Shown here: one piece after another, positions 1 through 64,000 of the stretch
Position numbering within the stretch: the stretch's first letter is position 1
Layout of the letters: each line of letters begins with the position of its first letter
From: Agromyces badenianii
GTDB lineage: Bacteria > Actinomycetota > Actinomycetes > Actinomycetales > Microbacteriaceae
Assembly (NCBI RefSeq): GCF_003070885.1
Contig: NZ_CP028913.1
Span: 310,001-374,000 of the forward strand
Direction of reading: 5' to 3'
DNA length: 64,000 nt
Made by a program: the position numbers and the translations under genes
The notes under the pieces: model-generated
Database searches by the model: none
What the model was told of the DNA's origin: nothing
The model's input: the letters and a program-made list of their open reading frames with translations, nothing else

Positions 1-1189
1 CCACGATCGTGGCGCCCCAGAGCACGACGCTGACCGACAGTCGCAGCATGTCGCGCGGGATGCGCCGGCCGAACGCCTCCATCGAGGGCGCGCCTCTCGC
101 CTCGGCGAACGCGGCCAGGAAGAGCACCGCGAGCGTGGTGACCTTGATGCCGCCGGCCGTCGACGCCGAACCGCCACCGATGAACATGAGCATGTCGGAG
201 ACCAGCAGGCTGGATCCGTTGAGGTCGTGCATGTTGATGGTCGAGAAGCCGCCCGATCTCGTCATCATCGACATGAAGAACGACTGGAAGATCGTCGGCC
301 CGGCGTCGAGCTGCCCGTAGGTCCTGGGGTTGCCGTACTCGAGCAGCAGGAACATCGCCGCGCCGGCCACGAAGAGGATCGTGGTCGTCGTGAGGGTGAG
401 CTTGACGTGCACGCTCCAGCGATGCGGATGTCGCCAGGCCCGCGCCAGCGCGAAGATCACGGGGAAGCCGAGGCTGCCGAGGAAGACCCCGAGCATGAGC
501 AGCGACTGGAACCAGTAGTCGCCGATGAGCGGTTCGAGGCCGCCGGGATTCGGGTTGAATCCCGTGTTCGTGAAGGCCATCGCCGAGTAGTAGAAGCTGT
601 ACCAGACCGAGTGCCACGCGTCGTAGCCCGCGGCGAGCAGGCTCGGGATCATGCCGAGCGCGATCGTCACCTCGATCACGAGGGCGCTGATCGCGACCGT
701 GGCGAGCAGCCCGCCGACCTCGCCGAGGCGCACGGCCTGCCGCTCGGAGACCGGGCCGACGTGGATGCGCGAGGGGTTCGAGTCGCTCGCCGCGATGAGC
801 TTGGCCCGGAGCCCCAGCCGCCGCGAGATGACGAGGCCGAGGATAGAGGCGAGCGTCAGCACGCCGACGCCGCCGATGTTGACGCCGATGAAGACGAGGG
901 TGTTGCCGAACGGCGACCAGTGCGTCGCCATGTCGACCGTCGCGAGGCCGGTGACGCAGATGACCGACACCGCCGTGAACACGGCGTCGTGGAGCGGCGT
1001 GATCTGCCGATCGGCGGTCGCGATCGGCAGCGAGAAGAGCACCGTGAACACGAGGATCAGCGCGGCGAAGATGAGGATCGCGAACCGCGACGGCGAGTGC
1101 TTCACGAGCGCGTCGACCGCGTCGCGCGCGCGGCCGAGCCATGACCGGCGGTCGACTCGACCGAGGCGGCCCATCGCCTGTGCGCGCAT
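1..1189 (-). CDS. KtrB/TrkH-family potassium uptake channel subunit (3' end beyond window)
   Basis: This is the membrane subunit of a Ktr/Trk potassium uptake system. About 396 residues are visible. They include TM1 near residues 31-53, a first pore loop (AVFTAVSVICVTGLATVDM), a second (SAMAFTNTGFNP) and a third (MMTRSGGFST), followed by the conserved GGGSASTAGGIK. These repeated selectivity-filter loops define the TrkH/KtrB fold. Family members have about 450 residues, so only the C-terminus is missing, beyond position 1. The ATG at 1189 follows a G-rich segment (gaggggg) that can act as a ribosome-binding site. The cytoplasmic KtrA/TrkA RCK partner is not in the window and may lie downstream. 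Family assignment is firm; K+ versus Na+ coupling cannot be judged. Confidence 0.9.
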   Translation of the reverse strand, partial: MRAQAMGRLGRVDRRSWLGRARDAVDALVKHSPSRFAILIFAALILVFTVLFSLPIATADRQITPLHDAVFTAVSVICVTGLATVDMATHWSPFGNTLVFIGVNIGGVGVLTLASILGLVISRRLGLRAKLIAASDSNPSRIHVGPVSERQAVRLGEVGGLLATVAISALVIEVTIALGMIPSLLAAGYDAWHSVWYSFYYSAMAFTNTGFNPNPGGLEPLIGDYWFQSLLMLGVFLGSLGFPVIFALARAWRHPHRWSVHVKLTLTTTTILFVAGAAMFLLLEYGNPRTYGQLDAGPTIFQSFFMSMMTRSGGFSTINMHDLNGSSLLVSDMLMFIGGGSASTAGGIKVTTLAVLFLAAFAEARGAPSMEAFGRRIPRDMLRLSVSVVLWGATIV

Positions 1190-1260
1190 CAAGCCCCCTC
1201 TGTGCCGTCACCGAACGCGTTGTCATGGTACTCCCCGCCGCGAATGACTAGCCTTGGGGC

Positions 1261-1701
1261 ATGGCGGACATCTTCGACGTGGTGGCGGACTCGACGCGGC
1301 GCGACATCCTCGCCGTGCTCCTCGAGCGCGAGAACTCTGTGCCATCGTCGGGGGGCGAGATCAGCGTGTCCGAGATCGTGACCGCGCTCGGCGCGAGCCA
1401 GCCGACGGTCTCCAAGCACCTGAAGGTCTTGCGCGAGTCCGGTCTCGTGGCGGTGCGCGAAGAGGGCCAGCACCGCTACTACCGGCTCGACCGCACCCCG
1501 CTCGAGACCCTCGAAGACTGGCTGATCCCGTTCGTGTCGACGGATGCCGCGGCCGACGCCGCGACCCTCGCGGGCGTCGCCGCACGCGACGAGGCCCCAC
1601 TCAACGAGGACCAGTTCGCGTTCGCATCCGCCATCGGCAAGGCCTTCGCCCAGACCGCCCACCAGGTCACCGCGGTGGTCGGGCCGAAGAAGCGCCGCTG
1701 A
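1261..1701 (+). CDS. ArsR-family winged-helix transcriptional regulator
   Basis: A 146-residue DNA-binding regulator. The helix-turn-helix core lies near residues 38-75 (VSEIVTALGASQPTVSKHLK) and is followed by the beta-wing HRYYRLD. No ArsR metal-binding cysteine motif (CxC) is present, so it is probably not a metal sensor. A TAGCCT box at 1249-1254 lies six nucleotides before the ATG, which fits a leaderless mRNA. It is divergent from ktrB and ends six bases from the stop of the convergent RND permease. The effector and targets are unknown. The C-terminal extension (residues 95-146) is actinobacterial in style and has no recognisable domain. Confidence 0.85.
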   Translation: MADIFDVVADSTRRDILAVLLERENSVPSSGGEISVSEIVTALGASQPTVSKHLKVLRESGLVAVREEGQHRYYRLDRTPLETLEDWLIPFVSTDAAADAATLAGVAARDEAPLNEDQFAFASAIGKAFAQTAHQVTAVVGPKKRR

Positions 1702-1707
1702 CCGTTC

Positions 1708-4700
1708 TCACGCCGCCTCCGGAGTCGCGGCGCTCTTCGCGTGCCGCCGCTCGTTTCGACGTTCGTGCCGTCGCTCCGCGCGGCGCTCGAGCAGCGAGTA
1801 GAGCACCGGCACGAGCAGCAGCGTCAGCAGCGTCGAGGAGACGAGCCCGCCGATCACGACGATCGCGAGCGACTGCGAGATGAACACCCCGCCGCCGGTG
1901 AGGCCGAGCGACATGGGCAGCAGTGCGAACACCGTCGCGCACGCCGTCATGATGATGGGGCGCAGCCGCAGCCTCGAGCCGTGGATGACGGCGTCGAGCA
2001 CGGAGTCCCCCCGCAGCCGGAACGCGTTGATCAGGTCGATGAGCACGATCGCATTCGTCACCACGATGCCGATCAGCATGAGCAGGCCGATCATCGCCGG
2101 GATTCCGAGCGGCGTGCCGGTGACGAGCAGGCCGGCCACGGCGCCCGTCGCGGCGAACGGCACCGACACGAGCAGGATCAACGGCTGCACGAGACTCCGG
2201 AACGTCGCGACCATGACGATGTAGACGAGCGCGATCGCCATGAGCATGGCGAGACCGAGCTGCGCGAACGACTCCTCCTGGGCCTGCGCGACGCCGCCGA
2301 GTTCGGCCGAGACGCCCGTCGGCAGTTCGAGGCCGTCGAGTCCGTTGCGGATCGCGACGGAGACGGCTCCGAGATCCTCGTCGGCGGGCTCGGCCGAGAC
2401 GGTCACGGTGCGCACGCCGTCGACGCGGACGATCGTCGCCGGGGCGAGCTCGTCGACGACCCGGGCGACGTCCTGCACGAGGATCGGGGCGGCCCGCACC
2501 TCGGCGAGGTCCTCCTGCGCCTGCGTGAAACGCTCGCTCTCAGCCTCCTGGGATGCCGCGTCGGACCTCGCCGTCGTCATCGCGACGAGCTGCTCGTCGA
2601 ACGAGGCGATCGCCGAACGGGCCTGGGCGACGGCACCCTCGAGTGCGGCGAGCTGCTCGGCGCGTTCGAGCGCAGCGCGTTCGAGCGCCTGTTCCTCCGG
2701 TGTCGCCGGCTCGGCCGTCGGCACCTCGAGCGGTGCCGATGACAGTGCGGCGAGCTGGTCGATCGATCGAGCGAGCTCCGCGGTGGCCTCGGCCCGCGCG
2801 GTGCGCAGCTCGGACTCCTGGCGTGTCGACTGCGAGCGGGCCTCGGCTCTGGCCCGCTCCGCTGCCGCCCTCTGGTCGGCCGTCAGCCGGTCAGACGCGG
2901 CCTTCTGCGCTGCGGCCTGCTGCAGCGCGCTCACGGGAAGCGGCAGGGCGGCGATCTCGGCCGGGGTCGTGCCGGCACGTTGGGTGCGCACGACGATCTC
3001 GCGGGTAGTGCCCTCGAGCACGACGGACCCGAGCGATGTGCCACGGAGCATGTCGGAGATCGCGGTGCCGACCTGCTCCTGGGTGAAGCCGTAGCCCGCA
3101 GCGGTCGTTCGATCGACGTCGACCTTCAGGATCGCCTGCTCCTCGGCGAGGTCGCTCGTGGCGGCGCCGACGCCGGGAAGCTCGGCGAGCATCGCCTCGA
3201 CGGCGGCGGCACCCGTCGCGAGCGCCGCGGGGTCGTCTCCGCGCACCGCGACCTGGATGCCCCCCGCCGAGAACCCGGCGTCGGGTTCGCCGATGTCGAC
3301 CGTGCCGACGTCGGCACGGTTCTTCACCGCTCGGGTGATCGATGCGGCGACGTCGTCGCTCACGGCATCGTCCTCGAGTGTGACGGTGATCGATGCGGTG
3401 CTCGACGAGCTTCCATCGCCGATCGTCGTGAGGTACGAGGCGACTCCTGGGGTGTCGGCGAGCACGCTCTCGACCCGTGCGGCGGCATCACTCGTGGTCT
3501 CGAGGCTCGAACCGGCGGGCAGCTCCTGCGACACCTGGAGGGTGTCCCCGCCGCCGAGGTCGCCAAGGTAGTCCATCTTGAGGAAGCCGCCGGCGACGAT
3601 CGTGCCCGCGAAGATCACGGCGGCCGCGCCGAGCGAGATGAGCGGATGCCGCAGCGCCGCCATGAGCACCGGAAGGTAGCCGCGTTGCAGACGGGTGACC
3701 TCCTCGGCCCGCTCCGAATCGGGTGCGGGGGCTTCTGCGAGCGGCCTCGTCTGCGGGTCATCCGACGATGTCTCGGCACGGCTGCGTGCGCCCATGAACC
3801 AGTACGCCAGCACGGGCACGATCGTCAGCGACACCACGAGGGAGGCGAGGAGCGCGATGGTGACGGTCACGGCGAACGGGCGGAACAGCTCGCCAGTGGT
3901 TCCGCCGACGAAGGCGATCGGCAGGAACACGGCGACCGTCGTGATCGTGGAGGCCGTCACGGCCCCGGCGACCTCGCGAACGGCGGCGAGGGCGGAGTCC
4001 GTCGTCATCGGCACCCCGATGTGGCGCCGCTTGAGATTCTCGATCACGACGATCGAGTCGTCGACCACGCGGCCGACGGCGACGGTCAGCGCCGCGAGGG
4101 TGAAGATGTTCAGCGAGTAGTCGCCGATCCACAGCCCGATCATGGCGATGAGCAGCGACAGCGGGATCGAGACCGCCGTGATGATCGTCGATCGGAGCGA
4201 GAGCAGGAAGACGAGGATCACGAGCACCGCGAACAGAAGGCCGAGGCCGCCCTCGACTGAGAGGTCGTGAATCGACTGCTCCACCATCGGCGACTGGTCG
4301 AAGACGATCGTGAACGATGCGCCGTCGCCGAGCTCGCGCTCGAGCGCGGGCAGTGCGTCGCGGATCGTGTGCGCGAGCTGCACGGCGTTCGCGTCGGGGT
4401 TCTTCAGGAGGGAGAGGCTGAGCGACGGGAGTCCGTCGGCGCGCGCGATGGTGGTCATCGTCGCCGGTGCGAGCTCGACATCGGCGACCGCAGAGAGCGG
4501 GAACGGCCCGGCCCGGTGCTGCACGGGCAGCCCCGCCAGCTCCTCGACGGTGGCGACCGGACTCCCGACCTCGATGGAGAGGGCGAGCCCGTCACTGACG
4601 CTCGTGCCGGCGGCGACGACGGCGCTGCTCGCCTCGACCGCGGCGCCGACCTCCTCGGCCGAGACGCCCTTCGCGGCCAGATCGACCGGCCGCATGGTGA

Positions 4701-5253
4701 TGACGAGCTGCGTCTCGTGCTGCCCGCTGAGCTGCACCTGGCGAACGCCCTCGATGCCGCGGAGCGCGGGCAGCACGACGGATTCGACCCGCTTCGCGAA
4801 GTCGGCCGGCTCGGTGTCGGCGGCGACGGCCAACGACATCACCGGCAGGTCGTCGCTGCCGCCGGCGTAGACCTCGCTCGTGCTGCCTGCGGGCAGCGTG
4901 CTCTCGGCCGCGCCGATCGCGGTGCGGATGTCGGCCACGACCTGCTCGGAATCGAGGCCGAAGTCCCACTTCACCTGGATGCTCGCGCTGCCGTTCCTCG
5001 AATCCGAGGTGATGCCCGTGACGCCCTCGACGCTTCGCACGAGCTGCTCGATGGGCGCCGTGAGCTCGCGCTCGACCGAGGTGGGCGACGCGCCGGGGTA
5101 CGTCGCGACGACGACCGCGCCGGGCTGCTGCACCGAGGGGAGGAGCTCTTGCTTGAGGGAGCCCGTGGCGAAGAGGCCGAACGCGACGATCACGATGGTC
5201 ACCAGCCCGACGATCACGCGGTTGGCAAGGCTCAGCTTGGTCAGAAGGGTCAT
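1708..5253 (-). CDS. RND-superfamily efflux permease (AcrB/HME-like) with internal coiled-coil insertion
   Basis: A proton-driven inner-membrane efflux pump of 1,181 residues. It has the AcrB-type two-fold repeat: TM1 at residues 13-30, a large extracytoplasmic porter loop, then a TM block containing GRVVDDSIVVIENLKRR with the proton-relay Asp pair. A second porter loop and a second TM block follow. The family usually has about 1,020-1,080 residues. The excess is a roughly 147-residue segment near residues 773-919 that is almost entirely A, E, Q, R and S in heptad-like order, broken by a proline-rich turn (PLEVPTAEP). This looks like an antiparallel helical hairpin inserted into the second porter domain. 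No membrane-fusion protein or outer-membrane channel gene is adjacent. The substrate is unknown. Confidence 0.88.
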   Translation of the reverse strand: MTLLTKLSLANRVIVGLVTIVIVAFGLFATGSLKQELLPSVQQPGAVVVATYPGASPTSVERELTAPIEQLVRSVEGVTGITSDSRNGSASIQVKWDFGLDSEQVVADIRTAIGAAESTLPAGSTSEVYAGGSDDLPVMSLAVAADTEPADFAKRVESVVLPALRGIEGVRQVQLSGQHETQLVITMRPVDLAAKGVSAEEVGAAVEASSAVVAAGTSVSDGLALSIEVGSPVATVEELAGLPVQHRAGPFPLSAVADVELAPATMTTIARADGLPSLSLSLLKNPDANAVQLAHTIRDALPALERELGDGASFTIVFDQSPMVEQSIHDLSVEGGLGLLFAVLVILVFLLSLRSTIITAVSIPLSLLIAMIGLWIGDYSLNIFTLAALTVAVGRVVDDSIVVIENLKRRHIGVPMTTDSALAAVREVAGAVTASTITTVAVFLPIAFVGGTTGELFRPFAVTVTIALLASLVVSLTIVPVLAYWFMGARSRAETSSDDPQTRPLAEAPAPDSERAEEVTRLQRGYLPVLMAALRHPLISLGAAAVIFAGTIVAGGFLKMDYLGDLGGGDTLQVSQELPAGSSLETTSDAAARVESVLADTPGVASYLTTIGDGSSSSTASITVTLEDDAVSDDVAASITRAVKNRADVGTVDIGEPDAGFSAGGIQVAVRGDDPAALATGAAAVEAMLAELPGVGAATSDLAEEQAILKVDVDRTTAAGYGFTQEQVGTAISDMLRGTSLGSVVLEGTTREIVVRTQRAGTTPAEIAALPLPVSALQQAAAQKAASDRLTADQRAAAERARAEARSQSTRQESELRTARAEATAELARSIDQLAALSSAPLEVPTAEPATPEEQALERAALERAEQLAALEGAVAQARSAIASFDEQLVAMTTARSDAASQEAESERFTQAQEDLAEVRAAPILVQDVARVVDELAPATIVRVDGVRTVTVSAEPADEDLGAVSVAIRNGLDGLELPTGVSAELGGVAQAQEESFAQLGLAMLMAIALVYIVMVATFRSLVQPLILLVSVPFAATGAVAGLLVTGTPLGIPAMIGLLMLIGIVVTNAIVLIDLINAFRLRGDSVLDAVIHGSRLRLRPIIMTACATVFALLPMSLGLTGGGVFISQSLAIVVIGGLVSSTLLTLLLVPVLYSLLERRAERRHERRNERRHAKSAATPEAA

Positions 5254-5393
5254 CTGGCGGGTGCCTCTCGTGGGCTGCCGTGGCGGGAATGCAGGGCGAG
5301 CGCCCTCCTGCCCACGCTAGGCACGCGCCGCCGCCGGCGGATCGACGCCAGGCCTGATATCCGGGCTCGGCGACGTGGTCCCGCAGGGGGACG

Positions 5394-5417
5394 CCCCTGG
5401 TACCGCGGTACCAGGGG
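5394..5417. promoter_or_regulatory. Perfect 24-bp palindrome upstream of the RND permease (candidate operator)
   Basis: The half-sites CCCCTGGTACCG and CGGTACCAGGGG are exact reverse complements with no spacer. The site lies 141 bp upstream of the RND start codon and 68 bp beyond the GNAT stop. No T-tract follows on either strand, so an operator for a dimeric regulator (TetR-like) is more likely than a terminator. The rest of 5254-5484 shows nothing else recognisable. Confidence 0.55.
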
Positions 5418-5484
5418 AACGAGATTCACCCGGCCGGATCGTGAGCGCGAAGCAGGCGCGCCGCGGCCGAGCGTGCGTGCCGGC

Positions 5485-5994
5485 TCAGCGCAGCGGCTTG
5501 ATCATCTCCAGCTCGAGACCGCCGGGCTCGAGCTCGTACTCGCGGCTTCGACCCGTGCGGGTGAAGCCGAGCTTCTCGTAGAACCGGATCGCGCGGGGAT
5601 TGTCTTCGTGCACCTCGAGCCGCAGGGTCGAGCCGAAATCGCGCGCCCACTCCTCGACCGCCTCGAGCAGCAGCCGTGAGATGCCCGCCGCGTCGCCGCG
5701 ATGGTCGGGTGCCACGTAGACGCCGACGAGCAGCGGGCCCGACGCGGCATCCGGAATGTAGCCGCCCATCTGCCCGATCCAGCGCTCGCCGTCGATCGCG
5801 ACGATCGAGGTCTGGCGGGGCGTCGTGCCGCGTGCCGCTCGCGCTCGCCACACCGTTTCGCCCGCGTCGAGCGCCGTCGACAGCGTCTCGCCGTAGGCGA
5901 GCGGGGTGTCGCGCAGCATCTCGAGGCGCAGTGCTCGCACCGCCTGCCAGTCGGCTTCCTCGGTGGTGCGGATGACGATGTCGCGGGGTGGCAT
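5485..5994 (-). CDS. GNAT-family N-acetyltransferase
   Basis: A 169-residue acetyl-CoA-dependent acetyltransferase. The acetyl-CoA-binding motif A is visible near residues 90-110 (VYVAPDHRGDAAGISRLLL), and the C-terminal motif B as NPRAIRFYEKLGF near residues 131-143. Length is normal for a single-domain GNAT. A TAGCGT box on the minus strand (6001-6006) lies six nucleotides before the ATG, which suggests a leaderless transcript. The acceptor substrate cannot be predicted from sequence. Confidence 0.85.
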   Translation of the reverse strand: MPPRDIVIRTTEEADWQAVRALRLEMLRDTPLAYGETLSTALDAGETVWRARAARGTTPRQTSIVAIDGERWIGQMGGYIPDAASGPLLVGVYVAPDHRGDAAGISRLLLEAVEEWARDFGSTLRLEVHEDNPRAIRFYEKLGFTRTGRSREYELEPGGLELEMIKPLR

Positions 5995-6112
5995 CCCTCG
6001 ACGCTAACGCATCGGGCGAGGGGGACCGCGCGGATCCGCTAGACTACTCCGAGGCTTTCTAGCCAACGGCCGCGGCACGCGCGACCGACTCGATCTTTTC
6101 TGTGAGGTTCTG

Positions 6113-6211
6113 ATGGGTTCCGTCATCAAGAAGCGCCGCAAGCGCATGGCGAAGAAGAAGCACCGCAAGCTGCTTCGCAAGACGCGCCACCAGCGTCGCA
6201 ACAAGAAGTAG
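6113..6211 (+). CDS. Small ribosomal subunit protein bS22 (AURKAIP1/COX24-like)
   Basis: A 32-residue, extremely basic protein starting MGSVIKKRRKRMAKKKHRK and ending NKK. The composition and start match the actinobacterial small-subunit protein bS22 described from mycobacterial ribosomes, a relative of the AURKAIP1/COX24 C-terminal domain. It sits on its own with a good terminator 21 bases downstream, as expected for a monocistronic ribosomal gene. It is easily missed because of its size. The start is fixed by the conserved MGSVIKKRRKRM opening. Confidence is high. Confidence 0.9.
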   Translation: MGSVIKKRRKRMAKKKHRKLLRKTRHQRRNKK

Positions 6212-6231
6212 TCCTTCGGCACTACCGGCTG

Positions 6232-6260
6232 AGCGTCAGGCCCTGCGGCCTGGCGCTTTT
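6232..6260 (+). terminator. Rho-independent terminator after bS22
   Basis: An 11-bp stem (6232-6242 with 6247-6257, one G-T wobble) with the four-base loop CTGC is followed directly by TTTT (6257-6260). It is the clearest canonical terminator in this part of the window. Confidence 0.85.
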
Positions 6261-6293
6261 CGCTGTGCCCGAGCACCGGCGTACGATCGAGGC

Positions 6294-6563
6294 GTGCCAC
6301 GCGACATCCGACTCACGCTCATCGGCAAGCCCGGCTGTCACCTCTGCGATGACGCGCGCGAGGTCGTGCAGGCCGTGCTCGCCGAGCTCGCGCTGACGGA
6401 TGCTCCGCCGCGCATCGCCCTCGACGAGGTCTCCATCCTCGACGACGAGGAGCTGCGAGCCAGGTACGCCGAGGAGATCCCCGTGCTGCTCATCGACGGC
6501 GTCGTGCACAACTACTGGCGCATCGACCCGGCACGCCTGAAAACGGCGCTGATCGGCGGCTGA
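6294..6563 (+). CDS. Glutaredoxin-like thiol-disulfide protein
   Basis: An 89-residue thioredoxin-fold protein with the redox motif CHLC at residues 15-18 (KPGCHLCDDA) and a cis-proline region at IPVLL. Proteins of this small actinobacterial glutaredoxin type use the CxxC for thiol exchange, but the partner is unknown. The start is GTG. A TACGAT box at 6282-6287 lies six nucleotides upstream, consistent with leaderless transcription after the bS22 terminator. Confidence 0.82.
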   Translation: MPRDIRLTLIGKPGCHLCDDAREVVQAVLAELALTDAPPRIALDEVSILDDEELRARYAEEIPVLLIDGVVHNYWRIDPARLKTALIGG

Positions 6564-6639
6564 CGCCGCGCGCCTATCGGTCGGGCGGTGACCGGTCAAG
6601 CCCATTGCCGCGGCAGGCCGTCGGGTCTTGACTGTCGGC

Positions 6640-8187
6640 ATGAACTCGTTCTGGACGGCTGCGGCGACCGTGTCGGCAGATCAGGAGCCGATCATCGAGG
6701 CCGGCGAGCGAGTCGTTCCGGCCGGCCCGGTCGACGTCGCGATCGTCGGTGCCGGCATCACGGGGTTGTCCACCGCGCTCATGCTGCAACGCGCCGGCCG
6801 CTCGGTCGTGGTCGTCGAGGCGACGAAGGTCGCCGCGCTCGCCACCGGCGCGAACACGGGCAAGGCCAGCGTGCTGCAGGGCGCGAGACTGCAGCGCATC
6901 CGGCGCTCCCACTCGGCGAAGGTCGTCGGCGCCTACGTGCAGGCGAACCTCGACGGTCAGTCGTGGATCGCCGAGTTCGCGCACGAACGAAGCCTGCCGG
7001 TCGAGCTCGAGACGGCTTACAGCTATGCGCAATCCGACACGGGGCTCAAGACGGTCCTCGCCGAGTTCGACGTCGCCCGCGAGGCGGGCCTGCCCGTCGA
7101 GGTCGTCGAGCGGATGCCGGTGCCGTTCCCCTTCGCCGGGGCGGTGGCACTCGAACGGCAGCTCGCCCTCGACCCGTACCGGCTCGCCCTCGAGCTCGCC
7201 GACGCGTTCGTCGCCGAGGGCGGCGTGCTCGTGACCGGGGTGCGCGTGCAGGGAGTGCACGCGTCGGACCCGGTCGTGCTCGACACCGAGCAGGGCTCCC
7301 TGCGGGCCGACGACGTGGTGATCGCGACCGCCACGCCGATCCTCGATCGCGGACTCTCCTTCGCGAAGATCCGAGCTTCGCGCTCGTACCTGGCGTCGTT
7401 CCGCGTCGGCGATCCGCCGCCTCCCGGGCTCTACCTGTCGGTCGACGGGCCGAGCCGCTCGGTGCGCACCGCTCCCGATCCCGCTCCGGAATCCACGACG
7501 CGGCAGCTCCTCGTCGGCGGCAACGGGCATCCGGTGGGCCGCGTGGAGTCGACCGCCGAACTCGTCGACGACCTCGTCGCGTGGACCCGCCGGCACTTCG
7601 CCGACGTGGAACTCACGCACCGGTGGTCGGCGCAGGACTACGAATCACTGAACCAGATCCCGTTCGCCGGCCGGATGCCCCGCGGGCGGGGTCGCATCCG
7701 CTTCGCGACCGGCTATGCCAAGTGGGGTCTCACGAACGGGGTCGCCGCGGCGATCCGCATCTCGGCGGAGATCCTCGGCGAGCCCTGGCACGAGCACCGG
7801 CCGTGGATCCGGACGCTCGGCACCCGGGTGACGGTGCCCGCCGACCTCGGCCGGGGGATCGCCGAGAACGCGAAGGTCGCGGCGGCGCTCGCCGCCGGCT
7901 GGGTTCGGGCGGAAGCCGATTCCGCCCCCGTGCCGCGGCCGGCCGAAGGCGACGGCGTCGTGGCGTCGCGCCGGGGAGTGCCGGTCGGGGTGTCGACCGT
8001 CGATGGGCAGACCTGCGCGGTTCGCGCCGTCTGCACGCACCTCGGCGGCGTGCTGCGATGGAACGATGCCGAGTCGAGTTGGGACTGCCCGTTGCACGGC
8101 TCGCGCTTCGAGGCATCCGGTCGCCTCATCGAAGGGCCGGCGACCCGAGACCTGCGCTCGACCGCGCGATCCGACGGCCCGCTCTGA
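6640..8187 (+). CDS. FAD-dependent oxidoreductase with C-terminal Rieske [2Fe-2S] domain
   Basis: A 515-residue fusion. The N-terminus is a DAO-type FAD domain with the Rossmann glycine motif GAGITGLSTA near residues 33-42 and the C-terminal FAD-contact stretch FATGYAKWGLTNG. The last roughly 100 residues are a Rieske domain with both ligand pairs, CTHL and CPLHG. Such fusions appear in actinobacterial oxidoreductases of unknown substrate, where the Rieske cluster passes electrons to or from the flavin. The ATG at 6640 is chosen. A TTG at 6628 would add four residues, and TTGACT at 6628-6633 could itself be a -10-like box. The gene stands alone. Confidence 0.85.
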   Translation: MNSFWTAAATVSADQEPIIEAGERVVPAGPVDVAIVGAGITGLSTALMLQRAGRSVVVVEATKVAALATGANTGKASVLQGARLQRIRRSHSAKVVGAYVQANLDGQSWIAEFAHERSLPVELETAYSYAQSDTGLKTVLAEFDVAREAGLPVEVVERMPVPFPFAGAVALERQLALDPYRLALELADAFVAEGGVLVTGVRVQGVHASDPVVLDTEQGSLRADDVVIATATPILDRGLSFAKIRASRSYLASFRVGDPPPPGLYLSVDGPSRSVRTAPDPAPESTTRQLLVGGNGHPVGRVESTAELVDDLVAWTRRHFADVELTHRWSAQDYESLNQIPFAGRMPRGRGRIRFATGYAKWGLTNGVAAAIRISAEILGEPWHEHRPWIRTLGTRVTVPADLGRGIAENAKVAAALAAGWVRAEADSAPVPRPAEGDGVVASRRGVPVGVSTVDGQTCAVRAVCTHLGGVLRWNDAESSWDCPLHGSRFEASGRLIEGPATRDLRSTARSDGPL

Positions 8188-8260
8188 TCGTCGGGCGACC
8201 ACGTACCAGCGGTCGCCAACGACGGGGCGACTCGGGATATCGGCTTCCGCGATTCACGTG

Positions 8261-8481
8261 TGCCAGTTCCGCCTCAATGATGAGGGGGAACTGGCATGCG
8301 AGCGGCGAAGCGGGGTGCAGTCGGCCGATGAGGGGAACTGGCATACGAACGATGGGGCGGCGCTATAGTCGGCCGATGAGGGGGAACTGGCATACGAGGA
8401 TGGGGCGGCGCTGCGGCCGATGAGGGGGAACTGGCATGCCGAATGACGCGAACAGGCATCGCGAATGAAGGGAACAGGCAT
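8261..8481. repeat. Array of six TGAGGGGGAACTGGCAT-type boxes headed by an inverted copy
   Basis: This fills most of the 345-bp convergent gap between the Rieske oxidoreductase and the FGE gene. It opens with a hairpin: 8261-8276 pairs with 8281-8296, with one mismatch and loop ATGA. The box TGAGGGGGAACTGGCAT then recurs at 8281, 8329, 8377 and 8421, and degenerate forms (GAACAGGCAT) occur at 8444 and 8466. Spacings are 48, 48, 44, 23 and 22 bp. It is not a CRISPR: the intervening sequence is itself partly repeated and the spacing is irregular. It resembles a decayed REP-like or satellite array. Confidence 0.75.
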
Positions 8482-8532
8482 CTGATGCCGAGGCGCGTGG
8501 CTTCGGCTACTCAGTCCGAGGGCAGGCGCGAC

Positions 8533-9468
8533 TCAGGAGCGGGCGCAGCGGAAGCCGATGTGCGACGTCGCCGTGTCGTCGGACTGCGGTGAGCGGGCGG
8601 CGGGGCGGTAGCGCAGGCAGTAGTCGGGGGAGCACAGGTGCGAGCCGCCCTTGAGCACGCGGCGGGGAATGCGCGAGCCCGGTTCGGCGGATGCTGCGGC
8701 GAGCAGGTTCGGCCGCCGTTCGGCGTCGACCGCCTCCACGCCAGGCGGGGTGTGCCGGGCGGTGTAGAAGTCGGTGGTCCACTCCCACACGTTGCCGGTG
8801 ACGTCGAAGAGGCCGTAGCCGTTGGCCGGGAACGTCATCACGGGCGAGGTGCCGACCCAGCCCTCGGCACCCGTGTTGCGGTACGGGAACGAACCCTGCC
8901 ACCGGTTCACCATGAGCCGGCCGTCGGGGAACTCCTCGTCGCCCCACGCGAAGCGCGCGCCCTCGAGCCCGCCGCGGGCGGCGAACTCGAACTCGGCCTC
9001 GGTGGGCAGGCGCTTGCCGGCCCATTCGGCGTAGGCCGAGGCATCCTCGAAGCTCACCTGCACGACCGGGTGAGCGGGGCGGTCGGCGAGCGCGTCGACG
9101 GACGCCTCGGGGCCGAACGGATGCCGCCAGCTCGCGCCCGCACCCCAGCGCCACCACTGCCGCCACTCGCGCAGGTCGACGGGGCCCGACGTGGGCGTGA
9201 AGACGAGCCCGCCCGGCACGAGGTCGCCGGGGTCGGCACCCGGGAAGTCCGCCGGGTCGAGCGGCCGCTCGGCGACCGTGACGTACCCCGTCGCCTCGAC
9301 GAACGCGGCGAACTGCTCGTTCGTGACCGGGTGCACGTCGATCTGGAACGACGCGACCGTGCGCTCGTGCACGGGCGTCTCGTCGGCGTAGAACTCGGAC
9401 GAGCCCATGCGGAACGTGCCGCCCTCGACCCGGATCATGGGTGCGAGCTGGTCGAGACGGCCGGTCAT
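8533..9468 (-). CDS. Formylglycine-generating enzyme (sulfatase-modifying factor)
   Basis: A 311-residue copper oxygenase of the FGE/SUMF1 family, which converts a cysteine in sulfatases to formylglycine. The fold opens with GGTFRMGSSEFYADETPVH, followed by NVWEWTTDFY near residue 240 and the copper-binding cysteine pair CSPDYC near residue 288, with FRC at the end. Both catalytic cysteines are present, so the protein should be active. The ATG at 9468 lies two bases after the stop of aspS, so the two genes are very probably co-transcribed and translationally coupled. No sulfatase is encoded in the window. The physiological client is therefore unknown. Confidence 0.9.
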   Translation of the reverse strand: MTGRLDQLAPMIRVEGGTFRMGSSEFYADETPVHERTVASFQIDVHPVTNEQFAAFVEATGYVTVAERPLDPADFPGADPGDLVPGGLVFTPTSGPVDLREWRQWWRWGAGASWRHPFGPEASVDALADRPAHPVVQVSFEDASAYAEWAGKRLPTEAEFEFAARGGLEGARFAWGDEEFPDGRLMVNRWQGSFPYRNTGAEGWVGTSPVMTFPANGYGLFDVTGNVWEWTTDFYTARHTPPGVEAVDAERRPNLLAAASAEPGSRIPRRVLKGGSHLCSPDYCLRYRPAARSPQSDDTATSHIGFRCARS

Positions 9469-9470
9469 GG

Positions 9471-10814
<1,344 letters not shown>

Positions 10815-10903
10815 GATCGACCATCCTACCCGCGGGGGTTTCGCCGCTCGGCTGAATCAACGCTCGGCGGATTCAAAGGGTCTCGCTCTCTAGACTGGAA
10901 ACC

Positions 10904-11548
10904 GTGCCCGCCGAGCAGATCCATCTCGTGCGCCATGGCGAGGTGTTCAACCCCCAGGGCGTGCTCTACGGGCGACTCCCCGGCTACGGGCTCTCCGATC
11001 TCGGTCGTCGCATGGCGCAGGCCGCCGCAGACGACCTCGTCGCGCGCGACCGCCACGTGAGCGCGCTCATCTCCTCCCCGCTGCAGCGCACGCAGCAGTC
11101 GGCTGAGCCGATCGCCGCAGCATTCGACCTCGAACCGGTGCTCGACGAACGGGTGATCGAGCCTGAGAACCGCTTCGAGGGCAGGCGCATGCGCGGCCCC
11201 GACGGAGCGCTCCGCGACATCCGCAGCTGGCCCCTGCTCGTGAATCCGTGGGAGCCCAGCTGGGGCGAGCCGTTCCGCTCGATCGCCGACCGCATGCTCG
11301 CCGCGATCGGCGACGCCTGGCAGCAGACCGACGTCGGCGACGTCGTCATCGTCAGTCACCAGCTGCCGATCTGGATGGTGCACCGGCGGCTCGCTCGCCT
11401 GTCGCTCTCGCACGATCCCCGTCGTCGCCGCTGCGGGCTCTCGAGCATCACGACGCTCGAGCGTCGCGGCGATCGATTCGTCGAGGTCGGATACGTCGAC
11501 CCCGCGGCGGGGCTCGCGGCCGAGGCCACCGATGTAGGAGCAGTGTGA
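10904..11548 (+). CDS. Histidine phosphatase family protein (phosphoglycerate-mutase-like)
   Basis: A 214-residue phosphatase or mutase with the catalytic RHG motif in LVRHGEVFNP (residues 8-17) and the distal catalytic histidine in IVSHQLP near residue 149. Substrates in this superfamily range from sugar phosphates to nucleotides, so the substrate here is unknown. The start is GTG, with a TAGACT box at 10891-10896 seven nucleotides upstream. The stop overlaps the start of the TlpA gene by one base, so it is the first gene of the cytochrome c biogenesis operon. Any role in that process is inferred only from position. Confidence 0.85.
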   Translation: MPAEQIHLVRHGEVFNPQGVLYGRLPGYGLSDLGRRMAQAAADDLVARDRHVSALISSPLQRTQQSAEPIAAAFDLEPVLDERVIEPENRFEGRRMRGPDGALRDIRSWPLLVNPWEPSWGEPFRSIADRMLAAIGDAWQQTDVGDVVIVSHQLPIWMVHRRLARLSLSHDPRRRRCGLSSITTLERRGDRFVEVGYVDPAAGLAAEATDVGAV

Positions 11549-12141
11549 TGAGGATGCGTCGGTCGATGACCGCGGTGGTCGTGGCAGCGGCCCTGCTGTT
11601 GACGGGCTGCACGAGCGACCCGCTCGCCGATCAGTTCCGCGAGGGCAGCGGCAAGAACTACATCGCCGGCGACGGCACGATCACGGTGTACGACCTCGAC
11701 GGGCGCGGCGAGCCGATCGAGTTCTCGGGCGAGACCGTCGAGGGCGAGAGCTTCGACTCGGCGGATGCCGCAGGCAAGGTGCAGGTCGTCAACTTCTGGT
11801 ACGCGGGCTGTGCGCCGTGCCGGGTCGAGGCGCCGATACTGCAAGAGGTCTACGAGGCCGTCGACCCCGACGAGGTGAGCTTCGTCGGCGTGAACGTGCG
11901 CGACCAGGCCGGCACCGCTGCGCCATTCGAGCAGGACTACGGCATCACCTACCCGTCGGTGCTCGACGTCGCGAGCGGCGAGGCGCAGCTCGCGTTCGCC
12001 GGCCGAGTGCCGCCCGCCGCCGTGCCCACCACCATCGTGCTCGACCAGCAGGGCAAGGTGGCCGCACGCGTGCTCGGCCAGCTGAAAGACGCCTCGATCC
12101 TCGAGACGATCATCGACGACCTCCTCGCAGAGCAGGCGTAG
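11548..12141 (+). CDS. TlpA/ResA-family thiol-disulfide lipoprotein for cytochrome c maturation
   Basis: A 197-residue exported thioredoxin-like protein. The signal sequence ends in the lipobox LLTGC (Cys near residue 21), so it is anchored outside the membrane. The redox motif CAPC lies near residues 90-93 (FWYAGCAPCRVEAP). The cis-proline region AVPTT lies near residue 158. ResA-type proteins keep apocytochrome c cysteines reduced for haem attachment, with electrons supplied by the CcdA encoded next. The ATG at 11548 overlaps the phosphatase stop. Confidence 0.88.
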   Translation: MRMRRSMTAVVVAAALLLTGCTSDPLADQFREGSGKNYIAGDGTITVYDLDGRGEPIEFSGETVEGESFDSADAAGKVQVVNFWYAGCAPCRVEAPILQEVYEAVDPDEVSFVGVNVRDQAGTAAPFEQDYGITYPSVLDVASGEAQLAFAGRVPPAAVPTTIVLDQQGKVAARVLGQLKDASILETIIDDLLAEQA

Positions 12142-12144
12142 CGC

Positions 12145-12880
12145 ATGGGCGCGGGCGAGATCGTGTTGAACGGGCAGTTGCTCGCGGCGATGCCCATCGC
12201 CGTCGCCGCCGGTCTCGTCTCGTTCCTCTCGCCGTGCGTGCTGCCGCTCGTGCCGGGCTACCTCGGGTACCTCGGCGGGTTCACGGACGCCTCGGCAGAT
12301 GCCGCCACCGAGCGAAGCAACCGCCGCCGGCTGCTGCTCGGCGTGCTGCTCTTCATCACCGGCTTCACCGTGGTCTTCGTCACCTTCAACCTGGTCGCGG
12401 GCGTCGCCGGTGCGTGGCTCGCGCTGTACTCCGATCTCATCGTGCGCGTCGCCGGCGTGCTGCTGGTGATCATGGGGCTCGTCTTCATCGGCCAGTTCAC
12501 GTTCCTGCAGCGCACGATCAAGCCGTCGTGGCGGCCCGCGACCGGGCTTGCGGGGGCGCCCCTGCTCGGCATCGTGTTCGGCCTCGGCTGGACGCCGTGC
12601 ATCGGCCCGACCCTCGCGGTCGTGCTCGCGCTCAGCGCCGACTCCGCGTCGGCCGGCCGGGGTGTGCTGCTCGGCCTCGCGTACTGCGTCGGCCTCGGCA
12701 TCCCGTTCCTCCTCGTCGCCGCCGGCTTCGGCTGGGTGACGGGCTCGCTCGCCTTCCTCCGCCGCCACATCCGTGCGATCAACATCGCCGGCGGCGCGCT
12801 GCTGATCCTCATCGGCGTGCTCATGGTGTCGGGAATATGGTCCATCTGGATGTACGAACTGCAGGCGGTGATCACGGGTT

Positions 12881-12897
<17 letters not shown>
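12145..12897 (+). CDS. ccdA: CcdA-type cytochrome c biogenesis membrane protein
   Basis: A 250-residue polytopic protein that carries reducing equivalents across the membrane to ResA. Two membrane repeats carry the family's cysteine motifs: [17 protein letters not shown] near residues 32-48 and [11 protein letters not shown] near residues 150-160. These cysteines are the electron relay. Six TM helices are expected, as usual for the family. It lies three bases downstream of the TlpA gene, and its end overlaps the TTG start of resB by 17 bases. Confidence 0.9.
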
Positions 12898-14629
<1,732 letters not shown>

Positions 14630-14638
14630 GGTAGAACA

Positions 14639-15634
14639 GTGCAGTTGACGCTCGACGAGATCTCCATCCTCTGCGTGTACTCGGCAATGGTCGTGTACGC
14701 CATCGCGTTCATCGCGTTCTCGATCGACCTCGCGAAGCGATCCGCCGCCGCCACCGCGGCAGTGGATGCCTCGGCTCGCGTCGAGGCGAACGAGGCCGTC
14801 GCCGTGGGTGCGACGGGAGGCTCGCGCACCGCGGTCGCGGCGAAGCCCGCGGCATCCGTCGCCTACGGTCGTTCGCCGGCGCTGCGCGTGGGCGTCGCGA
14901 TGACCGTGCTCGCGTGGCTGCTGCACCTCACGGCCGACGTGCTGCGCGGCCTCGCCGCCGGGCGGGTGCCGTGGGCCAACATGTACGAGTTCGCCCTCAC
15001 CGGAACCCTCATCATCACCACGGTGTTCCTCATCGTGCTCGTCGTCTCCAAGCACGACCTGCGCTTCCTCGGCACCTTCATCACGGGCCTCGTGCTCGTG
15101 CTGCTCGGCGTCGCGGCGCTGAACTTCTACGTCAGCCCGGTGCCGCTGCCGCCGGCACTGCAGTCGGTGTGGCTCGTCATCCACGTGTTCGTCGCGAGCG
15201 CGTCGGTCGGTCTGTTCGCGCTCGGCTTCGCGCTCTCGGTCGTGCAGCTCATGCAGGCCCGCCGGGAGTCGATCGCGGCGACGGCGAAGGCGGCGAAGCT
15301 CACGTTCCTCGCGACGCTTCCCGACTCGGTCACGCTCGAGAACCTCGCCTACCGCATCAACATCATCGGCTTCATCCTCTGGACGTTCACGCTCATGGCC
15401 GGTTCGATCTGGGCCGAGAAGGCCTGGGGCCGCTACTGGGGCTGGGACACCAAGGAGGTGTGGACCTTCATCATCTGGGTGGTCTACGCCGGCTACATCC
15501 ATGCTCGCGCGACGCGCGGCTGGCGGGGCTCCCGCTCCGCGTGGCTCGCGATCATCGGCTTCTCGACGGTGCTGTTCAACTTCACCGTCGTGAACCTCTT
15601 CTTCAAGGGACTGCACGCCTACTCGGGTCTCTGA
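14639..15634 (+). CDS. ccsB: Cytochrome c biogenesis protein CcsB (CcsA family)
   Basis: A 331-residue integral membrane protein that binds haem and, with ResB, attaches it to apocytochrome c. The tryptophan-rich WWD-type motif WGRYWGWDTKEVW lies near residues 263-275, with histidines in nearby TM ends (LHLTADV, VIHVFVA, YIHARAT) available as haem ligands. An N-terminal TM, a polar linker (residues 35-75) and about seven more TMs follow. The start is GTG, nine bases after the resB stop. It is the last gene of the operon. Confidence 0.9.
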   Translation: MQLTLDEISILCVYSAMVVYAIAFIAFSIDLAKRSAAATAAVDASARVEANEAVAVGATGGSRTAVAAKPAASVAYGRSPALRVGVAMTVLAWLLHLTADVLRGLAAGRVPWANMYEFALTGTLIITTVFLIVLVVSKHDLRFLGTFITGLVLVLLGVAALNFYVSPVPLPPALQSVWLVIHVFVASASVGLFALGFALSVVQLMQARRESIAATAKAAKLTFLATLPDSVTLENLAYRINIIGFILWTFTLMAGSIWAEKAWGRYWGWDTKEVWTFIIWVVYAGYIHARATRGWRGSRSAWLAIIGFSTVLFNFTVVNLFFKGLHAYSGL

Positions 15635-15643
15635 TCGCCGGCT

Positions 15644-15680
15644 GACCCGGGGTTCGCCCGCCGACTCGGGGTTCGCCCGC
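15644..15680. repeat. Two 18-bp direct repeats in the leader of the LAL regulator
   Basis: GACCCGGGGTTCGCCCGC (15644-15661) recurs with one change at 15663-15680, a 19-bp period. The copies sit just after the ccsB stop and 36 bp before the LuxR-type gene. They could be paired binding sites or a simple tandem duplication. Confidence 0.6.
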
Positions 15681-15715
15681 TTGCGTCGTCGACCCGCCGA
15701 GGGCACGATCGAGCC

Positions 15716-18298
15716 ATGGGCAGAGACCTGCTCGAACGGGATCGCGAACTCGGCGAACTGCGCTCCGCGGCGTACGACGCCGCACTCGGGCGCGGCCGCG
15801 TGGTGCTGCTCCACGGTGAAGCGGGCATCGGCAAGACGAGCCTCGCGAACGCGCTTCGCGCGGATCCACCCGGCGGTGTGCGCGTGCTCCTCGGCTCCTG
15901 CGACGCGATGTCGACGCCGCGGCCGCTCGGGCCGTTGCGCGACCTCGCGGCGGAGGTCGGGCCGCGGCTGGGCGCGGCACTGCGAACGGGTGACCGCGAG
16001 GCGGTGCTCGACGCCCTCCGAGACGAGCTCTCGGATGCCTCGGGAACGGTGCTCATCGTCGAGGACGTGCACTGGGCCGACGAGGCGACGCTCGACGCGC
16101 TGCGGTTCCTCGCCCGCCGCATCGACGCCCTCCCCGCCCTCCTCGTTCTCACCTACCGCGACGAGCTCGACCGCGACCACCCGCTCGGCCGCCTGCTCGG
16201 CGACCTCGGCCACGGCGATCGGGTCGATCGCATCGCGCCGCGCCGTCTCTCCTCGGGCGCGGTCGGCGCGCTGACCGCCGGCAGCGGCCTCGACGCCGAC
16301 CGGGTCTTCGCGGCCACCGAGGGCAATCCCTATTTCGTCAGCGAACTCGTCGCCTCCGCCGACGAGACCGGAGTGCCCCCGACGGTGGTCGATGCGGTGA
16401 CCGGTCGGCTCCGGCGCCTCGACCCGTCGACGCAGGATCACGTCGAGCAACTCGCCGTCGTGCCGTCGACCGTCGACCGGGCACTGCTCGTGACCCTGGT
16501 TCCGGGATCCGAAGGCGCGTTGCGCGCGGCGGAGGAAGGCGGCCTGCTCGAAGTGCATCCCGAGGGCGTGCGGTTCCGTCACGAGTTGACTAGGCGGGCG
16601 ATCGTCGACGCGCTGCCGGCCTCGCGTCGCATCGAACTCGAGCGCCGGGTGCTCGGCGAGCTGCTCGCCTCGGGCGTCGCCGACCCGTCGAGGCTCGTGC
16701 ACCATGCCCTCGCCGCAGGAGACATCGACACGGTCGTCGCGTGGGCCCCGCGAGCCGCTCGCGACGCCGCGGCATCGGGTGCGCACCGGCAATCGGCCGC
16801 GCACTTCCATGCCGCGCTCGCCCACGCCGACCGGTACGGCCCGGCCGAGCTCGCCGAACTGCTGGAGGAGTTCGCGATCGAGGCGTACACGATCGGGTCG
16901 GCGCCCGACGCCGTGACCGCCCAGCGCCGGGCCGTCGAGTATCGCAGGCAGCTCGGCGATGCGCGGCGACTCGGGGCGAGCCTGCGCTGGCTCTCCCGCT
17001 TCCACTGGTTCGCCGGGCGCCGTGCCGATGCCGAGTCCGCCGCCCGCGAGGCATCCGCCGTGCTCGCCGACGCGGGCGACGAGAGCCTCTTCGCGATGGC
17101 GCTCAGCAACGAGGCGCAGCTCGCCCTGCTGGCGCACGATTCAGCTCGGGCCCTCGTCCTCGCCGGTCGCGCGATCACGATCGCGCGGGAGACCGGAGAT
17201 CGCCGGGTGCTCTCGCACGCCCTGAACAACCACGGCAGCGCGCTCATGTTCCGCGGTGCCGACGAGGGCATCGGCGAGCTCCTCGAAGCCGCAGAGGCTG
17301 CGCTGTCGGTCGACGACATCGAGGATGCCGCGCGCGCCTCCGTCAATCTCGTGTGGGCGCTGCTCGACGAGTACCGGCTCGACCTCGCCGAGGAGCACCT
17401 CGTGCGCGCGATCGAGCTCACCGAACGGTCGGAGTTCATCGGCTTCGTCGTCTACCAGCGCATGGAACAGGCCCGGCTCGACCTCGCCAGGGCTCGCTGG
17501 GACGACGCACTCGCCGTGGTGGAGCCGCCGCCCGAGCCGCCGCACGCTCGCTGCGTCGCGCTGACGGTCGCAGGTGCGGCGCACCTGCGGCGGGGCGACG
17601 GGGGAGTGGAGGAGGCGCTCGACGAGGCTCGACGTCTCGCCGACGAGCTCGGTGAGCTGCAGCGGCGCGCGCCGGTCGCCGCCGTGCGGGCGGAGGCCGC
17701 CCTGCTCAGCGGCGACCTCGATGCGGCTCGTGCGATCGTTCGGCCCGAGTTCGACGAGGCCGACCGCCGGGAGGCTCGCGCACTGCGCGCCGAGCTGGCG
17801 TATCTCTTGCGCCGTGCCGGCGACGAGGTCGACGTGGCGGCCGACGACCCGCATCCCTTCGCCGTGCAGGCCCGCGGCGAGTGGCGTCGGGCCGCCGAAC
17901 TGTGGCACACCGCAGGTGCGCCGTACCACGAGGCCGCGGCGCTCGCCGAGAGCCCCGATGACGTCGACCTCATCGACGCGCTCGCGATCCTCGACCGCAT
18001 CGGCGCGGTGCCGCTCGCCCGGCGCGTCAGGGCTGGGCTTCGCGAACGAGGCGCGCGGAGCATTCCGCGCGGGCCGTCGAGCCCGACCAGGCGCAACCCC
18101 GAGGGGCTCACCGACCGGCAGGTCGACGTGCTGCGGCTCCTCGCAGGCGGTCTGACGAACGCCGAGATCGCCGAGCGGCTCGTCGTGTCGGTGCGCACCG
18201 TCGACAGTCACGTCGCCGCGGTGCTCGCCAAGCTCGGGGTGTCGTCGCGTCAGGACGCGGTGCGCGCCGCCGGAGATCTCGGCCCGCCCTCCGCGTGA
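15716..18298 (+). CDS. LAL-type LuxR regulator (AAA ATPase + TPR-like region + HTH)
   Basis: An 860-residue regulator. The N-terminal AAA domain has Walker A GEAGIGKTS (about residues 34-42) and Walker B VLIVEDVHWAD (about 112-122). The middle 450 residues are alanine/leucine-rich helices in a TPR-like pattern. The C-terminus is a LuxR/GerE helix-turn-helix (LTDRQVDVLRLLAGGLTN, near residues 795-850). LAL proteins are ATP-dependent activators that sense ligands through the repeat region. No target is evident from the neighbours: cytochrome biogenesis lies upstream and an MFS gene two genes downstream on the other strand. It is monocistronic. Confidence 0.88.
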   Translation: MGRDLLERDRELGELRSAAYDAALGRGRVVLLHGEAGIGKTSLANALRADPPGGVRVLLGSCDAMSTPRPLGPLRDLAAEVGPRLGAALRTGDREAVLDALRDELSDASGTVLIVEDVHWADEATLDALRFLARRIDALPALLVLTYRDELDRDHPLGRLLGDLGHGDRVDRIAPRRLSSGAVGALTAGSGLDADRVFAATEGNPYFVSELVASADETGVPPTVVDAVTGRLRRLDPSTQDHVEQLAVVPSTVDRALLVTLVPGSEGALRAAEEGGLLEVHPEGVRFRHELTRRAIVDALPASRRIELERRVLGELLASGVADPSRLVHHALAAGDIDTVVAWAPRAARDAAASGAHRQSAAHFHAALAHADRYGPAELAELLEEFAIEAYTIGSAPDAVTAQRRAVEYRRQLGDARRLGASLRWLSRFHWFAGRRADAESAAREASAVLADAGDESLFAMALSNEAQLALLAHDSARALVLAGRAITIARETGDRRVLSHALNNHGSALMFRGADEGIGELLEAAEAALSVDDIEDAARASVNLVWALLDEYRLDLAEEHLVRAIELTERSEFIGFVVYQRMEQARLDLARARWDDALAVVEPPPEPPHARCVALTVAGAAHLRRGDGGVEEALDEARRLADELGELQRRAPVAAVRAEAALLSGDLDAARAIVRPEFDEADRREARALRAELAYLLRRAGDEVDVAADDPHPFAVQARGEWRRAAELWHTAGAPYHEAAALAESPDDVDLIDALAILDRIGAVPLARRVRAGLRERGARSIPRGPSSPTRRNPEGLTDRQVDVLRLLAGGLTNAEIAERLVVSVRTVDSHVAAVLAKLGVSSRQDAVRAAGDLGPPSA

Positions 18299-18381
18299 CC
18301 TCCGCGTTATGCCGGCGTGATCTCGGTAGTCCCGCCCGGTGATCTCGGTAGCGGTCGCCGATGATCCGGAGCGCGCTTCGA
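18294..18381. repeat. 22-bp-period array with core GTGATCTCGGTAG
   Basis: The core GTGATCTCGGTAG is exact at 18317-18329 and 18339-18351. Degenerate units one period to each side (gtgacctccg at 18295, atgatccgga at 18361) extend it to about four units of 22 bp. It lies between the LAL regulator and the 76-residue protein gene, where iterated operator sites would be plausible. Confidence 0.5.
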
Positions 18382-18435
18382 GCTGAGATGGTCTCACGGC
18401 CCGCAACCGACGGGTCGCACGGACAAAGGATCATC

Positions 18436-18666
18436 ATGAACACCGCACTCATCGCATCCGGGGCTTCGTCAGTCGGCCAGCGCCGGCACTCGACGCTCAT
18501 CGAGTGGATCGCCCGTCGCGCTGAGCTCTCCCGCGACGCGCGGACGCGCCGCGCCGAGCTGCGTCACAGTCGCGAGGAGCTGGCCGCGCTGCACGAGCGA
18601 CGCCAGGAGGCCGCCCGGCTGCGGGAGGAGCGGTTCCGCGAGGTCACCTTCGCCCGCCTCATGTGA
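18436..18666 (+). CDS. Small charged, probably coiled-coil protein of unknown function
   Basis: A 76-residue hypothetical protein. The ATG at 18436 follows a good ribosome-binding site (AAAGGA at 18425-18430). Residues 30-70 are dominated by R, E, A and L in a helical pattern (RRAELRHSREELAALHERR), suggesting a single amphipathic or coiled-coil helix. No signal peptide or TM is visible. It lies downstream of a 22-bp repeat array. The function is not recognisable. Confidence 0.6.
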   Translation: MNTALIASGASSVGQRRHSTLIEWIARRAELSRDARTRRAELRHSREELAALHERRQEAARLREERFREVTFARLM

Positions 18667-18734
18667 CGGGTCGGGCGAGGCATACGGCGACTCGCGCTCG
18701 TTCCCCGTGCCGTTGCTCCTCTGGTGACCCGGGC

Positions 18735-18761
18735 GGGAGCCGAGCTCAGGCCTCGGCTCCC
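18735..18761. terminator. Hairpin between convergent genes
   Basis: GGGAGCCGAG (18735-18744) pairs perfectly with CTCGGCTCCC (18752-18761), with a seven-base loop. The stop codon of the MFS gene lies in the loop. There is no T-run, so it probably acts as a bidirectional factor-dependent terminator or an mRNA 3' stabiliser. Confidence 0.6.
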
Positions 18762-19966
18762 ACCGGCCGGAAGGCCGCGCATGCCGTCGCGGCGATGAGC
18801 GCGGCGACGACGAGCAGCGCGAGGGCCAGCCACGGCAGCACCTCGACGCCCATCGCGTCGAGGGCGAGGCCGCCGAGGAACGCGCCGGCGGCGATCGAGC
18901 CGTTCCAGGTGGCGACGACCATCGACTGCGCGACGTCCGCCGCATCGCCCGCGATGCGGGCCGGGGCGGCCTGCAGCAGGGTCGGTGAGCTGCCGTAGGC
19001 GACGCCCCACGCGGCGAGGGCGAGGTAGACCGCGACGGGCTGGTCGGCGAAGAGTCCGATGGCGATCATCGCGAGGCCGAGCACGGTCGCCGCGAAGAGC
19101 ACCATCGACCGCAGCCGCCGGTCGACGAGCGCTCCTGCGCCGATCACGCCGGCGACGGCGAACAGCCCGAAGACGAGCAGCGCCAGGTCGAGGTGGCGAT
19201 CGATGCCGGACGCGACGGTGAGCGGGGCGACGTAGGTGTATGGCACGTTGTGGGCTAGCACGAAGAACGCGGTCGTGGCGAGCACGGCGGCGAGGCCGGG
19301 CAGCCGGAGCACCGACGACAGCGAGGGGCGCTGCCCGGAACGCTCGCCCGCGAACGAGGGGAGCGCCGCGGCGGCCCAGACGGCGAGACCGATGCCGACC
19401 ACGGCGATGACGCCGAACGCCGCGCGCCAGCCGATCGCGGCACCGAGGGTGGTCGCGATCGGCAGGCCGAAGGCGAACGCGAGCGGGGTGCCGACCATCG
19501 CGACCGAGAGCGCGCGTCCGGCGTGCTCGGGTTCGACGGTGCGCATCGCGTAGCCGGCTGCCATAGCCCACAGCAGCCCGGCGAGCATGCCGCCGAACAC
19601 GCGGGCGATGAGGATGACGGTGTAGGAATCGGCGATCGCGGTGATGCCGTTGACGAGGGCGAAGCCGATGACGAGGGCGACGAGCAGGGGCTTGCGCGGC
19701 AGGTTGCGGGTGACCGCCGTGAGCGGGATCACGGTGATCGCGGTGGTGACCGCGTAGATCGCCACGAGCTGGCCGATCTGCGATTCGGATGCCCCGAGGT
19801 CGGCACTCATCTGCGGCAGCAGCCCGGCCGGGAGGATCTCGGTGACGACCCCGGTGAACACGACGGCGGCGAGGGCGAGCAGTCCGTTCAGGGGGAGGCG
19901 TGCGCGAGCTCGGCGGGCGGCTGCGGGGATGGTCGGGGCGGACTGCTCGGTGATCGGTGAGGCCAT
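18746..19966 (-). CDS. MFS transporter (DHA1/AraJ-like drug or sugar efflux)
   Basis: A 406-residue major facilitator with about 12 TM helices. The motif after TM2 (AVTRNLPRKPLLVAL) and the overall pattern resemble AraJ/YdhP-type efflux proteins. The ATG at 19966 is the first start after the divergent operator region. A longer open frame upstream of it crosses the merR promoter and is not credible. It is divergently paired with a MerR regulator across an operator at 19981-20002, so it is probably the regulated efflux pump. The substrate is unknown. Confidence 0.85.
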   Translation of the reverse strand: MASPITEQSAPTIPAAARRARARLPLNGLLALAAVVFTGVVTEILPAGLLPQMSADLGASESQIGQLVAIYAVTTAITVIPLTAVTRNLPRKPLLVALVIGFALVNGITAIADSYTVILIARVFGGMLAGLLWAMAAGYAMRTVEPEHAGRALSVAMVGTPLAFAFGLPIATTLGAAIGWRAAFGVIAVVGIGLAVWAAAALPSFAGERSGQRPSLSSVLRLPGLAAVLATTAFFVLAHNVPYTYVAPLTVASGIDRHLDLALLVFGLFAVAGVIGAGALVDRRLRSMVLFAATVLGLAMIAIGLFADQPVAVYLALAAWGVAYGSSPTLLQAAPARIAGDAADVAQSMVVATWNGSIAAGAFLGGLALDAMGVEVLPWLALALLVVAALIAATACAAFRPVGAEA

Positions 19967-19980
19967 GTCGACAGTGTCGA

Positions 19981-20006
19981 ACCTTGACACTAGTGTGAAG
20001 GTCAAG
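19981..20006. promoter_or_regulatory. MerR-type operator/promoter shared by the MFS and merR genes
   Basis: The sequence from 19981 to 20002 is a near-perfect 22-bp palindrome (ACCTT..ACACTAGTGT..AAGGT; only positions 6 and 17 mismatch). On the minus strand it lies directly after a TTGACC -35 (20001-20006), filling an over-long (about 19-bp) spacer. That is the hallmark of MerR-activated promoters, here reading into the MFS gene. Confidence 0.75.
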
Positions 20007-20035
20007 CCAAGGGACGGCGACTCACAGGAGGCAGC

Positions 20036-20398
20036 ATGCGAATCGGTGAACTCTCGGCGCGCACGGGTGTGCCGACGCGCCTGCTGCGCTACTACGAGGA
20101 GCAGGGCCTCGTGAGCTCGACGCGGGAGCACAACGGGTACCGCGACTACGCCGAACCCGCGATCGAACGGGTCACGCAGGTGCGGGGGCTCATCGAGGCC
20201 GGCATCCCGACCGCGGTGATCCGCGACATGCTGCCGTGCCTCGCGAGCACGTCCGTCGTCGAGGCGCCCGTCATCCAGCGCGAGCTCGCCGAGACCCTCG
20301 CCGAACGCCGTGCCCAGCTCGAGCAGCGCATCGGATGCCTCACGAAGAACCGCGACGCGATCTCGAGCTACCTGGAGCGCGCCACCGTCACGGGGTGA
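20036..20398 (+). CDS. MerR-family transcriptional regulator
   Basis: A 120-residue regulator. The N-terminal winged helix (MRIGELSARTGVPTRLLRYY, residues 1-20) is typical of MerR, followed by the second HTH (YRDYAEPAIERVTQVRGLI) and a dimerisation coiled coil (residues 80-115). The ligand-binding tail is short, so the effector cannot be guessed. A strong ribosome-binding site (AGGAGG) precedes the ATG. It is divergent from the MFS gene across a MerR-type operator and overlaps the convergent menC gene by 11 bases. Confidence 0.9.
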   Translation: MRIGELSARTGVPTRLLRYYEEQGLVSSTREHNGYRDYAEPAIERVTQVRGLIEAGIPTAVIRDMLPCLASTSVVEAPVIQRELAETLAERRAQLEQRIGCLTKNRDAISSYLERATVTG

Positions 20399-21380
20399 CG
20401 CGGCCCGCGAGCACCGCGTGACAGCGCACGAGGCGCTCGAACCACCACTCGGTGCGCTCGGGCGACGCGGCGTACCGATCGAGCAGCGCGGGGTCGGGCA
20501 GCACCCGGCCCACCGGGATCGACCCCTGCTCGGGCAGCAACGGCGACCGCGTGACATCCGCCGCCAGCAGCGATGCGGTGCCGAGCCCGCAATCGAACTC
20601 GAGCGAGGTGACGGATGCCGCGAGCTGCGCTCCCATCGCGATGCCGACACTCGTGTCGAGGGCGCTCGAGACGACCACCGGCAGGCCGGTGCGGCCGATG
20701 AGCTCGAGTGCGCGGTGGATGCCGCCGAGCGGCTGCGCCTTGATCACGAGCAGGTCGGCGGCGCCCGCCTCGGCCACGGCGAGCGGGTCGTCGGCCCGGC
20801 GCACGCTCTCATCCGCCGCGATCGGCACGCCCATGTACTTCGTGCGCCGGCGGATCTCGACGAGCTCGGCGATGCTCGCGCAGGGCTGCTCGACGTATTC
20901 GAGGTCGAACGGTGCGAGCGCGTGGATCGCATGCTCGGCCTCGTCGACGTTCCAGCCGGCGTTGGCGTCGACGCGGATGCGGCCCTCTGGGCCGAGCGCC
21001 TCGCGCACGGCGCGCACGCGGGCGACATCCTGGGCGAGCGTCTGGTCGGGGCTCGCGACCTTGACCTTCGCCGTACGGCAACCGGGGAAGCGCGCGAGCA
21101 CGGCGGCGACGCTGTCGGGGTCGACCGCCGGCACCGTCGCATTGACCGGGATGCGGTCGCGCAGCGCGGGCGGCGGGGTCGTCCAGCCGTAGTCGATGGC
21201 CGCCTCGAGCCATGCGGATGCCTCGTCGTCGTCGTATTCGGCGAAGGGCGAGAACTCGGTCCACCCCTCGGGCCCCTCGAAGAGCACGGCCTCACGCACG
21301 TCGATGCCGCGGAACCGCGTCACGAGGGGGAGGGCCACGACTCGGGCGGTGGCGAGCAGTTCGTTCGGCTCGGGCAGCAT
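20388..21380 (-). CDS. menC: o-Succinylbenzoate synthase
   Basis: Dehydrates SHCHC to o-succinylbenzoate in menaquinone synthesis. The 330-residue enolase-superfamily enzyme shows the catalytic Lys pair region (AKVKVA, near residue 107), the metal ligands DANAGW, YVEQP and AADES, and the second catalytic Lys in VIKAQPLGG near residue 222. It is read away from menB, with a 187-bp divergent region that contains a 58-bp palindromic repeat. Its 3' end overlaps the merR gene by 11 bases on the opposite strand. Confidence 0.92.
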   Translation of the reverse strand: MLPEPNELLATARVVALPLVTRFRGIDVREAVLFEGPEGWTEFSPFAEYDDDEASAWLEAAIDYGWTTPPPALRDRIPVNATVPAVDPDSVAAVLARFPGCRTAKVKVASPDQTLAQDVARVRAVREALGPEGRIRVDANAGWNVDEAEHAIHALAPFDLEYVEQPCASIAELVEIRRRTKYMGVPIAADESVRRADDPLAVAEAGAADLLVIKAQPLGGIHRALELIGRTGLPVVVSSALDTSVGIAMGAQLAASVTSLEFDCGLGTASLLAADVTRSPLLPEQGSIPVGRVLPDPALLDRYAASPERTEWWFERLVRCHAVLAGRVTP

Positions 21381-21446
21381 GTGCCCAGTCTCGCACCCCT
21401 GCCCGTCGCTCGCCGCGGAGACCCGCTCGCCCTCGCGCGACGCGAT

Positions 21447-21504
21447 TGCAGGGGATCACTGCTCAGAGGTGCCGTGGCGGGGGCATGAGGGCGAATCCCC
21501 TGCA
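21447..21504. repeat. 58-bp palindromic element A1 (solitary copy)
   Basis: It begins TGCAGGGGAT (21447-21456) and ends ATCCCCTGCA (21495-21504), a perfect 10-bp terminal inverted repeat with 38 bp between. The total length of 58 bp is the same as two other copies at 42893-42950 and 44029-44086. It lies in the divergent menC-menB promoter region and has no associated gene. Confidence 0.85.
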
Positions 21505-21567
21505 TCCGTGTCAGGGCTCGACACCCAGGCGTTCGTCGCGCATGGCGGCGGGAATAGGCTGAGAGGC

Positions 21568-22536
21568 ATGGTGCACGAGGTGTCAGAACTGTTCGATGCG
21601 AGCGAGTGGACCGACGCGGCATCCGCGATCGCGCGCCCTAGGGGCGATGGGTCGAGCGGCCTCACCGACATCACCTACCACCACTCGAACGACGGCCGCA
21701 TCGCGCGCATCGCCTTCGACCGGCCCGAGGTGCGCAACGCCTTCCGCCCGCACACCGTCGACGAGCTCTACCGCGCCCTCGAAGACGCGCGCACGAACCC
21801 GCGCATCGGAGTGGTGCTGCTGACGGGCAACGGGCCGAGCGCGAAAGACGGCGGCTGGGCGTTCTGCTCGGGCGGCGACCAGCGCATCCGCGGGCGCGAC
21901 GGCTACAAGTACTCAGACGCCGAGACGGCCATCGTCGACGGAGCGGGCGGTGATGCCGACGCGCCGGGCAGCCATGGCGCGGTCGGTCGCCTGCACATCC
22001 TCGAGGTGCAGCGGCTCATCCGCTTCATGCCGAAGGTCGTCATCGCTGTCGTGCCCGGCTGGGCGGCGGGCGGCGGGCACTCGTTGCATGTCGTCTGCGA
22101 CCTGACGATCGCGAGCCGCGAGCACGGCCGCTTCAAGCAGACCGATGCCGATGTCGGCTCGTTCGACGCGGGCTACGGCAGCGCGTACTTCGCTCGGCAG
22201 ATCGGGCAGAAGTTCGCCCGCGAGGTGTTCTTCCTCGCCGAGGAGTACTCGGCCGAACGCGCCTACGAGATGGGCGCCGTGAACCGCGTCGTGGGGCATG
22301 CCGAGCTCGAGCGCGAGGCGATCGCGATGGCCCGCACGATCCTCACGAAGTCGCCGACCGCGATCCGCATGCTGAAGTTCGCGTTCAACGCGGTCGACGA
22401 CGGCATGGTCGGCCAGCAGGTCTTCGCCGGCGAGGCGACGCGCCTCGCCTACGGCACCGACGAGGCCGTCGAGGGGCGCGACGCCTTCCTCGAGAAGCGC
22501 GACCCCGACTGGGGTCCGTACCCGTGGCACTACTGA
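21568..22536 (+). CDS. menB: 1,4-Dihydroxy-2-naphthoyl-CoA synthase
   Basis: A crotonase-fold enzyme that closes the naphthoate ring from OSB-CoA. The 322 residues include the oxyanion/substrate loop GGWAFCSGGDQRIRG (about residues 96-110), the catalytic region FDAGYGSAYFARQIG near residue 199 and the MenB-specific C-terminus DPDWGPYPWHY. The ATG at 21568 is chosen because TAGGCT (21555-21560) lies seven nucleotides upstream, suggesting a leaderless mRNA. Reading frame open upstream of this is not coding. Confidence 0.94.
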   Translation: MVHEVSELFDASEWTDAASAIARPRGDGSSGLTDITYHHSNDGRIARIAFDRPEVRNAFRPHTVDELYRALEDARTNPRIGVVLLTGNGPSAKDGGWAFCSGGDQRIRGRDGYKYSDAETAIVDGAGGDADAPGSHGAVGRLHILEVQRLIRFMPKVVIAVVPGWAAGGGHSLHVVCDLTIASREHGRFKQTDADVGSFDAGYGSAYFARQIGQKFAREVFFLAEEYSAERAYEMGAVNRVVGHAELEREAIAMARTILTKSPTAIRMLKFAFNAVDDGMVGQQVFAGEATRLAYGTDEAVEGRDAFLEKRDPDWGPYPWHY

Positions 22537-22552
22537 GACGGCGGCGCCGGCG

Positions 22553-23731
22553 ATGAAACCGCTCAGACAGGTTTCGGCGGCGGATGTCGCGGAGCTGACC
22601 GAGGCGCTGCGCGGCGCGCTCGCCGGTGGCGACGCCGTCTGGCCGGTTCCGGCTGAGGTGACCGATTCGAGCGCGACCGGGTCGGCCGCGACCGAGTCGG
22701 CCGCCGACCCGGTTCCGGCCATCGTCGCCGACGACGTCGCACTCGTGGTCGAGACGAGCGGGTCGACGGATGCCCCGAAGCGGGTCATGCTCTCGGCCGA
22801 GGCCTTCATCGCGAGTGCCGACGCGACGGCCGACCGGCTCGACGGCCCGGGCCGGTGGCTGCTCGCGTTGCCCGGGCACTACATCGCCGGCGCGCAGGTG
22901 CTCGTTCGATCGATCCTCGCCGGCACGACGCCGGTGCTGCCGGGCGAGGGGCCGTTCACGCCGGAGAGGTTCGCCGAGGCATCCGCTCGCCTTGGCGCCG
23001 ACGCGCCGCGGTACACCTCCCTCGTGCCGGTGCAGCTCGCCCGCATCGTCGACCGGGCCGAGCGCGACGCCTTCGTGGCCGCAGCGCTCATCGGCTACGA
23101 CGCGGTGCTCGTCGGCGGTCAGGCGCTCGCCCCCGAACTCGCAGTTCGGGCCGAAACGCTCGGCGCGCGCATCGTGCGCACCTACGGATCGAGCGAGACC
23201 GCCGGCGGCTGCGTCTACGACGGTCGTGCACTCGACGGAGTGAGCGTGCGCATCGCCGACGGCCTCGTCGAACTCTCCGGGCCGATGCTCGCCGAGGGCT
23301 ACCTCGGCGACCCCGGGCGCACCGCCGCGACGTTCACGACCGATGCCCGGGGCGTCCGCTGGTATCGCACGGGCGACCTCGGCGAACTCGGGCCCGACGG
23401 CACCCTCCGCGTCCGCGGGCGTGCCGACGACGTCATCATCTCGGGCGGAGTGAAGGTCGTGCTCGGCGAGGTCGAGCGCGCGATCCGCACGGTTCCCGGC
23501 TTCGCAGACGCGGTCGTCGTCGCGGTCGACGACGCCGAGTGGGGTCAGCGGCCGGCGGTCGCGGCGACGGGAGCCGCGGCATCCGCGACCCTCGCAGAGC
23601 TCGCAACGGCGACGGATGCCGCGGGGCTCTCGCCTGCCGCGCGCCCCGTGCGCATGCTGCGCCTCGACGCGCTGCCGTTGCTCGCGTCGGGCAAGCCCGA
23701 CCGGCGTGCCGTGGCGGCGCTCGTCGGCTGA
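22553..23731 (+). CDS. menE: o-Succinylbenzoate-CoA ligase
   Basis: An acyl-adenylating enzyme (ANL family) that makes OSB-CoA for MenB. The 392 residues contain the phosphate-binding loop VVETSGSTDAPKRVMLS near residue 64, the A5 motif YGSSETAGG near residue 211, and the hinge with the catalytic C-terminal lysine (YRTGDLGEL, IISGGVKV, and Lys in LASGKPDRR). It is shorter than proteobacterial MenE but normal for actinobacteria. It starts 16 bases after menB, as an operon. The region around residues 30-55 is low-complexity (repeated TESAADP-like). Confidence 0.92.
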   Translation: MKPLRQVSAADVAELTEALRGALAGGDAVWPVPAEVTDSSATGSAATESAADPVPAIVADDVALVVETSGSTDAPKRVMLSAEAFIASADATADRLDGPGRWLLALPGHYIAGAQVLVRSILAGTTPVLPGEGPFTPERFAEASARLGADAPRYTSLVPVQLARIVDRAERDAFVAAALIGYDAVLVGGQALAPELAVRAETLGARIVRTYGSSETAGGCVYDGRALDGVSVRIADGLVELSGPMLAEGYLGDPGRTAATFTTDARGVRWYRTGDLGELGPDGTLRVRGRADDVIISGGVKVVLGEVERAIRTVPGFADAVVVAVDDAEWGQRPAVAATGAAASATLAELATATDAAGLSPAARPVRMLRLDALPLLASGKPDRRAVAALVG

Positions 23732-23769
23732 CGGCCGGTTCGCACGCACGGCGAACTAGCATTGAGTGC

Positions 23770-24822
23770 GTGGCGCGCCCGAAACCCCAGAGGATGAACC
23801 CCGCCGACGAGATCGCGAAACGCGAGACCGCACGTGCGAAGGGCGGTGCCCCGAACTCGACCGGCCGCTCGACGTCGAGGCGCACCGTCGCGGCGAACCC
23901 CGGCTCGAAGGCCGGAAGCGGGAAGGCTCCCGGTCGCTCCGATCGCGCCACGGCCGCCGACTGGCTGTCGGGCGCACGCCTGCGCACGCTGCCGCTCGCC
24001 ATCGCCCCGGTCGCGCTCGGCACGGGGGCGGGCATCGTCGCGATCCCCGACGGCCCGTGGCATCCGGCGCGAGCGCTGCTCGCCCTCGTCGTCGCCCTCG
24101 CGCTGCAGATCGGCGTCAACTACGCGAACGACTACTCCGACGGGGTGCGCGGCACCGACGAGCACCGGGTCGGCCCGGCCCGGCTCACCGGCTCGGGCGT
24201 CGCGAAGCCCAAGCAGGTGCTCGCCGTCGCGCTGAGCTTCTTCGCCCTCGCCGCAGTGGCGGGCCTCGCGCTCACCGTCGTGACCGGGCAGTGGTGGATG
24301 CTCGCCGTCGGCGCCGTGGCCATCGTCGCCGCCTGGTTCTACACCGGCGGCAAGCACCCCTACGGCTACTACGGTCTCGGCGAGCTGTTCGTGTTCGTGT
24401 TCTTCGGCATCGTCGCGACGGCCGGATCGGCCTTCGTGCAGGCACTCGACGTCAACCTCGAGGCCTGGCTCGGCGGCGTCGGGGTGGGCCTCATCGCCTG
24501 CGCGGTGCTCATGGCCAACAACCTGCGCGACGTCGCCCAAGACAAGGTCGCCGGCAAGCGCACCCTCGCGGTGCTCGTCGGGCCGCTCGCGGGGCGCATC
24601 CTGTTCGCGGTCTTCATGCTCGTACCGTTCGCGATCGTCGCGTTCTTCGCACTGCTCTACCCCACGGCGTGGCTCGTGATGTTCGCCCTGCTCGCGGCAC
24701 TGCCGGCCTGCCTGATCGTGCTCACCGCGAGGACGCCGCGCGAGCTCATCATCGCGCTGCAGCTCGCGAGCCTCACGGCCCTCGTCTACGGCATCGGGCT
24801 CGGGCTGGCGTTCGCGCTCTGA
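23770..24822 (+). CDS. menA: 1,4-Dihydroxy-2-naphthoate polyprenyltransferase
   Basis: A UbiA-family membrane enzyme that attaches the polyprenyl tail to DHNA. The 350 residues have a polar N-terminal extension (1-60) and about eight TMs. Both Asp-rich prenyl-diphosphate motifs are present: NYANDYSDGVRG near residue 118 and NNLRDVAQDKVAGKRT near residue 253. The GTG at 23770 is preferred because TAGCAT (23757-23762) lies seven nucleotides upstream; an ATG at 23794 would remove eight residues. The last 18 bases including the stop codon are repeated in tandem. Confidence 0.9.
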   Translation: MARPKPQRMNPADEIAKRETARAKGGAPNSTGRSTSRRTVAANPGSKAGSGKAPGRSDRATAADWLSGARLRTLPLAIAPVALGTGAGIVAIPDGPWHPARALLALVVALALQIGVNYANDYSDGVRGTDEHRVGPARLTGSGVAKPKQVLAVALSFFALAAVAGLALTVVTGQWWMLAVGAVAIVAAWFYTGGKHPYGYYGLGELFVFVFFGIVATAGSAFVQALDVNLEAWLGGVGVGLIACAVLMANNLRDVAQDKVAGKRTLAVLVGPLAGRILFAVFMLVPFAIVAFFALLYPTAWLVMFALLAALPACLIVLTARTPRELIIALQLASLTALVYGIGLGLAFAL

Positions 24823-24888
24823 CTGGCGTTCGCGCTCTGACTGGCGTTCGCGCTCTGACTGGCGTTCGCGCTCTGACTAGCGGTCGCG
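24805..24888. repeat. 18-bp tandem repeat spanning the menA stop codon
   Basis: The unit CTGGCGTTCGCGCTCTGA, which encodes the last menA codons plus its TGA, occurs as four perfect copies (24805-24822, 24823-24840, 24841-24858, 24859-24876). A degenerate fifth follows, inside which the convergent DUF4229 gene ends. Because every unit carries the stop, copy number does not change MenA. Confidence 0.95.
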
Positions 24889-25152
24889 TGAGTCGCGTTC
24901 GATCGCGGCGTCTTCGACCTCGTCGTCTTCGGCGACGAGCGGGGTCTCGCGGTGGCGCGCGGCGTACAGGTCGCTCGCCATCGACTCCCGCGGCCGGCGC
25001 AGGAAGAGCAGCGAAGCGCTGAGACCGAACACGGCCGCGACGATCGTCGAGACCAGCGGATCGACGCCCGCGATGAGGAGCACCGCGAGCGGAACGGCGA
25101 ACAGCAGCACCCGCAGCACGGTGTACCAGATCCAGACGGGCAGGGACTTCAC
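24877..25152 (-). CDS. DUF4229 family small membrane protein
   Basis: A 91-residue protein with two TM helices (about residues 8-28 and 33-51) and an acidic cytoplasmic tail (EDDEVEDAAIERDSRD). DUF4229 proteins are found beside menaquinone genes in many actinobacteria, but their function is unknown. The start is GTG. A minus-strand TAAACT box (25159-25164) lies six nucleotides upstream, consistent with leaderless transcription. It is convergent with menA, and the stop lies at the end of the menA tandem repeat. Confidence 0.8.
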   Translation of the reverse strand: MKSLPVWIWYTVLRVLLFAVPLAVLLIAGVDPLVSTIVAAVFGLSASLLFLRRPRESMASDLYAARHRETPLVAEDDEVEDAAIERDSRDR

Positions 25153-25225
25153 CCTGACAGTTTAGGTCGATGCGGCTGAGCGCACTCACAGCCGCATCGG
25201 GCCAGGACGTGCCTAGACTGGGGGC

Positions 25226-25663
25226 ATGGCCCGGCTGCTTTTCGGACTCGGCGTCGCCGCCGTGATCTTCACGATCTACGCCGCCGCCGACTGCGCGTTC
25301 TTCGACCGATTGCGCATCCGCGGGCTGCGCCGCGGCTGGTGGATCGTCATCATCCTCTTCGTGCCGATCATCGGGGCGCTGCTCTGGTTCATCATCGGCC
25401 GGGGCCGTGCCGAACGACTGCCCGGCGGGCGTGCACGAACCGTCGCCCCCGACGACGACGTCGACTTCCTGCGCCGGCTCAACAACGACGCGGCGCAAGA
25501 CGAGCGCATCCGCCGTCTCGAGCAGGAACTCGCCGAGCTGGACTCCGACGCCTCGAACGACGGCGCCGATGATGCCGATGGCACGCTCGGCACCGAGCGC
25601 AAACGACCCGACACCCCTGAGACGCCGGGTGAGCCCGGTCCGTCGGGCCGCCCGAATGGCTGA
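25226..25663 (+). CDS. PLDc_N domain membrane protein
   Basis: A 145-residue protein with two TM helices at residues 1-20 and 38-57 and the characteristic basic linker between them ([11 protein letters not shown]). This is the phospholipase D-nuclease N-terminal (PLDc_N) module, here without a nuclease domain. The C-terminal half is polar and acidic with a short coiled coil ([15 protein letters not shown]). TAGACT at 25214-25219 lies six nucleotides before the ATG. It overlaps menD by eight bases, so it is co-translated with a menaquinone enzyme. Its role is unknown. Confidence 0.8.
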
Positions 25664-27536
25664 GCCGGCCCTCCGAATCCCCGGCACGAGTCCCGCGAGC
25701 GACAGCGCGCTGGCGCTGCTCGCCGGCCTCGTCGGCGCGGGCGTCGCCGATCTCGTCGTCGCACCCGGATCCCGCTCGCAGGCGCTCGCGCTCGCCGCCG
25801 CCGAGCTCGAACGCGTCGGCGCCGTTCGCCTGCACGTGCGCATCGACGAGCGCGGGGCCGGGTTCCTGGCGCTCGGCCTCGCCGTCGAGTCGGGGCGACC
25901 CGTGCCGATCATCACCACCTCGGGCACCGCGGTCGCGAACCTGCACCCGGCCGTGCTCGAGGCCCATCACTCGGGCGTTCCCCTCATCGTGCTCTCGGCC
26001 GATCGGCCGGCGGAGCTCCGCGGCATCCGCTCGAACCAGACGACCATGCAGCCCGGGATCTTCGCCGGGGCGGTGCGTCTCGAGCGCGATGTCGCCGCGC
26101 CCGAAGGGGCGATCGGCGAGTCGGATGCGGCGGCGCGCCTCGCCCGCGACGCCGTCGCTGCGGCACTCGGTCGCGACACCGACGGGGTGTTCGTGCCGCA
26201 TCCCGGCCCGGGCCCGGTGCACCTGAACCTGCAGCTGCGCGAGCCGTTGTCGGCGGCGCGATCGATCGACGGCGCCGTTCCGCAGCTCGCGACGAGCGCG
26301 CTGCACTCGCCGCACGCGCTCGCCTCGTTCGCGGCCGACAGCGGCGCCCGCCCTGCGCTCATCCCGCGTGGACCGCGCACCGTCGTCGTCGCGGGCGCCG
26401 GAGCCGGGGCCGGCGCCGAGGAGTTCGCCCGCGACGGCGGCTGGCCGCTGCTGGCAGAGGTCGCGAGCGGCGCCCACTTCGGGCCGAACCTCGTCGTCGC
26501 CTACCGGGAACTGCTGCGCGAGCCGGGCTTCGGCGACCAGATCGAGCGGGTCGTCGTCTTCGGGCATCCCACCCTCTCGCGAGAGGTGCCCGCTCTCGTG
26601 CAACGCGAGGGCGTCGAGACGATCGTCGTCGAGCCGTGGGGCATCGAGTGGTTCAACCCGGGGCGTCACGTGCGGCGGTTCGAGCGTGCCGTGGTCGCCG
26701 AGCGTCATGAGCAGTCGGCCGACGAACGCGCGTGGGTCGGCCGGTGGGTGCACGCGAGCCGCACGCTCGTGCAGGCAGGGCTCCCCACCGCGGTCGTGCA
26801 TCGCAGCGGCATCGACGAGACCGGTCATGTCTCGGACTTCGAGGCCCAGCGCGAGTACATGAAGGCGCAGCTCGCCGCGGTGCGCGCCCCCATCACCCGA
26901 CGCATGCTCGTCGACGCCGTCTGGTCGGCGACCTGGCCGCACGACCGGTTGGTCTTCGGGGCGTCCCGCCTCATCCGAGACGCCGACCGCGCGGTGCCCG
27001 GGCGCCGCATCCCGGTGCACGCGAACCGCGGGCTCGCCGGCATCGACGGCACCGTGGCGACCGCCGTCGGCATCGCCCTCGCGAGCCAGTCGGCGCTTCC
27101 GGGCGAGCAGGTCGAGCACGGCGCCGCCGCGGATGCCACGGCGACGGCACCGGCGCGCACGCCGCCCACCCCGCCCGCTGCGGTGACCCCGCCCACTGCC
27201 CACGCCGGCGTGACCCGCGCCCTCATCGGCGACCTCACGCTGCTGCACGACGTCGGCTCGATGCTCATCGGCGAGGGCGAATCGCGGCCCCGCGTGCAGC
27301 TGATCGTCGGCAACGACGGCGGCGGAACCATCTTCGATTCGCTCGAGGTCGCGGCATCCGCCCCAGCCGAGGCGTTCGACCGGGTGCAGTTCACGCCGCA
27401 GCACGTCGACCTCGCGGCGCTCGCGACCGCGTACGGCTGGGCCTACGCCAAGGCGACCACGCGCGGCGAGCTCGACGAAGCGCTCGGCACACGGGTCGAC
27501 GGGCCGTCGATCCTCGAGGTGCCGCTGCCGCGCTGA
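25656..27536 (+). CDS. menD: SEPHCHC synthase (2-succinyl-5-enolpyruvyl-6-hydroxy-3-cyclohexene-1-carboxylate synthase)
   Basis: A ThDP-dependent enzyme that joins 2-oxoglutarate to isochorismate. The 626 residues begin with the MenD Pyr domain ([17 protein letters not shown] and [14 protein letters not shown], with the catalytic Glu). They end with the ThDP/Mg motif region [13 protein letters not shown]. Odd feature: a proline/alanine/threonine-rich stretch of about 30 residues (near 487-517, [14 protein letters not shown]) is inserted in the PP domain just before [11 protein letters not shown], where family members have a short loop. It starts inside the PLDc_N gene. Confidence 0.92.
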
Positions 27537-27640
27537 GCTGTCTCTGCCACAGGGTTCCGGCGGTCGGCACTTGCCGCGGCATCCGCTCGCTCGGCAGGAT
27601 GGAAGCCGGTGCGGCACCTCGCCGCTCGAGGGAGCGAGAC

Positions 27641-28495
27641 ATGAGCCGAGAGTCGTACTGGATCACCGACCCCGCCGATCTGCTGCGGGTCCGCGACGGA
27701 TTCGAGCTGTCGAAGGCCGATTCGCGTGCCTCGCCGGGCTTCGACGGCGACAAGCAGGCGGGGCAGGCCGCGCTCGCCGAGGGCGCCGTGATCCTCGCCG
27801 AGCTGCAGGAGCAGCTCTTCGCGATGAGCCGCATGGGCGACGAGCGCCGCATCCTGCTCGTGCTGCAGGCCATGGACACGGCGGGCAAGGGCGGCATCGT
27901 CAAGCACGTCATGGGTTCGGTCGACCCGCAAGGCGTGCATTTCGCCGCCTTCAAGAAGCCGACACCCGACGAACTGCAGCACGACTTCCTGTGGCGCATC
28001 CACCAGCAGGTGCCGGGCGCGGGCATGATCGGCGTCTTCGATCGCTCGCACTACGAAGACGTGCTGATCGGCCGGGTGCGCGCCCTCGCGTCGCCCGAAG
28101 AGATCGAACGCCGCTACGCCGCCATCAACGAGTTCGAAGCCGAACTCGCTGCGACCGGCACGACGATCATCAAGGTCATGCTCCACATCTCGCGCGACGA
28201 GCAGAAGGCGCGGCTCACCGAGCGGCTGGCACGCCCCGACAAACACTGGAAGTTCAACCCCGGCGACGTCGACGAACGATTGAGGTGGAACGACTACGCC
28301 GCCGCGTACCAGCTCGTCTTCGAGCGCACCGTGACACCGAACGCCCCGTGGTTCGTGGTTCCCGCCGACCGCAAATGGTATGCGCGGCTGGCCGTGCAGC
28401 ACCTGCTGATCGATGCGCTCGAGGCGATGAATCTGGACTGGCCGAAGGCCGACTACGACGTCGCCGAGCAGCAGAGGCGGCTCGCCGCGAGCTGA
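27641..28495 (+). CDS. PPK2-family polyphosphate kinase
   Basis: A 284-residue enzyme that uses polyphosphate to phosphorylate nucleoside mono- or diphosphates. Walker A is LQAMDTAGKGGIVKHV near residues 73-88; Walker B/lid elements are FDRSHYEDV near residue 133 and WKFNPGDVDERLRW near residue 202. Class (AMP versus ADP/GDP specificity) cannot be fixed by eye. It lies between menD and the convergent menF and is not obviously part of menaquinone synthesis. The ATG at 27641 has a purine-rich ribosome-binding site (gggagcgag). Confidence 0.88.
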   Translation: MSRESYWITDPADLLRVRDGFELSKADSRASPGFDGDKQAGQAALAEGAVILAELQEQLFAMSRMGDERRILLVLQAMDTAGKGGIVKHVMGSVDPQGVHFAAFKKPTPDELQHDFLWRIHQQVPGAGMIGVFDRSHYEDVLIGRVRALASPEEIERRYAAINEFEAELAATGTTIIKVMLHISRDEQKARLTERLARPDKHWKFNPGDVDERLRWNDYAAAYQLVFERTVTPNAPWFVVPADRKWYARLAVQHLLIDALEAMNLDWPKADYDVAEQQRRLAAS

Positions 28496-28505
28496 CCGGC
28501 TCGCG
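28486..28505. terminator. Hairpin over the PPK2 stop codon (convergent terminator)
   Basis: CGCGAGC (28486-28492) pairs with GCTCGCG (28499-28505) around the TGA of the PPK2 gene, 18 bp before the end of the convergent menF. There is no T-run. It is probably a weak bidirectional terminator. Confidence 0.4.
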
Positions 28506-28522
28506 AGGCCTCGGGGGTCGAC

Positions 28523-29812
28523 TCAGCCGCCGAAGGCCTCGACGATCGGGCGGAACTTCATGACGGTCTCGGCGAGTTCGTCGGCCGGCACCGAGTCGTG
28601 CACGATGCCGCACCCCGCGAACGCGGTGACGGTGCCGTCGGCGTCGACCTGCGCACACCGCAGGGCAATGGCCCACTCGCCGTCGCCGCCGCCGTCGATC
28701 CACCCGACGGGGCCGGCGTAGCGGCCGCGGTCGAAGCCCTCGAGCTCGGCGATCACCGGCAGCGCCACGCGCCGCGGCGTGCCGGCGACGGCGGCAGTGG
28801 GGTGCACCGCCCGCACGAGGTCGAGCGAGCTCGAACCATCGCCGAGCGTGCCCTTGAGATCGGTCGCGAGGTGCCACAGGTTCGGCAGCTGCAGGGTGAA
28901 CGGCTCGGGGCTCGTGTCGAGGCGGGCCGTGTGCGGCGCGAGCCGCTTGACCGCGCTCTGCACGGCGAGGGCGTGTTCGGCGCGGTCCTTCTCGGACGCC
29001 GCGAGGGCGAGCGCCCGCTCGCGGTCGGAGGCCTCGCCCGCGCCGCGCGAGGCGGTGCCCGCGAGCACCCGCGCCGAGACGGTGCCGTGGTCGACCCGCA
29101 CGAGCGTCTCGGGGCTCGCGCCGATGAGCCCGTCGACGGCGAAGACCCACGTGTCGGGGTAGTCCTCGGCGAGGCGGTTGATCGTGGCACGGAGTCCGGC
29201 GTCTTCGTGCAGTTCGCCGACGAGCTGCCGGGCGAGCACGACCTTCTCGAGTTCACCGGCGTCGATGCGGCGCACGGCCTCGGCGACGGCGGCCTCGTAG
29301 GCCTCTGGCGGCACCGAGCCCGGCGTGAATGCGACCCTCGGCACCTGCCGCTTCGGTGCCGGCTCGGGCAAGGCGACCTCGGCGGAGCCGGAGGCATCCG
29401 TCGCCTCGTCGTCGCCGGTGTCGAGCGAGATCCTCGTGACCCAGGCGCGGCCGTCGCGCCGGCCCATCACGAGCTCGGGCACGATGAGCACGCTCGTCGC
29501 CTCGGACTCGTCGGCGAAGGCGAAGGCGCCGAACGCCACGAGTCCGGTGCCGGGCAGGCCGACGCGGTCGTCGATCCGGGCGAGCTCGGCGAGCGAGGTC
29601 CAGGCCGCAGCGGCGTCTTCGACCCGGTGCGCGCCGCTCGTCTCGATGCGAACGACCTCGCCGAGGCCCACGATGCCCTCGCCGCGACGCATCCAGACGA
29701 GCGGATGCCGCGGGTCGGCGCGTGGGATCAACGGCTCCGTCTCGTCGACGGCGACGGTGCGGACGACGAGCCGAGCACTCGCGGCGTGCGCCGCGCCATC
29801 CGTCTGATTCAC
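28523..29812 (-). CDS. menF: Isochorismate synthase
   Basis: A chorismate-binding enzyme that isomerises chorismate to isochorismate, the entry step to menaquinone. The 429 residues carry the family core: KVVLARQLVGELHEDAG near residue 189, SPETLVRVDHGTVSARVLAGT near 234-254, HPTAAVAGTPR near residue 338 and the C-terminal AGCGIVHDSVPADELAE. A GTG start at 29812 is supported by TAGGCT on the minus strand (29819-29824), six nucleotides away. It is divergent from menG, with only 41 bp between start codons. A siderophore-type isochorismate synthase is unlikely in this context. Confidence 0.9.
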   Translation of the reverse strand: MNQTDGAAHAASARLVVRTVAVDETEPLIPRADPRHPLVWMRRGEGIVGLGEVVRIETSGAHRVEDAAAAWTSLAELARIDDRVGLPGTGLVAFGAFAFADESEATSVLIVPELVMGRRDGRAWVTRISLDTGDDEATDASGSAEVALPEPAPKRQVPRVAFTPGSVPPEAYEAAVAEAVRRIDAGELEKVVLARQLVGELHEDAGLRATINRLAEDYPDTWVFAVDGLIGASPETLVRVDHGTVSARVLAGTASRGAGEASDRERALALAASEKDRAEHALAVQSAVKRLAPHTARLDTSPEPFTLQLPNLWHLATDLKGTLGDGSSSLDLVRAVHPTAAVAGTPRRVALPVIAELEGFDRGRYAGPVGWIDGGGDGEWAIALRCAQVDADGTVTAFAGCGIVHDSVPADELAETVMKFRPIVEAFGG

Positions 29813-29853
29813 CGCCCCAGCCTACGCCCGGGTACGCGCTCTAGGATCGAGGG
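29813..29853. promoter_or_regulatory. Compact divergent menF/menG promoter, both leaderless
   Basis: Two -10 boxes face outward: TAGGCT (minus strand, 29819-29824) six nucleotides from the menF GTG, and TAGGAT (plus strand, 29842-29847) six nucleotides from the menG ATG. No ribosome-binding sites fit in the remaining space. Confidence 0.65.
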
Positions 29854-30561
29854 ATGACCCGCGCAGACCTCGGCAAGCAGCCCGACCAGGTGTCGGCGAT
29901 GTTCGATCGCGTCGCCGCGAGCTACGACCGCACCAACACCGTGCTCTCGGTCGGCAACGCCCCCCTGTGGCGGGCCGCCACCACGCGCGCGGTCGATCCG
30001 CGGCCCGGGCAGCGCATCCTCGACGTGGCAGCGGGCACCGGCACGTCGAGTGCGAGCCTCGCGAGGTCCGGGGCATCCGTCGTCGCCGCCGACTTCTCGC
30101 CCGGCATGATCGAGGTCGGCCGCAAGCGGCAGGCCGGGGTGCAGAACCTCGTGTTCGTCGAGGCAGACGCCACGAAGCTGCCGTTCGGCGACGACGAGTT
30201 CGACGCCGTCACCATCTCGTTCGGCCTGCGCAACGTCAACGAGCCCAAGACCGCCCTCGCCGAGTTCTTCCGCGTCACCAAGCCCGGCGGCCGTCTCGTG
30301 ATCTGCGAGTTCTCGACCCCGCCGGCGCCCCTCGTGCGCACCGGCTACGGCCTCTACCAGCGCTACGTCATGCCCCCGCTCGTGAAGCTCTCGAGCTCGA
30401 ACGACACGGCCTACGACTACCTCAACGAGTCCATCAACGCGTGGCCCGATCAGCGCACCCTCGCCGGGTGGATCCGAGAGGCCGGCTACACGGATGTCGC
30501 GTGGCGCAACCTCACCCTCGGTGTCGTGGCCTTGCACCGCGCGCGCAAGCCTCTCTCCTGA
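29854..30561 (+). CDS. menG: Demethylmenaquinone methyltransferase (UbiE/MenG)
   Basis: A 235-residue SAM-dependent methyltransferase for the last step of menaquinone synthesis. SAM motif I is ILDVAAGTGTSSASLA near residues 55-70. The UbiE signatures are present: MFDRVAASYDRTN at residues 15-27 and ISFGLRNVNEPKTALAEFFR near residue 117. The ATG at 29854 has a TAGGAT box six nucleotides upstream. Confidence 0.93.
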   Translation: MTRADLGKQPDQVSAMFDRVAASYDRTNTVLSVGNAPLWRAATTRAVDPRPGQRILDVAAGTGTSSASLARSGASVVAADFSPGMIEVGRKRQAGVQNLVFVEADATKLPFGDDEFDAVTISFGLRNVNEPKTALAEFFRVTKPGGRLVICEFSTPPAPLVRTGYGLYQRYVMPPLVKLSSSNDTAYDYLNESINAWPDQRTLAGWIREAGYTDVAWRNLTLGVVALHRARKPLS

Positions 30562-30635
30562 GCGGCGAGGCGCGCGCCGACCGTTCGCTGTCATCGACGT
30601 CGGAGCGGGGAACACACCCAGATAGGCTAGTGAGC

Positions 30636-31760
30636 GTGAAACCGAGTCACCCGGTCGCCCGTCGAGGCTCATCGCTCGCCGCGAATCTCGGCCTCAGCGA
30701 ACGCGTCTTCGCGTCGTCAGCCGACAAGGCCATGGCCAAGGCGATCGACGCCGGACTCGACCGCGTCGAGGCCGGACTGCTCGACGAGGTGCGGTTCGCC
30801 GACACCATCGCGGATGTCTCCACCCGCTACCTGCTCGAAGCGGGCGGCAAGCGGGTGCGCCCGATGCTGACGCTGCTCACCGCGCAACTCGGCGCCGGCG
30901 TCACCGACGACGTCGTCACGGCCGCCGAGGCGATCGAGATCACGCACCTCGCGAGCCTCTACCACGACGACGTCATGGACGAGGCCGATCGCCGCCGCGG
31001 AGTGCCCAGCGCGCAGGCCGTGTGGGGCAATTCCGTCGCGATCCTCACCGGCGACCTGCTCTTCGCCCGCGCCAGCCAGCTCATGGCCGGCCTCGGCGAG
31101 GGCGCCATCCGCATGCAGGCGAACACCTTCGAGCGGCTCGTGCTCGGGCAGCTGCACGAGACCGTCGGGCCGCAGCCGGGCGACGACCCGATCGCGCACT
31201 ACATCCAGGTGCTCGCCGACAAGACCGGCTCGCTCATCGCGGCCGCGGCCCAGTCGGGCATCATCTTCTCGGGCGCCGACCTCGGCCTCGAGGCCCCCAT
31301 CATCGAGTTCGGCGAGAAGATCGGCGTGGCCTTCCAGCTCGTCGACGACGTCATCGACCTGTCGCCGCAACCCGCCGAGACCGGCAAGGTGCCCGGCACC
31401 GACCTTCGCGCGGGCGTCGTCACGCTGCCGATGCTCCGTCTCGCCGAGCACGCGAAGACCGACGAGGCATCCGCTGCCCTGCTCGAACGCATCGAGCGAG
31501 ACGTCGTGGTCATCACCGACCCGGCCGCGCTCGGCGACCCGACCGACACGAACACGCTCGCCTCGCGCATCGTGCCCTCGCGCGAGACCGTCGACGCCAT
31601 CGTCGCCGAACTGCGGGAACACGAAGCCACTCGCGCTACGCTCGCTGAGGCCCGACGTTGGGCGGGCGAGGCCGTCGCGGCCTTGGCGCCGCTGCCCGAG
31701 GGCAGCGTGAAGAAGGCGCTCACACGATTCGCCGAGACGGTCGTGGAGCGAGAGAGCTGA
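30636..31760 (+). CDS. All-trans polyprenyl diphosphate synthase (menaquinone side chain)
   Basis: A 374-residue E-prenyltransferase. Both aspartate-rich motifs are clear: YHDDVMDEADRRRG (first DDxxD) and LVDDVIDLS (second), with GGKRVRPMLTLL upstream. Its position directly after menG suggests it makes the menaquinone tail; product length (C35-C45) cannot be read safely. A GTG start at 30636 is chosen because TAGGCT (30623-30628) lies seven nucleotides upstream. A GTG six bases earlier is out of frame. Confidence 0.9.
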   Translation: MKPSHPVARRGSSLAANLGLSERVFASSADKAMAKAIDAGLDRVEAGLLDEVRFADTIADVSTRYLLEAGGKRVRPMLTLLTAQLGAGVTDDVVTAAEAIEITHLASLYHDDVMDEADRRRGVPSAQAVWGNSVAILTGDLLFARASQLMAGLGEGAIRMQANTFERLVLGQLHETVGPQPGDDPIAHYIQVLADKTGSLIAAAAQSGIIFSGADLGLEAPIIEFGEKIGVAFQLVDDVIDLSPQPAETGKVPGTDLRAGVVTLPMLRLAEHAKTDEASAALLERIERDVVVITDPAALGDPTDTNTLASRIVPSRETVDAIVAELREHEATRATLAEARRWAGEAVAALAPLPEGSVKKALTRFAETVVERES

Positions 31761-31776
31761 TGGAGAGACCACGCAC

Positions 31777-33159
31777 GTGACGAGGAACAAGCTGAGACTG
31801 GCGATCGTCGGGGCAGGCCCCGCGGGCATCTACGCCGCAGACATCCTGCTGAAGGCCGAGCGCAATTTCGACGTCTCGATCGACCTCTTCGATCACCTGC
31901 CCGCGCCGTACGGGCTCGTGCGGTACGGCGTGGCCCCCGATCACCCGCGCATCAAGGGCATCATCACGGCGCTTCGCGAGGTGCTCGACCGCGGCGACAT
32001 CCGCATTTTCGGCAACGTGAAGTTCGGTGAAGACATCACGCTCGAAGACCTGAAGAAGCACTACAACGCCGTCATCTTCGCGACCGGTGCGGTGAAGGAT
32101 GCCTCGCTGAACATCCCGGGCGCAGAGCTCGAGGGCTCGTTCGGCGCCGCCGAGTTCGTGAGCTGGTTCGACGGGCACCCCGACTTCCCGCGCACCTGGC
32201 CGCTCGACGCGAAAGAGGTCGCGGTCATCGGCAACGGCAACGTCGCGCTCGACGTGTCGCGCATCCTCGCCAAGCACGTCGAAGACCTCATGTCCACCGA
32301 GATCCCCGCGAACGTGGCCGCCGGCCTCGCGGCGTCGCCCGTGACCGACGTGCACGTGTTCGGGCGCCGCGGCCCCACCTCGGTGAAGTTCACGCCGCTC
32401 GAGCTGCGCGAGCTCGGCGAGCTGCGCGACGTCGACATGATCGTCTACGACGAGGACTTCGACTACGACGACGCCGCGCGCGCGGCGGTCGCCGGCAACA
32501 AGCAGGTCTTCGTCATCGACAAGGTGCTGAACCAGTGGCGCCAGCGCGAGGTCGGGCAGGCCTCGCGCCGCCTGCACCTGCACTTCTTCGCGAAGCCGAT
32601 CGAGATCGTCGACGACGGCACCGGCAAGGTCGGCGCCATCCGCTGGGAGCGCACCGCTCCCGATGGCGAGGGCGGAGTGGTCGGCACCGGCGAGATCCGC
32701 GAGCTGCCCGTGCAGGCCGTCTACCGCGCCGTCGGCTACTTCGGCTCGCCGCTGTCCGGCATCCCCTTCGACAAGAAGTTCGGCGTCATCCCGAACCACG
32801 AGGGCCAGGTGCTGATCCGCGACAAAGAGTCGGGCGAGCCGCGACAGATGTACGGCGTCTATGCGACCGGCTGGATCAAGCGCGGCCCGGTGGGCCTCAT
32901 CGGGCACACGAAGTCCGACGCCATGGAGACGATCAAGCACGTCATCAACGACCTCGGCAACTGGTGGACCCCCGAGTCCCCGTCCGAGGAGTCGGTCGTC
33001 GAGATGCTCGAGTCGCGCGGCATCCGCTGGACCGACCTCGACGGATGGCACCGCCTCGACGAGCACGAGCAGGCGCTCGGCTCGGCCGAGGGCCGCGTGC
33101 GGGTGAAGGTCGTGCCCCGCGACGAGATGGTCGACATCTCGCGCGGCGACGCCGCCTAG
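31777..33159 (+). CDS. Ferredoxin/adrenodoxin-type NADP+ reductase (FprA-like)
   Basis: A 460-residue FAD/NADPH oxidoreductase. The FAD motif is GAGPAGIYAADILLK near residue 11; GLVRYGVAPDHPRIK near residue 46 is diagnostic for the adrenodoxin-reductase family. The NADPH motif is IGNGNVALDVSRIL near residue 151, and the C-terminal ATGWIKRGPVGLIGHTKSDAME is also typical of mycobacterial FprA. It transfers electrons from NADPH to ferredoxin. A GTG start lies 16 bases after the polyprenyl synthase, so it is probably in the same operon. Confidence 0.9.
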   Translation: MTRNKLRLAIVGAGPAGIYAADILLKAERNFDVSIDLFDHLPAPYGLVRYGVAPDHPRIKGIITALREVLDRGDIRIFGNVKFGEDITLEDLKKHYNAVIFATGAVKDASLNIPGAELEGSFGAAEFVSWFDGHPDFPRTWPLDAKEVAVIGNGNVALDVSRILAKHVEDLMSTEIPANVAAGLAASPVTDVHVFGRRGPTSVKFTPLELRELGELRDVDMIVYDEDFDYDDAARAAVAGNKQVFVIDKVLNQWRQREVGQASRRLHLHFFAKPIEIVDDGTGKVGAIRWERTAPDGEGGVVGTGEIRELPVQAVYRAVGYFGSPLSGIPFDKKFGVIPNHEGQVLIRDKESGEPRQMYGVYATGWIKRGPVGLIGHTKSDAMETIKHVINDLGNWWTPESPSEESVVEMLESRGIRWTDLDGWHRLDEHEQALGSAEGRVRVKVVPRDEMVDISRGDAA

Positions 33160-33226
33160 CGCCGCCCCGTCGCGGCCTGTTGAGAACCCGCGGCCGGCTC
33201 GTTCGCCTGCCGCTACGCTGCTCACC

Positions 33227-33877
33227 ATGCCATCCGACTGGTCGACGCCGACGGTGACCGTCGTCGCCATGGGCCTCGGCTTCGCCCTCGGCTGGTGGCC
33301 GCTCGCGAACTGGGCCGCCCGGTCGATGCAGGGTGAGTGGATGCCGCGACAGCGCGTGATCACCGCCGTCGCCACCGCCGCGACCTTCGCCCTGCTCGCG
33401 TTCCGGTTCGGCGCGACGTGGACCCTGCCGCCGCTGCTCGCATTCGCCGTGGCGGCGACGGTGCTCTCGACCGTCGACCTCGCCGAGCAGCGCCTGCCGA
33501 ACGCGGTCGTGTTCCCGGCCCTCGCCGCGGTGGGGCTGCTGCTCGTGCCGGCGAGCTGGGCCGCGAACGCCTGGATGTCGCTCGTGTGGGCGTTGGCCGG
33601 GGCGGGCGCGATGTTCGCCGTGTACCTGCTGCTCGCGTTGATCTCGCCGTCGTCGATGGGCTTCGGCGACGTGAAGCTCGCCCTCGTGATCGGGCTCCTC
33701 CTCGGCTGGTTCGGGCTCTCCGCCTGGCTGGGTGGACTCCTCGCAGCATTCATGATCGGGGGCGTGACCGCGATCGTCGCGCTCGCACTGCGACGGGTGA
33801 CGCTGCGGGGGTCGATTCCGTTCGGTCCGTCGATGCTGGCCGGCGCCGTTCTCGCCGTGCTCGTGGTCGGTCCGTAG
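33227..33877 (+). CDS. A24-family prepilin peptidase (no methylase domain)
   Basis: A 216-residue integral membrane aspartyl protease with about six to seven TMs. The two catalytic aspartates are in STVDLAEQRLPN near residue 84 and MGFGDVKLA near residue 147 (GxGD motif). The N-terminal methylase domain of TadV/PilD-type enzymes is absent, as is common for Flp/Tad-type peptidases. No pilin genes are in the window. TACGCT (33214-33219) lies seven nucleotides before the ATG. Confidence 0.85.
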   Translation: MPSDWSTPTVTVVAMGLGFALGWWPLANWAARSMQGEWMPRQRVITAVATAATFALLAFRFGATWTLPPLLAFAVAATVLSTVDLAEQRLPNAVVFPALAAVGLLLVPASWAANAWMSLVWALAGAGAMFAVYLLLALISPSSMGFGDVKLALVIGLLLGWFGLSAWLGGLLAAFMIGGVTAIVALALRRVTLRGSIPFGPSMLAGAVLAVLVVGP

Positions 33878-33950
33878 AAGACGACGCTTCGGGCTCCGCG
33901 GCTCCCAGGCATCCGCTCGATAGGCTGGCTCGCGATGGGGGAGGCGTGGG

Positions 33951-34979
33951 GTGAGCGAGAACGACCGCACTGAGTGGCGCCCCGATGTGCTCGGCGAGCA
34001 CTTCGAGCAGCTCACTCTGCCGCTCGGACGCGACAGCGAGGGCGAGGTCGTCGCCACCCTCGTGCGGCACCGGCCGCCGTGGCGCCTGCGGATGAAGCCC
34101 GGCCCGGCATCGGGCGCCGACGTGCTCTACGTGCACGGCTGGAGCGACTACTTCTTCAACCCCGAGCTCGCCGAATACTGGTCGAACGCCGGCGCGCGCT
34201 TCTTCGCGCTCGACCTGCGCAAGTACGGCCGCAGCCTGCGCCCCGGCCAGACACCGGGGTTCATCACCGATCTCGCCGAGTACGACGCCGACATCGGTGC
34301 GGCGCTCGACGCGATGGGGCACGGGGCGCCCGATGCGGTGCTGCCCGCCTCGACGGCCAGCACCGGCCGCCCGCTGATCCTGCTCGGCCATTCGACCGGC
34401 GGCCTCACGCTCAGCCTGTGGGCCGCCCGGCACCGAGGGCGAGCCGCCGCGCTCGTGCTGAACAGTCCGTGGCTCGAGTTCCAGGCCAGCCGGGTCGGAC
34501 GCGAGGCGCTGGCGCCCGTGATCGGCTGGGGTGCGAAGGTCACCCCGCTGGCACCGCTGCCGAACGTCGACCTCGGGTTCTACACCCGCACGGTGGCGAA
34601 GGAGCAGGACGGCGAGTGGGAGTACAACCACGAGTGGCGGCCCGCTCGCGGGTTCACGACGCATCCGGCATGGTTGACCGCCGTGCTCGCGGGACACGCC
34701 ACCGTCGCCGCCCGCATCGACGTCGGTGCGCCGGTGCTCACCCTGCTGTCGAAGCGGTCGACCCTCCAGGCGCGCTGGGACCCGGCGATGGCGTCGAGCG
34801 ACATCGTGCTCGTCGTCGACGAGGTCGCCGAACGCACGCTGCGACTCGGTCAGACGGGTGCCGTCACCCGCATCGACGGCGCGCTGCACGACGTCTTCCT
34901 CTCGCGGAAGCCGGTGCGCGCCGCGGCGTACGCCGCCATCACCCAGTGGCTCTGCGGCTACGCCCCGCACCGCCGCTGA
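33951..34979 (+). CDS. Alpha/beta hydrolase (serine aminopeptidase S33-like)
   Basis: A 342-residue alpha/beta hydrolase. The nucleophile elbow GHSTG lies near residues 144-148 (LLGHSTGGLTLSLW), the oxyanion strand is VLYVHGWSDYFFNPEL near residue 57, and a late histidine lies in DGALHDVFLS near residue 310. It resembles monoacylglycerol-lipase/S33 proteins; the substrate is unknown. The start is GTG with a G-rich ribosome-binding site. After the stop, copies of the 9-mer that contains the stop codon recur. Confidence 0.85.
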   Translation: MSENDRTEWRPDVLGEHFEQLTLPLGRDSEGEVVATLVRHRPPWRLRMKPGPASGADVLYVHGWSDYFFNPELAEYWSNAGARFFALDLRKYGRSLRPGQTPGFITDLAEYDADIGAALDAMGHGAPDAVLPASTASTGRPLILLGHSTGGLTLSLWAARHRGRAAALVLNSPWLEFQASRVGREALAPVIGWGAKVTPLAPLPNVDLGFYTRTVAKEQDGEWEYNHEWRPARGFTTHPAWLTAVLAGHATVAARIDVGAPVLTLLSKRSTLQARWDPAMASSDIVLVVDEVAERTLRLGQTGAVTRIDGALHDVFLSRKPVRAAAYAAITQWLCGYAPHRR

Positions 34980-35042
34980 CGCGCCCGCCGCTGACGCCCC
35001 GCCGCCGCCCGCCGCCGCGCGCCGCTGATCGCCCGCCGCTGA
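34971..35042. repeat. Four copies of CGCCGCTGA beginning at the hydrolase stop codon
   Basis: The 9-mer CGCCGCTGA, whose TGA is the hydrolase stop in the first copy, occurs at 34971, 34986, 35020 and 35034. The spacer is GC-rich and partly repetitive. Like the menA repeat, it multiplies the stop codon. Confidence 0.7.
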
Positions 35043-35050
35043 CCACCCGC

Positions 35051-35118
35051 GTCGGAGGCAACGAGTCGCGTCGGAGGACGCGGATTGGTTGCCTCCGACC
35101 GGATTCGTTGCCTCCGAC
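35051..35118. repeat. 68-bp nested palindromic element B1
   Basis: The outer arms GTCGGAGGCAACGAGTC (35051-35067) and its inverse at 35102-35118 match at 16 of 17 positions. Inside, a second GTCGGAGG and a second inverted TTGCCTCCGAC form a nested pair. It has the same length and layout as B2 at 36274-36341. It lies 101 bp upstream of the nuclease-domain gene at 35220. Confidence 0.9.
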
Positions 35119-35219
35119 TGCGGCACGACTCGTCCTCGACAGCGGCATCGCGACGTCGTCCATTCCCAAGCCGGGCGCCGGGCGAGGTGCGGAGCGGGGA
35201 GGGGCGGCAGACTCGCGGG

Positions 35220-36272
35220 ATGCAGAGCCTGCCGACCACGCCGCACGGCCTCATCCGATTCGACGACGTTCGCACGATCGGTCGCGAGGCGGAGCTCGCC
35301 AGAGCGCTCGCGGCCGGCGAGGTCACGCGCATTCGCCGGGGGGTCTACGCGCGGGTCGCGGGCGAAGCCGCGGCAGGGTCGGCGGGCGAGCGCGACGCGC
35401 AGCGCTACCTGACCGCGGTGCTCGCGGCCGGGGAGACGATGCGGCATCCGGTCTTCACCGGCTTCTCGGCGCTCGCACTCGCCGGAATTCCGATCTTCGG
35501 CAGGTGGCCCGCCGACATCTCGGTGATGTCCACCGATGCGCATGGGCACAGGCGCGCCGGGGTCATCTCTGTGGCCGGCAGCTACGCGCCGACGCGCGCG
35601 ACCGAGGGCGGACACCTCGTGACATCCCTCGAGTTCTCGCTCATCCAGCTCTGCCGCCAGGCGACCCTGGCAGCAGCACTCACGGCGACGGATGCCGCGT
35701 TGCGCGTGCGGCGCTTCAGGCCGGGACGCCCCCGCACGACCATTGCGGCGATTCGAGCCGAGCATCAGCGGTTGTTGCCGTACCGCGGCAGCAGACGAAC
35801 CGAGGCGGTGCTCGCGCGTGCGACCGACAGCTCCGACACGCCGCTCGAGACGGTGGGGCGACTCGTCATGGAAGAGCTCGGATTCGAGGAGCCGGAACTC
35901 CAACACGAGCTGTGGCTTCCCGAACTCGCGAAACGGGCGTTCCTCGACTTCTACTGGCCGAGCGTCGATGCGGGCGGTGAGGCCGATGGGCAGGGCAAGT
36001 ACCTCGGGTCGGCCCGGGCGTCGGCGACGGCCGCAGCGGTGGTCATCGCCGAGAAGGAACGCGAGAACGCCGTTCGGCGTCAGGTTCGGGCGTTCGACCG
36101 GTGGGACTGGTCGGAGACCCTGCGTCGAACACCGCTCGAGCGGCGGCTGGTTGCGATGGGCGTCCCGCAGACCCGGCGCCGGTCGACTCTCGTCGGCTCG
36201 CCGGAGGAGCCGGCCTCGATCACCCCGATCTCGCGTCGGCGGCCCGGCGCTTCACGCCCGGAGCGAGCGTGA
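35220..36272 (+). CDS. AbiEi-like/Vsr-like nuclease-domain protein bracketed by B elements
   Basis: A 350-residue protein of a widespread but uncharacterised actinobacterial type. Residues 1-60 form a small helical domain like the AbiEi antitoxin N-terminus (GEVTRIRRGVYARVA). The C-terminal part carries a PD-(D/E)XK/Vsr-like core: TPLETVGRLVMEELGF near residue 204, then FLDFYWPSVD near residue 241 and EADGQGKYLG near residue 255, supplying the expected E, D and E-x-D-G-x-x-K positions. The ATG at 35220 is chosen; the frame upstream runs through element B1. Element B2 begins two bases after the stop. No AbiEii toxin gene is adjacent. The function is unknown. Confidence 0.75.
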   Translation: MQSLPTTPHGLIRFDDVRTIGREAELARALAAGEVTRIRRGVYARVAGEAAAGSAGERDAQRYLTAVLAAGETMRHPVFTGFSALALAGIPIFGRWPADISVMSTDAHGHRRAGVISVAGSYAPTRATEGGHLVTSLEFSLIQLCRQATLAAALTATDAALRVRRFRPGRPRTTIAAIRAEHQRLLPYRGSRRTEAVLARATDSSDTPLETVGRLVMEELGFEEPELQHELWLPELAKRAFLDFYWPSVDAGGEADGQGKYLGSARASATAAAVVIAEKERENAVRRQVRAFDRWDWSETLRRTPLERRLVAMGVPQTRRRSTLVGSPEEPASITPISRRRPGASRPERA

Positions 36273-36273
36273 G

Positions 36274-36341
36274 GTCGGAGGCAACGAGTCCCGTCGGAGG
36301 CAACGGATTCGGTACCTCCGACACGACTCGTTGCCTCCGGC
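36274..36341. repeat. 68-bp nested palindromic element B2
   Basis: It begins with GTCGGAGGCAACGAGTC (36274-36290), identical to the left arm of B1, and ends with GACTCGTTGCCTCCGG (36325-36340). A second GTCGGAGGCAACGGATTC and an inverted ACCTCCGAC lie inside. It starts two bases after the stop of the nuclease-domain gene, so the gene lies between two copies. Confidence 0.9.
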
Positions 36342-36416
36342 GCACGAGCGGCGCGGCGCGCAACTGCACGAGCAGGGCCGGCGGGCGGGCGGGCCGGCGG
36401 GAGGGTGCGCGGCACG

Positions 36417-37190
36417 CTACCGCGCGAACGGCCCGCGCAGCGCCGCCCACTGCAGCAGCATGATCGTCTTCGCGTCGACGATGTCGCGGCCGATGCGGTC
36501 GAGGGCGTCGTCGAAGCCGAGTTCGAGCACCTCGATGTCCTCGCCCTCGTCGGCGAGGCCGCCCGCACCCGAGCGGGTTCCGCCGCCGTAGGGAGCCGCG
36601 AAGAAGTGCAGCTTCTCGGTGACCGAACCCGGACTCATGTACACGTCGAAGACGTGCTCGACGGCGCCGACGGTGTGCCCGGTCTCCTCCTCGGCTTCGC
36701 GGCGGATCGCCGTCTCGGGGTCGTCCTCGTCGAGCAGCCCCGCGGCCGTCTCGATGAGCATGCCGTCGACGTGGTCGTTGACGTAGGCCGGGAAGCGGAA
36801 CTGACGGGTCAGCAGCACCGTGCGCTCGACGGCGTCGTAGAGCAGGATGCAGGCGCCGTCGCCCCGATCGTAGGTCTCGCGCTCCTCGGTCGTCCACCGG
36901 CCGTCGCGGTGCCGGAAGTCGAAGGTCGTCGCCCGCGTCACGTACCAGTTCGAGGTGAGCACGCGCACCTCGCGAACCCGCACGCGCGGGTTCGTCGCGA
37001 GATCGCGGCCGACCTGGTCGAGGCCCGTGCGGCCGCGCCGATCGGGCACGTCGACGCCCGGCTGCGACGCCCGCTCGCCGTCGGAGCCCGTGACCGAACC
37101 CGATCCCGTGCCGACTTCGGCCGCAGACATCCGCTCGCCCTCGGAGCCCGTGACCGAACCCGATCCCGTGCCGACGTCGGCCGCAGACAT
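36417..37190 (-). CDS. NUDIX hydrolase, GDP-mannose pyrophosphatase (NudK)-like
   Basis: A 257-residue hydrolase. The central domain resembles NudK: ETYDRGDGACILLYD near residue 103, the Nudix box GLLDEDDPETAIRREAEEET near residue 150 (first Nudix Glu replaced by Asp), then FDVYMSPGSVTEKLHFF and EDIEVLELGF. It probably cleaves GDP-mannose or ADP-ribose; which one is inference. The first 40 residues are two 20-residue repeats (MSAADVGTGSGSVTGSEGER-like) from a 60-bp duplication that also doubles the ribosome-binding site and the ATG (37190 and 37130). The true core starts near residue 63. Confidence 0.85.
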   Translation of the reverse strand: MSAADVGTGSGSVTGSEGERMSAAEVGTGSGSVTGSDGERASQPGVDVPDRRGRTGLDQVGRDLATNPRVRVREVRVLTSNWYVTRATTFDFRHRDGRWTTEERETYDRGDGACILLYDAVERTVLLTRQFRFPAYVNDHVDGMLIETAAGLLDEDDPETAIRREAEEETGHTVGAVEHVFDVYMSPGSVTEKLHFFAAPYGGGTRSGAGGLADEGEDIEVLELGFDDALDRIGRDIVDAKTIMLLQWAALRGPFAR

Positions 37191-37200
37191 CCGCTCGCCC
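37081..37200. repeat. 60-bp tandem duplication covering the RBS and start codon of the NUDIX gene
   Basis: Positions 37081-37140 and 37141-37200 are identical except for one base (37116 versus 37176). On the minus strand each copy contains GAGGGCGAGCGG-ATG, so the gene has two in-frame starts, each with its own ribosome-binding site. Confidence 0.97.
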
Positions 37201-37204
37201 TCGC

Positions 37205-37693
37205 TCAGCGGAAGTTCACGAACTGCAGCGCCACCTCGAGGTCTTTGCCCTTCAGCAGCGCCATCGTGGCCTGCAGGTCGTCGCGGCTCTTCGACGAGAC
37301 GCGCACCTCGTCGCCCTGCGTCTGGCTCTTGACGCTCTTCGGCGCCTCGTCGCGGATGATCTTGTTGATCTTCTTCGCGTTCTCGGAGTCGATGCCGGCC
37401 TTCATCGAGGTCTCGATGCGGAACTCCTTGCCCGACGCGAACGGCTCGCCGGCGTCGAGCGAGCGCAGCGAGATGCCGCGCTTGATGAGCTTCGCCTCGT
37501 AGACCTCGAGGATCGCCTTCGCGCGCTCTTCGCTGTTGGCCTTGATCAGCACCTTCTCGCCGGACTGCTCGATCGACGCGCCGACGTTCTTGAAGTCGTA
37601 GCGCTGCGCGACCTCTTTCTGCGCCTGGTGGAGGGCGTTGTCGGCCTCCATCTGGTCGACCTTGGAAACGATGTCGAACGTTGCATCTGCCAT
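37205..37693 (-). CDS. YajQ-family nucleotide-binding protein
   Basis: A 162-residue protein starting MADATFDIVSKVDQMEADNA and ending ALQFVNFR, the conserved ends of the YajQ/UPF0234 family. Members bind nucleic acid, or cyclic di-GMP in Xanthomonas, through two ferredoxin-like repeats. The role in actinobacteria is unknown. A minus-strand TACACT box (37700-37705) lies six nucleotides before the ATG, suggesting leaderless transcription. The NUDIX gene starts 15 bases beyond the stop and probably shares the mRNA. Confidence 0.9.
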   Translation of the reverse strand: MADATFDIVSKVDQMEADNALHQAQKEVAQRYDFKNVGASIEQSGEKVLIKANSEERAKAILEVYEAKLIKRGISLRSLDAGEPFASGKEFRIETSMKAGIDSENAKKINKIIRDEAPKSVKSQTQGDEVRVSSKSRDDLQATMALLKGKDLEVALQFVNFR

Positions 37694-37763
37694 TCCGCCA
37701 GTGTAACGACGAGCGGATGCCGCGAGCAGGGTGTCGTGCGCTGCGCCGCGGTGCTCGGGGCGA

Positions 37764-38783
37764 TCAGGCCGGCGGGCGGGCCGTCGAGGAGCGCACCCGC
37801 AACTCGTAGGGCAGGGGAGTGGCGGCGGGCGTCGCGGCATCCGTCGTGCTCGGCTCGAGCTCGTCCATCAGGATCTCGACCGCCATCTCGCCCTGCACGC
37901 GGGGGAACTGCGCGACGGTCGTGAGCCCGAAGAAGTCGGAGAGGTCGTGGTCGTCGATGCCGACGATCGAGACGTCGCGCGGCACGACGAGGCCGAGGTC
38001 GCGTGCGGCGAGCATCGAGCCGATCGCCATCTCGTCGGATGCCGCGTAGATCGCCGTCGGTCGGTCGTGCGGTGCGCCGAGCAGCTGCTTGGCGGCGTGG
38101 TACCCGCCGCGGATCGTGAAGTCGGCGGGAGCGAAGAGTCGAGGGTCGACCTCGATGGCGGCGTCGCGCAGGGCGCCTTCGTAGCCGATGCGACGGTTCG
38201 TCGGCAGGTGGAAGTCCATGTCGAACTCGAGGTGTCCGCCGATGTGGGCGATGCGGGTGTGGCCGAGGCCGATGAGGTGCTCGGTCGCGAGCCGGGCGAC
38301 CGCGACGTCGTCGATCGTGAGGGTGCGCACCCCCGGGATCGGTCCGCCGACGCCGACGAGCGGCTTGCCGAGTTCGTGCAGGCGGGCGACCTCGGGCTCG
38401 GTGAGTTCGAGCGAGACCGCGATGACCGCGTCGACGCGTCGGCGCAGGAGGAAGTGCTCGAAGACGCTCGCGCGCTCCTGCCCGTCGCCCGAGAGGTTGT
38501 AGAGCGTGAGGTCGTAGCCGCTGCGGAGCAACGACTGCTGCGCGCCTTCGAGCACGGAGGAGAAGAACCAGCGGTTGAGGAAGGGGATGACCACGCCGAT
38601 GTTGCGCGTGCGCCCCGAGGCCAGGCTCGAGGCGTTGGAGGAGACGACGTAGCCGAGCCGGGCGGCGGCCTCTTCGACCTTCGCCTTCGAGGTGGGCGAC
38701 ACGTGCCCGCGGCCGCTGAGTGCGCGCGAGACCGTCGCGGTGGACACCCCCGCGAGTCTCGCGACCTCTTCGATCCCGGCCAT
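37764..38783 (-). CDS. LacI-family transcriptional regulator
   Basis: A 339-residue repressor. The helix-turn-helix is at residues 1-25 (IEEVARLAGVSTATVSRALS), with the hinge helix near 45-58 (SSNASSLASG). The periplasmic-binding-like core contains VIPFLNRWFFSSVLEGAQQS near residue 65. It probably senses a sugar. The LacI-type operators in the window lie 7 kb away in the maltodextrin control region. This protein could bind them, but that is inference. GAGGAG precedes the ATG. Confidence 0.9.
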   Translation of the reverse strand: MAGIEEVARLAGVSTATVSRALSGRGHVSPTSKAKVEEAAARLGYVVSSNASSLASGRTRNIGVVIPFLNRWFFSSVLEGAQQSLLRSGYDLTLYNLSGDGQERASVFEHFLLRRRVDAVIAVSLELTEPEVARLHELGKPLVGVGGPIPGVRTLTIDDVAVARLATEHLIGLGHTRIAHIGGHLEFDMDFHLPTNRRIGYEGALRDAAIEVDPRLFAPADFTIRGGYHAAKQLLGAPHDRPTAIYAASDEMAIGSMLAARDLGLVVPRDVSIVGIDDHDLSDFFGLTTVAQFPRVQGEMAVEILMDELEPSTTDAATPAATPLPYELRVRSSTARPPA

Positions 38784-38792
38784 GGCTCCTCA

Positions 38793-38831
38793 TTCCCGGC
38801 CTCGCCGAGTCGTTCCCGGCCTCGCCGAGTC
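38793..38831. repeat. 20-bp tandem duplication in the lacI leader
   Basis: TTCCCGGCCTCGCCGAGTC occurs at 38793-38811 and 38813-38831, just upstream of the LacI-type gene (between its TAGGAT at 38838-38843 and its ribosome-binding site). The arrangement duplicates part of the 5' untranslated region. Confidence 0.8.
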
Positions 38832-38874
38832 AGGGGAATCCTATCGCCCGGTCTGCGACGCCCCGCGTGGCGGA

Positions 38875-38903
38875 TTGTCTGGACAGATCGGGTGCGGTAG
38901 AAA
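38875..38903 (+). promoter_or_regulatory. Promoter for the 54-residue membrane protein and PH-domain genes
   Basis: TTGTCT (38875-38880) and TAGAAA (38898-38903) are separated by exactly 17 bp, about 66 bp before the GTG of the small membrane protein. Confidence 0.55.
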
Positions 38904-38968
38904 TGCGTGGCGGGGCCGGGTCGGGGGCGGCGGCTTGCCCCAGTCGCCGTCTTGAAGGGAAAGCACCC

Positions 38969-39133
38969 GTGAAGTGGCTCAAGGGCATCGCCGTGGCGTT
39001 GGTCGTGATCTTCGCCTTGTTCTACATGATCAGTCGACCTGAGGACGCCGCGAACGTCGTGCAGGGCGCCTTCGGCGCGGTCGTATCGGCATCCGAGGCA
39101 GTGGGCAGGTTCTTCACCTCCCTCGCCACATGA
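38969..39133 (+). CDS. Small single-span membrane protein of unknown function
   Basis: A 54-residue protein. It starts at GTG 38969, after a strong ribosome-binding site (GAAGGGA at 38954-38960). Residues 5-23 form one TM helix (GIAVALVVIFALFYMIS); the rest is a short amphipathic tail (NVVQGAFGAVVSASEAVGRF). It lies four bases before the PH-domain gene, suggesting an operon. The function is not recognisable. Confidence 0.65.
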   Translation: MKWLKGIAVALVVIFALFYMISRPEDAANVVQGAFGAVVSASEAVGRFFTSLAT

Positions 39134-39137
39134 CGCC

Positions 39138-39788
39138 ATGAGCGTGTTCGGCTTCGACCCGCGCGTCGAGCGGCATCTCATCGCCGACGAGGGCGAGGTG
39201 ATCGTCGACGAGGTGCGCAAGCACTGGGCCGCGATCGTCGGCGCGATGCTCGAGATGCTCGCGGCGATCCCGGCGCTGCTGCTCCTGGCGTGGGTGCCCT
39301 CGCAGCTGTACTGGTTGCCGTTGTTCCTCGCCCTCTTCCTCGCCGTGCACGGGCTGTGGCGCATCCTGCAGGCCCGCATGGACCGCTTCGTGATCACCAA
39401 CATGCGGGTGTTCCGCGTGCACGGGATCCTCTCGCAGCGCATCGCCACGATGCCGATCTCGCGGATCCTCGACATCTCGGTGCACATGCCGATCATCGGC
39501 CGCATCTTCGGCTACGGCCACTTCGTGTTCGAGTCGGCGGCGCAAGACCAGGGGCTCCGCGAGATCCGCTTCGTCGGGTCGCCCGATCAGCGCGGGGCCA
39601 CGATCCAGCGGGTCATCCAGCGCTCCGGCCTGCGCGGGCCCGCGCGACCTGTGCGCCGCGACGACGAGTACGACCGCAGCCGCACGCCCAGGTACGACCC
39701 CGCCCCGCGACCCGATCTCTACGACACGAGGCCGCAGCGAGACCAGAACGACACCGCCGAGATGCCGTGGTGGCGCGCGTCGAACTGA
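39138..39788 (+). CDS. PH-domain (bPH2, YdbT-like) membrane protein
   Basis: A 216-residue protein with two TMs (near residues 36-52 and 56-72), followed by a bacterial PH2 domain (DRFVITNMRVFRVHGILSQR, then MPISRILDISVHMPIIGRIF). The C-terminal 45 residues are disordered and rich in R, D and Y. Such proteins are membrane-associated and poorly understood. It is preceded by the 54-residue membrane protein. Confidence 0.85.
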   Translation: MSVFGFDPRVERHLIADEGEVIVDEVRKHWAAIVGAMLEMLAAIPALLLLAWVPSQLYWLPLFLALFLAVHGLWRILQARMDRFVITNMRVFRVHGILSQRIATMPISRILDISVHMPIIGRIFGYGHFVFESAAQDQGLREIRFVGSPDQRGATIQRVIQRSGLRGPARPVRRDDEYDRSRTPRYDPAPRPDLYDTRPQRDQNDTAEMPWWRASN

Positions 39789-39921
39789 CGTGGCCGAGTG
39801 GGATGCAACCGGCATCGCGCGGAATGCGGTGCGGCGGGCTCGCCGCCGATTTCACGCACCGGCCCTCGGCGGGTATTCTTGACAGGCCCCCGGTCGTGTG
39901 CAGAACGTGGTCGGGTGCAAT

Positions 39922-40006
39922 GGCGAGTTACCCAAGCGGCCAAAGGGATCTGACTGTAAATCAGACTGCTCAGCATTCGGGGGTTCGAATCCCTCACTCG
40001 CCACCA
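39922..40006 (+). tRNA. tRNA-Tyr (GTA)
   Basis: A class II tRNA with a long variable arm. The acceptor stem GGCGAGT (39922-39928) pairs with ACTCGCC (39996-40002), the anticodon stem TCTGA/TCAGA encloses the loop CTGTAAA with anticodon GTA, and the T-loop is TTCGAAT. The CCA tail is encoded (40004-40006). Confidence 0.97.
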
Positions 40007-40010
40007 GAGA

Positions 40011-40030
40011 AGCCCCGGTCAGCCGGGGCT
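40011..40030 (+). terminator. Hairpin terminator after tRNA-Tyr
   Basis: AGCCCCGG (40011-40018) pairs perfectly with CCGGGGCT (40023-40030) with a four-base loop. Only a short T-run (TTT) follows. Confidence 0.7.
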
Positions 40031-40117
40031 TTCGTGGTTTCGGGCGCGGTCTTCGACGTCAGCAGCTGTGCTCGGTTCTCCTCGCTCGGCGCGGCGCGGT
40101 CGCACTAGTTTGAACGC

Positions 40118-40990
40118 ATGAGTGAACACGAGTCGTCGACCGGTGACCACGAAGCGGCGCGTGCCCATGGCGCGAGGGATGCCGCGGCATCCGCTGCCCT
40201 GCTCGAGCTCGCTCGCCGCATCGCGCTGCAAGCGGCGGAGTTCGCGCTCGACGCGCGGCGCGGCGGGGTCAGCGTGGCCGCCACGAAGTCGTCGCCCGTC
40301 GACATCGTGACCGCGGTCGACCGGGACACCGAGGCGCTCATCCGCCGGCTCATCCTCGAGGCGAGGCCCGACGACGGCATCGTCGGCGAAGAGGACGACG
40401 CCCTCGTCGGTACGAGCGGCGTGAACTGGGTGGTCGACCCGATCGACGGCACCGTGAACTTCCTCTACGGCATTCCGGCCTGGGCGATCAGCATCGCGGT
40501 CGTCGAGGGCTCGGCCGACCCCGCAGCCTGGACCGCGATCGCCGGAGTCGTCGTCAACCCGAGCACGGGGGAGGTGTTCGAGGCCGCGGCCGGCGGCGGC
40601 GCGCGACTCGACGGGCGAAAGATCCGAGCGAATGCGGATGTCTCGCTCGCGCAGGCCCTCGTCGGCACCGGGTTCTCGTACTCGGCCGAGGGGCGACGCG
40701 CGCAGGCCGAGGTGCTCGTGACGCTGCTGCCGAAGGCGCGAGACGTCCGTCGCATCGGTTCCGCCGCGCTCGATCTCTGCGCGGTCGCCGCCGGTCGCCT
40801 CGACGCGTACTACGAGAGCGGGCTGCACCCGTGGGATCACGCGGCCGGAGCCCTGATCGCCCGAGAAGCCGGGGCCAGGGTCGGCGGCCCTGCCGGCGGT
40901 CCGGCAACCGTCGAGCTCGTGGTCGCTGCGGCGCCCTCGCTCTCCGACGAGCTCACCGAAGCACTGCGCGCCGCCGGAGTGGATGCCTGA
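40118..40990 (+). CDS. Inositol-monophosphatase-family phosphatase
   Basis: A 290-residue lithium-sensitive-type phosphatase. The metal-binding motif WVVDPIDGTVNFLYGIP lies near residue 107, the first Asp/Glu ligands are in GIVGEEDD near residue 88, and the C-terminal motif is WDHAAGALIAREAGARVG near residue 238. Substrates could be inositol phosphate, histidinol phosphate or PAP. No neighbouring gene helps. TAGTTT (40106-40111) lies six nucleotides before the ATG. Confidence 0.9.
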   Translation: MSEHESSTGDHEAARAHGARDAAASAALLELARRIALQAAEFALDARRGGVSVAATKSSPVDIVTAVDRDTEALIRRLILEARPDDGIVGEEDDALVGTSGVNWVVDPIDGTVNFLYGIPAWAISIAVVEGSADPAAWTAIAGVVVNPSTGEVFEAAAGGGARLDGRKIRANADVSLAQALVGTGFSYSAEGRRAQAEVLVTLLPKARDVRRIGSAALDLCAVAAGRLDAYYESGLHPWDHAAGALIAREAGARVGGPAGGPATVELVVAAAPSLSDELTEALRAAGVDA

Positions 40991-41244
40991 CCCGGGAGCG
41001 GCGCGCCGGTGCGCGGCGCACTGGTGCCGCGGCCGGCTTCGGCGGGTGACTCCCGTTCTCTTACGTAATCATGCGGATGTCGCGCGGGCCTGCCGCGCCG
41101 GCACCTGAGAATCTCCGGTTCGTATGGCATGCACAGCTGAGACCGGGGTAGTCTTCTTTATCAAGCTGTTATCTCGGCGTGATGTCGGGATGTCCACCTC
41201 CCCCCATCCTTGTTCGCTCCACGACGCCGAGAGTTCCCCCACAC

Positions 41245-42810
41245 GTGCTCGAGTCCCCTCTCGTGCCCGACGGTTCATCGCCAGGCACCCAGGTCCCTTC
41301 GCGGCCTGAGCGACCCCTGACCCGTCGTGAGCTTCGTGAACGCGAGGCGGCAGCCGCGGTGCAGGCGGCGGCTCCCGCGGCCCCGGCAGCGCCGGTGACG
41401 ACAGCGCCGGTGTCGACGGATGCCTCGTGGCAACCGCGTCTCGCGCCTGCGGCCGCACCCGCTGCCCTGTCCGACCAGGCGCTCCTTCGCCCCCGTCGTT
41501 CGGCGGCCAGCACCGCTCCCGCCCTCGCCGCTGGCGCACCTCGCATCCCGACCTCACCGGCCGAGCCGGTCGACCGCCCCGTCGGCAGGAACTCGGCCTT
41601 CGCTGTTTCCCGACCCGCGCCGGCGCCCGAGGTCGCCGTCGACGCGCTCTTCGCCGGGCTCGCCACCGACGCACCCGAGACGGAGTCGTCCGGCGACGCA
41701 CCTCGTCGAGAGCGCGCCTCCGAAGCGCTGCGCGCCTCGCGCGCCGAGCGCAAGGCGGCGAAGTCCGTCGAGGGCACGACCGACACTCCTCGGAATTCGT
41801 TCCCTGCTGAGCCGGTGCGCGAGGCCGAAGCGGTGGTCGACGATTTCGCCGCCTTGATCGCGGCATCGGCCGGAGCCGCGCCCGTCGCCCCAGCGGTCGC
41901 GCAAGCGGGTGCCGTCGCACCGCCCGCGGTGCGGGTCGCTGCAGACTCGACGCCGGCCGCTCCCGCGGCGGAGGCGCCGACCGAGCGGCCGAGGCGCGCG
42001 GCCAGCACCGTGCCCCGGCGAAACCCGGCACGCACACCCGCCGCGGCGACTGCCCCGAGCGGTCCCGTCGGGCCCGCCGCCAAGAGCCGGGTGACGCGAT
42101 CGAGCCGCATCGCTCGTGTGTCCAGCGGATTCGCGGCGATGGGCTTCGCCGCACTGCTCGCGGTCGCGACATCCGTGCCGGCGCTCTCGCTGCTCTCGCC
42201 CGCCGACGTGCAGGCCATGGCCCTCACCGGCGATGCGCTCGGCAGCGAACCCGGTCAGCAGGTCGAGATCACCGGCGGCACGCTCGCCCAGACGGTCGAG
42301 CGCGAGGCCTACGCCACGCAGACGATCGACGAGTACGCGCGTGCGGCCGGCATCCGGGCGGAGGCGACGTTCACGAACAACCCGGCGGGCACCGTCCAGT
42401 GGCCGTTCGCGGTCGGCGTGCACATCGGCGACCAGTTCGGCTACCGCGACTGCGCCGGCTGCTCGAGCGACCACGGTGGTCAGGACTTCAACCCCGGGCT
42501 GGGCGCCGAGATCCAGTCGATCGCCGACGGCACGGTGGCGAACTCGACCGACTCGGGCGGATCCCTCGGCGTCGTCATGATGATCGACCACGTCATCGAC
42601 GGCGAACGCATCACGAGTGTCTACGCGCACATGGAGTACGGCTCGCGCCGCTTCGAGACCGGCGACACGGTGCGGGTCGGCGACGTCATCGGGCAGACGG
42701 GCGACACCGGCATGTCGACGGGCCCGCACCTGCACTTCGAGATCCGCCTCGGCGGCATGGGCGGCACCAAGGTCGACCCGCTCGTCTGGCTGTACGAGAA
42801 CACGAACTGA
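41245..42810 (+). CDS. Membrane-anchored M23 metallopeptidase (LytM-like)
   Basis: A cell-wall endopeptidase of about 521 residues. The first roughly 290 residues are low-complexity A/P/R/E (cytoplasmic), then one TM (GFAALLAVATSVPALSLL). The C-terminal M23 domain has the zinc motifs HGGQDF and HLHFEIRLGG, with YAHM between. This is a type II membrane protein exposing the peptidase outside. The start is uncertain. GTG 41245 is chosen because the TRRELREREAAAAV segment common in these N-termini follows soon after; GTG 41179 or ATG 41182 would add about 22 proline-rich residues. The 254-bp upstream region shows no riboswitch I can support. Confidence 0.82.
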   Translation: MLESPLVPDGSSPGTQVPSRPERPLTRRELREREAAAAVQAAAPAAPAAPVTTAPVSTDASWQPRLAPAAAPAALSDQALLRPRRSAASTAPALAAGAPRIPTSPAEPVDRPVGRNSAFAVSRPAPAPEVAVDALFAGLATDAPETESSGDAPRRERASEALRASRAERKAAKSVEGTTDTPRNSFPAEPVREAEAVVDDFAALIAASAGAAPVAPAVAQAGAVAPPAVRVAADSTPAAPAAEAPTERPRRAASTVPRRNPARTPAAATAPSGPVGPAAKSRVTRSSRIARVSSGFAAMGFAALLAVATSVPALSLLSPADVQAMALTGDALGSEPGQQVEITGGTLAQTVEREAYATQTIDEYARAAGIRAEATFTNNPAGTVQWPFAVGVHIGDQFGYRDCAGCSSDHGGQDFNPGLGAEIQSIADGTVANSTDSGGSLGVVMMIDHVIDGERITSVYAHMEYGSRRFETGDTVRVGDVIGQTGDTGMSTGPHLHFEIRLGGMGGTKVDPLVWLYENTN

Positions 42811-42892
42811 CCTGCGGCCGCGGTGTTGCGTTCGGCGGTTCGGTTCCTCGCCATCCCAGCCACATCGTCGGCACCTGTGGCTTGGCGCGAGT

Positions 42893-42950
42893 TGCAGGGG
42901 ATTCCCGAGCTTGCCCCCTCTGAGCCGGCCATAGCCGCGATTCCCCTGCA
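42893..42950. repeat. 58-bp palindromic element A2
   Basis: It begins TGCAGGGGA (42893-42901) and ends TCCCCTGCA (42942-42950). It is the same 58-bp length as A1 and A3 and lies 65 bp upstream of the nuclease-domain gene at 43016. Confidence 0.9.
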
Positions 42951-43015
42951 CGGGAGGGCCTGAGCTTATCCACAGGCAGCGGAGGTGAACCTGCCGCACG
43001 CGCGAGACTCTCGCT

Positions 43016-43966
43016 TTGACCTCAGTCCACGCCTCCGTGGTTCACCCGCCGCCGGCAGCTGCAGCGGCAGCGGCAGCGGCTACAGCGGTGCGAGCGCGCG
43101 GCGGCGTGGTTCCGGTGCGGGTGCTCGACGAGCTGGGAGTGACGAAGTCAGCCAGAGTCGCTGCGATCGGCGCCGGAGCGCTGATGAGCGTCCGGCAGGG
43201 CTGGTACAGCGTGCCCGATGCGCCGCCTGACGTCGTGAGCGCGGTGCGTGTCGGCGGTGCGCTGACTGCGGCATCCGTCGCGAGGCTGCACGGCCTCTGG
43301 CTCCTCGGCGATGCGCGACTGCACGTTCGGGTTCCAGGCAGTGCATCCCGACTGCGGTCGCCCGACGATCGAAGCGTTCCCCTCGCACCCTCGCACAGCG
43401 TCTGCGTGCACTACCGCGAGCGGCCAGGAGGTGCGGGAGACCTGCCGGCGCGCGACGGCCTGCCGCGTGCCCTCGCAGAGATGTTCAGTTGCGCCGGGCC
43501 GTTGCCGGCGATGATCGCGGTCGACTCGGCACTGAACTCGGGCGAGCTCGGGGCGGCGGGGAGAGCCGAGCTGCGCACACTCGTCGGAGGAGCGCACCGA
43601 CGGCTCGTCGACGCCGCGGACGCCGGGTGCGACTCGGGGCTCGAGACCATCGCCCGGATGCTGCTGGTCTCGAGACGGGTGCGTCATCGCACGCAGGCGT
43701 GGATCGCAGGGGTCGGACGCGTCGACCTGCTGATCGGCGATCGGCTCGTCGTCGAGCTCGACGGTGCGGGATTCCACATCGATCGTCCCGACTTCGAGAA
43801 GGATCGCCGCAGAGGCCTCGAGCTCGCACGGCAGGGGTATCTGCTCGTGCGGCTCACCTATCGGATGGTCGTCAACGACGGGGAGACGACCCGCGCCACG
43901 CTGCTCGCGCTCATCGCACGCGGCGATCACCGGTGGGGTGTGCGAGCGCAGCATCACGTGCGGTGA
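43016..43966 (+). CDS. DUF559/Vsr-like nuclease-domain protein bracketed by A elements
   Basis: A 316-residue protein. Residues 28-75 resemble the AbiEi/HTH-like N-terminus found with this family (TKSARVAAIGAGALMSVRQG). The C-terminal 100 residues are a DUF559-type Vsr/PD-(D/E)XK fold: GLETIARMLL near residue 206, RVDLLIGDRLVVELDGAGFH near 226-245, and then FEKDRRRGLELARQGYLLVR. Asp and Glu are in the expected catalytic positions. The TTG start at 43016 has a GAGACT box six nucleotides upstream; a GTG at 43037 is an alternative. 58-bp elements lie 65 bp before and 62 bp after it. The function is unknown. Confidence 0.75.
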   Translation: MTSVHASVVHPPPAAAAAAAAATAVRARGGVVPVRVLDELGVTKSARVAAIGAGALMSVRQGWYSVPDAPPDVVSAVRVGGALTAASVARLHGLWLLGDARLHVRVPGSASRLRSPDDRSVPLAPSHSVCVHYRERPGGAGDLPARDGLPRALAEMFSCAGPLPAMIAVDSALNSGELGAAGRAELRTLVGGAHRRLVDAADAGCDSGLETIARMLLVSRRVRHRTQAWIAGVGRVDLLIGDRLVVELDGAGFHIDRPDFEKDRRRGLELARQGYLLVRLTYRMVVNDGETTRATLLALIARGDHRWGVRAQHHVR

Positions 43967-43987
43967 GTGAGCGTGCGGTGAGCGAGG
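43958..43987. repeat. 15-bp tandem duplication spanning the stop codon of the DUF559 gene
   Basis: GTGCGGTGAGTGAGC (43958-43972), which contains the stop TGA, is followed by GTGCGGTGAGCGAGG (43973-43987), 13 of 15 identical. Confidence 0.75.
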
Positions 43988-44028
43988 CTCCGTCGCCGGC
44001 CATGGACGGTGGAGTGAGGCGTCAGGAT

Positions 44029-44086
44029 TGCAGGGGATTCCGGCTCGTAGGCCTCCCAGAAGGGCCAACAAAGGGAATCCCCTGCA
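44029..44086. repeat. 58-bp palindromic element A3
   Basis: TGCAGGGGATTC (44029-44040) and GAATCCCCTGCA (44075-44086) are perfect 12-bp inverted arms. It is exactly 58 bp, like A1 and A2. It lies 62 bp downstream of the DUF559 gene and 100 bp beyond the end of the GH13 gene on the other strand. Confidence 0.9.
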
Positions 44087-44186
44087 GCGTGCGAGTCCCG
44101 GGTAGGGCGCGCGCTGCCCGAGCGCGGTGGGGCAGTGCGCGCGCAGCCCGCACCGCGCGCCGGCGCGCAGCGCGACCGAGCGCGGC

Positions 44187-45869
44187 CTACGCCGTGAGCC
44201 AGGCCGTGGTGTCGGCGGGCAGCACGCGCGCGTCGAGCGGCTCGCTCGACAGCAGCACCTCACCGTCGGGCAGCTCGACCGGCTCGCTGCCGGTGTTGGC
44301 GACCACGACGAGATCGCCGTTCCGGAACGCCACGACCGAGTCGGGGAAGCCGGGCAGCCATTCGAGGGTGCCGGCGCCGAGGTCGCGCGCGCGCCGTAGG
44401 GCGAGGGCATCACGGTAGAGCGACAGCGTCGACGTCGGGTCGCCGAGCTGGCGATCGCGCGCGAGCGACGCCCACTGTGCGGGTTGCGGCAGCCACGAGG
44501 CATCCGACGGCCCGAAGCCGTAGGAGGGAGCGGCGGATTCCCAGGGCAGGGGCACGCGGCATCCATCGCGCCCGTACCGCTCGCCCGCCGTGCGGAACCA
44601 GGTCGGGTCTTGACGGGCATCGTCGGGCAGGTCGATGACCTCGGGCAGGCCGAGCTCTTCACCCTGGTAGAGGTAGACCGAACCGGGCAGCGCGAGCATG
44701 AGCGCGGTCGCGGCACGGGCGCGGCGCAGGCCGGGCGCGTACTCGGGCAGGCCCTTCGAGCGGGGGCCGAGGCCGTGGCCCTGCGGGTTCGGCTCGGTGA
44801 CCGACAGGCGGGTCGCGTGACGAACCACGTCGTGGTTCGAGAGCACCCAGGTCGACGGGGCGCCGACGGCGGAGAACGCGTCGAGCGAGTCGTCGATCAC
44901 GCGGCGCAGCGCGTCGGCGTTCCACGGCGTCTCGAGGTAGGCGAAGTTGAACGCCTGGTGCATCTCGTCGGGGCGCACCCACTTCGCGACACGGGGCAGG
45001 GGGTCGACCCACGCCTCGGCGGCGAGGATGCGGTCGCCGGGGTACTCGTCGAGCAGCGCCCGCCAATCGCGGTAGATCTCGTGCACGCCGTCTTGGCCCC
45101 AGTAGGGCGCGCTGTCGCCGGGCTCGGCTGAGATCTGGGGTTCGAGGGGCACTCCGGATGCCGCGGGCGCGCCGCCGCCCATGCTGCCGCCCTCGGCCGG
45201 GGGCGTGTAGTCGGGCAGGCCCTCGGCCTTGATCATGCCGTGGGCGACATCGACGCGGAACCCGTCGACACCGCGGTCGAGCCAGAAGCGGAGGATGCGG
45301 CGGAACTCCTCGCGGACCTCTTCGTTGGTCCAGTCGAAGTCGGGCTGCGAGCTGTCGAAGAGGTGCAGGTACCACTGTCCGGGGGTGCCGTCGGCTTCGA
45401 GCACCCGCGACCAGGCGGGGCCGCCGAAGATGGACTCCCAGTTGTTCGGAGCCTCGCCGCCGTCGGCGCCGCGGCCGTCGCGGAAGAGGTAGCGGGCGCG
45501 CTCGGGGCTGCCCGGTGCGGCCGCGAGGGCGGCCTGGAACCACTCGTGCGCGTCTGAGGAGTGGTTCGGCACGAGGTCGACGATGACGCGGATGCCGCGG
45601 CCATGCGCTTCGGCGACCATCGCGTCGAAGTCGGTGAGCGTGCCGAAGAGCGGGTCGACGTCGCAGTAGTCGGCGACGTCGTAGCCTGCATCGCGCTGCG
45701 GCGAGGTGTAGAAGGGGGAGAGCCAGATCGCATCGATGCCGAGCTCCTGCAGCGCGCCGAGCCGCGAAGTGATGCCGGCGAGGTCGCCCATGCCGTCGCC
45801 GTTCGCGTCGGCGAACGACCGGGGGTAGATCTGGTAGATCGCGGCAGTGCGCCACCATTCGGAAGTCAT
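44187..45869 (-). CDS. GH13 alpha-glucosidase / oligo-glucosidase
   Basis: A 560-residue glycoside hydrolase acting on alpha-1,4 or alpha-1,6 glucosides taken up as maltodextrin or related sugars. GH13 regions are clear: IVDLVPNHSSDAHEWF near residue 97, the nucleophile GFRVDVAHGM near residue 201, acid/base AAEAWVDPL near residue 283, and VLSNHDVVRH near residue 345. No signal peptide is present, so it is cytoplasmic. Divergent from malE. A minus-strand TACAGT (45877-45882) lies seven nucleotides from the ATG, and a LacI-type operator overlaps the -35 region, so it is probably controlled together with the transporter. Confidence 0.93.
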   Translation of the reverse strand: MTSEWWRTAAIYQIYPRSFADANGDGMGDLAGITSRLGALQELGIDAIWLSPFYTSPQRDAGYDVADYCDVDPLFGTLTDFDAMVAEAHGRGIRVIVDLVPNHSSDAHEWFQAALAAAPGSPERARYLFRDGRGADGGEAPNNWESIFGGPAWSRVLEADGTPGQWYLHLFDSSQPDFDWTNEEVREEFRRILRFWLDRGVDGFRVDVAHGMIKAEGLPDYTPPAEGGSMGGGAPAASGVPLEPQISAEPGDSAPYWGQDGVHEIYRDWRALLDEYPGDRILAAEAWVDPLPRVAKWVRPDEMHQAFNFAYLETPWNADALRRVIDDSLDAFSAVGAPSTWVLSNHDVVRHATRLSVTEPNPQGHGLGPRSKGLPEYAPGLRRARAATALMLALPGSVYLYQGEELGLPEVIDLPDDARQDPTWFRTAGERYGRDGCRVPLPWESAAPSYGFGPSDASWLPQPAQWASLARDRQLGDPTSTLSLYRDALALRRARDLGAGTLEWLPGFPDSVVAFRNGDLVVVANTGSEPVELPDGEVLLSSEPLDARVLPADTTAWLTA

Positions 45870-45876
45870 GACCGAA

Positions 45877-46012
45877 ACTGTACGACATCCCCACGACGGA
45901 GTGGAAACGCTTGCAGACCCAAAACGTCACATGTTGGTTACAAACCGGTATCAATGCACGCGTGAACATTTGGTAAAGCACGTCGCGCAAGGTATACCTG
46001 TAATCGCTTGCA
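45877..46012. promoter_or_regulatory. Divergent maltodextrin control region with two LacI-type operators
   Basis: Two sites match TGNAANCGNTTNCA: TGGAAACGCTTGCA (45902-45915), near the -35 of the GH13 promoter, and TGTAATCGCTTGCA (45999-46012), directly after the -10 of the malE promoter. The malE promoter is TTGGTA (45970-45975) and TATACC (45993-45998) with a 17-bp spacer. A repressor of the LacI family should switch both genes. Confidence 0.8.
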
Positions 46013-46133
46013 TAACGCGAGCATTCCAACGGAAGAACGGCCTTTCGGGCACGGTGCCCGTTTCGCACGCGGAACGGGATACCCATCCACCAGCGAAGGC
46101 GCCGATCTCACGCACACTGAGAAGGGCACACCA

Positions 46134-47366
46134 ATGAGGGTGAACACGAAGAGCCTCCTCGCCGCCGGGGCCGTCGCAGTCATCGCGACGCTCGGCCTCG
46201 CGAGCTGCTCCGGCGGCGACAGCGGCTCCGACGGCGAGGCCTCGTCGAGCGGAACGCTGACGGTCTGGGTCGACGCCGAGCGGGTCGACGCGCTGCAGGC
46301 TGCGGCCGACGCGTACTCCGAGGAGAAGGGCGTCAAGGTCGAGCTCGTCGGCAAGGACAACGCCGACATCAAGGACGACTTCATCCAGCAGGTGCCGACC
46401 GGCAAGGGCCCCGACATCACCATGGGTGCGCACGACTGGCTGGGCGAGCTCTCGACGAACGGCGTCGTCGCCCCGCTCGAGCTCGGCGACTCCGCTGCCG
46501 ACTACCTCCCGGTCGCCGTCGACGCGTCGAAGTACGAGGGCACCACCTACATGCTCCCCTACGCGGTCGAGAACATCGCCGTGCTCCGCAACGCCGACCT
46601 GGTTCCCGAAGCCGCGACGGGCTTCGACGACATGATCGCCAAGGGCCAGGCCGCAGGCCTCGCGCAGCCGTTCGTCGTCGAGCAGGGCGCAGAGGGCAAC
46701 CCGTACCACCTGTACCCCTTCCAGACCGCATTCGGCGCTCCCGTCTTCGGCAGCACCGACGCGGGCTACGACCCCTCCGACCTGCAGCTCGGCAACGCCG
46801 GCGGCGACCAGTTCGCCACGTGGCTCGGCAGCCAGGGCAAGAACGGCACGGGCGTCTTCAACACCGACATCGACGGTGACATCGCCAAGCAGTCCTTCCT
46901 CGACGGCACGGCGGCCTTCTGGCTGACCGGCCCGTGGAACGTGGGCGCCGCGACCGAGGCCGGCATCAACGTCGCCATCGACACCGTGCCGAGCCCGACC
47001 GCCGAACCCGCGTCGCCCTTCGCCGGCGTCAAGGGCTTCTTCGTCTCGTCGGAGTCGAAGAACAAGGTCGCCGCGAACGACTTCCTCGTCAACTACATCG
47101 GCACCGAAGACGTGCAGCTCGAGCTCTTCAAGGCCGGCAACGTGCTTCCCGCGCTGACGGCAGCCGCTGAGGCCGCGTCGAGCGACCCGATCGTCGCCGG
47201 CTTCGCCGCCGTCGGCGCCGAGGCCGTGCCGATGCCCGCGATCCCCGCCATGGGTGCCGTGTGGCAGTACTGGGGCATCGCCGAGGCCGACATCATCAAC
47301 GGTGCCGACCCGGTCGCCACGTGGCAGAAGCTGGCCGCCGACGTGCAGGCTGCGATCAACAAGTAA
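46134..47366 (+). CDS. Maltodextrin ABC transporter substrate-binding lipoprotein (MalE-like)
   Basis: A 410-residue extracellular binding protein. The signal peptide ends in the lipobox LASC (Cys near residue 24), followed by a Ser/Gly-rich linker. The mature protein is MalE-like (TLTVWVDAERVDALQ, VPTGKGPDITMGAHDWLG, YMLPYAVENIAV, AAFWLTGPWNV). The ATG at 46134 has GAAGGG upstream. It is the first gene of the malE-malF-malG-GH13 operon, downstream of a LacI-type operator. No ABC ATPase gene is in the cluster; such systems often share an MsmK/MsiK ATPase encoded elsewhere. Confidence 0.92.
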   Translation: MRVNTKSLLAAGAVAVIATLGLASCSGGDSGSDGEASSSGTLTVWVDAERVDALQAAADAYSEEKGVKVELVGKDNADIKDDFIQQVPTGKGPDITMGAHDWLGELSTNGVVAPLELGDSAADYLPVAVDASKYEGTTYMLPYAVENIAVLRNADLVPEAATGFDDMIAKGQAAGLAQPFVVEQGAEGNPYHLYPFQTAFGAPVFGSTDAGYDPSDLQLGNAGGDQFATWLGSQGKNGTGVFNTDIDGDIAKQSFLDGTAAFWLTGPWNVGAATEAGINVAIDTVPSPTAEPASPFAGVKGFFVSSESKNKVAANDFLVNYIGTEDVQLELFKAGNVLPALTAAAEAASSDPIVAGFAAVGAEAVPMPAIPAMGAVWQYWGIAEADIINGADPVATWQKLAADVQAAINK

Positions 47367-47376
47367 CGATCGAGAC

Positions 47377-47415
47377 GCTCCGGGTCGGATGCCGCTGAGG
47401 CATCCGGCCCGGAGC
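47377..47415 (+). promoter_or_regulatory. Intercistronic 17-bp hairpin between malE and malF
   Basis: GCTCCGGGTCGGATGCC (47377-47393) pairs with 47399-47415 with one T-G wobble and a five-base loop. No T-run follows, so it is likely to protect the malE mRNA 3' end or partly attenuate read-through. This fits the need for more binding protein than permease. Confidence 0.75.
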
Positions 47416-47444
47416 ACTCACGTTCGACGAGAAGAGCGAGCAGG

Positions 47445-49063
<1,619 letters not shown>

Positions 49064-49064
<1 letters not shown>

Positions 49065-50056
49065 TGGCCGCTCAGCAGCCCGTTCCCGGAACCCAGACCG
49101 GCCTCGCCGTAGGTGAGGTGGAGGATTTCGCGGATGCTTCGACGCGCGCGAGCGTCTCGCTCACGAACCCGGCCGACCGGGCTCCACTGCCGCGCAAGCC
49201 GTTCAAGTTCGGGCGCTGGTTCCGTGCCACCGGCTGGCGTCACGTCGTCGGCGTGGTGATGGTGATCTTCTCGCTCTTCCCGATCGTCTTCGTGATCTCG
49301 TCGTCGCTGAACCCGCAGGGCACCCTCACGGGCTCGAACGCGCTCTTCTCGAAGATCGGGCTCGACAGCTATGTGCGCATCCTCACCGACCCGAACGTGC
49401 CGTTCCTGACCTGGTTCGGCAACACGCTCATGATCGCCGGCATCACGGCCGTGCTGACGGTGTTCCTCGGAGCGCTCGCCGCGTATTCCTTCTCGCGCAT
49501 GCGCTTCACCGGGCGCCGCTTCGGTCTCATCGCGATCGTCGTCGTGCAGATGTTCCCGCAGCTGCTCGCCGTCGTCGCGATCTTCCTGCTGATGAGCGCG
49601 ATCGGCGACTGGTTCCCCGCGATCGGGCTGAACACGCACATCGGCCTCATCATGGTGTACCTCGGCGGCGCGCTGGGCGTGAACACCTACCTCATGTACG
49701 GCTTCTTCAACACGGTGCCCGCGTCGATCGACGAGGCGGCCAAGATCGACGGCGCCGGCCACGCGCGCATCTTCTTCACGATCATCCTGCGGCTCGTCGC
49801 GCCGATCCTCGCCGTGGTGGCCCTGCTGTCGTTCATCGCCTCGGTGAACGAGTTCGTCGTGGCATCCGTGCTGCTCATCGACACCGACAAGCAGACGCTC
49901 GCCGTCGGCCTCACGAAGCTCGTCTCCAACCCGCGCTACGCGGACTGGAGCGCCTTCTCGGCCGGCGCCGTCATCGCCGCCCTGCCGGTCGTCGCCCTGT
50001 TCCTCTTCCTGCAGAAGTACATCGTCGGCGGCCTCACCGCCGGCGCCGTGAAGTAA
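49064..50056 (+). CDS. Maltodextrin ABC transporter permease (MalG-like)
   Basis: A 330-residue permease with six TMs after a polar N-terminus of about 60 residues. The EAA loop is EAAKIDGAGHARIFFTIILR near residue 225, and the last residues (KYIVGGLTAGAVK) are typical of MalG. It partners the MalF-like protein encoded just upstream (TGATG overlap). Confidence 0.92.
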
Positions 50057-50122
50057 GCGAACGGATGCCGCGGGCAGCGGCGAGTTCTCCTGCGTGTCAC
50101 ACGCGGGTGGAAAGGTGATGGA

Positions 50123-52027
50123 ATGCCAGAACCGCTGACGCCGCACCACGACGGATCCCCGCTGCACGTCTCGAGCCAGGCGCCCGGGCTCGGCGAGACG
50201 GTGCAGGTGCGCCTGCGGGTGCCCGAGTCGTTCGGGCCGCTCTCGTGGGTGGGCACCAGATCGAACCCGAACCGCGAGCCGCGGTTCGACGAGGCATCCC
50301 TCGTCGCGACCGTCGACGGCTGGCAGTGGTGGCAGGCCGCCGTCGAGGTCGAGAATCCCGTGCACGGCTACCGCTGGCTGCTCATCGGCGACGACGGCCG
50401 CCAGCACTGGCTGAACCAGCTCGGCCTGTCGTCGGTCGAGACCCGCGATCACGACGACTTCAAGCTCGTCGCGCACGAGCCCGCACCCGAGTGGGCGCCC
50501 GCGAGCGTCATGTACCAGATCTTCCCCGACCGGTTCGCGAGGTCGACAGCGGCCATCGGAGCCGGCGCGGCCACCCGCCCCGCGCCCGACTGGGCCATGC
50601 CGGCCGAATGGAACGATCCGGTCGACCCCGTGCCGCCGGGCCGTTCGGCACAGTACTACGGCGGCGACCTCGACGGGGTGCGCGAGCATCTCGACCACCT
50701 CGAGTCCCTCGGCATCGACCTGCTCTACCTGACGCCGGTGTTCCCCGCCCGATCGAACCACCGCTACGACGCGTCGACGTTCGACCTCGTCGACCCGCTG
50801 CTCGGCGGCGACGACGCCCTCGTGCGGCTCGTCGAGGCGGCGCACGCCCGCGGCATCCGGGTCATCGGCGATCTCACTTCCAACCACTCGGGCGACGCGC
50901 ACGAGTGGTTTCGTGCAGCGCAGGCCGAGCCGTCGGCGCCCGAGCGCGACTTCTACTTCTTCAAGAGCGAGGCCGAGGGCGGCGGGTACGAGTCGTGGCT
51001 CGGGGTGCCGAGCCTGCCGAAGTTCGACTGGAGCTCGGCCGAACTGCGCCGGCGCTTCATCGCGGGCCCCGATTCGGTCGTCGCCCGCTTTCTCGCACCG
51101 CCGTTCGACCTCGACGGCTGGCGCATCGACGTCGCCAACATGACCGGTCGTCTCGGCTCGGCCGACCTCAACGCAGAGGTGCGACAGACGATCCGTCGCA
51201 CGATGCTCGAGACGAAGCCCGACTCGATCCTGCTCGGCGAGTCGACGAACGATGCCGCAGGTGACTTCCAGGGCGACGCGTGGCACGGCGCGATGACGTA
51301 CACGCCGTTCACCCGCCCGCTGTGGAGCTGGCTGCAGGAGCCCGGCAGCCCGGCCGGCGGCGGCATCGGCTTCGCGCTTGCCCGGGTGCCGACGTTCACG
51401 GGCGGCGACTTCCACGCCGCGCACACGACGTTCGCCGCCGGGTTCCCGTGGAGCACCCGGCTCGCGACCATGAACGCGCTCGACACCCACGACACCCCGC
51501 GATTCGCGACGCACGCGCGGCCCGGCACGCTGCCCGCCGCCCTCGGGCTCGCGGTGACGCTGCCCGGCATTCCCGTCGTCTGGGCGGGCGACGAGTTCGG
51601 CCTCACCGGCGAAGACGGCGAGGCGTCGCGCACGCCCATGCCGTGGGGGAGTGAGGCCTCGCCCGAGGTCGCCCCGGTGCTCGAGACGTATCGCGCACTG
51701 CTCCGGCTGCGCCGCGAGCACCCCGTGCTCGCGACCGGCGGCATCCGCTGGCTCGCGGTCGGTGACGAGGCGGTCGCGTTCGTGCGGGAGTCGGCCGCGG
51801 AGTCGGTGCTCGTGTTCGCCTCGCGGTCGGCGGCGCGCCTCGAATTCGATGCGGCGGCGCTGCCGGCGGTGGATGCCGCGGGGTCGCTCTTCGGCGCGGC
51901 CCGGCTCGCGGCATCCGCTGGTCGAATCACCCTCGAATCGGATGCCGCCGGCTTCGCCGCGTGGAGTCTGCCGGGCGCATCGGCTCCGGCGTGGCAGGGT
52001 GACTCGGCAGTGACTCGGCATGAATGA
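50123..52027 (+). CDS. GH13 maltodextrin-degrading enzyme (neopullulanase/maltogenic amylase-like)
   Basis: A 634-residue GH13 enzyme. An N-terminal beta domain (residues 1-125) precedes the barrel: IRVIGDLTSNHSGDAHEWF near residue 247, nucleophile GWRIDVANMTG near residue 333, acid/base LLGESTNDA near residue 370, and MNALDTHDTPRF near residue 451. The N-terminal domain is typical of the cyclomaltodextrinase/neopullulanase group, which cleaves cyclodextrins and maltodextrins in the cytoplasm. No signal peptide is present. It is the last gene of the mal operon, 66 bases after malG. Confidence 0.9.
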   Translation: MPEPLTPHHDGSPLHVSSQAPGLGETVQVRLRVPESFGPLSWVGTRSNPNREPRFDEASLVATVDGWQWWQAAVEVENPVHGYRWLLIGDDGRQHWLNQLGLSSVETRDHDDFKLVAHEPAPEWAPASVMYQIFPDRFARSTAAIGAGAATRPAPDWAMPAEWNDPVDPVPPGRSAQYYGGDLDGVREHLDHLESLGIDLLYLTPVFPARSNHRYDASTFDLVDPLLGGDDALVRLVEAAHARGIRVIGDLTSNHSGDAHEWFRAAQAEPSAPERDFYFFKSEAEGGGYESWLGVPSLPKFDWSSAELRRRFIAGPDSVVARFLAPPFDLDGWRIDVANMTGRLGSADLNAEVRQTIRRTMLETKPDSILLGESTNDAAGDFQGDAWHGAMTYTPFTRPLWSWLQEPGSPAGGGIGFALARVPTFTGGDFHAAHTTFAAGFPWSTRLATMNALDTHDTPRFATHARPGTLPAALGLAVTLPGIPVVWAGDEFGLTGEDGEASRTPMPWGSEASPEVAPVLETYRALLRLRREHPVLATGGIRWLAVGDEAVAFVRESAAESVLVFASRSAARLEFDAAALPAVDAAGSLFGAARLAASAGRITLESDAAGFAAWSLPGASAPAWQGDSAVTRHE

Positions 52028-52123
52028 CGTGTGCCCGACGACGCCGAACCATCGCATGTCGTATCGGTTCGGCGGCACGGCCCGGAGGTGATATCCTCGT
52101 ACGGTTGCCGATTGCGGCAGCAC

Positions 52124-52195
<72 letters not shown>

Positions 52196-52230
52196 CTGGT
52201 TCTCTTCGGTTCTGCCGTCGAGGCCTACCC

Positions 52231-52304
52231 GGCGGGGTAGCTCAGGTGGTTAGAGCACACGGCTCATAATCGTGGTGTCGCGGGTTCGAGTCCCGCCCTC
52301 GCTA
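52231..52304 (+). tRNA. tRNA-Met (CAT), elongator
   Basis: The acceptor GGCGGGG pairs with CCTCGCT (52297-52303), including two G-T wobbles. The anticodon stem CACGG/TCGTG holds the loop CTCATAA (anticodon CAT), and the T-stem is GCGGG/CCCGC. The initiator-type run of three G-C pairs in the anticodon stem is absent, so this is an elongator. CCA is not encoded. The accessory segment begins just beyond. Confidence 0.93.
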
Positions 52305-52360
52305 CAACAGCAGATCCTGTTCAAACTGACCTGAGAGAGAAGTGATTCCCTCTCGATATC

Positions 52361-52399
52361 AAGATCCTCGGCGAATGCGCCGGGGATCTTCTTGTTTTT
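52361..52399 (+). terminator. Rho-independent terminator of the tRNA transcript
   Basis: AAGATCC..GGCG pairs with CGCC..GGATCTT (52361-52390; four-base loop AATG) and is followed by CTTGTTTTT. The stretch 52400-52687 after it shows no gene that I can support. Confidence 0.88.
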
Positions 52400-52687
52400 C
52401 CGTACAGCCTCGGTGATACCGACTCGACCTGGATTGATTCGTCACCGTCCTCAACCCAACTCGCGCCGCCGACGCCTACACTTGGCCTACCGCGTGCAGG
52501 AGCACAGCGGGAGATTCTTGAAGTGGGGCGCACGACTTGAATGGCCACTATTCGCGGGGCTTCCTGTCAACGAAGCTCCTCATTTCGATGACCGGCGGCT
52601 CGCGCGACATATGTTGAATCTTGAACGATGGCGAGTCGAGCGTGATGCGGGGCCGGACAACTGCGAACGGTGGAGGGGGCCGAGCGA

Positions 52688-53089
52688 ATGACAACTCCGC
52701 CAGCTGCCCTCTCGATTGGAGGTGTACTCGGAGACTACGATCCCTATAACAAGGCGTGGCTCTCCACCATCCGAGAAGTGAGCATGCGCACTACGCCTAT
52801 TGCAGAGCTGGTGGAAAGCCCGTTGGCACTCAACGTCGTCTTCCACGTGGATGGCAAGCTGGCAGCCAACGAGTTTACGGGTGTGCGGACTGGACATTTC
52901 AGCAAGAAGGACTCGCATCTGATGGTGCAGGCAGCTGTCCCATCCGGGCCGGTTGAGAATCGTCAGGCCGTGCTCTTGAGTCTGCTCCGTGACGCGGTTG
53001 CTGAGGCGGAGACCTTCGCCAAGAAGCGCGGGATTGCCGAGTCGCTCGACGAGATTCGAGCCATCATCAACCAGGTGGCCGCTGAGTGA
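52688..53089 (+). CDS. Hypothetical protein in tRNA-adjacent accessory segment
   Basis: A 133-residue protein of unknown function. The ATG at 52688 follows GGAGG (52672-52676). It has mixed alpha/beta character, no TM and no signal (VVFHVDGKLAANEFTGVR, then a helical C-terminus AVAEAETFAKKRGIAESLDE). Base composition is clearly less GC-rich than in neighbouring genes, which suggests transfer. No domain is recognised. The region 53090-53317 downstream has no further gene. Confidence 0.6.
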   Translation: MTTPPAALSIGGVLGDYDPYNKAWLSTIREVSMRTTPIAELVESPLALNVVFHVDGKLAANEFTGVRTGHFSKKDSHLMVQAAVPSGPVENRQAVLLSLLRDAVAEAETFAKKRGIAESLDEIRAIINQVAAE

Positions 53090-53317
53090 TGAGGCTGAAC
53101 CTCGCCGATGAGGAGTGTCTGGTCAGCACGCCGTCCGACTTCCGCTCGACCGCGTCCGTCAACCATCTTTCCGAGGCGGCTTCATGAACTCCTCGCGCGC
53201 TCATTGAATGGCGTCTGAAGACTCCGCGAGACCCCCCGAAAGTGGGTGGTGACTTGGTCGAGACCCTGAGTTGGGCCGCGATAGCGTGATCGGCGGTCGA
53301 CCCGATCAAGGAGAGCG

Positions 53318-54811
53318 ATGAGCGACGCCCCCATGCCGCCTGCCGGATGGTATCCCGACCCTGACAATGCGACGGCGCAGCGGTACTGGGACGGTGCAGC
53401 CTGGACGGAACATCGGGCCAGCATCCTGCCCGCTGCTAAGCCCGCGTTCGGCGCAGCGGTTCTCGGCCATATACGCGGCTGGTTTGGTCGGCTCACGCCG
53501 CTCGGGTGGATCGCCTTCGTCGCGCTCGCGCTGCTCACTGTCATGGCGTTCGGGAGCAGTGGATTCGGCAGCGGGCTGATCATGCTCGGCCTGATCGCGT
53601 TGATCACCGGCGTGTACTCTCTCGCGACTCGGCGCCCGTCGTGGGCGGGGATCGCAAGTCGGAAGATCGCTGCGGGCGTCCTCGTCGGCGGTTTGCTCAC
53701 AACGTTCATTGGAGGTGCCGCATCCAGCGCAACAAACCCGCGCGACGCGTCGTCGGCCGTAGCAGAGACGACCGAGCCCTCGGAGGAACCGACCTTCAAG
53801 ACAACGCCTTCCCCCAGCCCGACCGCTGACGTCGAGCCAGACGCCCCAGAGAGCGTGATCGCGGCTGAAGATGGCCCGGCCGTCAAGATCGCCAACGGTT
53901 CTGCAACCCAAACGACGGCACTCGCCCTCCTCGACACCCTTCCCGTGAAGGGCCGGGCCCCGAAGACCGGCTACGAGCGCGAAGCGAAGTTCGGCACGGC
54001 TTGGCTCGACGTTGATCGGAACGGTTGCGACACCCGGAACGACATCCTCGCCCGCGACCTCGAGCCTGAGGTGAAGTCGGGGCCGTGCAAGGTGACATCG
54101 GGAACGATGCTCGACCCCTACACCGGCAAGACGATCGACTTCGTGCGCGGCAACACGACATCGCTCGCAGTGCAGATCGATCACGTCGTCTCACTCATGA
54201 ATGCATGGGAGACCGGCGCACAGAAACTGACTCAAGCGCAGCGGATCAGCCTCGCAAACGACCCGATCAACCTCTTCGCTGTCGGTGGTCCCACCAACAG
54301 CCAGAAGGGCGCTGGCGACGCGGCGACCTGGCTCCCGCCGAAGAAGGACTTCCGCTGCACGTATGCCGCCCACCAGGTCTCCGTGAAGGCCACCTACGGG
54401 TTGTGGGTCACCCAGCCGGAACACGACGCCCTCACCCGGATCCTCAGCGGATGTCCTGACGAGCCTGCAGTCACATCTGCGTTTACCCCCGCGGCGCAGC
54501 CGGCTCCGGCTCCCGCTCCGGCCCCTGCATCGGAGCCGGCCCCTGCACCCGCACCGGCCCCTGCACCCGCACCGGCCCCTGCACCCGCACCGGCCCCTGC
54601 ACCCGCACCCGCACCGGCCCCGGCCCCTGCGCCCGCACCGGCCCCTGCGCCCGCGCCAGCGCCGGAACCAGCGCCCGCACCCGCCCCTGCTCCGGTCTAC
54701 TACGAGAACTGCGACGCGGTTCGCGCTGCCGGGGCCGCGCCGATCTACGCCGGCGACCCTGGGTACTCCCGCAAGCTCGACCGTGATGGAGACGGCATCG
54801 CCTGCGAATAG
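53318..54811 (+). CDS. Multidomain membrane protein: DUF2510 - TMs - HNH (DUF1524) - (PA)n - Excalibur
   Basis: A 497-residue protein. Residues 5-35 are a DUF2510 module (PAGWYPDPDNATAQRYWDG). Three TMs follow (about 61-78, 84-102, 116-135). Residues 205-390 form a DUF1524-type HNH nuclease domain: TWLPPKKDFRCTY and the catalytic DHVVSLMNAWETGA near residue 288. A proline-alanine repeat follows (about 388-455), then the C-terminal Excalibur motif (DRDGDGIACE) with its calcium-binding Asp cluster. HNH-Excalibur pairs occur in secreted nucleases. Here the TMs probably anchor the nuclease on the outer face. AAGGAGAG precedes the ATG. Confidence 0.85.
   Translation: MSDAPMPPAGWYPDPDNATAQRYWDGAAWTEHRASILPAAKPAFGAAVLGHIRGWFGRLTPLGWIAFVALALLTVMAFGSSGFGSGLIMLGLIALITGVYSLATRRPSWAGIASRKIAAGVLVGGLLTTFIGGAASSATNPRDASSAVAETTEPSEEPTFKTTPSPSPTADVEPDAPESVIAAEDGPAVKIANGSATQTTALALLDTLPVKGRAPKTGYEREAKFGTAWLDVDRNGCDTRNDILARDLEPEVKSGPCKVTSGTMLDPYTGKTIDFVRGNTTSLAVQIDHVVSLMNAWETGAQKLTQAQRISLANDPINLFAVGGPTNSQKGAGDAATWLPPKKDFRCTYAAHQVSVKATYGLWVTQPEHDALTRILSGCPDEPAVTSAFTPAAQPAPAPAPAPASEPAPAPAPAPAPAPAPAPAPAPAPAPAPAPAPAPAPAPAPAPAPEPAPAPAPAPVYYENCDAVRAAGAAPIYAGDPGYSRKLDRDGDGIACE
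54541..54594. repeat. 18-bp minisatellite encoding the proline-alanine linker
   Basis: The unit CCCTGCACCCGCACCGGC occurs three times without change (54541-54558, 54559-54576, 54577-54594). Degenerate copies extend to about 54690. It encodes the Pro-Ala linker of the HNH/Excalibur protein and should vary in length between strains. Confidence 0.85.
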
Positions 54812-54995
54812 GCATTGATCGCTCCGAGGAGGCAAGCCGCCGATGCCGGGGCGTCGGGCCGGCGACGACCGGCGACGGTCGAGCCTGGTGGCATCGCACC
54901 CGCGGAGACGAGACTTGCAGTTTGGGTCCACCTCGACGACGTCAACAGCGCGATCCGTTTCCGCCACCGCGATGACATCTGATGATGGTGCTGCT

Positions 54996-55544
54996 CTATC
55001 GCTTCGAGACGGTGAGTACGCCGAGGCGGCCCAAGCCGCGCATCTCAACCCCTTCGCCGCCTTGCAGCGAAACGGCGTCTCCATATTCGAGCTCGACGCC
55101 GGAGCATGTCACGGGCCTGAGGAGATTGACCAACACAACTTGCTGGTTGGCTTCGGCCTGGATCCACTTCGCGTCGACGAACCTCACGTCCTGAAGAGTG
55201 ATCGAGTGATCGACGCGCCTCGCCATGGCGTTGAGATCTCGGATGGCTGATCTGACGCCCACGACTTCAACGCTCGCCTCTCCCTCGAACGCAACGACTT
55301 CGTATTGAGAAACGCGGCGCTCTACTCCGTCGATCGACAGATTCAGCCCGTCAACGTCCAGTGGCATCAGGAGGCGGCTCACCCCCGGATAGCTCGAGAA
55401 GGGGCCGTTCTGCGAAATGGTCGCAACGCTTATCCGCCAGAGCTCTTCTCCGGCTTCGTCTTCCTCTGCGGCAATGACCTCGGTGACGCCGAGACCGTTC
55501 TTCCAGGGCTGAACATTGCGCGCGGACGCGGGTATGCGCTTCAA
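54996..55544 (-). CDS. HutD/Ves-family cupin protein
   Basis: A 182-residue protein of the HutD/Ves family, whose members accompany histidine and other amino-acid catabolic genes. The signature is VQPWKNGLGVTEVIA near residues 11-25 (the family's WKNGGG-T-E/R stretch), followed by RISVATISQNGPFSSYPGVS. The family is a bicupin with no proven enzyme activity. A TTG start at 55544 is chosen because it overlaps the stop of a small upstream frame (TTGA) and gives a family-like N-terminus (LKRIPASARN); a TTG at 55568 would add eight residues. It points away from the tryptophanase cluster. Confidence 0.75.
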   Translation of the reverse strand: MKRIPASARNVQPWKNGLGVTEVIAAEEDEAGEELWRISVATISQNGPFSSYPGVSRLLMPLDVDGLNLSIDGVERRVSQYEVVAFEGEASVEVVGVRSAIRDLNAMARRVDHSITLQDVRFVDAKWIQAEANQQVVLVNLLRPVTCSGVELEYGDAVSLQGGEGVEMRGLGRLGVLTVSKR

Positions 55545-55723
55545 GCGACACGCTCGCCATGACGCCAAGCGGCCGCCGTCTGGCGCACGCCGAGTCGATA
55601 GGCAACGTGAGCTGCCGCAGCCTTCTCCAAAGTCATGCCCATCGGCAATACCGCGGAGGCGTCAGAGAACGGCATAGACGTATTGTACGAGCTTCCTGTG
55701 TTGCAGTTCGGTAGCGATCGCAA
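55541..55723 (-). CDS. Possible small protein coupled to HutD
   Basis: A frame of up to 60 residues, ending in TLEKAAAAHVAYRLGVRQ and ten more residues. The last half is a plausible amphipathic helix. Its TGA overlaps the TTG start of the HutD gene (four-base overlap), the normal sign of translational coupling. Shorter starts (ATG at about 55640) are as likely as the first. No family is recognised. It could be a remnant. Confidence 0.3.
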   Translation of the reverse strand: MRSLPNCNTGSSYNTSMPFSDASAVLPMGMTLEKAAAAHVAYRLGVRQTAAAWRHGERVA

Positions 55724-55939
55724 CCGTGACGTCGGCTCTCGCGTTGAGATGTCACAAGCTCTCCGAAATGTTCGTGGGATGGGACGTCAACACGATGTTG
55801 ATGCGCGGGTGGTGAGACTTCCTCGCGAGCCGCAGAGGCCTATGCGGCGTTGTGCATATTCTCGCTGATCGCCGCCCACGCCGCGTTGACTTCGAGCTCG
55901 TGCTGGCCGCAACGTTCAATCAACCGTGGCCTTCTGCTG

Positions 55940-55968
55940 TTGATCCCTGCAACAGACTGTTGTAAGGT
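55940..55968 (+). promoter_or_regulatory. Tryptophanase promoter with a palindrome in the spacer
   Basis: TTGATC (55940-55945) and TAAGGT (55963-55968) are separated by exactly 17 bp. Inside the spacer, CAACAG-A-CTGTTG (55950-55962) is a perfect palindrome, and a further CTGTTG lies at 55937-55942. A regulator bound here would block or remodel the promoter. The rest of 55724-56036 holds no gene that I can support. Confidence 0.65.
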
Positions 55969-56036
55969 TCGATTCATCGCCGTCAGCTCCAGGGCGATCG
56001 AAGACATTCGTACAGAACGGAATAAGGAAGATGACG

Positions 56037-57431
56037 ATGCGGTACATTCCCGAGCCCTTCAAGATCAAGATGATCGAGCCCATCCGGATCACGACGAAGG
56101 AGGAGCGGCGCCAGGCTGTCGAGGCATCCGGCTACAACAACTTCGGTCTGCGATCCGACGACGTCTACATCGACCTCCTGACGGACTCGGGAACCAGCGC
56201 GCTCAGCGACCAGCAGTGGGCCGGCATGATCCTCGGTGATGAGGCGTACTCGGGCGGGCGCAGCTACTACCGACTGCTCGAGGTCGCCACCGGAATCTTC
56301 GGCTACGACTACATTCAGCCCGTGCACCAGGGGCGTGCGGCCGAGAAGGTTCTGTTCCCGCTGATCGTGACCCCAGGTCAGTACGTGGTGTCGAACACCT
56401 TCTTCGACACCACTCGCGGGCACACCATGATCGCTGGTGGCACCCCGATCGACCTCGTGTGCGAGGAGGGCAAGGACCCGGCGACCTACGCCGACTTCAA
56501 GGGCAACATGGACGTGCCCGCACTCGAGGCGTTCATCGCCGAGCACGGTGCACCCAACATCGGCGCAATCGTGATGACCATCACGAACAACTCCGTTGGT
56601 GGCCAGCCCGTTTCGGTCGCGAACCTGCGTGAGGTCTCACGCATCGGGCGTGAGCACGGCATCCTGGTCATCATCGACGCGGCCCGCTATGCGGAGAACG
56701 CCTACTTCGTGAAGCAGCGCGAGCCCGAGTTCGCCGACGCTTCGATTCGGGAGATCACCCGCGAGATCTTCGCACTCGGTGACGTGTTCACCATGAGTGC
56801 CAAGAAGGACGCGATTGTCAGCATGGGTGGTTTGATCGCGGTCCGCGACCAGACGACGCATGCCGATCTGATCGCCGGCATCAAGGGCCTGGTCGTGCCG
56901 AACGAGGGCTTCATCACCTACGGTGGGCTGTCCGGACGTGACCTGGAGGCTCTGGCGACCGGGCTCGAAGAGGGCCTGAACGAGGATTACCTGCGCTACC
57001 GGATCGGGCAGCACCAGTACCTGGCCTCGCGGCTGGACGAGTACGGCATCGGATACCAGAACCCGGTCGGCGGGCACGGCGTGTACATCGATGCCGCAGC
57101 CCTCCTGCCGCACATCCCGTGGTACCAGTTCCCTGGTCACGCACTCGCTGTCGAGCTGTATCTGGAAGCCGGAATCCGTTCCTGCGAGATCGGTTCGTAC
57201 CTCCTGGATCCCGATCCGATCACGGGGGAGCAGCCGCGGGCGACGTCTGAATTCACGCGCCTCGCAGTGCCGCGCCGTGTCTACACCCAGGGGCACCTCG
57301 ACGTCGTCGCCGAGGCGCTCCGAGCGATCAAGGAGCGCGCGCACACCGTGCCGGGCTACGAGATCGTCGAGCAGGGCAAGGTTTTGCGGCACTTCACCGC
57401 GAAGCTGCGTCCTGTGCAGCACGAGGCGTAA
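56037..57431 (+). CDS. tnaA: Tryptophanase (PLP-dependent beta-eliminating lyase)
   Basis: Splits L-tryptophan to indole and 2-aminoacrylate (pyruvate plus ammonia). The 464 residues match TnaA along their whole length: [18 protein letters not shown] near residue 44, [18 protein letters not shown], the PLP-binding lysine in [15 protein letters not shown] near residue 260, and the C-terminus [10 protein letters not shown]. Tryptophanase rather than tyrosine phenol-lyase is indicated by Asp in FFDTTRGH and Ile in CEIGSYL, where phenol-lyases have Thr and Arg. The second ATG (56037) is chosen because AAGGAAG lies six bases upstream; ATG 56031 is the alternative. The codon pattern is less GC-biased than in flanking genes. 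Confidence 0.88.
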
Positions 57432-57437
57432 GCCGAA

Positions 57438-57485
57438 GTGGATCACAACGAAGTGGACTACACCATGAAAGGGAAACGTCGATGA
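57438..57485 (+). CDS. Possible 15-residue leader peptide before the permease
   Basis: GTG at 57438 opens a frame encoding MDHNEVDYTMKGKRR, whose TGA overlaps the permease ATG (ATGA). An internal ATG (57465) would give MKGKRR. It contains no tryptophan, so it is not TnaC-like; translational coupling is the more likely role. The segment also holds a direct repeat (CGAAGTGGA at 57435 and 57450). Confidence 0.25.
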   Translation: MDHNEVDYTMKGKRR

Positions 57486-58987
57486 GCCGGTTGAATGCAC
57501 AAAAGGCCAGCGCACCCCCTCCTGCGGGGGTACAGGATGACGAAAGCAAAGGCTTCAAGCGAGCGCTGACAAGCCGCCACATCCAGATGATCGCTCTCGG
57601 TGGAGCGATCGGCACCGGATTGTTCTACGGCTCTTCCGATGCCATCGGACTGGCTGGGCCGGCGGTGCTGATCGCCTACATCATTGCTGGGGCGGCGATC
57701 TTCCTCGTCGTTCGCGCTCTCGGTGAGATGGCGGTCGACGAGCCGGTCTCCGGTGCCTTCAGCCACTACGCCTTCAAGAACTGGAGCCCGCGCGCGGGAT
57801 TCGTCTCGGGATGGAACTACTGGTTCAACTACGTGGCAGTCGCCATGCTCGAGCTCGCCGTCGTGGGGATCTACGTGAACTACTGGTTCCCGGAGGTTCC
57901 AGGATGGCTGACGGCGGCGTTCTTCCTCGTCACCATCACGGCCATCAACCTCGTCGGCGTCAAGGGATTCGGTGAATTCGAGTTCTGGTTCGCGTTGATC
58001 AAGGTCGTGGCTGTCATCGCGATGATCGTGCTCGGCCTTGCAGTCGTCATCCTCGGAGTGAACAACAACCCGGATCTGCCCGATCCGACCTTCGCGCACT
58101 TGGTCGACGACGGCGGGTTCGCCCCGATGGGCTTGATGGGCATCGTTCTGGCGCTGCCGGTGGTCTTGATGTCGTTCGGTGGCGTCGAGCTGATCGGCGT
58201 CACCGCCGGCGAGGTTCAGAATCCGCGCAAGACCATCCCCAAGGCAGTCAATCAGGTCATCTACCGGATTCTGATCTTCTACGTCGGTGCACTGATCGTC
58301 GTGCTCGCGGTGATCCCGTGGCGGAGCATCACGGGAGAGATGAGCCCGTTCGTGCAGATCTTCGACAATGTCGGGATCGCGGGGGCGGCTCACGTCCTGA
58401 ACCTCGTGATGATCACGGCTGTCTTGTCGGTGTACAACGCGGGTCTGTACTCCAACGGTCGGGTGCTGCATTCCCTCGCGCATCAAGGAAATGCACCGGC
58501 CTTCCTCAAGCGTCTCTCGCCGAGTGGTACCCCCGTTGGCGGCGTGATCGTCACGTCTGCGGCCACGGTGCTGGCGGTTGCCGTCATCCTGCTCTGGCCC
58601 GACTTCGCCTTCGGCTACCTGCTGTCGATCGCCGTGATCGCCGGAATCATCAACTGGTCGATGATCATGATCACTCAGCGCAAGTTCCGGCGTCGGATCG
58701 GGGCAGACGGTGCTGCTGCACTGTCGTTCCGACTGCCCGGCGGACGACTTGCCACCTATGCGGTGTTGGCGTTCTTCGCCGTCGTCGTCGTGATCATGGC
58801 AATGTCGCCCGCGTACCGCACCGCGGTGATCATCGGCCCCATCTGGATCGGGATCCTGCTGGTCGCGTTCGAGATCAAGACCCGGCGTCAGCGTCGGCGT
58901 CGGACGACGTATGGCGACGAGACCGAGAGCTCGTCAGATGTAGCTCCCACCCCTGAAATGACCGCTCCTGGAAGAGAGAACCTGTGA
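57482..58987 (+). CDS. APC-superfamily amino-acid permease (AAT family)
   Basis: A 501-residue transporter with 12 TMs. The AAT family signature is at the start of TM1 (RHIQMIALGGAIGTGLFYGS, residues 32-51), followed by GEMAVDEPVSGAFSHYA near residue 81 and a TM6 stretch VVLMSFGGVELIGVTAGE near residue 222. Relatives include AroP, LysP and GabP. In this cluster tryptophan or another tryptophanase substrate is the likely cargo, by context. The ribosome-binding site is AAAGGGA. It overlaps ridA by four bases. Confidence 0.88.
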   Translation: MSRLNAQKASAPPPAGVQDDESKGFKRALTSRHIQMIALGGAIGTGLFYGSSDAIGLAGPAVLIAYIIAGAAIFLVVRALGEMAVDEPVSGAFSHYAFKNWSPRAGFVSGWNYWFNYVAVAMLELAVVGIYVNYWFPEVPGWLTAAFFLVTITAINLVGVKGFGEFEFWFALIKVVAVIAMIVLGLAVVILGVNNNPDLPDPTFAHLVDDGGFAPMGLMGIVLALPVVLMSFGGVELIGVTAGEVQNPRKTIPKAVNQVIYRILIFYVGALIVVLAVIPWRSITGEMSPFVQIFDNVGIAGAAHVLNLVMITAVLSVYNAGLYSNGRVLHSLAHQGNAPAFLKRLSPSGTPVGGVIVTSAATVLAVAVILLWPDFAFGYLLSIAVIAGIINWSMIMITQRKFRRRIGADGAAALSFRLPGGRLATYAVLAFFAVVVVIMAMSPAYRTAVIIGPIWIGILLVAFEIKTRRQRRRRTTYGDETESSSDVAPTPEMTAPGRENL

Positions 58988-59394
58988 TCACCGGCGACGA
59001 GACGAGCGTCCGCGCAATCTCGGTCCAATCGGCGCCCGCCGCCATCGGACCCTACTCCCAGGGAGTCGTAGCACCCCCGTACGTCTACGTCTCCGGCCAG
59101 CTGCCGATCGACCCCGCGACGGGCGAGCTCGACGGCTCCACGGCCGCGGTGCAGGCGAAGCGCGTTCTCGCCAACCTCGAGGCCGTGCTCGAAGCGGTCG
59201 GGTTGACGCTCGCTGACGTGGTGAAGACCACGGTGTTCCTCGCCGACCTCTCCGACTTCGCCGCCGTCAACGAGGTCTACGCCGACCGCTTCGTCGGGGC
59301 GGTTCTGCCGGCGCGCTCGACCATCGAGGTCGCTGGATTGCCCCGAGGCGCGCAGGTCGAGATCGAGGCGATCGCGGCGATCCGGGCGAGCTGA
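58984..59394 (+). CDS. RidA-family enamine/imine deaminase
   Basis: A 136-residue trimeric-type RidA protein. Family elements: AIGPYSQGVVAPPYVYVSGQ near residue 20, VVKTTVFLADLSDFAAVNEVY near residue 80 and PARSTIEVAGLPRGAQVEIE near residue 105, which includes the catalytic Arg (PARS). RidA hydrolyses 2-aminoacrylate and related imines that would damage PLP enzymes. Tryptophanase generates exactly this intermediate, so its place in the operon makes sense. The GTG start overlaps the permease stop (GTGA). Confidence 0.9.
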   Translation: MITGDETSVRAISVQSAPAAIGPYSQGVVAPPYVYVSGQLPIDPATGELDGSTAAVQAKRVLANLEAVLEAVGLTLADVVKTTVFLADLSDFAAVNEVYADRFVGAVLPARSTIEVAGLPRGAQVEIEAIAAIRAS

Positions 59395-59436
59395 GTCCTG
59401 CTCAGCAGGGTGATCCCGTAAAGTCGCACCACAATT

Positions 59437-59479
59437 GGCGAGCCCTGGATTCGGCACGACTCCGAATCCAGGGCTCGCC
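59437..59479 (+). terminator. Perfect 18-bp hairpin between ridA and ybaK
   Basis: GGCGAGCCCTGGATTCGG (59437-59454) pairs without mismatch with 59462-59479, leaving a seven-base loop. No T-run follows. It lies 43 bp after the ridA stop, so it is a terminator or mRNA-end stabiliser separating the operon from the ybaK gene. Confidence 0.75.
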
Positions 59480-59515
59480 GTCGTCTGACGATGGCTGACC
59501 TGTCCTCCCGAGTTG

Positions 59516-59557
59516 AATCCTGAAGGAAATGATGACTGAAGCAATCCACACCCCCGC
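59516..59557 (+). repeat. 42-bp leader/start segment, inverted copy at 60833-60874
   Basis: From the 5' leader through about nine codons (AATCCTGAAGGAAATGATGA at the left), this segment matches the minus strand of 60833-60874 at 36 of 42 positions without gaps. The two genes therefore share ribosome-binding site, start and N-terminal residues (MTEAIHTPA versus MTETIHSPA). Confidence 0.85.
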
Positions 59558-60029
59558 TGCGAGCAGCACTGACCTCGTCGCGGTGAGTGTGCTCGACCGC
59601 GCCGAGGCCGAGTACACCTTGCACTCCCATCCGCCGGTGATGCGGGCGGAGGACCACGCGAACAGCGGACTGGCGCTGGACCGGTCAGCGAAGACGTTGG
59701 CGTTCCTCGTCAGCGGGGAATTCGTAGCGCTGGTCTGTCTCCCAGCGATGGCGAAGCTCTCGTACGGGCAGCTCGCCACTGTTCTGGGCCGCTCACGTTC
59801 GCAGATCAAGCCTGCGCCGGCGGAATACCTCGAGCGGCTGGAGATGAAGCCCGGTGGGGTTGGGCCGTTCACCACTGATCCTGACGTGAAGGTCGTCATC
59901 GACCAGCAGGTCCTCGAGTATCCGGTGGTCTATTGCGGGAGTGGCGACCCCTGCGTCACCGTAGAGCTGACTCCGGCCCAGCTCGAGCGGGCCTGCCCGA
60001 CCGCGATCACGGCCGACGTCACGTCCTGA
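59529..60029 (+). CDS. YbaK/EbsC-family aminoacyl-tRNA deacylase-like protein
   Basis: A 166-residue protein of the YbaK/ProXp family, which edits mischarged tRNA. Signs: YTLHSHPPVMRAEDHANSGL near residue 28, AKTLAFLVSGEFVALVCLPA near residue 57 with the family's conserved Lys, then KLSYGQLATVLG and GGVGPFTTDPDVKVVIDQQV. Which aminoacyl-tRNA it acts on is unknown. It could protect against a non-cognate amino acid made or imported by this cluster (inference). Two ATGs (59529, 59532) follow GAAGGAA. Its leader and first codons match those of the regulator gene in inverted orientation. Confidence 0.82.
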   Translation: MMTEAIHTPAASSTDLVAVSVLDRAEAEYTLHSHPPVMRAEDHANSGLALDRSAKTLAFLVSGEFVALVCLPAMAKLSYGQLATVLGRSRSQIKPAPAEYLERLEMKPGGVGPFTTDPDVKVVIDQQVLEYPVVYCGSGDPCVTVELTPAQLERACPTAITADVTS

Positions 60030-60138
60030 CGCTGATGGCGCGGGCTGCTCGCCCCCTGCCCTGACGACCGACCCGACCGACCCGATCGGCCGGGGAAGAC
60101 GTGAGTCGAGAAGCCGATCGAACTCGCCGGTGATCGAG

Positions 60139-60858
60139 TCAGATGTCGCTCGAGCTGACCCGGTCCGTGGCGGGCGCAGTCTCGTGCTCGATCTCGTTCA
60201 AGTAGTTGTAGACCGTGAAGCGGGTGACACCGAGTGCCTGCGCCGCGGTCTCGACGCTCTCTTTGAGCATGAAGAACCCTCGGTCCCTGAGTGCCTGGAC
60301 AACGGCCAGCTTGTGACGCTTGTGCATGAGGTCGACCGGGACGTCGACCACACTGATGGCGCTCGCCAGAACATGCTGGGCAACCTCGTCGACATCTCCG
60401 ACGAACTCCTCGGCTTCGTTGGCTCCGGAATCGGCGAGGCGGGTCTGCGGCATCATGGAGCCGGCCAGTTCGGCGAGGATGCGCCAAGCATGCGTGTCGT
60501 TGTTGACGCAGAGCGCAGCCACTGCGGTGCCGGCGCTATCGCGGAAGATGATCGTCGAGCTGCGCCACTCACGTCCGTAGGCGTTGCGGCCACCGTAGCC
60601 GAGCACGGTGCTGTAGGTGTCGGTGGCGCTGGCCCGAAGCAGCAGGTCGGTCGCCGAGCCGCCTTCGTCACGGCCCGAAAGGTCTCCTGCAACGGCCACG
60701 ATCGAATTCGGCAACAGGCGCAGGTCGTGCAGCACGACCTCGCACTCGCCCGGAGTCAATGACGCCAGCGGCTCGACGAGGGTCCGCAACGTCCGCAGGA
60801 TCAGGTCCGCCTCCGCAGCGATACTCTGCCCGGCGGGGCTGTGAATGGTTTCAGTCAT
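60139..60858 (-). CDS. YheO-like PAS / DauR-type HTH transcriptional regulator
   Basis: A 239-residue regulator. The N-terminal YheO/PAS-like domain (EVVLHDLRLLPNSIVAVAGD near residue 43, then SSTIIFRDSAGTAVAALCVN) precedes a C-terminal DauR-like helix-turn-helix (ESVETAAQALGVTRFTVYNY near residue 201). DauR-type proteins regulate amino-acid catabolism, so this is the probable local regulator of the tryptophanase cluster. ATG 60858 is chosen (GAAAAG upstream and homology of its leader to that of ybaK); an ATG at 60909 would add 17 residues. A palindrome lies in its promoter. Confidence 0.82.
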   Translation of the reverse strand: MTETIHSPAGQSIAAEADLILRTLRTLVEPLASLTPGECEVVLHDLRLLPNSIVAVAGDLSGRDEGGSATDLLLRASATDTYSTVLGYGGRNAYGREWRSSTIIFRDSAGTAVAALCVNNDTHAWRILAELAGSMMPQTRLADSGANEAEEFVGDVDEVAQHVLASAISVVDVPVDLMHKRHKLAVVQALRDRGFFMLKESVETAAQALGVTRFTVYNYLNEIEHETAPATDRVSSSDI

Positions 60859-60874
60859 CTTTTCATTCAGGATT
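60833..60874 (-). repeat. 42-bp leader/start segment of the regulator gene, inverted copy of 59516-59557
   Basis: Read on the minus strand it covers the leader, ribosome-binding site, ATG (60858) and first codons of the regulator. It is 36/42 identical to the corresponding part of the ybaK gene. Confidence 0.85.
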
Positions 60875-60942
60875 GCACTCTCGCCGACACCATCGATCTG
60901 ATGCGGCACGTCTTCGTGCGGAACGAGCTGCCCGCCGCATCC

Positions 60943-60972
60943 AGACTACCTAAGCTTCTGCTTAAATCTTAG
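60943..60972 (-). promoter_or_regulatory. Regulator promoter with TAAGC-TTCT-GCTTA operator
   Basis: On the minus strand a TAGTCT -10 (60943-60948) is preceded by the palindrome TAAGC-TTCT-GCTTA (60951-60964), flanked by CTAAG/CTTAG. The position suggests autoregulation. Elsewhere in the 404-bp gap 60859-61262 I see only a minus-strand TTGACA (61157-61162) with a weak -10 (around 61134-61140), and no supported gene. Confidence 0.5.
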
Positions 60973-61262
60973 CGAACAGCCGAGACAGGCCGTATGCCCC
61001 GCACGACCCGTCATCCATGCTGAGCGGGCCCAGCCCGGCATCACTCAGCGCCGCCCCCTGCGAGGTCGGCGGCAAGGCTCTCGAGTTCGGCGAGCAGCCC
61101 GGTCAGGCCGGGTTCTTCGATGGGGGGTGGCCGCACTATGAGCGGCGCGGCGCGCGTGTCAAGCCCTAGGACCGCCGCAGCGCGGCCTGTTAACGTGGCT
61201 GCGAACGGACCCCCGGGGCCTTCCGAACCGCGTTGACCACCACCGCGACCGGGTGCATGCAT

Positions 61263-61667
61263 ATGGAGCGAATCCTTTACGCCGGACACGACTTCGCCAC
61301 CGCCACCGTGATCGCCGAAGCCGTGCTCGACTACGCCGGCGAGCTCGCCGCGGTCGGCCGATACGCCACCGTCGCCATCCCGATCATCGCGATGGATGGA
61401 GCGCCGTCCACCGCGAGACTCCTCCTCGGCCCGTCGCTGCCGATCGCGACGAAGCCCATCCAGGGGCCAGCGATCGAACTCGTCGACGACGGTGCGGTGG
61501 CAGAGCTGCGCGACGCGACGCGGCGGCTGCGCCCGTCCCACGACGTGCACTGGGCGGTCGATCCAGGCGGCGAGCAGCGCATGGCCGACGAGTTCGACTA
61601 CGACCCATCGCCTCCGAAGGCGCGCGAACTGCGTTCTCCCAGCTCTACGGATTACCCTGAAGCGTGA
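61263..61667 (+). CDS. Conserved hypothetical protein upstream of the DEAD-box helicase
   Basis: A 134-residue protein of unknown function. Residues 1-60 form an alpha/beta unit (ERILYAGHDFATATVIAEAV, then YATVAIPIIAMDG), and the C-terminal 40 residues are polar (DEFDYDPSPPKARELR). No TM or signal is present. ATG 61263 is chosen; a TTG at 61233 would add ten residues. The stop overlaps the GTG start of the helicase gene by four bases, so the two are co-translated. Confidence 0.65.
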   Translation: MERILYAGHDFATATVIAEAVLDYAGELAAVGRYATVAIPIIAMDGAPSTARLLLGPSLPIATKPIQGPAIELVDDGAVAELRDATRRLRPSHDVHWAVDPGGEQRMADEFDYDPSPPKARELRSPSSTDYPEA

Positions 61668-63481
61668 CTGCTGACGAAGCTCCGGTCGAGGTGGAGGCTC
61701 CCAAGGAGCCCGCCGCGACGACATTCTCCGACCTCGGGCTCGATGGCGCGGTACTGAAGGCGCTCGCCGATGTCGGCTACGAGACGCCCTCCGCGATCCA
61801 GGCCGCGACGATCCCGCCCCTCCTCGCCGGTCGCGACGTCGTCGGTCTCGCGCAGACGGGAACCGGCAAGACCGCCGCCTTCGCTCTGCCGATCCTCGCG
61901 CGCCTCGACCTCGCCCAGAAGACCCCGCAGGCGCTCGTGCTCGCGCCGACTCGTGAACTCGCGCTGCAGGTCTGCGAGGCGTTCGAGCGCTATGCCGCGC
62001 ATCTCAAGGGGGTGCACATCCTTCCCGTCTACGGCGGTCAGGGCTACGGCGTGCAGCTGTCGGCGCTGCGCCGCGGTGTGCACATCGTCGTCGGCACCCC
62101 TGGCCGCATCATGGACCACCTCGACAAGGGCACCCTCGATCTCTCGGAGCTCAAGTACCTCGTGCTCGACGAGGCCGACGAGATGCTGAAGATGGGCTTC
62201 GCCGAAGACGTCGAGACGATCCTCGCCGACACTCCCGACGACAAGCAGGTCGCCCTGTTCTCGGCGACCATGCCGACCACGATCCGGCGCATGTCGAAGC
62301 AGTACCTGCACGACCCCGAAGAGATCACGGTCAAGACGAAGACCACCACCTCGGCGACGATCACCCAGCGCTACCTCGTGGTGTCGTACCAGCAGAAGGT
62401 CGACGCGCTGACCCGCATCCTCGAGATCGAGAACTTCGAGGGCATGATCGTCTTCGTTCGCACGAAGAACGCGACGGAGGAGCTCGCCGAGAAGCTCCGC
62501 GCCCGCGGGTACTCCGCCGCCGCCATCAACGGCGACGTGCCGCAGATCCAGCGTGAGCGCACGGTCAACCAGTTGAAGTCGGGCAAGCTCGACATCCTGG
62601 TGGCCACGGATGTCGCGGCGCGCGGCCTCGACGTCGAGCGCATCAGCCACGTGGTGAACTTCGACATCCCGACCGACCCCGAATCGTACGTGCACCGCAT
62701 CGGCCGCACCGGCCGCGCCGGCAGAAGCGGCGATGCGATCAGCTTCGTCACCCCTCGGGAGCGCAACCTCGTCTCGTCGATCGAGCGGGCCACGCGTCAG
62801 CCGCTCACGCAGATGCAGTTGCCGAGCGTCGAAGACGTGAACGTCACGCGCCTCGCCCGCTTCGACGACCGCATCACGGCGGCGCTCGGCCAGAGCGAGC
62901 GCATCGACATCTTCCGTGACATCATCGCCCACTACGTGCGCAACCACGACGTGCCAGAGGTCGATGTCGCGGCGGCGCTCGCGGTCGTGGCGCAGGGCGA
63001 ATCGCCGTTGCTGCTCGAGCCCGAGCCCGAGCGTCCGCGCCGAGCCGACCGTGAGCGCGGCGATCACGCCGAGCACGGCGATCGACCGGCTCGCGGCGAG
63101 CGCTTCGACCGTGCAGATCGCGGCGATCGCGGCGACCGAGGAGACCGCCCCGAGCGTCGTCAGCGGCCGAGCAGCGGCCCGATGGCGACGTACCGCATCG
63201 CCGTCGGCAAGCGTCACAAGGTCGAGCCGCGGCAGATCGTCGGTGCGCTCGCCAACGAGGGCGGCCTGAGCCGTGGTGACTTCGGCGCCATCCAGATCCG
63301 CCCGGAGTTCTCGCTCGTCGAGCTGCCCGCCGACCTCTCGCACGAGACGCTCGAGCGCCTCGACGGAACTCGCATCTCGGGCCGGCTGATCGAGCTGCGG
63401 CCCGATCGCGGGGGCCAGGCACGCCGTGCCGACGAGGGTGAGGGCGCGAAGCCCTTCCGGAAGCCGCGTCACAAGGGCTGA
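61664..63481 (+). CDS. DEAD-box RNA helicase (DeaD/CsdA-like)
   Basis: A 605-residue ATP-dependent RNA helicase, likely in ribosome assembly or cold adaptation. Motifs in order: Q-motif region (TFSDLGLDGAVLKAL, residues 20-34), Walker A AQTGTGKT near residue 64, PTRELALQ, DEAD in VLDEADEMLKMGF near residue 166, SAT, RGLDVERISHVVNFD near residue 320 and HRIGRTGRAGRSG near residue 345. The C-terminus has an RGD/ERD-rich linker (about 450-500) and a DbpA-type RNA-binding domain (AVGKRHKVEPRQIVGALANE near residue 512). GTG start. Confidence 0.95.
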   Translation: MTADEAPVEVEAPKEPAATTFSDLGLDGAVLKALADVGYETPSAIQAATIPPLLAGRDVVGLAQTGTGKTAAFALPILARLDLAQKTPQALVLAPTRELALQVCEAFERYAAHLKGVHILPVYGGQGYGVQLSALRRGVHIVVGTPGRIMDHLDKGTLDLSELKYLVLDEADEMLKMGFAEDVETILADTPDDKQVALFSATMPTTIRRMSKQYLHDPEEITVKTKTTTSATITQRYLVVSYQQKVDALTRILEIENFEGMIVFVRTKNATEELAEKLRARGYSAAAINGDVPQIQRERTVNQLKSGKLDILVATDVAARGLDVERISHVVNFDIPTDPESYVHRIGRTGRAGRSGDAISFVTPRERNLVSSIERATRQPLTQMQLPSVEDVNVTRLARFDDRITAALGQSERIDIFRDIIAHYVRNHDVPEVDVAAALAVVAQGESPLLLEPEPERPRRADRERGDHAEHGDRPARGERFDRADRGDRGDRGDRPERRQRPSSGPMATYRIAVGKRHKVEPRQIVGALANEGGLSRGDFGAIQIRPEFSLVELPADLSHETLERLDGTRISGRLIELRPDRGGQARRADEGEGAKPFRKPRHKG

Positions 63482-63487
63482 TCCGGC

Positions 63488-63922
63488 GTGCAGGCACGGC
63501 GGCCCCGGTCACCGGGCGGTGCGCGCGGCATCCGCGTGCGCTGCGCGGCGGCCGCGGCGGCGACCCTCGCCGTCGGGGTCGCGCTGCAGGTGCCCGAACG
63601 CACGGTGCTGATCGATCTCCTCGGCAGCGTGCTCTACGTGTGCCTCTTCGCGTTCCTCGTGCGAGCGGTGTGGCCGGCGATGGGCGCCGCCGCGTCGGCG
63701 CTCTCGGCCCTCGTCATCGCGTGCGCCGTCGAGCTGCTCCAACTCGGCGACGTGCCACGGCGCATCGTCGAGGCCTTCCCGCCGGCGAGGCTCCTTCTCG
63801 GCAGCGCCTTCGACCCCGTCGATCTGTTCGGCTACGCGGGCGGCGCGATGCTCGCGTTCACCGTGCAGCTCGCTCTGGCCGGGCGCCCGGCGCGCCCGGC
63901 GCCGGAGCCCGGCTCGAGCTGA
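63488..63922 (+). CDS. DUF2809-family membrane protein
   Basis: A 144-residue protein with four predicted TM helices (near residues 18-34, 43-60, 66-84 and 112-130). The polar segment between TM3 and TM4 (GDVPRRIVEAFPPARLLLGS, FDPVDLFGYAGG) is the DUF2809 signature, as in VanZ-like small membrane proteins. The function is unknown. It starts six bases after the helicase stop (GTG at 63488), so it is probably co-transcribed. Confidence 0.75.
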   Translation: MQARRPRSPGGARGIRVRCAAAAAATLAVGVALQVPERTVLIDLLGSVLYVCLFAFLVRAVWPAMGAAASALSALVIACAVELLQLGDVPRRIVEAFPPARLLLGSAFDPVDLFGYAGGAMLAFTVQLALAGRPARPAPEPGSS

Positions 63923-63933
63923 CGGGGCGGGCT

Positions 63934-64000
63934 TCAGCCCTCGCGGCGGAGCGCCCGGCGAACGCGGTCGATCGCGGCTGCGACGCCCATGCCCATGGAA
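63934..64000 (-). CDS. C-terminal end of a gene extending beyond the window
   Basis: The last 21 codons of a minus-strand frame are visible (ending AAIDRVRRALRREG, stop at 63934-63936). The stretch is too short to identify. It is convergent with the DUF2809 gene, with 11 bases between stops. Confidence 0.5.
   Translation of the reverse strand, partial: SMGMGVAAAIDRVRRALRREG

Follow-up and report, generated by a model that had tools for sequence, protein, structure and literature searches.

We find that a nuclease gene of Agromyces badenianii and the palindromes beside it probably constitute a vertically inherited chromosomal module, made up of one nuclease gene and its cognate palindromes, which would follow the logic of a REPtron with unrelated parts (probability about 0.65). 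The window is the whole stretch of DNA analysed, 64,000 nucleotides of a 3.05-Mb genome present as one contig. Gene A (positions 43016..43966, forward strand) is preceded there by the 58-bp palindromic element A2 (42893..42950), which has exact 9-bp inverted arms and shares its 58-bp spacing with six other genomic copies, and is followed by the 58-bp element A3 (44029..44086), with exact inverted arms of 13 bp. The computed support for the module consists of this flanking pair, dispersed intergenic copies of the element, their fixed spacing, their co-occurrence with the gene, the distribution of element types on the protein tree, the conserved nuclease residues and the domain folds. The near-symmetric flanking noted in the preliminary description, 65 bp on the A2 side and 62 bp on the A3 side, holds when measured on the longest frame, which starts with TTG at 43016; homologs point to a start nearer 43088, where the conserved core begins. 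By similarity, we take the neighbours of gene A to be genes for an M23 peptidase and, in convergent orientation, an alpha-glucosidase.

We compared the gene A protein with known families and folds. Its earlier labelling as DUF559/Vsr-like is borne out by Pfam, where MTES_1575 (E 4.6e-5, 23.8 bits, under its cut-off of 38.2) and DUF559 (E 1e-4, 22.6 bits, cut-off 20.6) are the only matches at E <= 1, with no HUH (Y1) tyrosine enzyme. The MTES_1575-type Vsr REase domain (PMC3710099) is thus the best Pfam match by E-value; the passages of that source dealing with the domain place it, unlike here, in very large HEPN-containing conflict proteins and do not mention palindromes. NCBIfam gave no match for gene A, and PADLOC gave weak AbiEi and homing-endonuclease matches only (E 0.0005 to 0.007). 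Residues E186, D213, D225, H230 and D239 are invariant, and E223 nearly so, in an ortholog alignment of 28 rows, from which L040, L068 and L069 of the 31 loci L039-L069 were left out; a further alignment, labelled A2 (not the element of that name), took in 26 of 30 loci. In a fold search with an AlphaFold2 model of the protein (pLDDT 92.3), residues 1-178 of the conserved core match the AbiEi antitoxin 6y8q, and residues 181-288 match the EDxHD homing endonuclease I-Bth0305I and Vsr (3r3p, 1cw0). The protein models as an AbiEi-type DNA-binding part joined to an EDxHD/Vsr-type endonuclease. The preliminary description had raised the question of whether the DNA-binding part differs most, and indeed the winged helix-turn-helix front is the most variable: its mean pairwise identity is 46%, the middle reaching 52% and the nuclease 65%. 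A variable DNA-binding end next to a conserved nuclease would fit an enzyme that stays active as its specificity shifts.

The inverted 9-bp arms TGCAGGGGA are free of mismatches in A2, in A3 (where they extend to 13 bp) and in a solitary 58-bp element, A1 (21447..21504), located between what we take, by sequence, to be menC-like and menB-like genes. Searching the window with a 14-bp arm and up to 3 mismatches returned 14 matches, a number reached by 0 of 100 shuffles (mean 4.87). In the whole genome, 9+9-bp arms at the exact spacing occur 7 times with 0 mismatches and 2 more times with 3, whereas a reversed control pattern allowing up to 3 mismatches occurs once. All seven copies are 58 bp long and are built from TGCAGGGGAWTY, about 7 free bases, ATG and a free middle, followed by the same parts inverted. 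Their arms agree to 97% over the outer 10+10 positions and their interiors to 44% in the better orientation, against 33% for random letters of the same composition. The elements can fold, and they lie between genes, often convergent ones; an Rfam search over 34800-44400 found one tRNA and no other RNA family. That the arrangement is not due to chance, as first proposed, is upheld by the arm searches against shuffles and reversed control, and by the shuffles and decoys for matched pairs given below. The preliminary description had also set its reading against the possibility that solitary A elements are as common beside all kinds of genes as beside nuclease genes; this applies in part, as 5 of the 7 copies in the window genome stand alone beside other genes.

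Many relatives carry a palindrome pair of their own, unlike in sequence but alike in build. Reading by eye showed a matched pair at 23 of the 30 Agromyces ortholog loci and none at 7 (L045, L047, L049, L051, L052, L055 and L057), several of the latter having a one-sided element. The arm sequences vary by species (TGCAGGGGAT, TGCAGGCGAT, TGCAGGAGAT, TTCAGGAGATC, GCATGAGAATCC, TTCGCAGGATGA, GAAAACAGGATGAG), and at 80 named loci from many genera of Actinomycetota we found wholly different palindromes, for example TTGCTGTAACTC in Schumannella, CTTCTCGGTCGC in an Agrococcus MAG and GACGAATCCGGGGCGATC in Trueperella. Of the 80 loci, 6 had flanks too short to be scored. A strict score for matched pairs was reached by 40 of the remaining 74 named loci, by none of 370 dinucleotide shuffles and by none of 1050 decoy placements, with score and threshold set after the palindromes at the named loci had been viewed and with decoys that overlap one another. 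A looser cut of 20 is passed by 41 of the 74 loci and 6 of the 1050 decoys. The 34 of 74 named loci that fail the pair test, together with the 7 Agromyces loci lacking a pair, count against the module. At L296:2990-3720 and L315:2990-3520, CATGAGA pairs enclose other small genes, with zinc-binding motifs recognised by eye; element pairs are thus not confined to the nuclease gene. The intergenic placement of the elements, often between convergent genes, and their ability to fold would also suit ordinary hairpins such as terminators that lie near the gene and resemble each other by chance. This explanation appears extremely improbable, and the shuffles and decoys in effect rule it out: upstream and downstream arms match species-specifically (0 hits in 370 shuffles and 1050 decoys), the spacing between cores is fixed at 54 bp, and the elements co-occur with the gene.

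We searched 60 Agromyces genomes, whose element types include CATGAGAAT and CAGGATGA, with three core patterns; the same patterns read backward gave 0 matches in each genome. The 34 genomes with a gene A ortholog hold 210 matches and the 26 without hold 9, and at least one match is found in 33/34 and 7/26, respectively, where "with ortholog" follows our own cut (31 genomes with a strong match and 3 with split matches). These counts retain five V-pattern matches with a 40-bp gap that look coding (one each in G007, G014, G017, G021 and G046), and assume for G059 two flanking copies that are absent from the listing. In the 29 genomes with a readable gene-side type, 129 of 156 solitary matches are of that same type, a value that none of 20000 permutations of the genome labels reached. 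The exceptions are clustered in a few genomes: eight CATGAGA elements accompany a CAGGAGATC gene in G046, five such elements occur in G011, and five CAGGATGA elements in G028. On the protein tree, the three palindrome types require two changes, the fewest possible, in a count that leaves out 5 of 29 rows without a type and in which the T group is weakly supported (63/58); the CAGGNGAT type arose at least twice, once within the CATGAGA clade. Because element type follows ancestry, the covariation does not amount to many independent evolutions. Of 148 retrieved elements, most of them fetched with patterns that allow five spacings, 137 have a core-to-core distance of 54 bp. According to our own simple gene caller, 0 of 117 copies in solitary regions lie inside predicted genes, compared with 3015 of 3720 random placements. 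In symmetrised profiles, the outer core is type-specific and the inner A(T)G and CC are common to all three types, as if each half-site had two portions that are read by different parts of the protein. Counting against the module are the low copy number, seven in the window genome, the second element type in G046, G011 and G028, which is unmatched to the gene, and the persistence of elements in three genomes despite an apparently split gene: in G008, G043 and G052, gene A is divided over two frames by an apparent frameshift, yet 6 to 11 elements are kept.

These placements also bear on a reading of the gene A protein as an AbiEi-like autorepressor with a regulon, in which the elements serve as promoter operators and the nuclease part is secondary. 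The AbiEi fold of the model would fit such a role, as would an element geometry resembling AbiEi and Rv2827c operators, arms that are conserved while interiors drift, and some slots common to several species. We consider it unlikely, since the second copy sits 3' of the gene, and since solitary copies prefer convergent gaps (40 of 117, compared with 125 of 646 randomly chosen intergenic positions, edges excluded) and 18 of 117 lie in divergent ones. In addition, slots are gained and lost between near relatives, and the nuclease is the best conserved part of the protein. Autoregulation through A2 would be compatible with the module, and the gene-side copies fit it.

A second unit in the window was described together with gene A, and its enclosing pair of B elements is confirmed at 35051..35118 (B1) and 36274..36340 (B2) by repeat and palindrome searches. 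Gene B (35085..36272, forward strand) encodes an AbiEi_4 front part and a putative PD-(D/E)xK nuclease, assigned from the Pfam AbiEi_4 match, invariant residues, a model and Foldseek. Its longest frame overlaps B1, and the likely start lies near 35220. Residues E221, D254, E265, D267 and K271 (E, D, E-x-D-G-x-x-K) are invariant among its relatives. With the gene B model, Foldseek found 6y8q at E 4.3e-4 and no nuclease match under 0.001. BLASTP detects no similarity between the gene A and gene B proteins; their profiles align by hhalign at 92% (E 5.9e-7, 220 columns). This profile alignment, and the AbiEi-like front part in both models, agree with the suggestion that the two units belong to one class. 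Unit B (35051-36340) is a second, remote member with its own palindromes and a putative nuclease part. Matched pairs are found at 14 of 29 relatives of gene B and at 11 of 20 Agromyces paralogs of gene A (33-39% identity). At L040 (1176304-1177161 of the same genome), the 33% paralog, whose match contains one internal stop, is accompanied by a pair of 66-bp GCGGATATACGATCCG elements of its own.

The preliminary description had viewed 42893-44086 as a mobile unit with the elements as its ends, a view that the comparisons do not support. Among the 30 best ortholog loci, both neighbours (M23 peptidase, alpha-glucosidase) are present at 25 and one of the two at a further 2, which are at a contig edge; the remaining 3 are in other places; gene A thus behaves as a resident gene, keeping its chromosomal neighbours and the same slot at 27 of 30 loci. 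Relatives at E 1e-10 are present in 55 of 60 Agromyces genomes, paralogs included. Close relatives are rare on mobile DNA, found in 3 of 72,556 plasmid records and 1 of 50,697 phage records. The Tsukamurella plasmids NZ_LR134454, NZ_LR134466 and NZ_LR134468 and the phage MT839994 carry relatives of 32-36% identity, two of the plasmid copies being annotated as AbiEi family antitoxin. Since the window genome has one gene A and one 33% paralog, there are no fresh copies of the unit, and comparisons at solitary element sites revealed no precise empty site. An insertion sequence or transposon would have multiple near-identical copies of gene plus ends, and precise empty sites or target duplications; the window genome has no such set of copies, and differences at solitary sites are imprecise. 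It is thus quite unlikely that a transposon or homing unit spanning 42893-44086 moves as a whole.

Inheritance accounts for most of the elements themselves; they have at times multiplied in place and have often been lost, and certain gaps tolerate several palindrome families. We compared 7 of 9 solitary sites of G003 with G002 and G048: 1 is shared with G002, 4 are without a match there and 2 were uncalled; a further element, L255/L267, is shared by G003 and G002. No clean insertion junction was seen at these sites and losses were imprecise, one absence in G002 being a 109-bp difference just past a stop codon where the outgroup G048 keeps the element. The lack of such a junction likewise counts against the module. 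Tandem arrays occur at L059, L273, L283, L330 and L331, the last four consisting of two to four elements at regular spacing, spacer sequence included. The A1 gap, compared in 30 loci, is occupied by type-matched elements in G000, G044 and G052 and by a related element in G036; G001, G005, G021 and G022 have unrelated palindromes there, and G025, the nearest relative, has none. In this gap, 5' of the menB-like gene, L362, L364, L365 and L372 contain palindromes of other families (CCCGCGGGGACGCTTGTG, CCGAGTGATGACG, GGGGTTTCGATACG and TTCTCAGGACG). The shared slots had suggested static conserved sites; some of these slots held on closer reading, and others did not, L262/L311, L260/L335 and L264/L345 for instance proving not to be the same slot. 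Because the menC/menB slot shows turnover and unrelated palindromes, shared slots appear in part to be tolerant places. At L388, L380, L383 and L387, a further palindromic repeat, CTCATGTGA...TCACATGAG, stands in place of, or next to, the elements in G002 and G048. A tblastn search of 100 regions at E 0.01 found no gene remnants at solitary sites. The window also contains tandem repeats in or beside coding sequence, at 54464-54709 (18 bp), 24794-24888 (18 bp) and 37066-37185 (60 bp).

In 11 complete Agromyces genomes, 63 of 72 solitary clusters fall in the half of the chromosome nearer the origin, none falls in the outermost fifth, and gene A itself lies about 260-575 kb from dnaA. Such a distribution would be in line with chromosome-organising sites, origin-proximal anchors for the protein used in the manner of parS. 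The clusters are not independent across species, however, as slots are shared, and distance to the gene explains the pattern equally well (Wilcoxon p 0.45). Elements moreover turn over between close relatives, and 26 of 60 Agromyces genomes are without an ortholog by our cut; we consider this purpose very unlikely.

From the covariation we infer that the gene A protein binds the 58-bp element. PMC7319586 describes binding of AbiEi to two inverted repeats of 23 bp separated by 3 bp, and of Rv2827c to repeat pairs separated by 13 bp; according to PMC3943268, I-Bth0305I, an EDxHD enzyme, dimerises on a target of nearly 60 bp. The sum of 23+13+23 is 59, near the 58 bp of the element, whose half-sites are about 21-23 bp long. 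Because its size suits both halves of the protein, we propose a model in which two protomers would bind the inverted half-sites (about 21-23 bp each) via their AbiEi-type front parts, and the C-terminal EDxHD/Vsr-type domains would meet over the variable middle of the element. A cut in the middle, or at a cruciform extruded from the element, with subsequent repair templated by another copy, could then yield tandem and dispersed copies. This cut-and-repair route is suggested by the parallel with REPtrons, by the arrays and by the co-occurrence of gene and elements, and we hold cutting and copying by the nuclease with less confidence than the module itself.

We next set the system beside known ones. 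A REPtron combines a TnpAREP (RAYT) gene with REP palindromes under lineage-specific recognition, and the spread of REP palindromes is called an open question in the sections of PMC8266576 concerned. Like the REPtron outlined there, gene A is one chromosomal gene with cognate palindromes on either side and further copies scattered between genes, shows no sign of mobility and appears to have lineage-specific recognition. Unlike in a REPtron, the enzyme is of AbiEi plus EDxHD/Vsr type and not an HUH tyrosine enzyme, the 25-bp flanks of A1-A3 contain no GTAG at the palindrome foot, and the elements are 58 bp long with a 12-13 bp spacer, and few. The gene A system would, by this analogy, work like a REPtron without being one. 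It shares with EDxHD homing endonucleases the EDxHD/Vsr fold and its conserved acidic and histidine residues, but differs from I-Bth0305I in that its DNA-binding part is AbiEi-like, that it stands free in a fixed intergenic slot, and that its supposed target adjoins the gene and recurs elsewhere in the same genome. The AbiEi fold of the model is shared with AbiE type IV toxin-antitoxin systems and Rv2827c; here, the AbiEi part is fused to a nuclease and there is no adjacent AbiEii (DUF1814) toxin gene, the M23 peptidase and alpha-glucosidase genes being the neighbours at 25 of 30 loci and one of them at 2 more.

Open-licence PMC full texts, as distinct from subscription papers and preprints, yielded no paper linking such nucleases to palindromes, and this locus seems to exemplify a broader and apparently undescribed link between AbiEi-type nucleases and palindromes private to each. 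We would tentatively go further, at somewhat less than even odds, and suggest that unrecognised AbiEi-nuclease modules make and maintain private palindromes across the Actinomycetota, that many species-specific intergenic palindromes of GC-rich actinobacteria are their products, and that the REPtron principle was invented a second time independently; the origin-proximal bias may then point to an added role in chromosome organisation. In the portion of PMC8266576 that treats the matter, the REPtron is so far the known example of a resident DNA-processing enzyme that lives with dispersed palindromes of its own. If true, a second system whose enzyme is unrelated would mean that the arrangement evolved more than once, and would provide an independent model in which the spread of palindromes can be tested. 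It would also assign a function to DUF559/MTES_1575-AbiEi proteins, for many of which the annotation is only antitoxin-like or unknown, and pairs of nuclease and element with shifting specificity would offer material for studying how a DNA-binding domain co-evolves with a long target.
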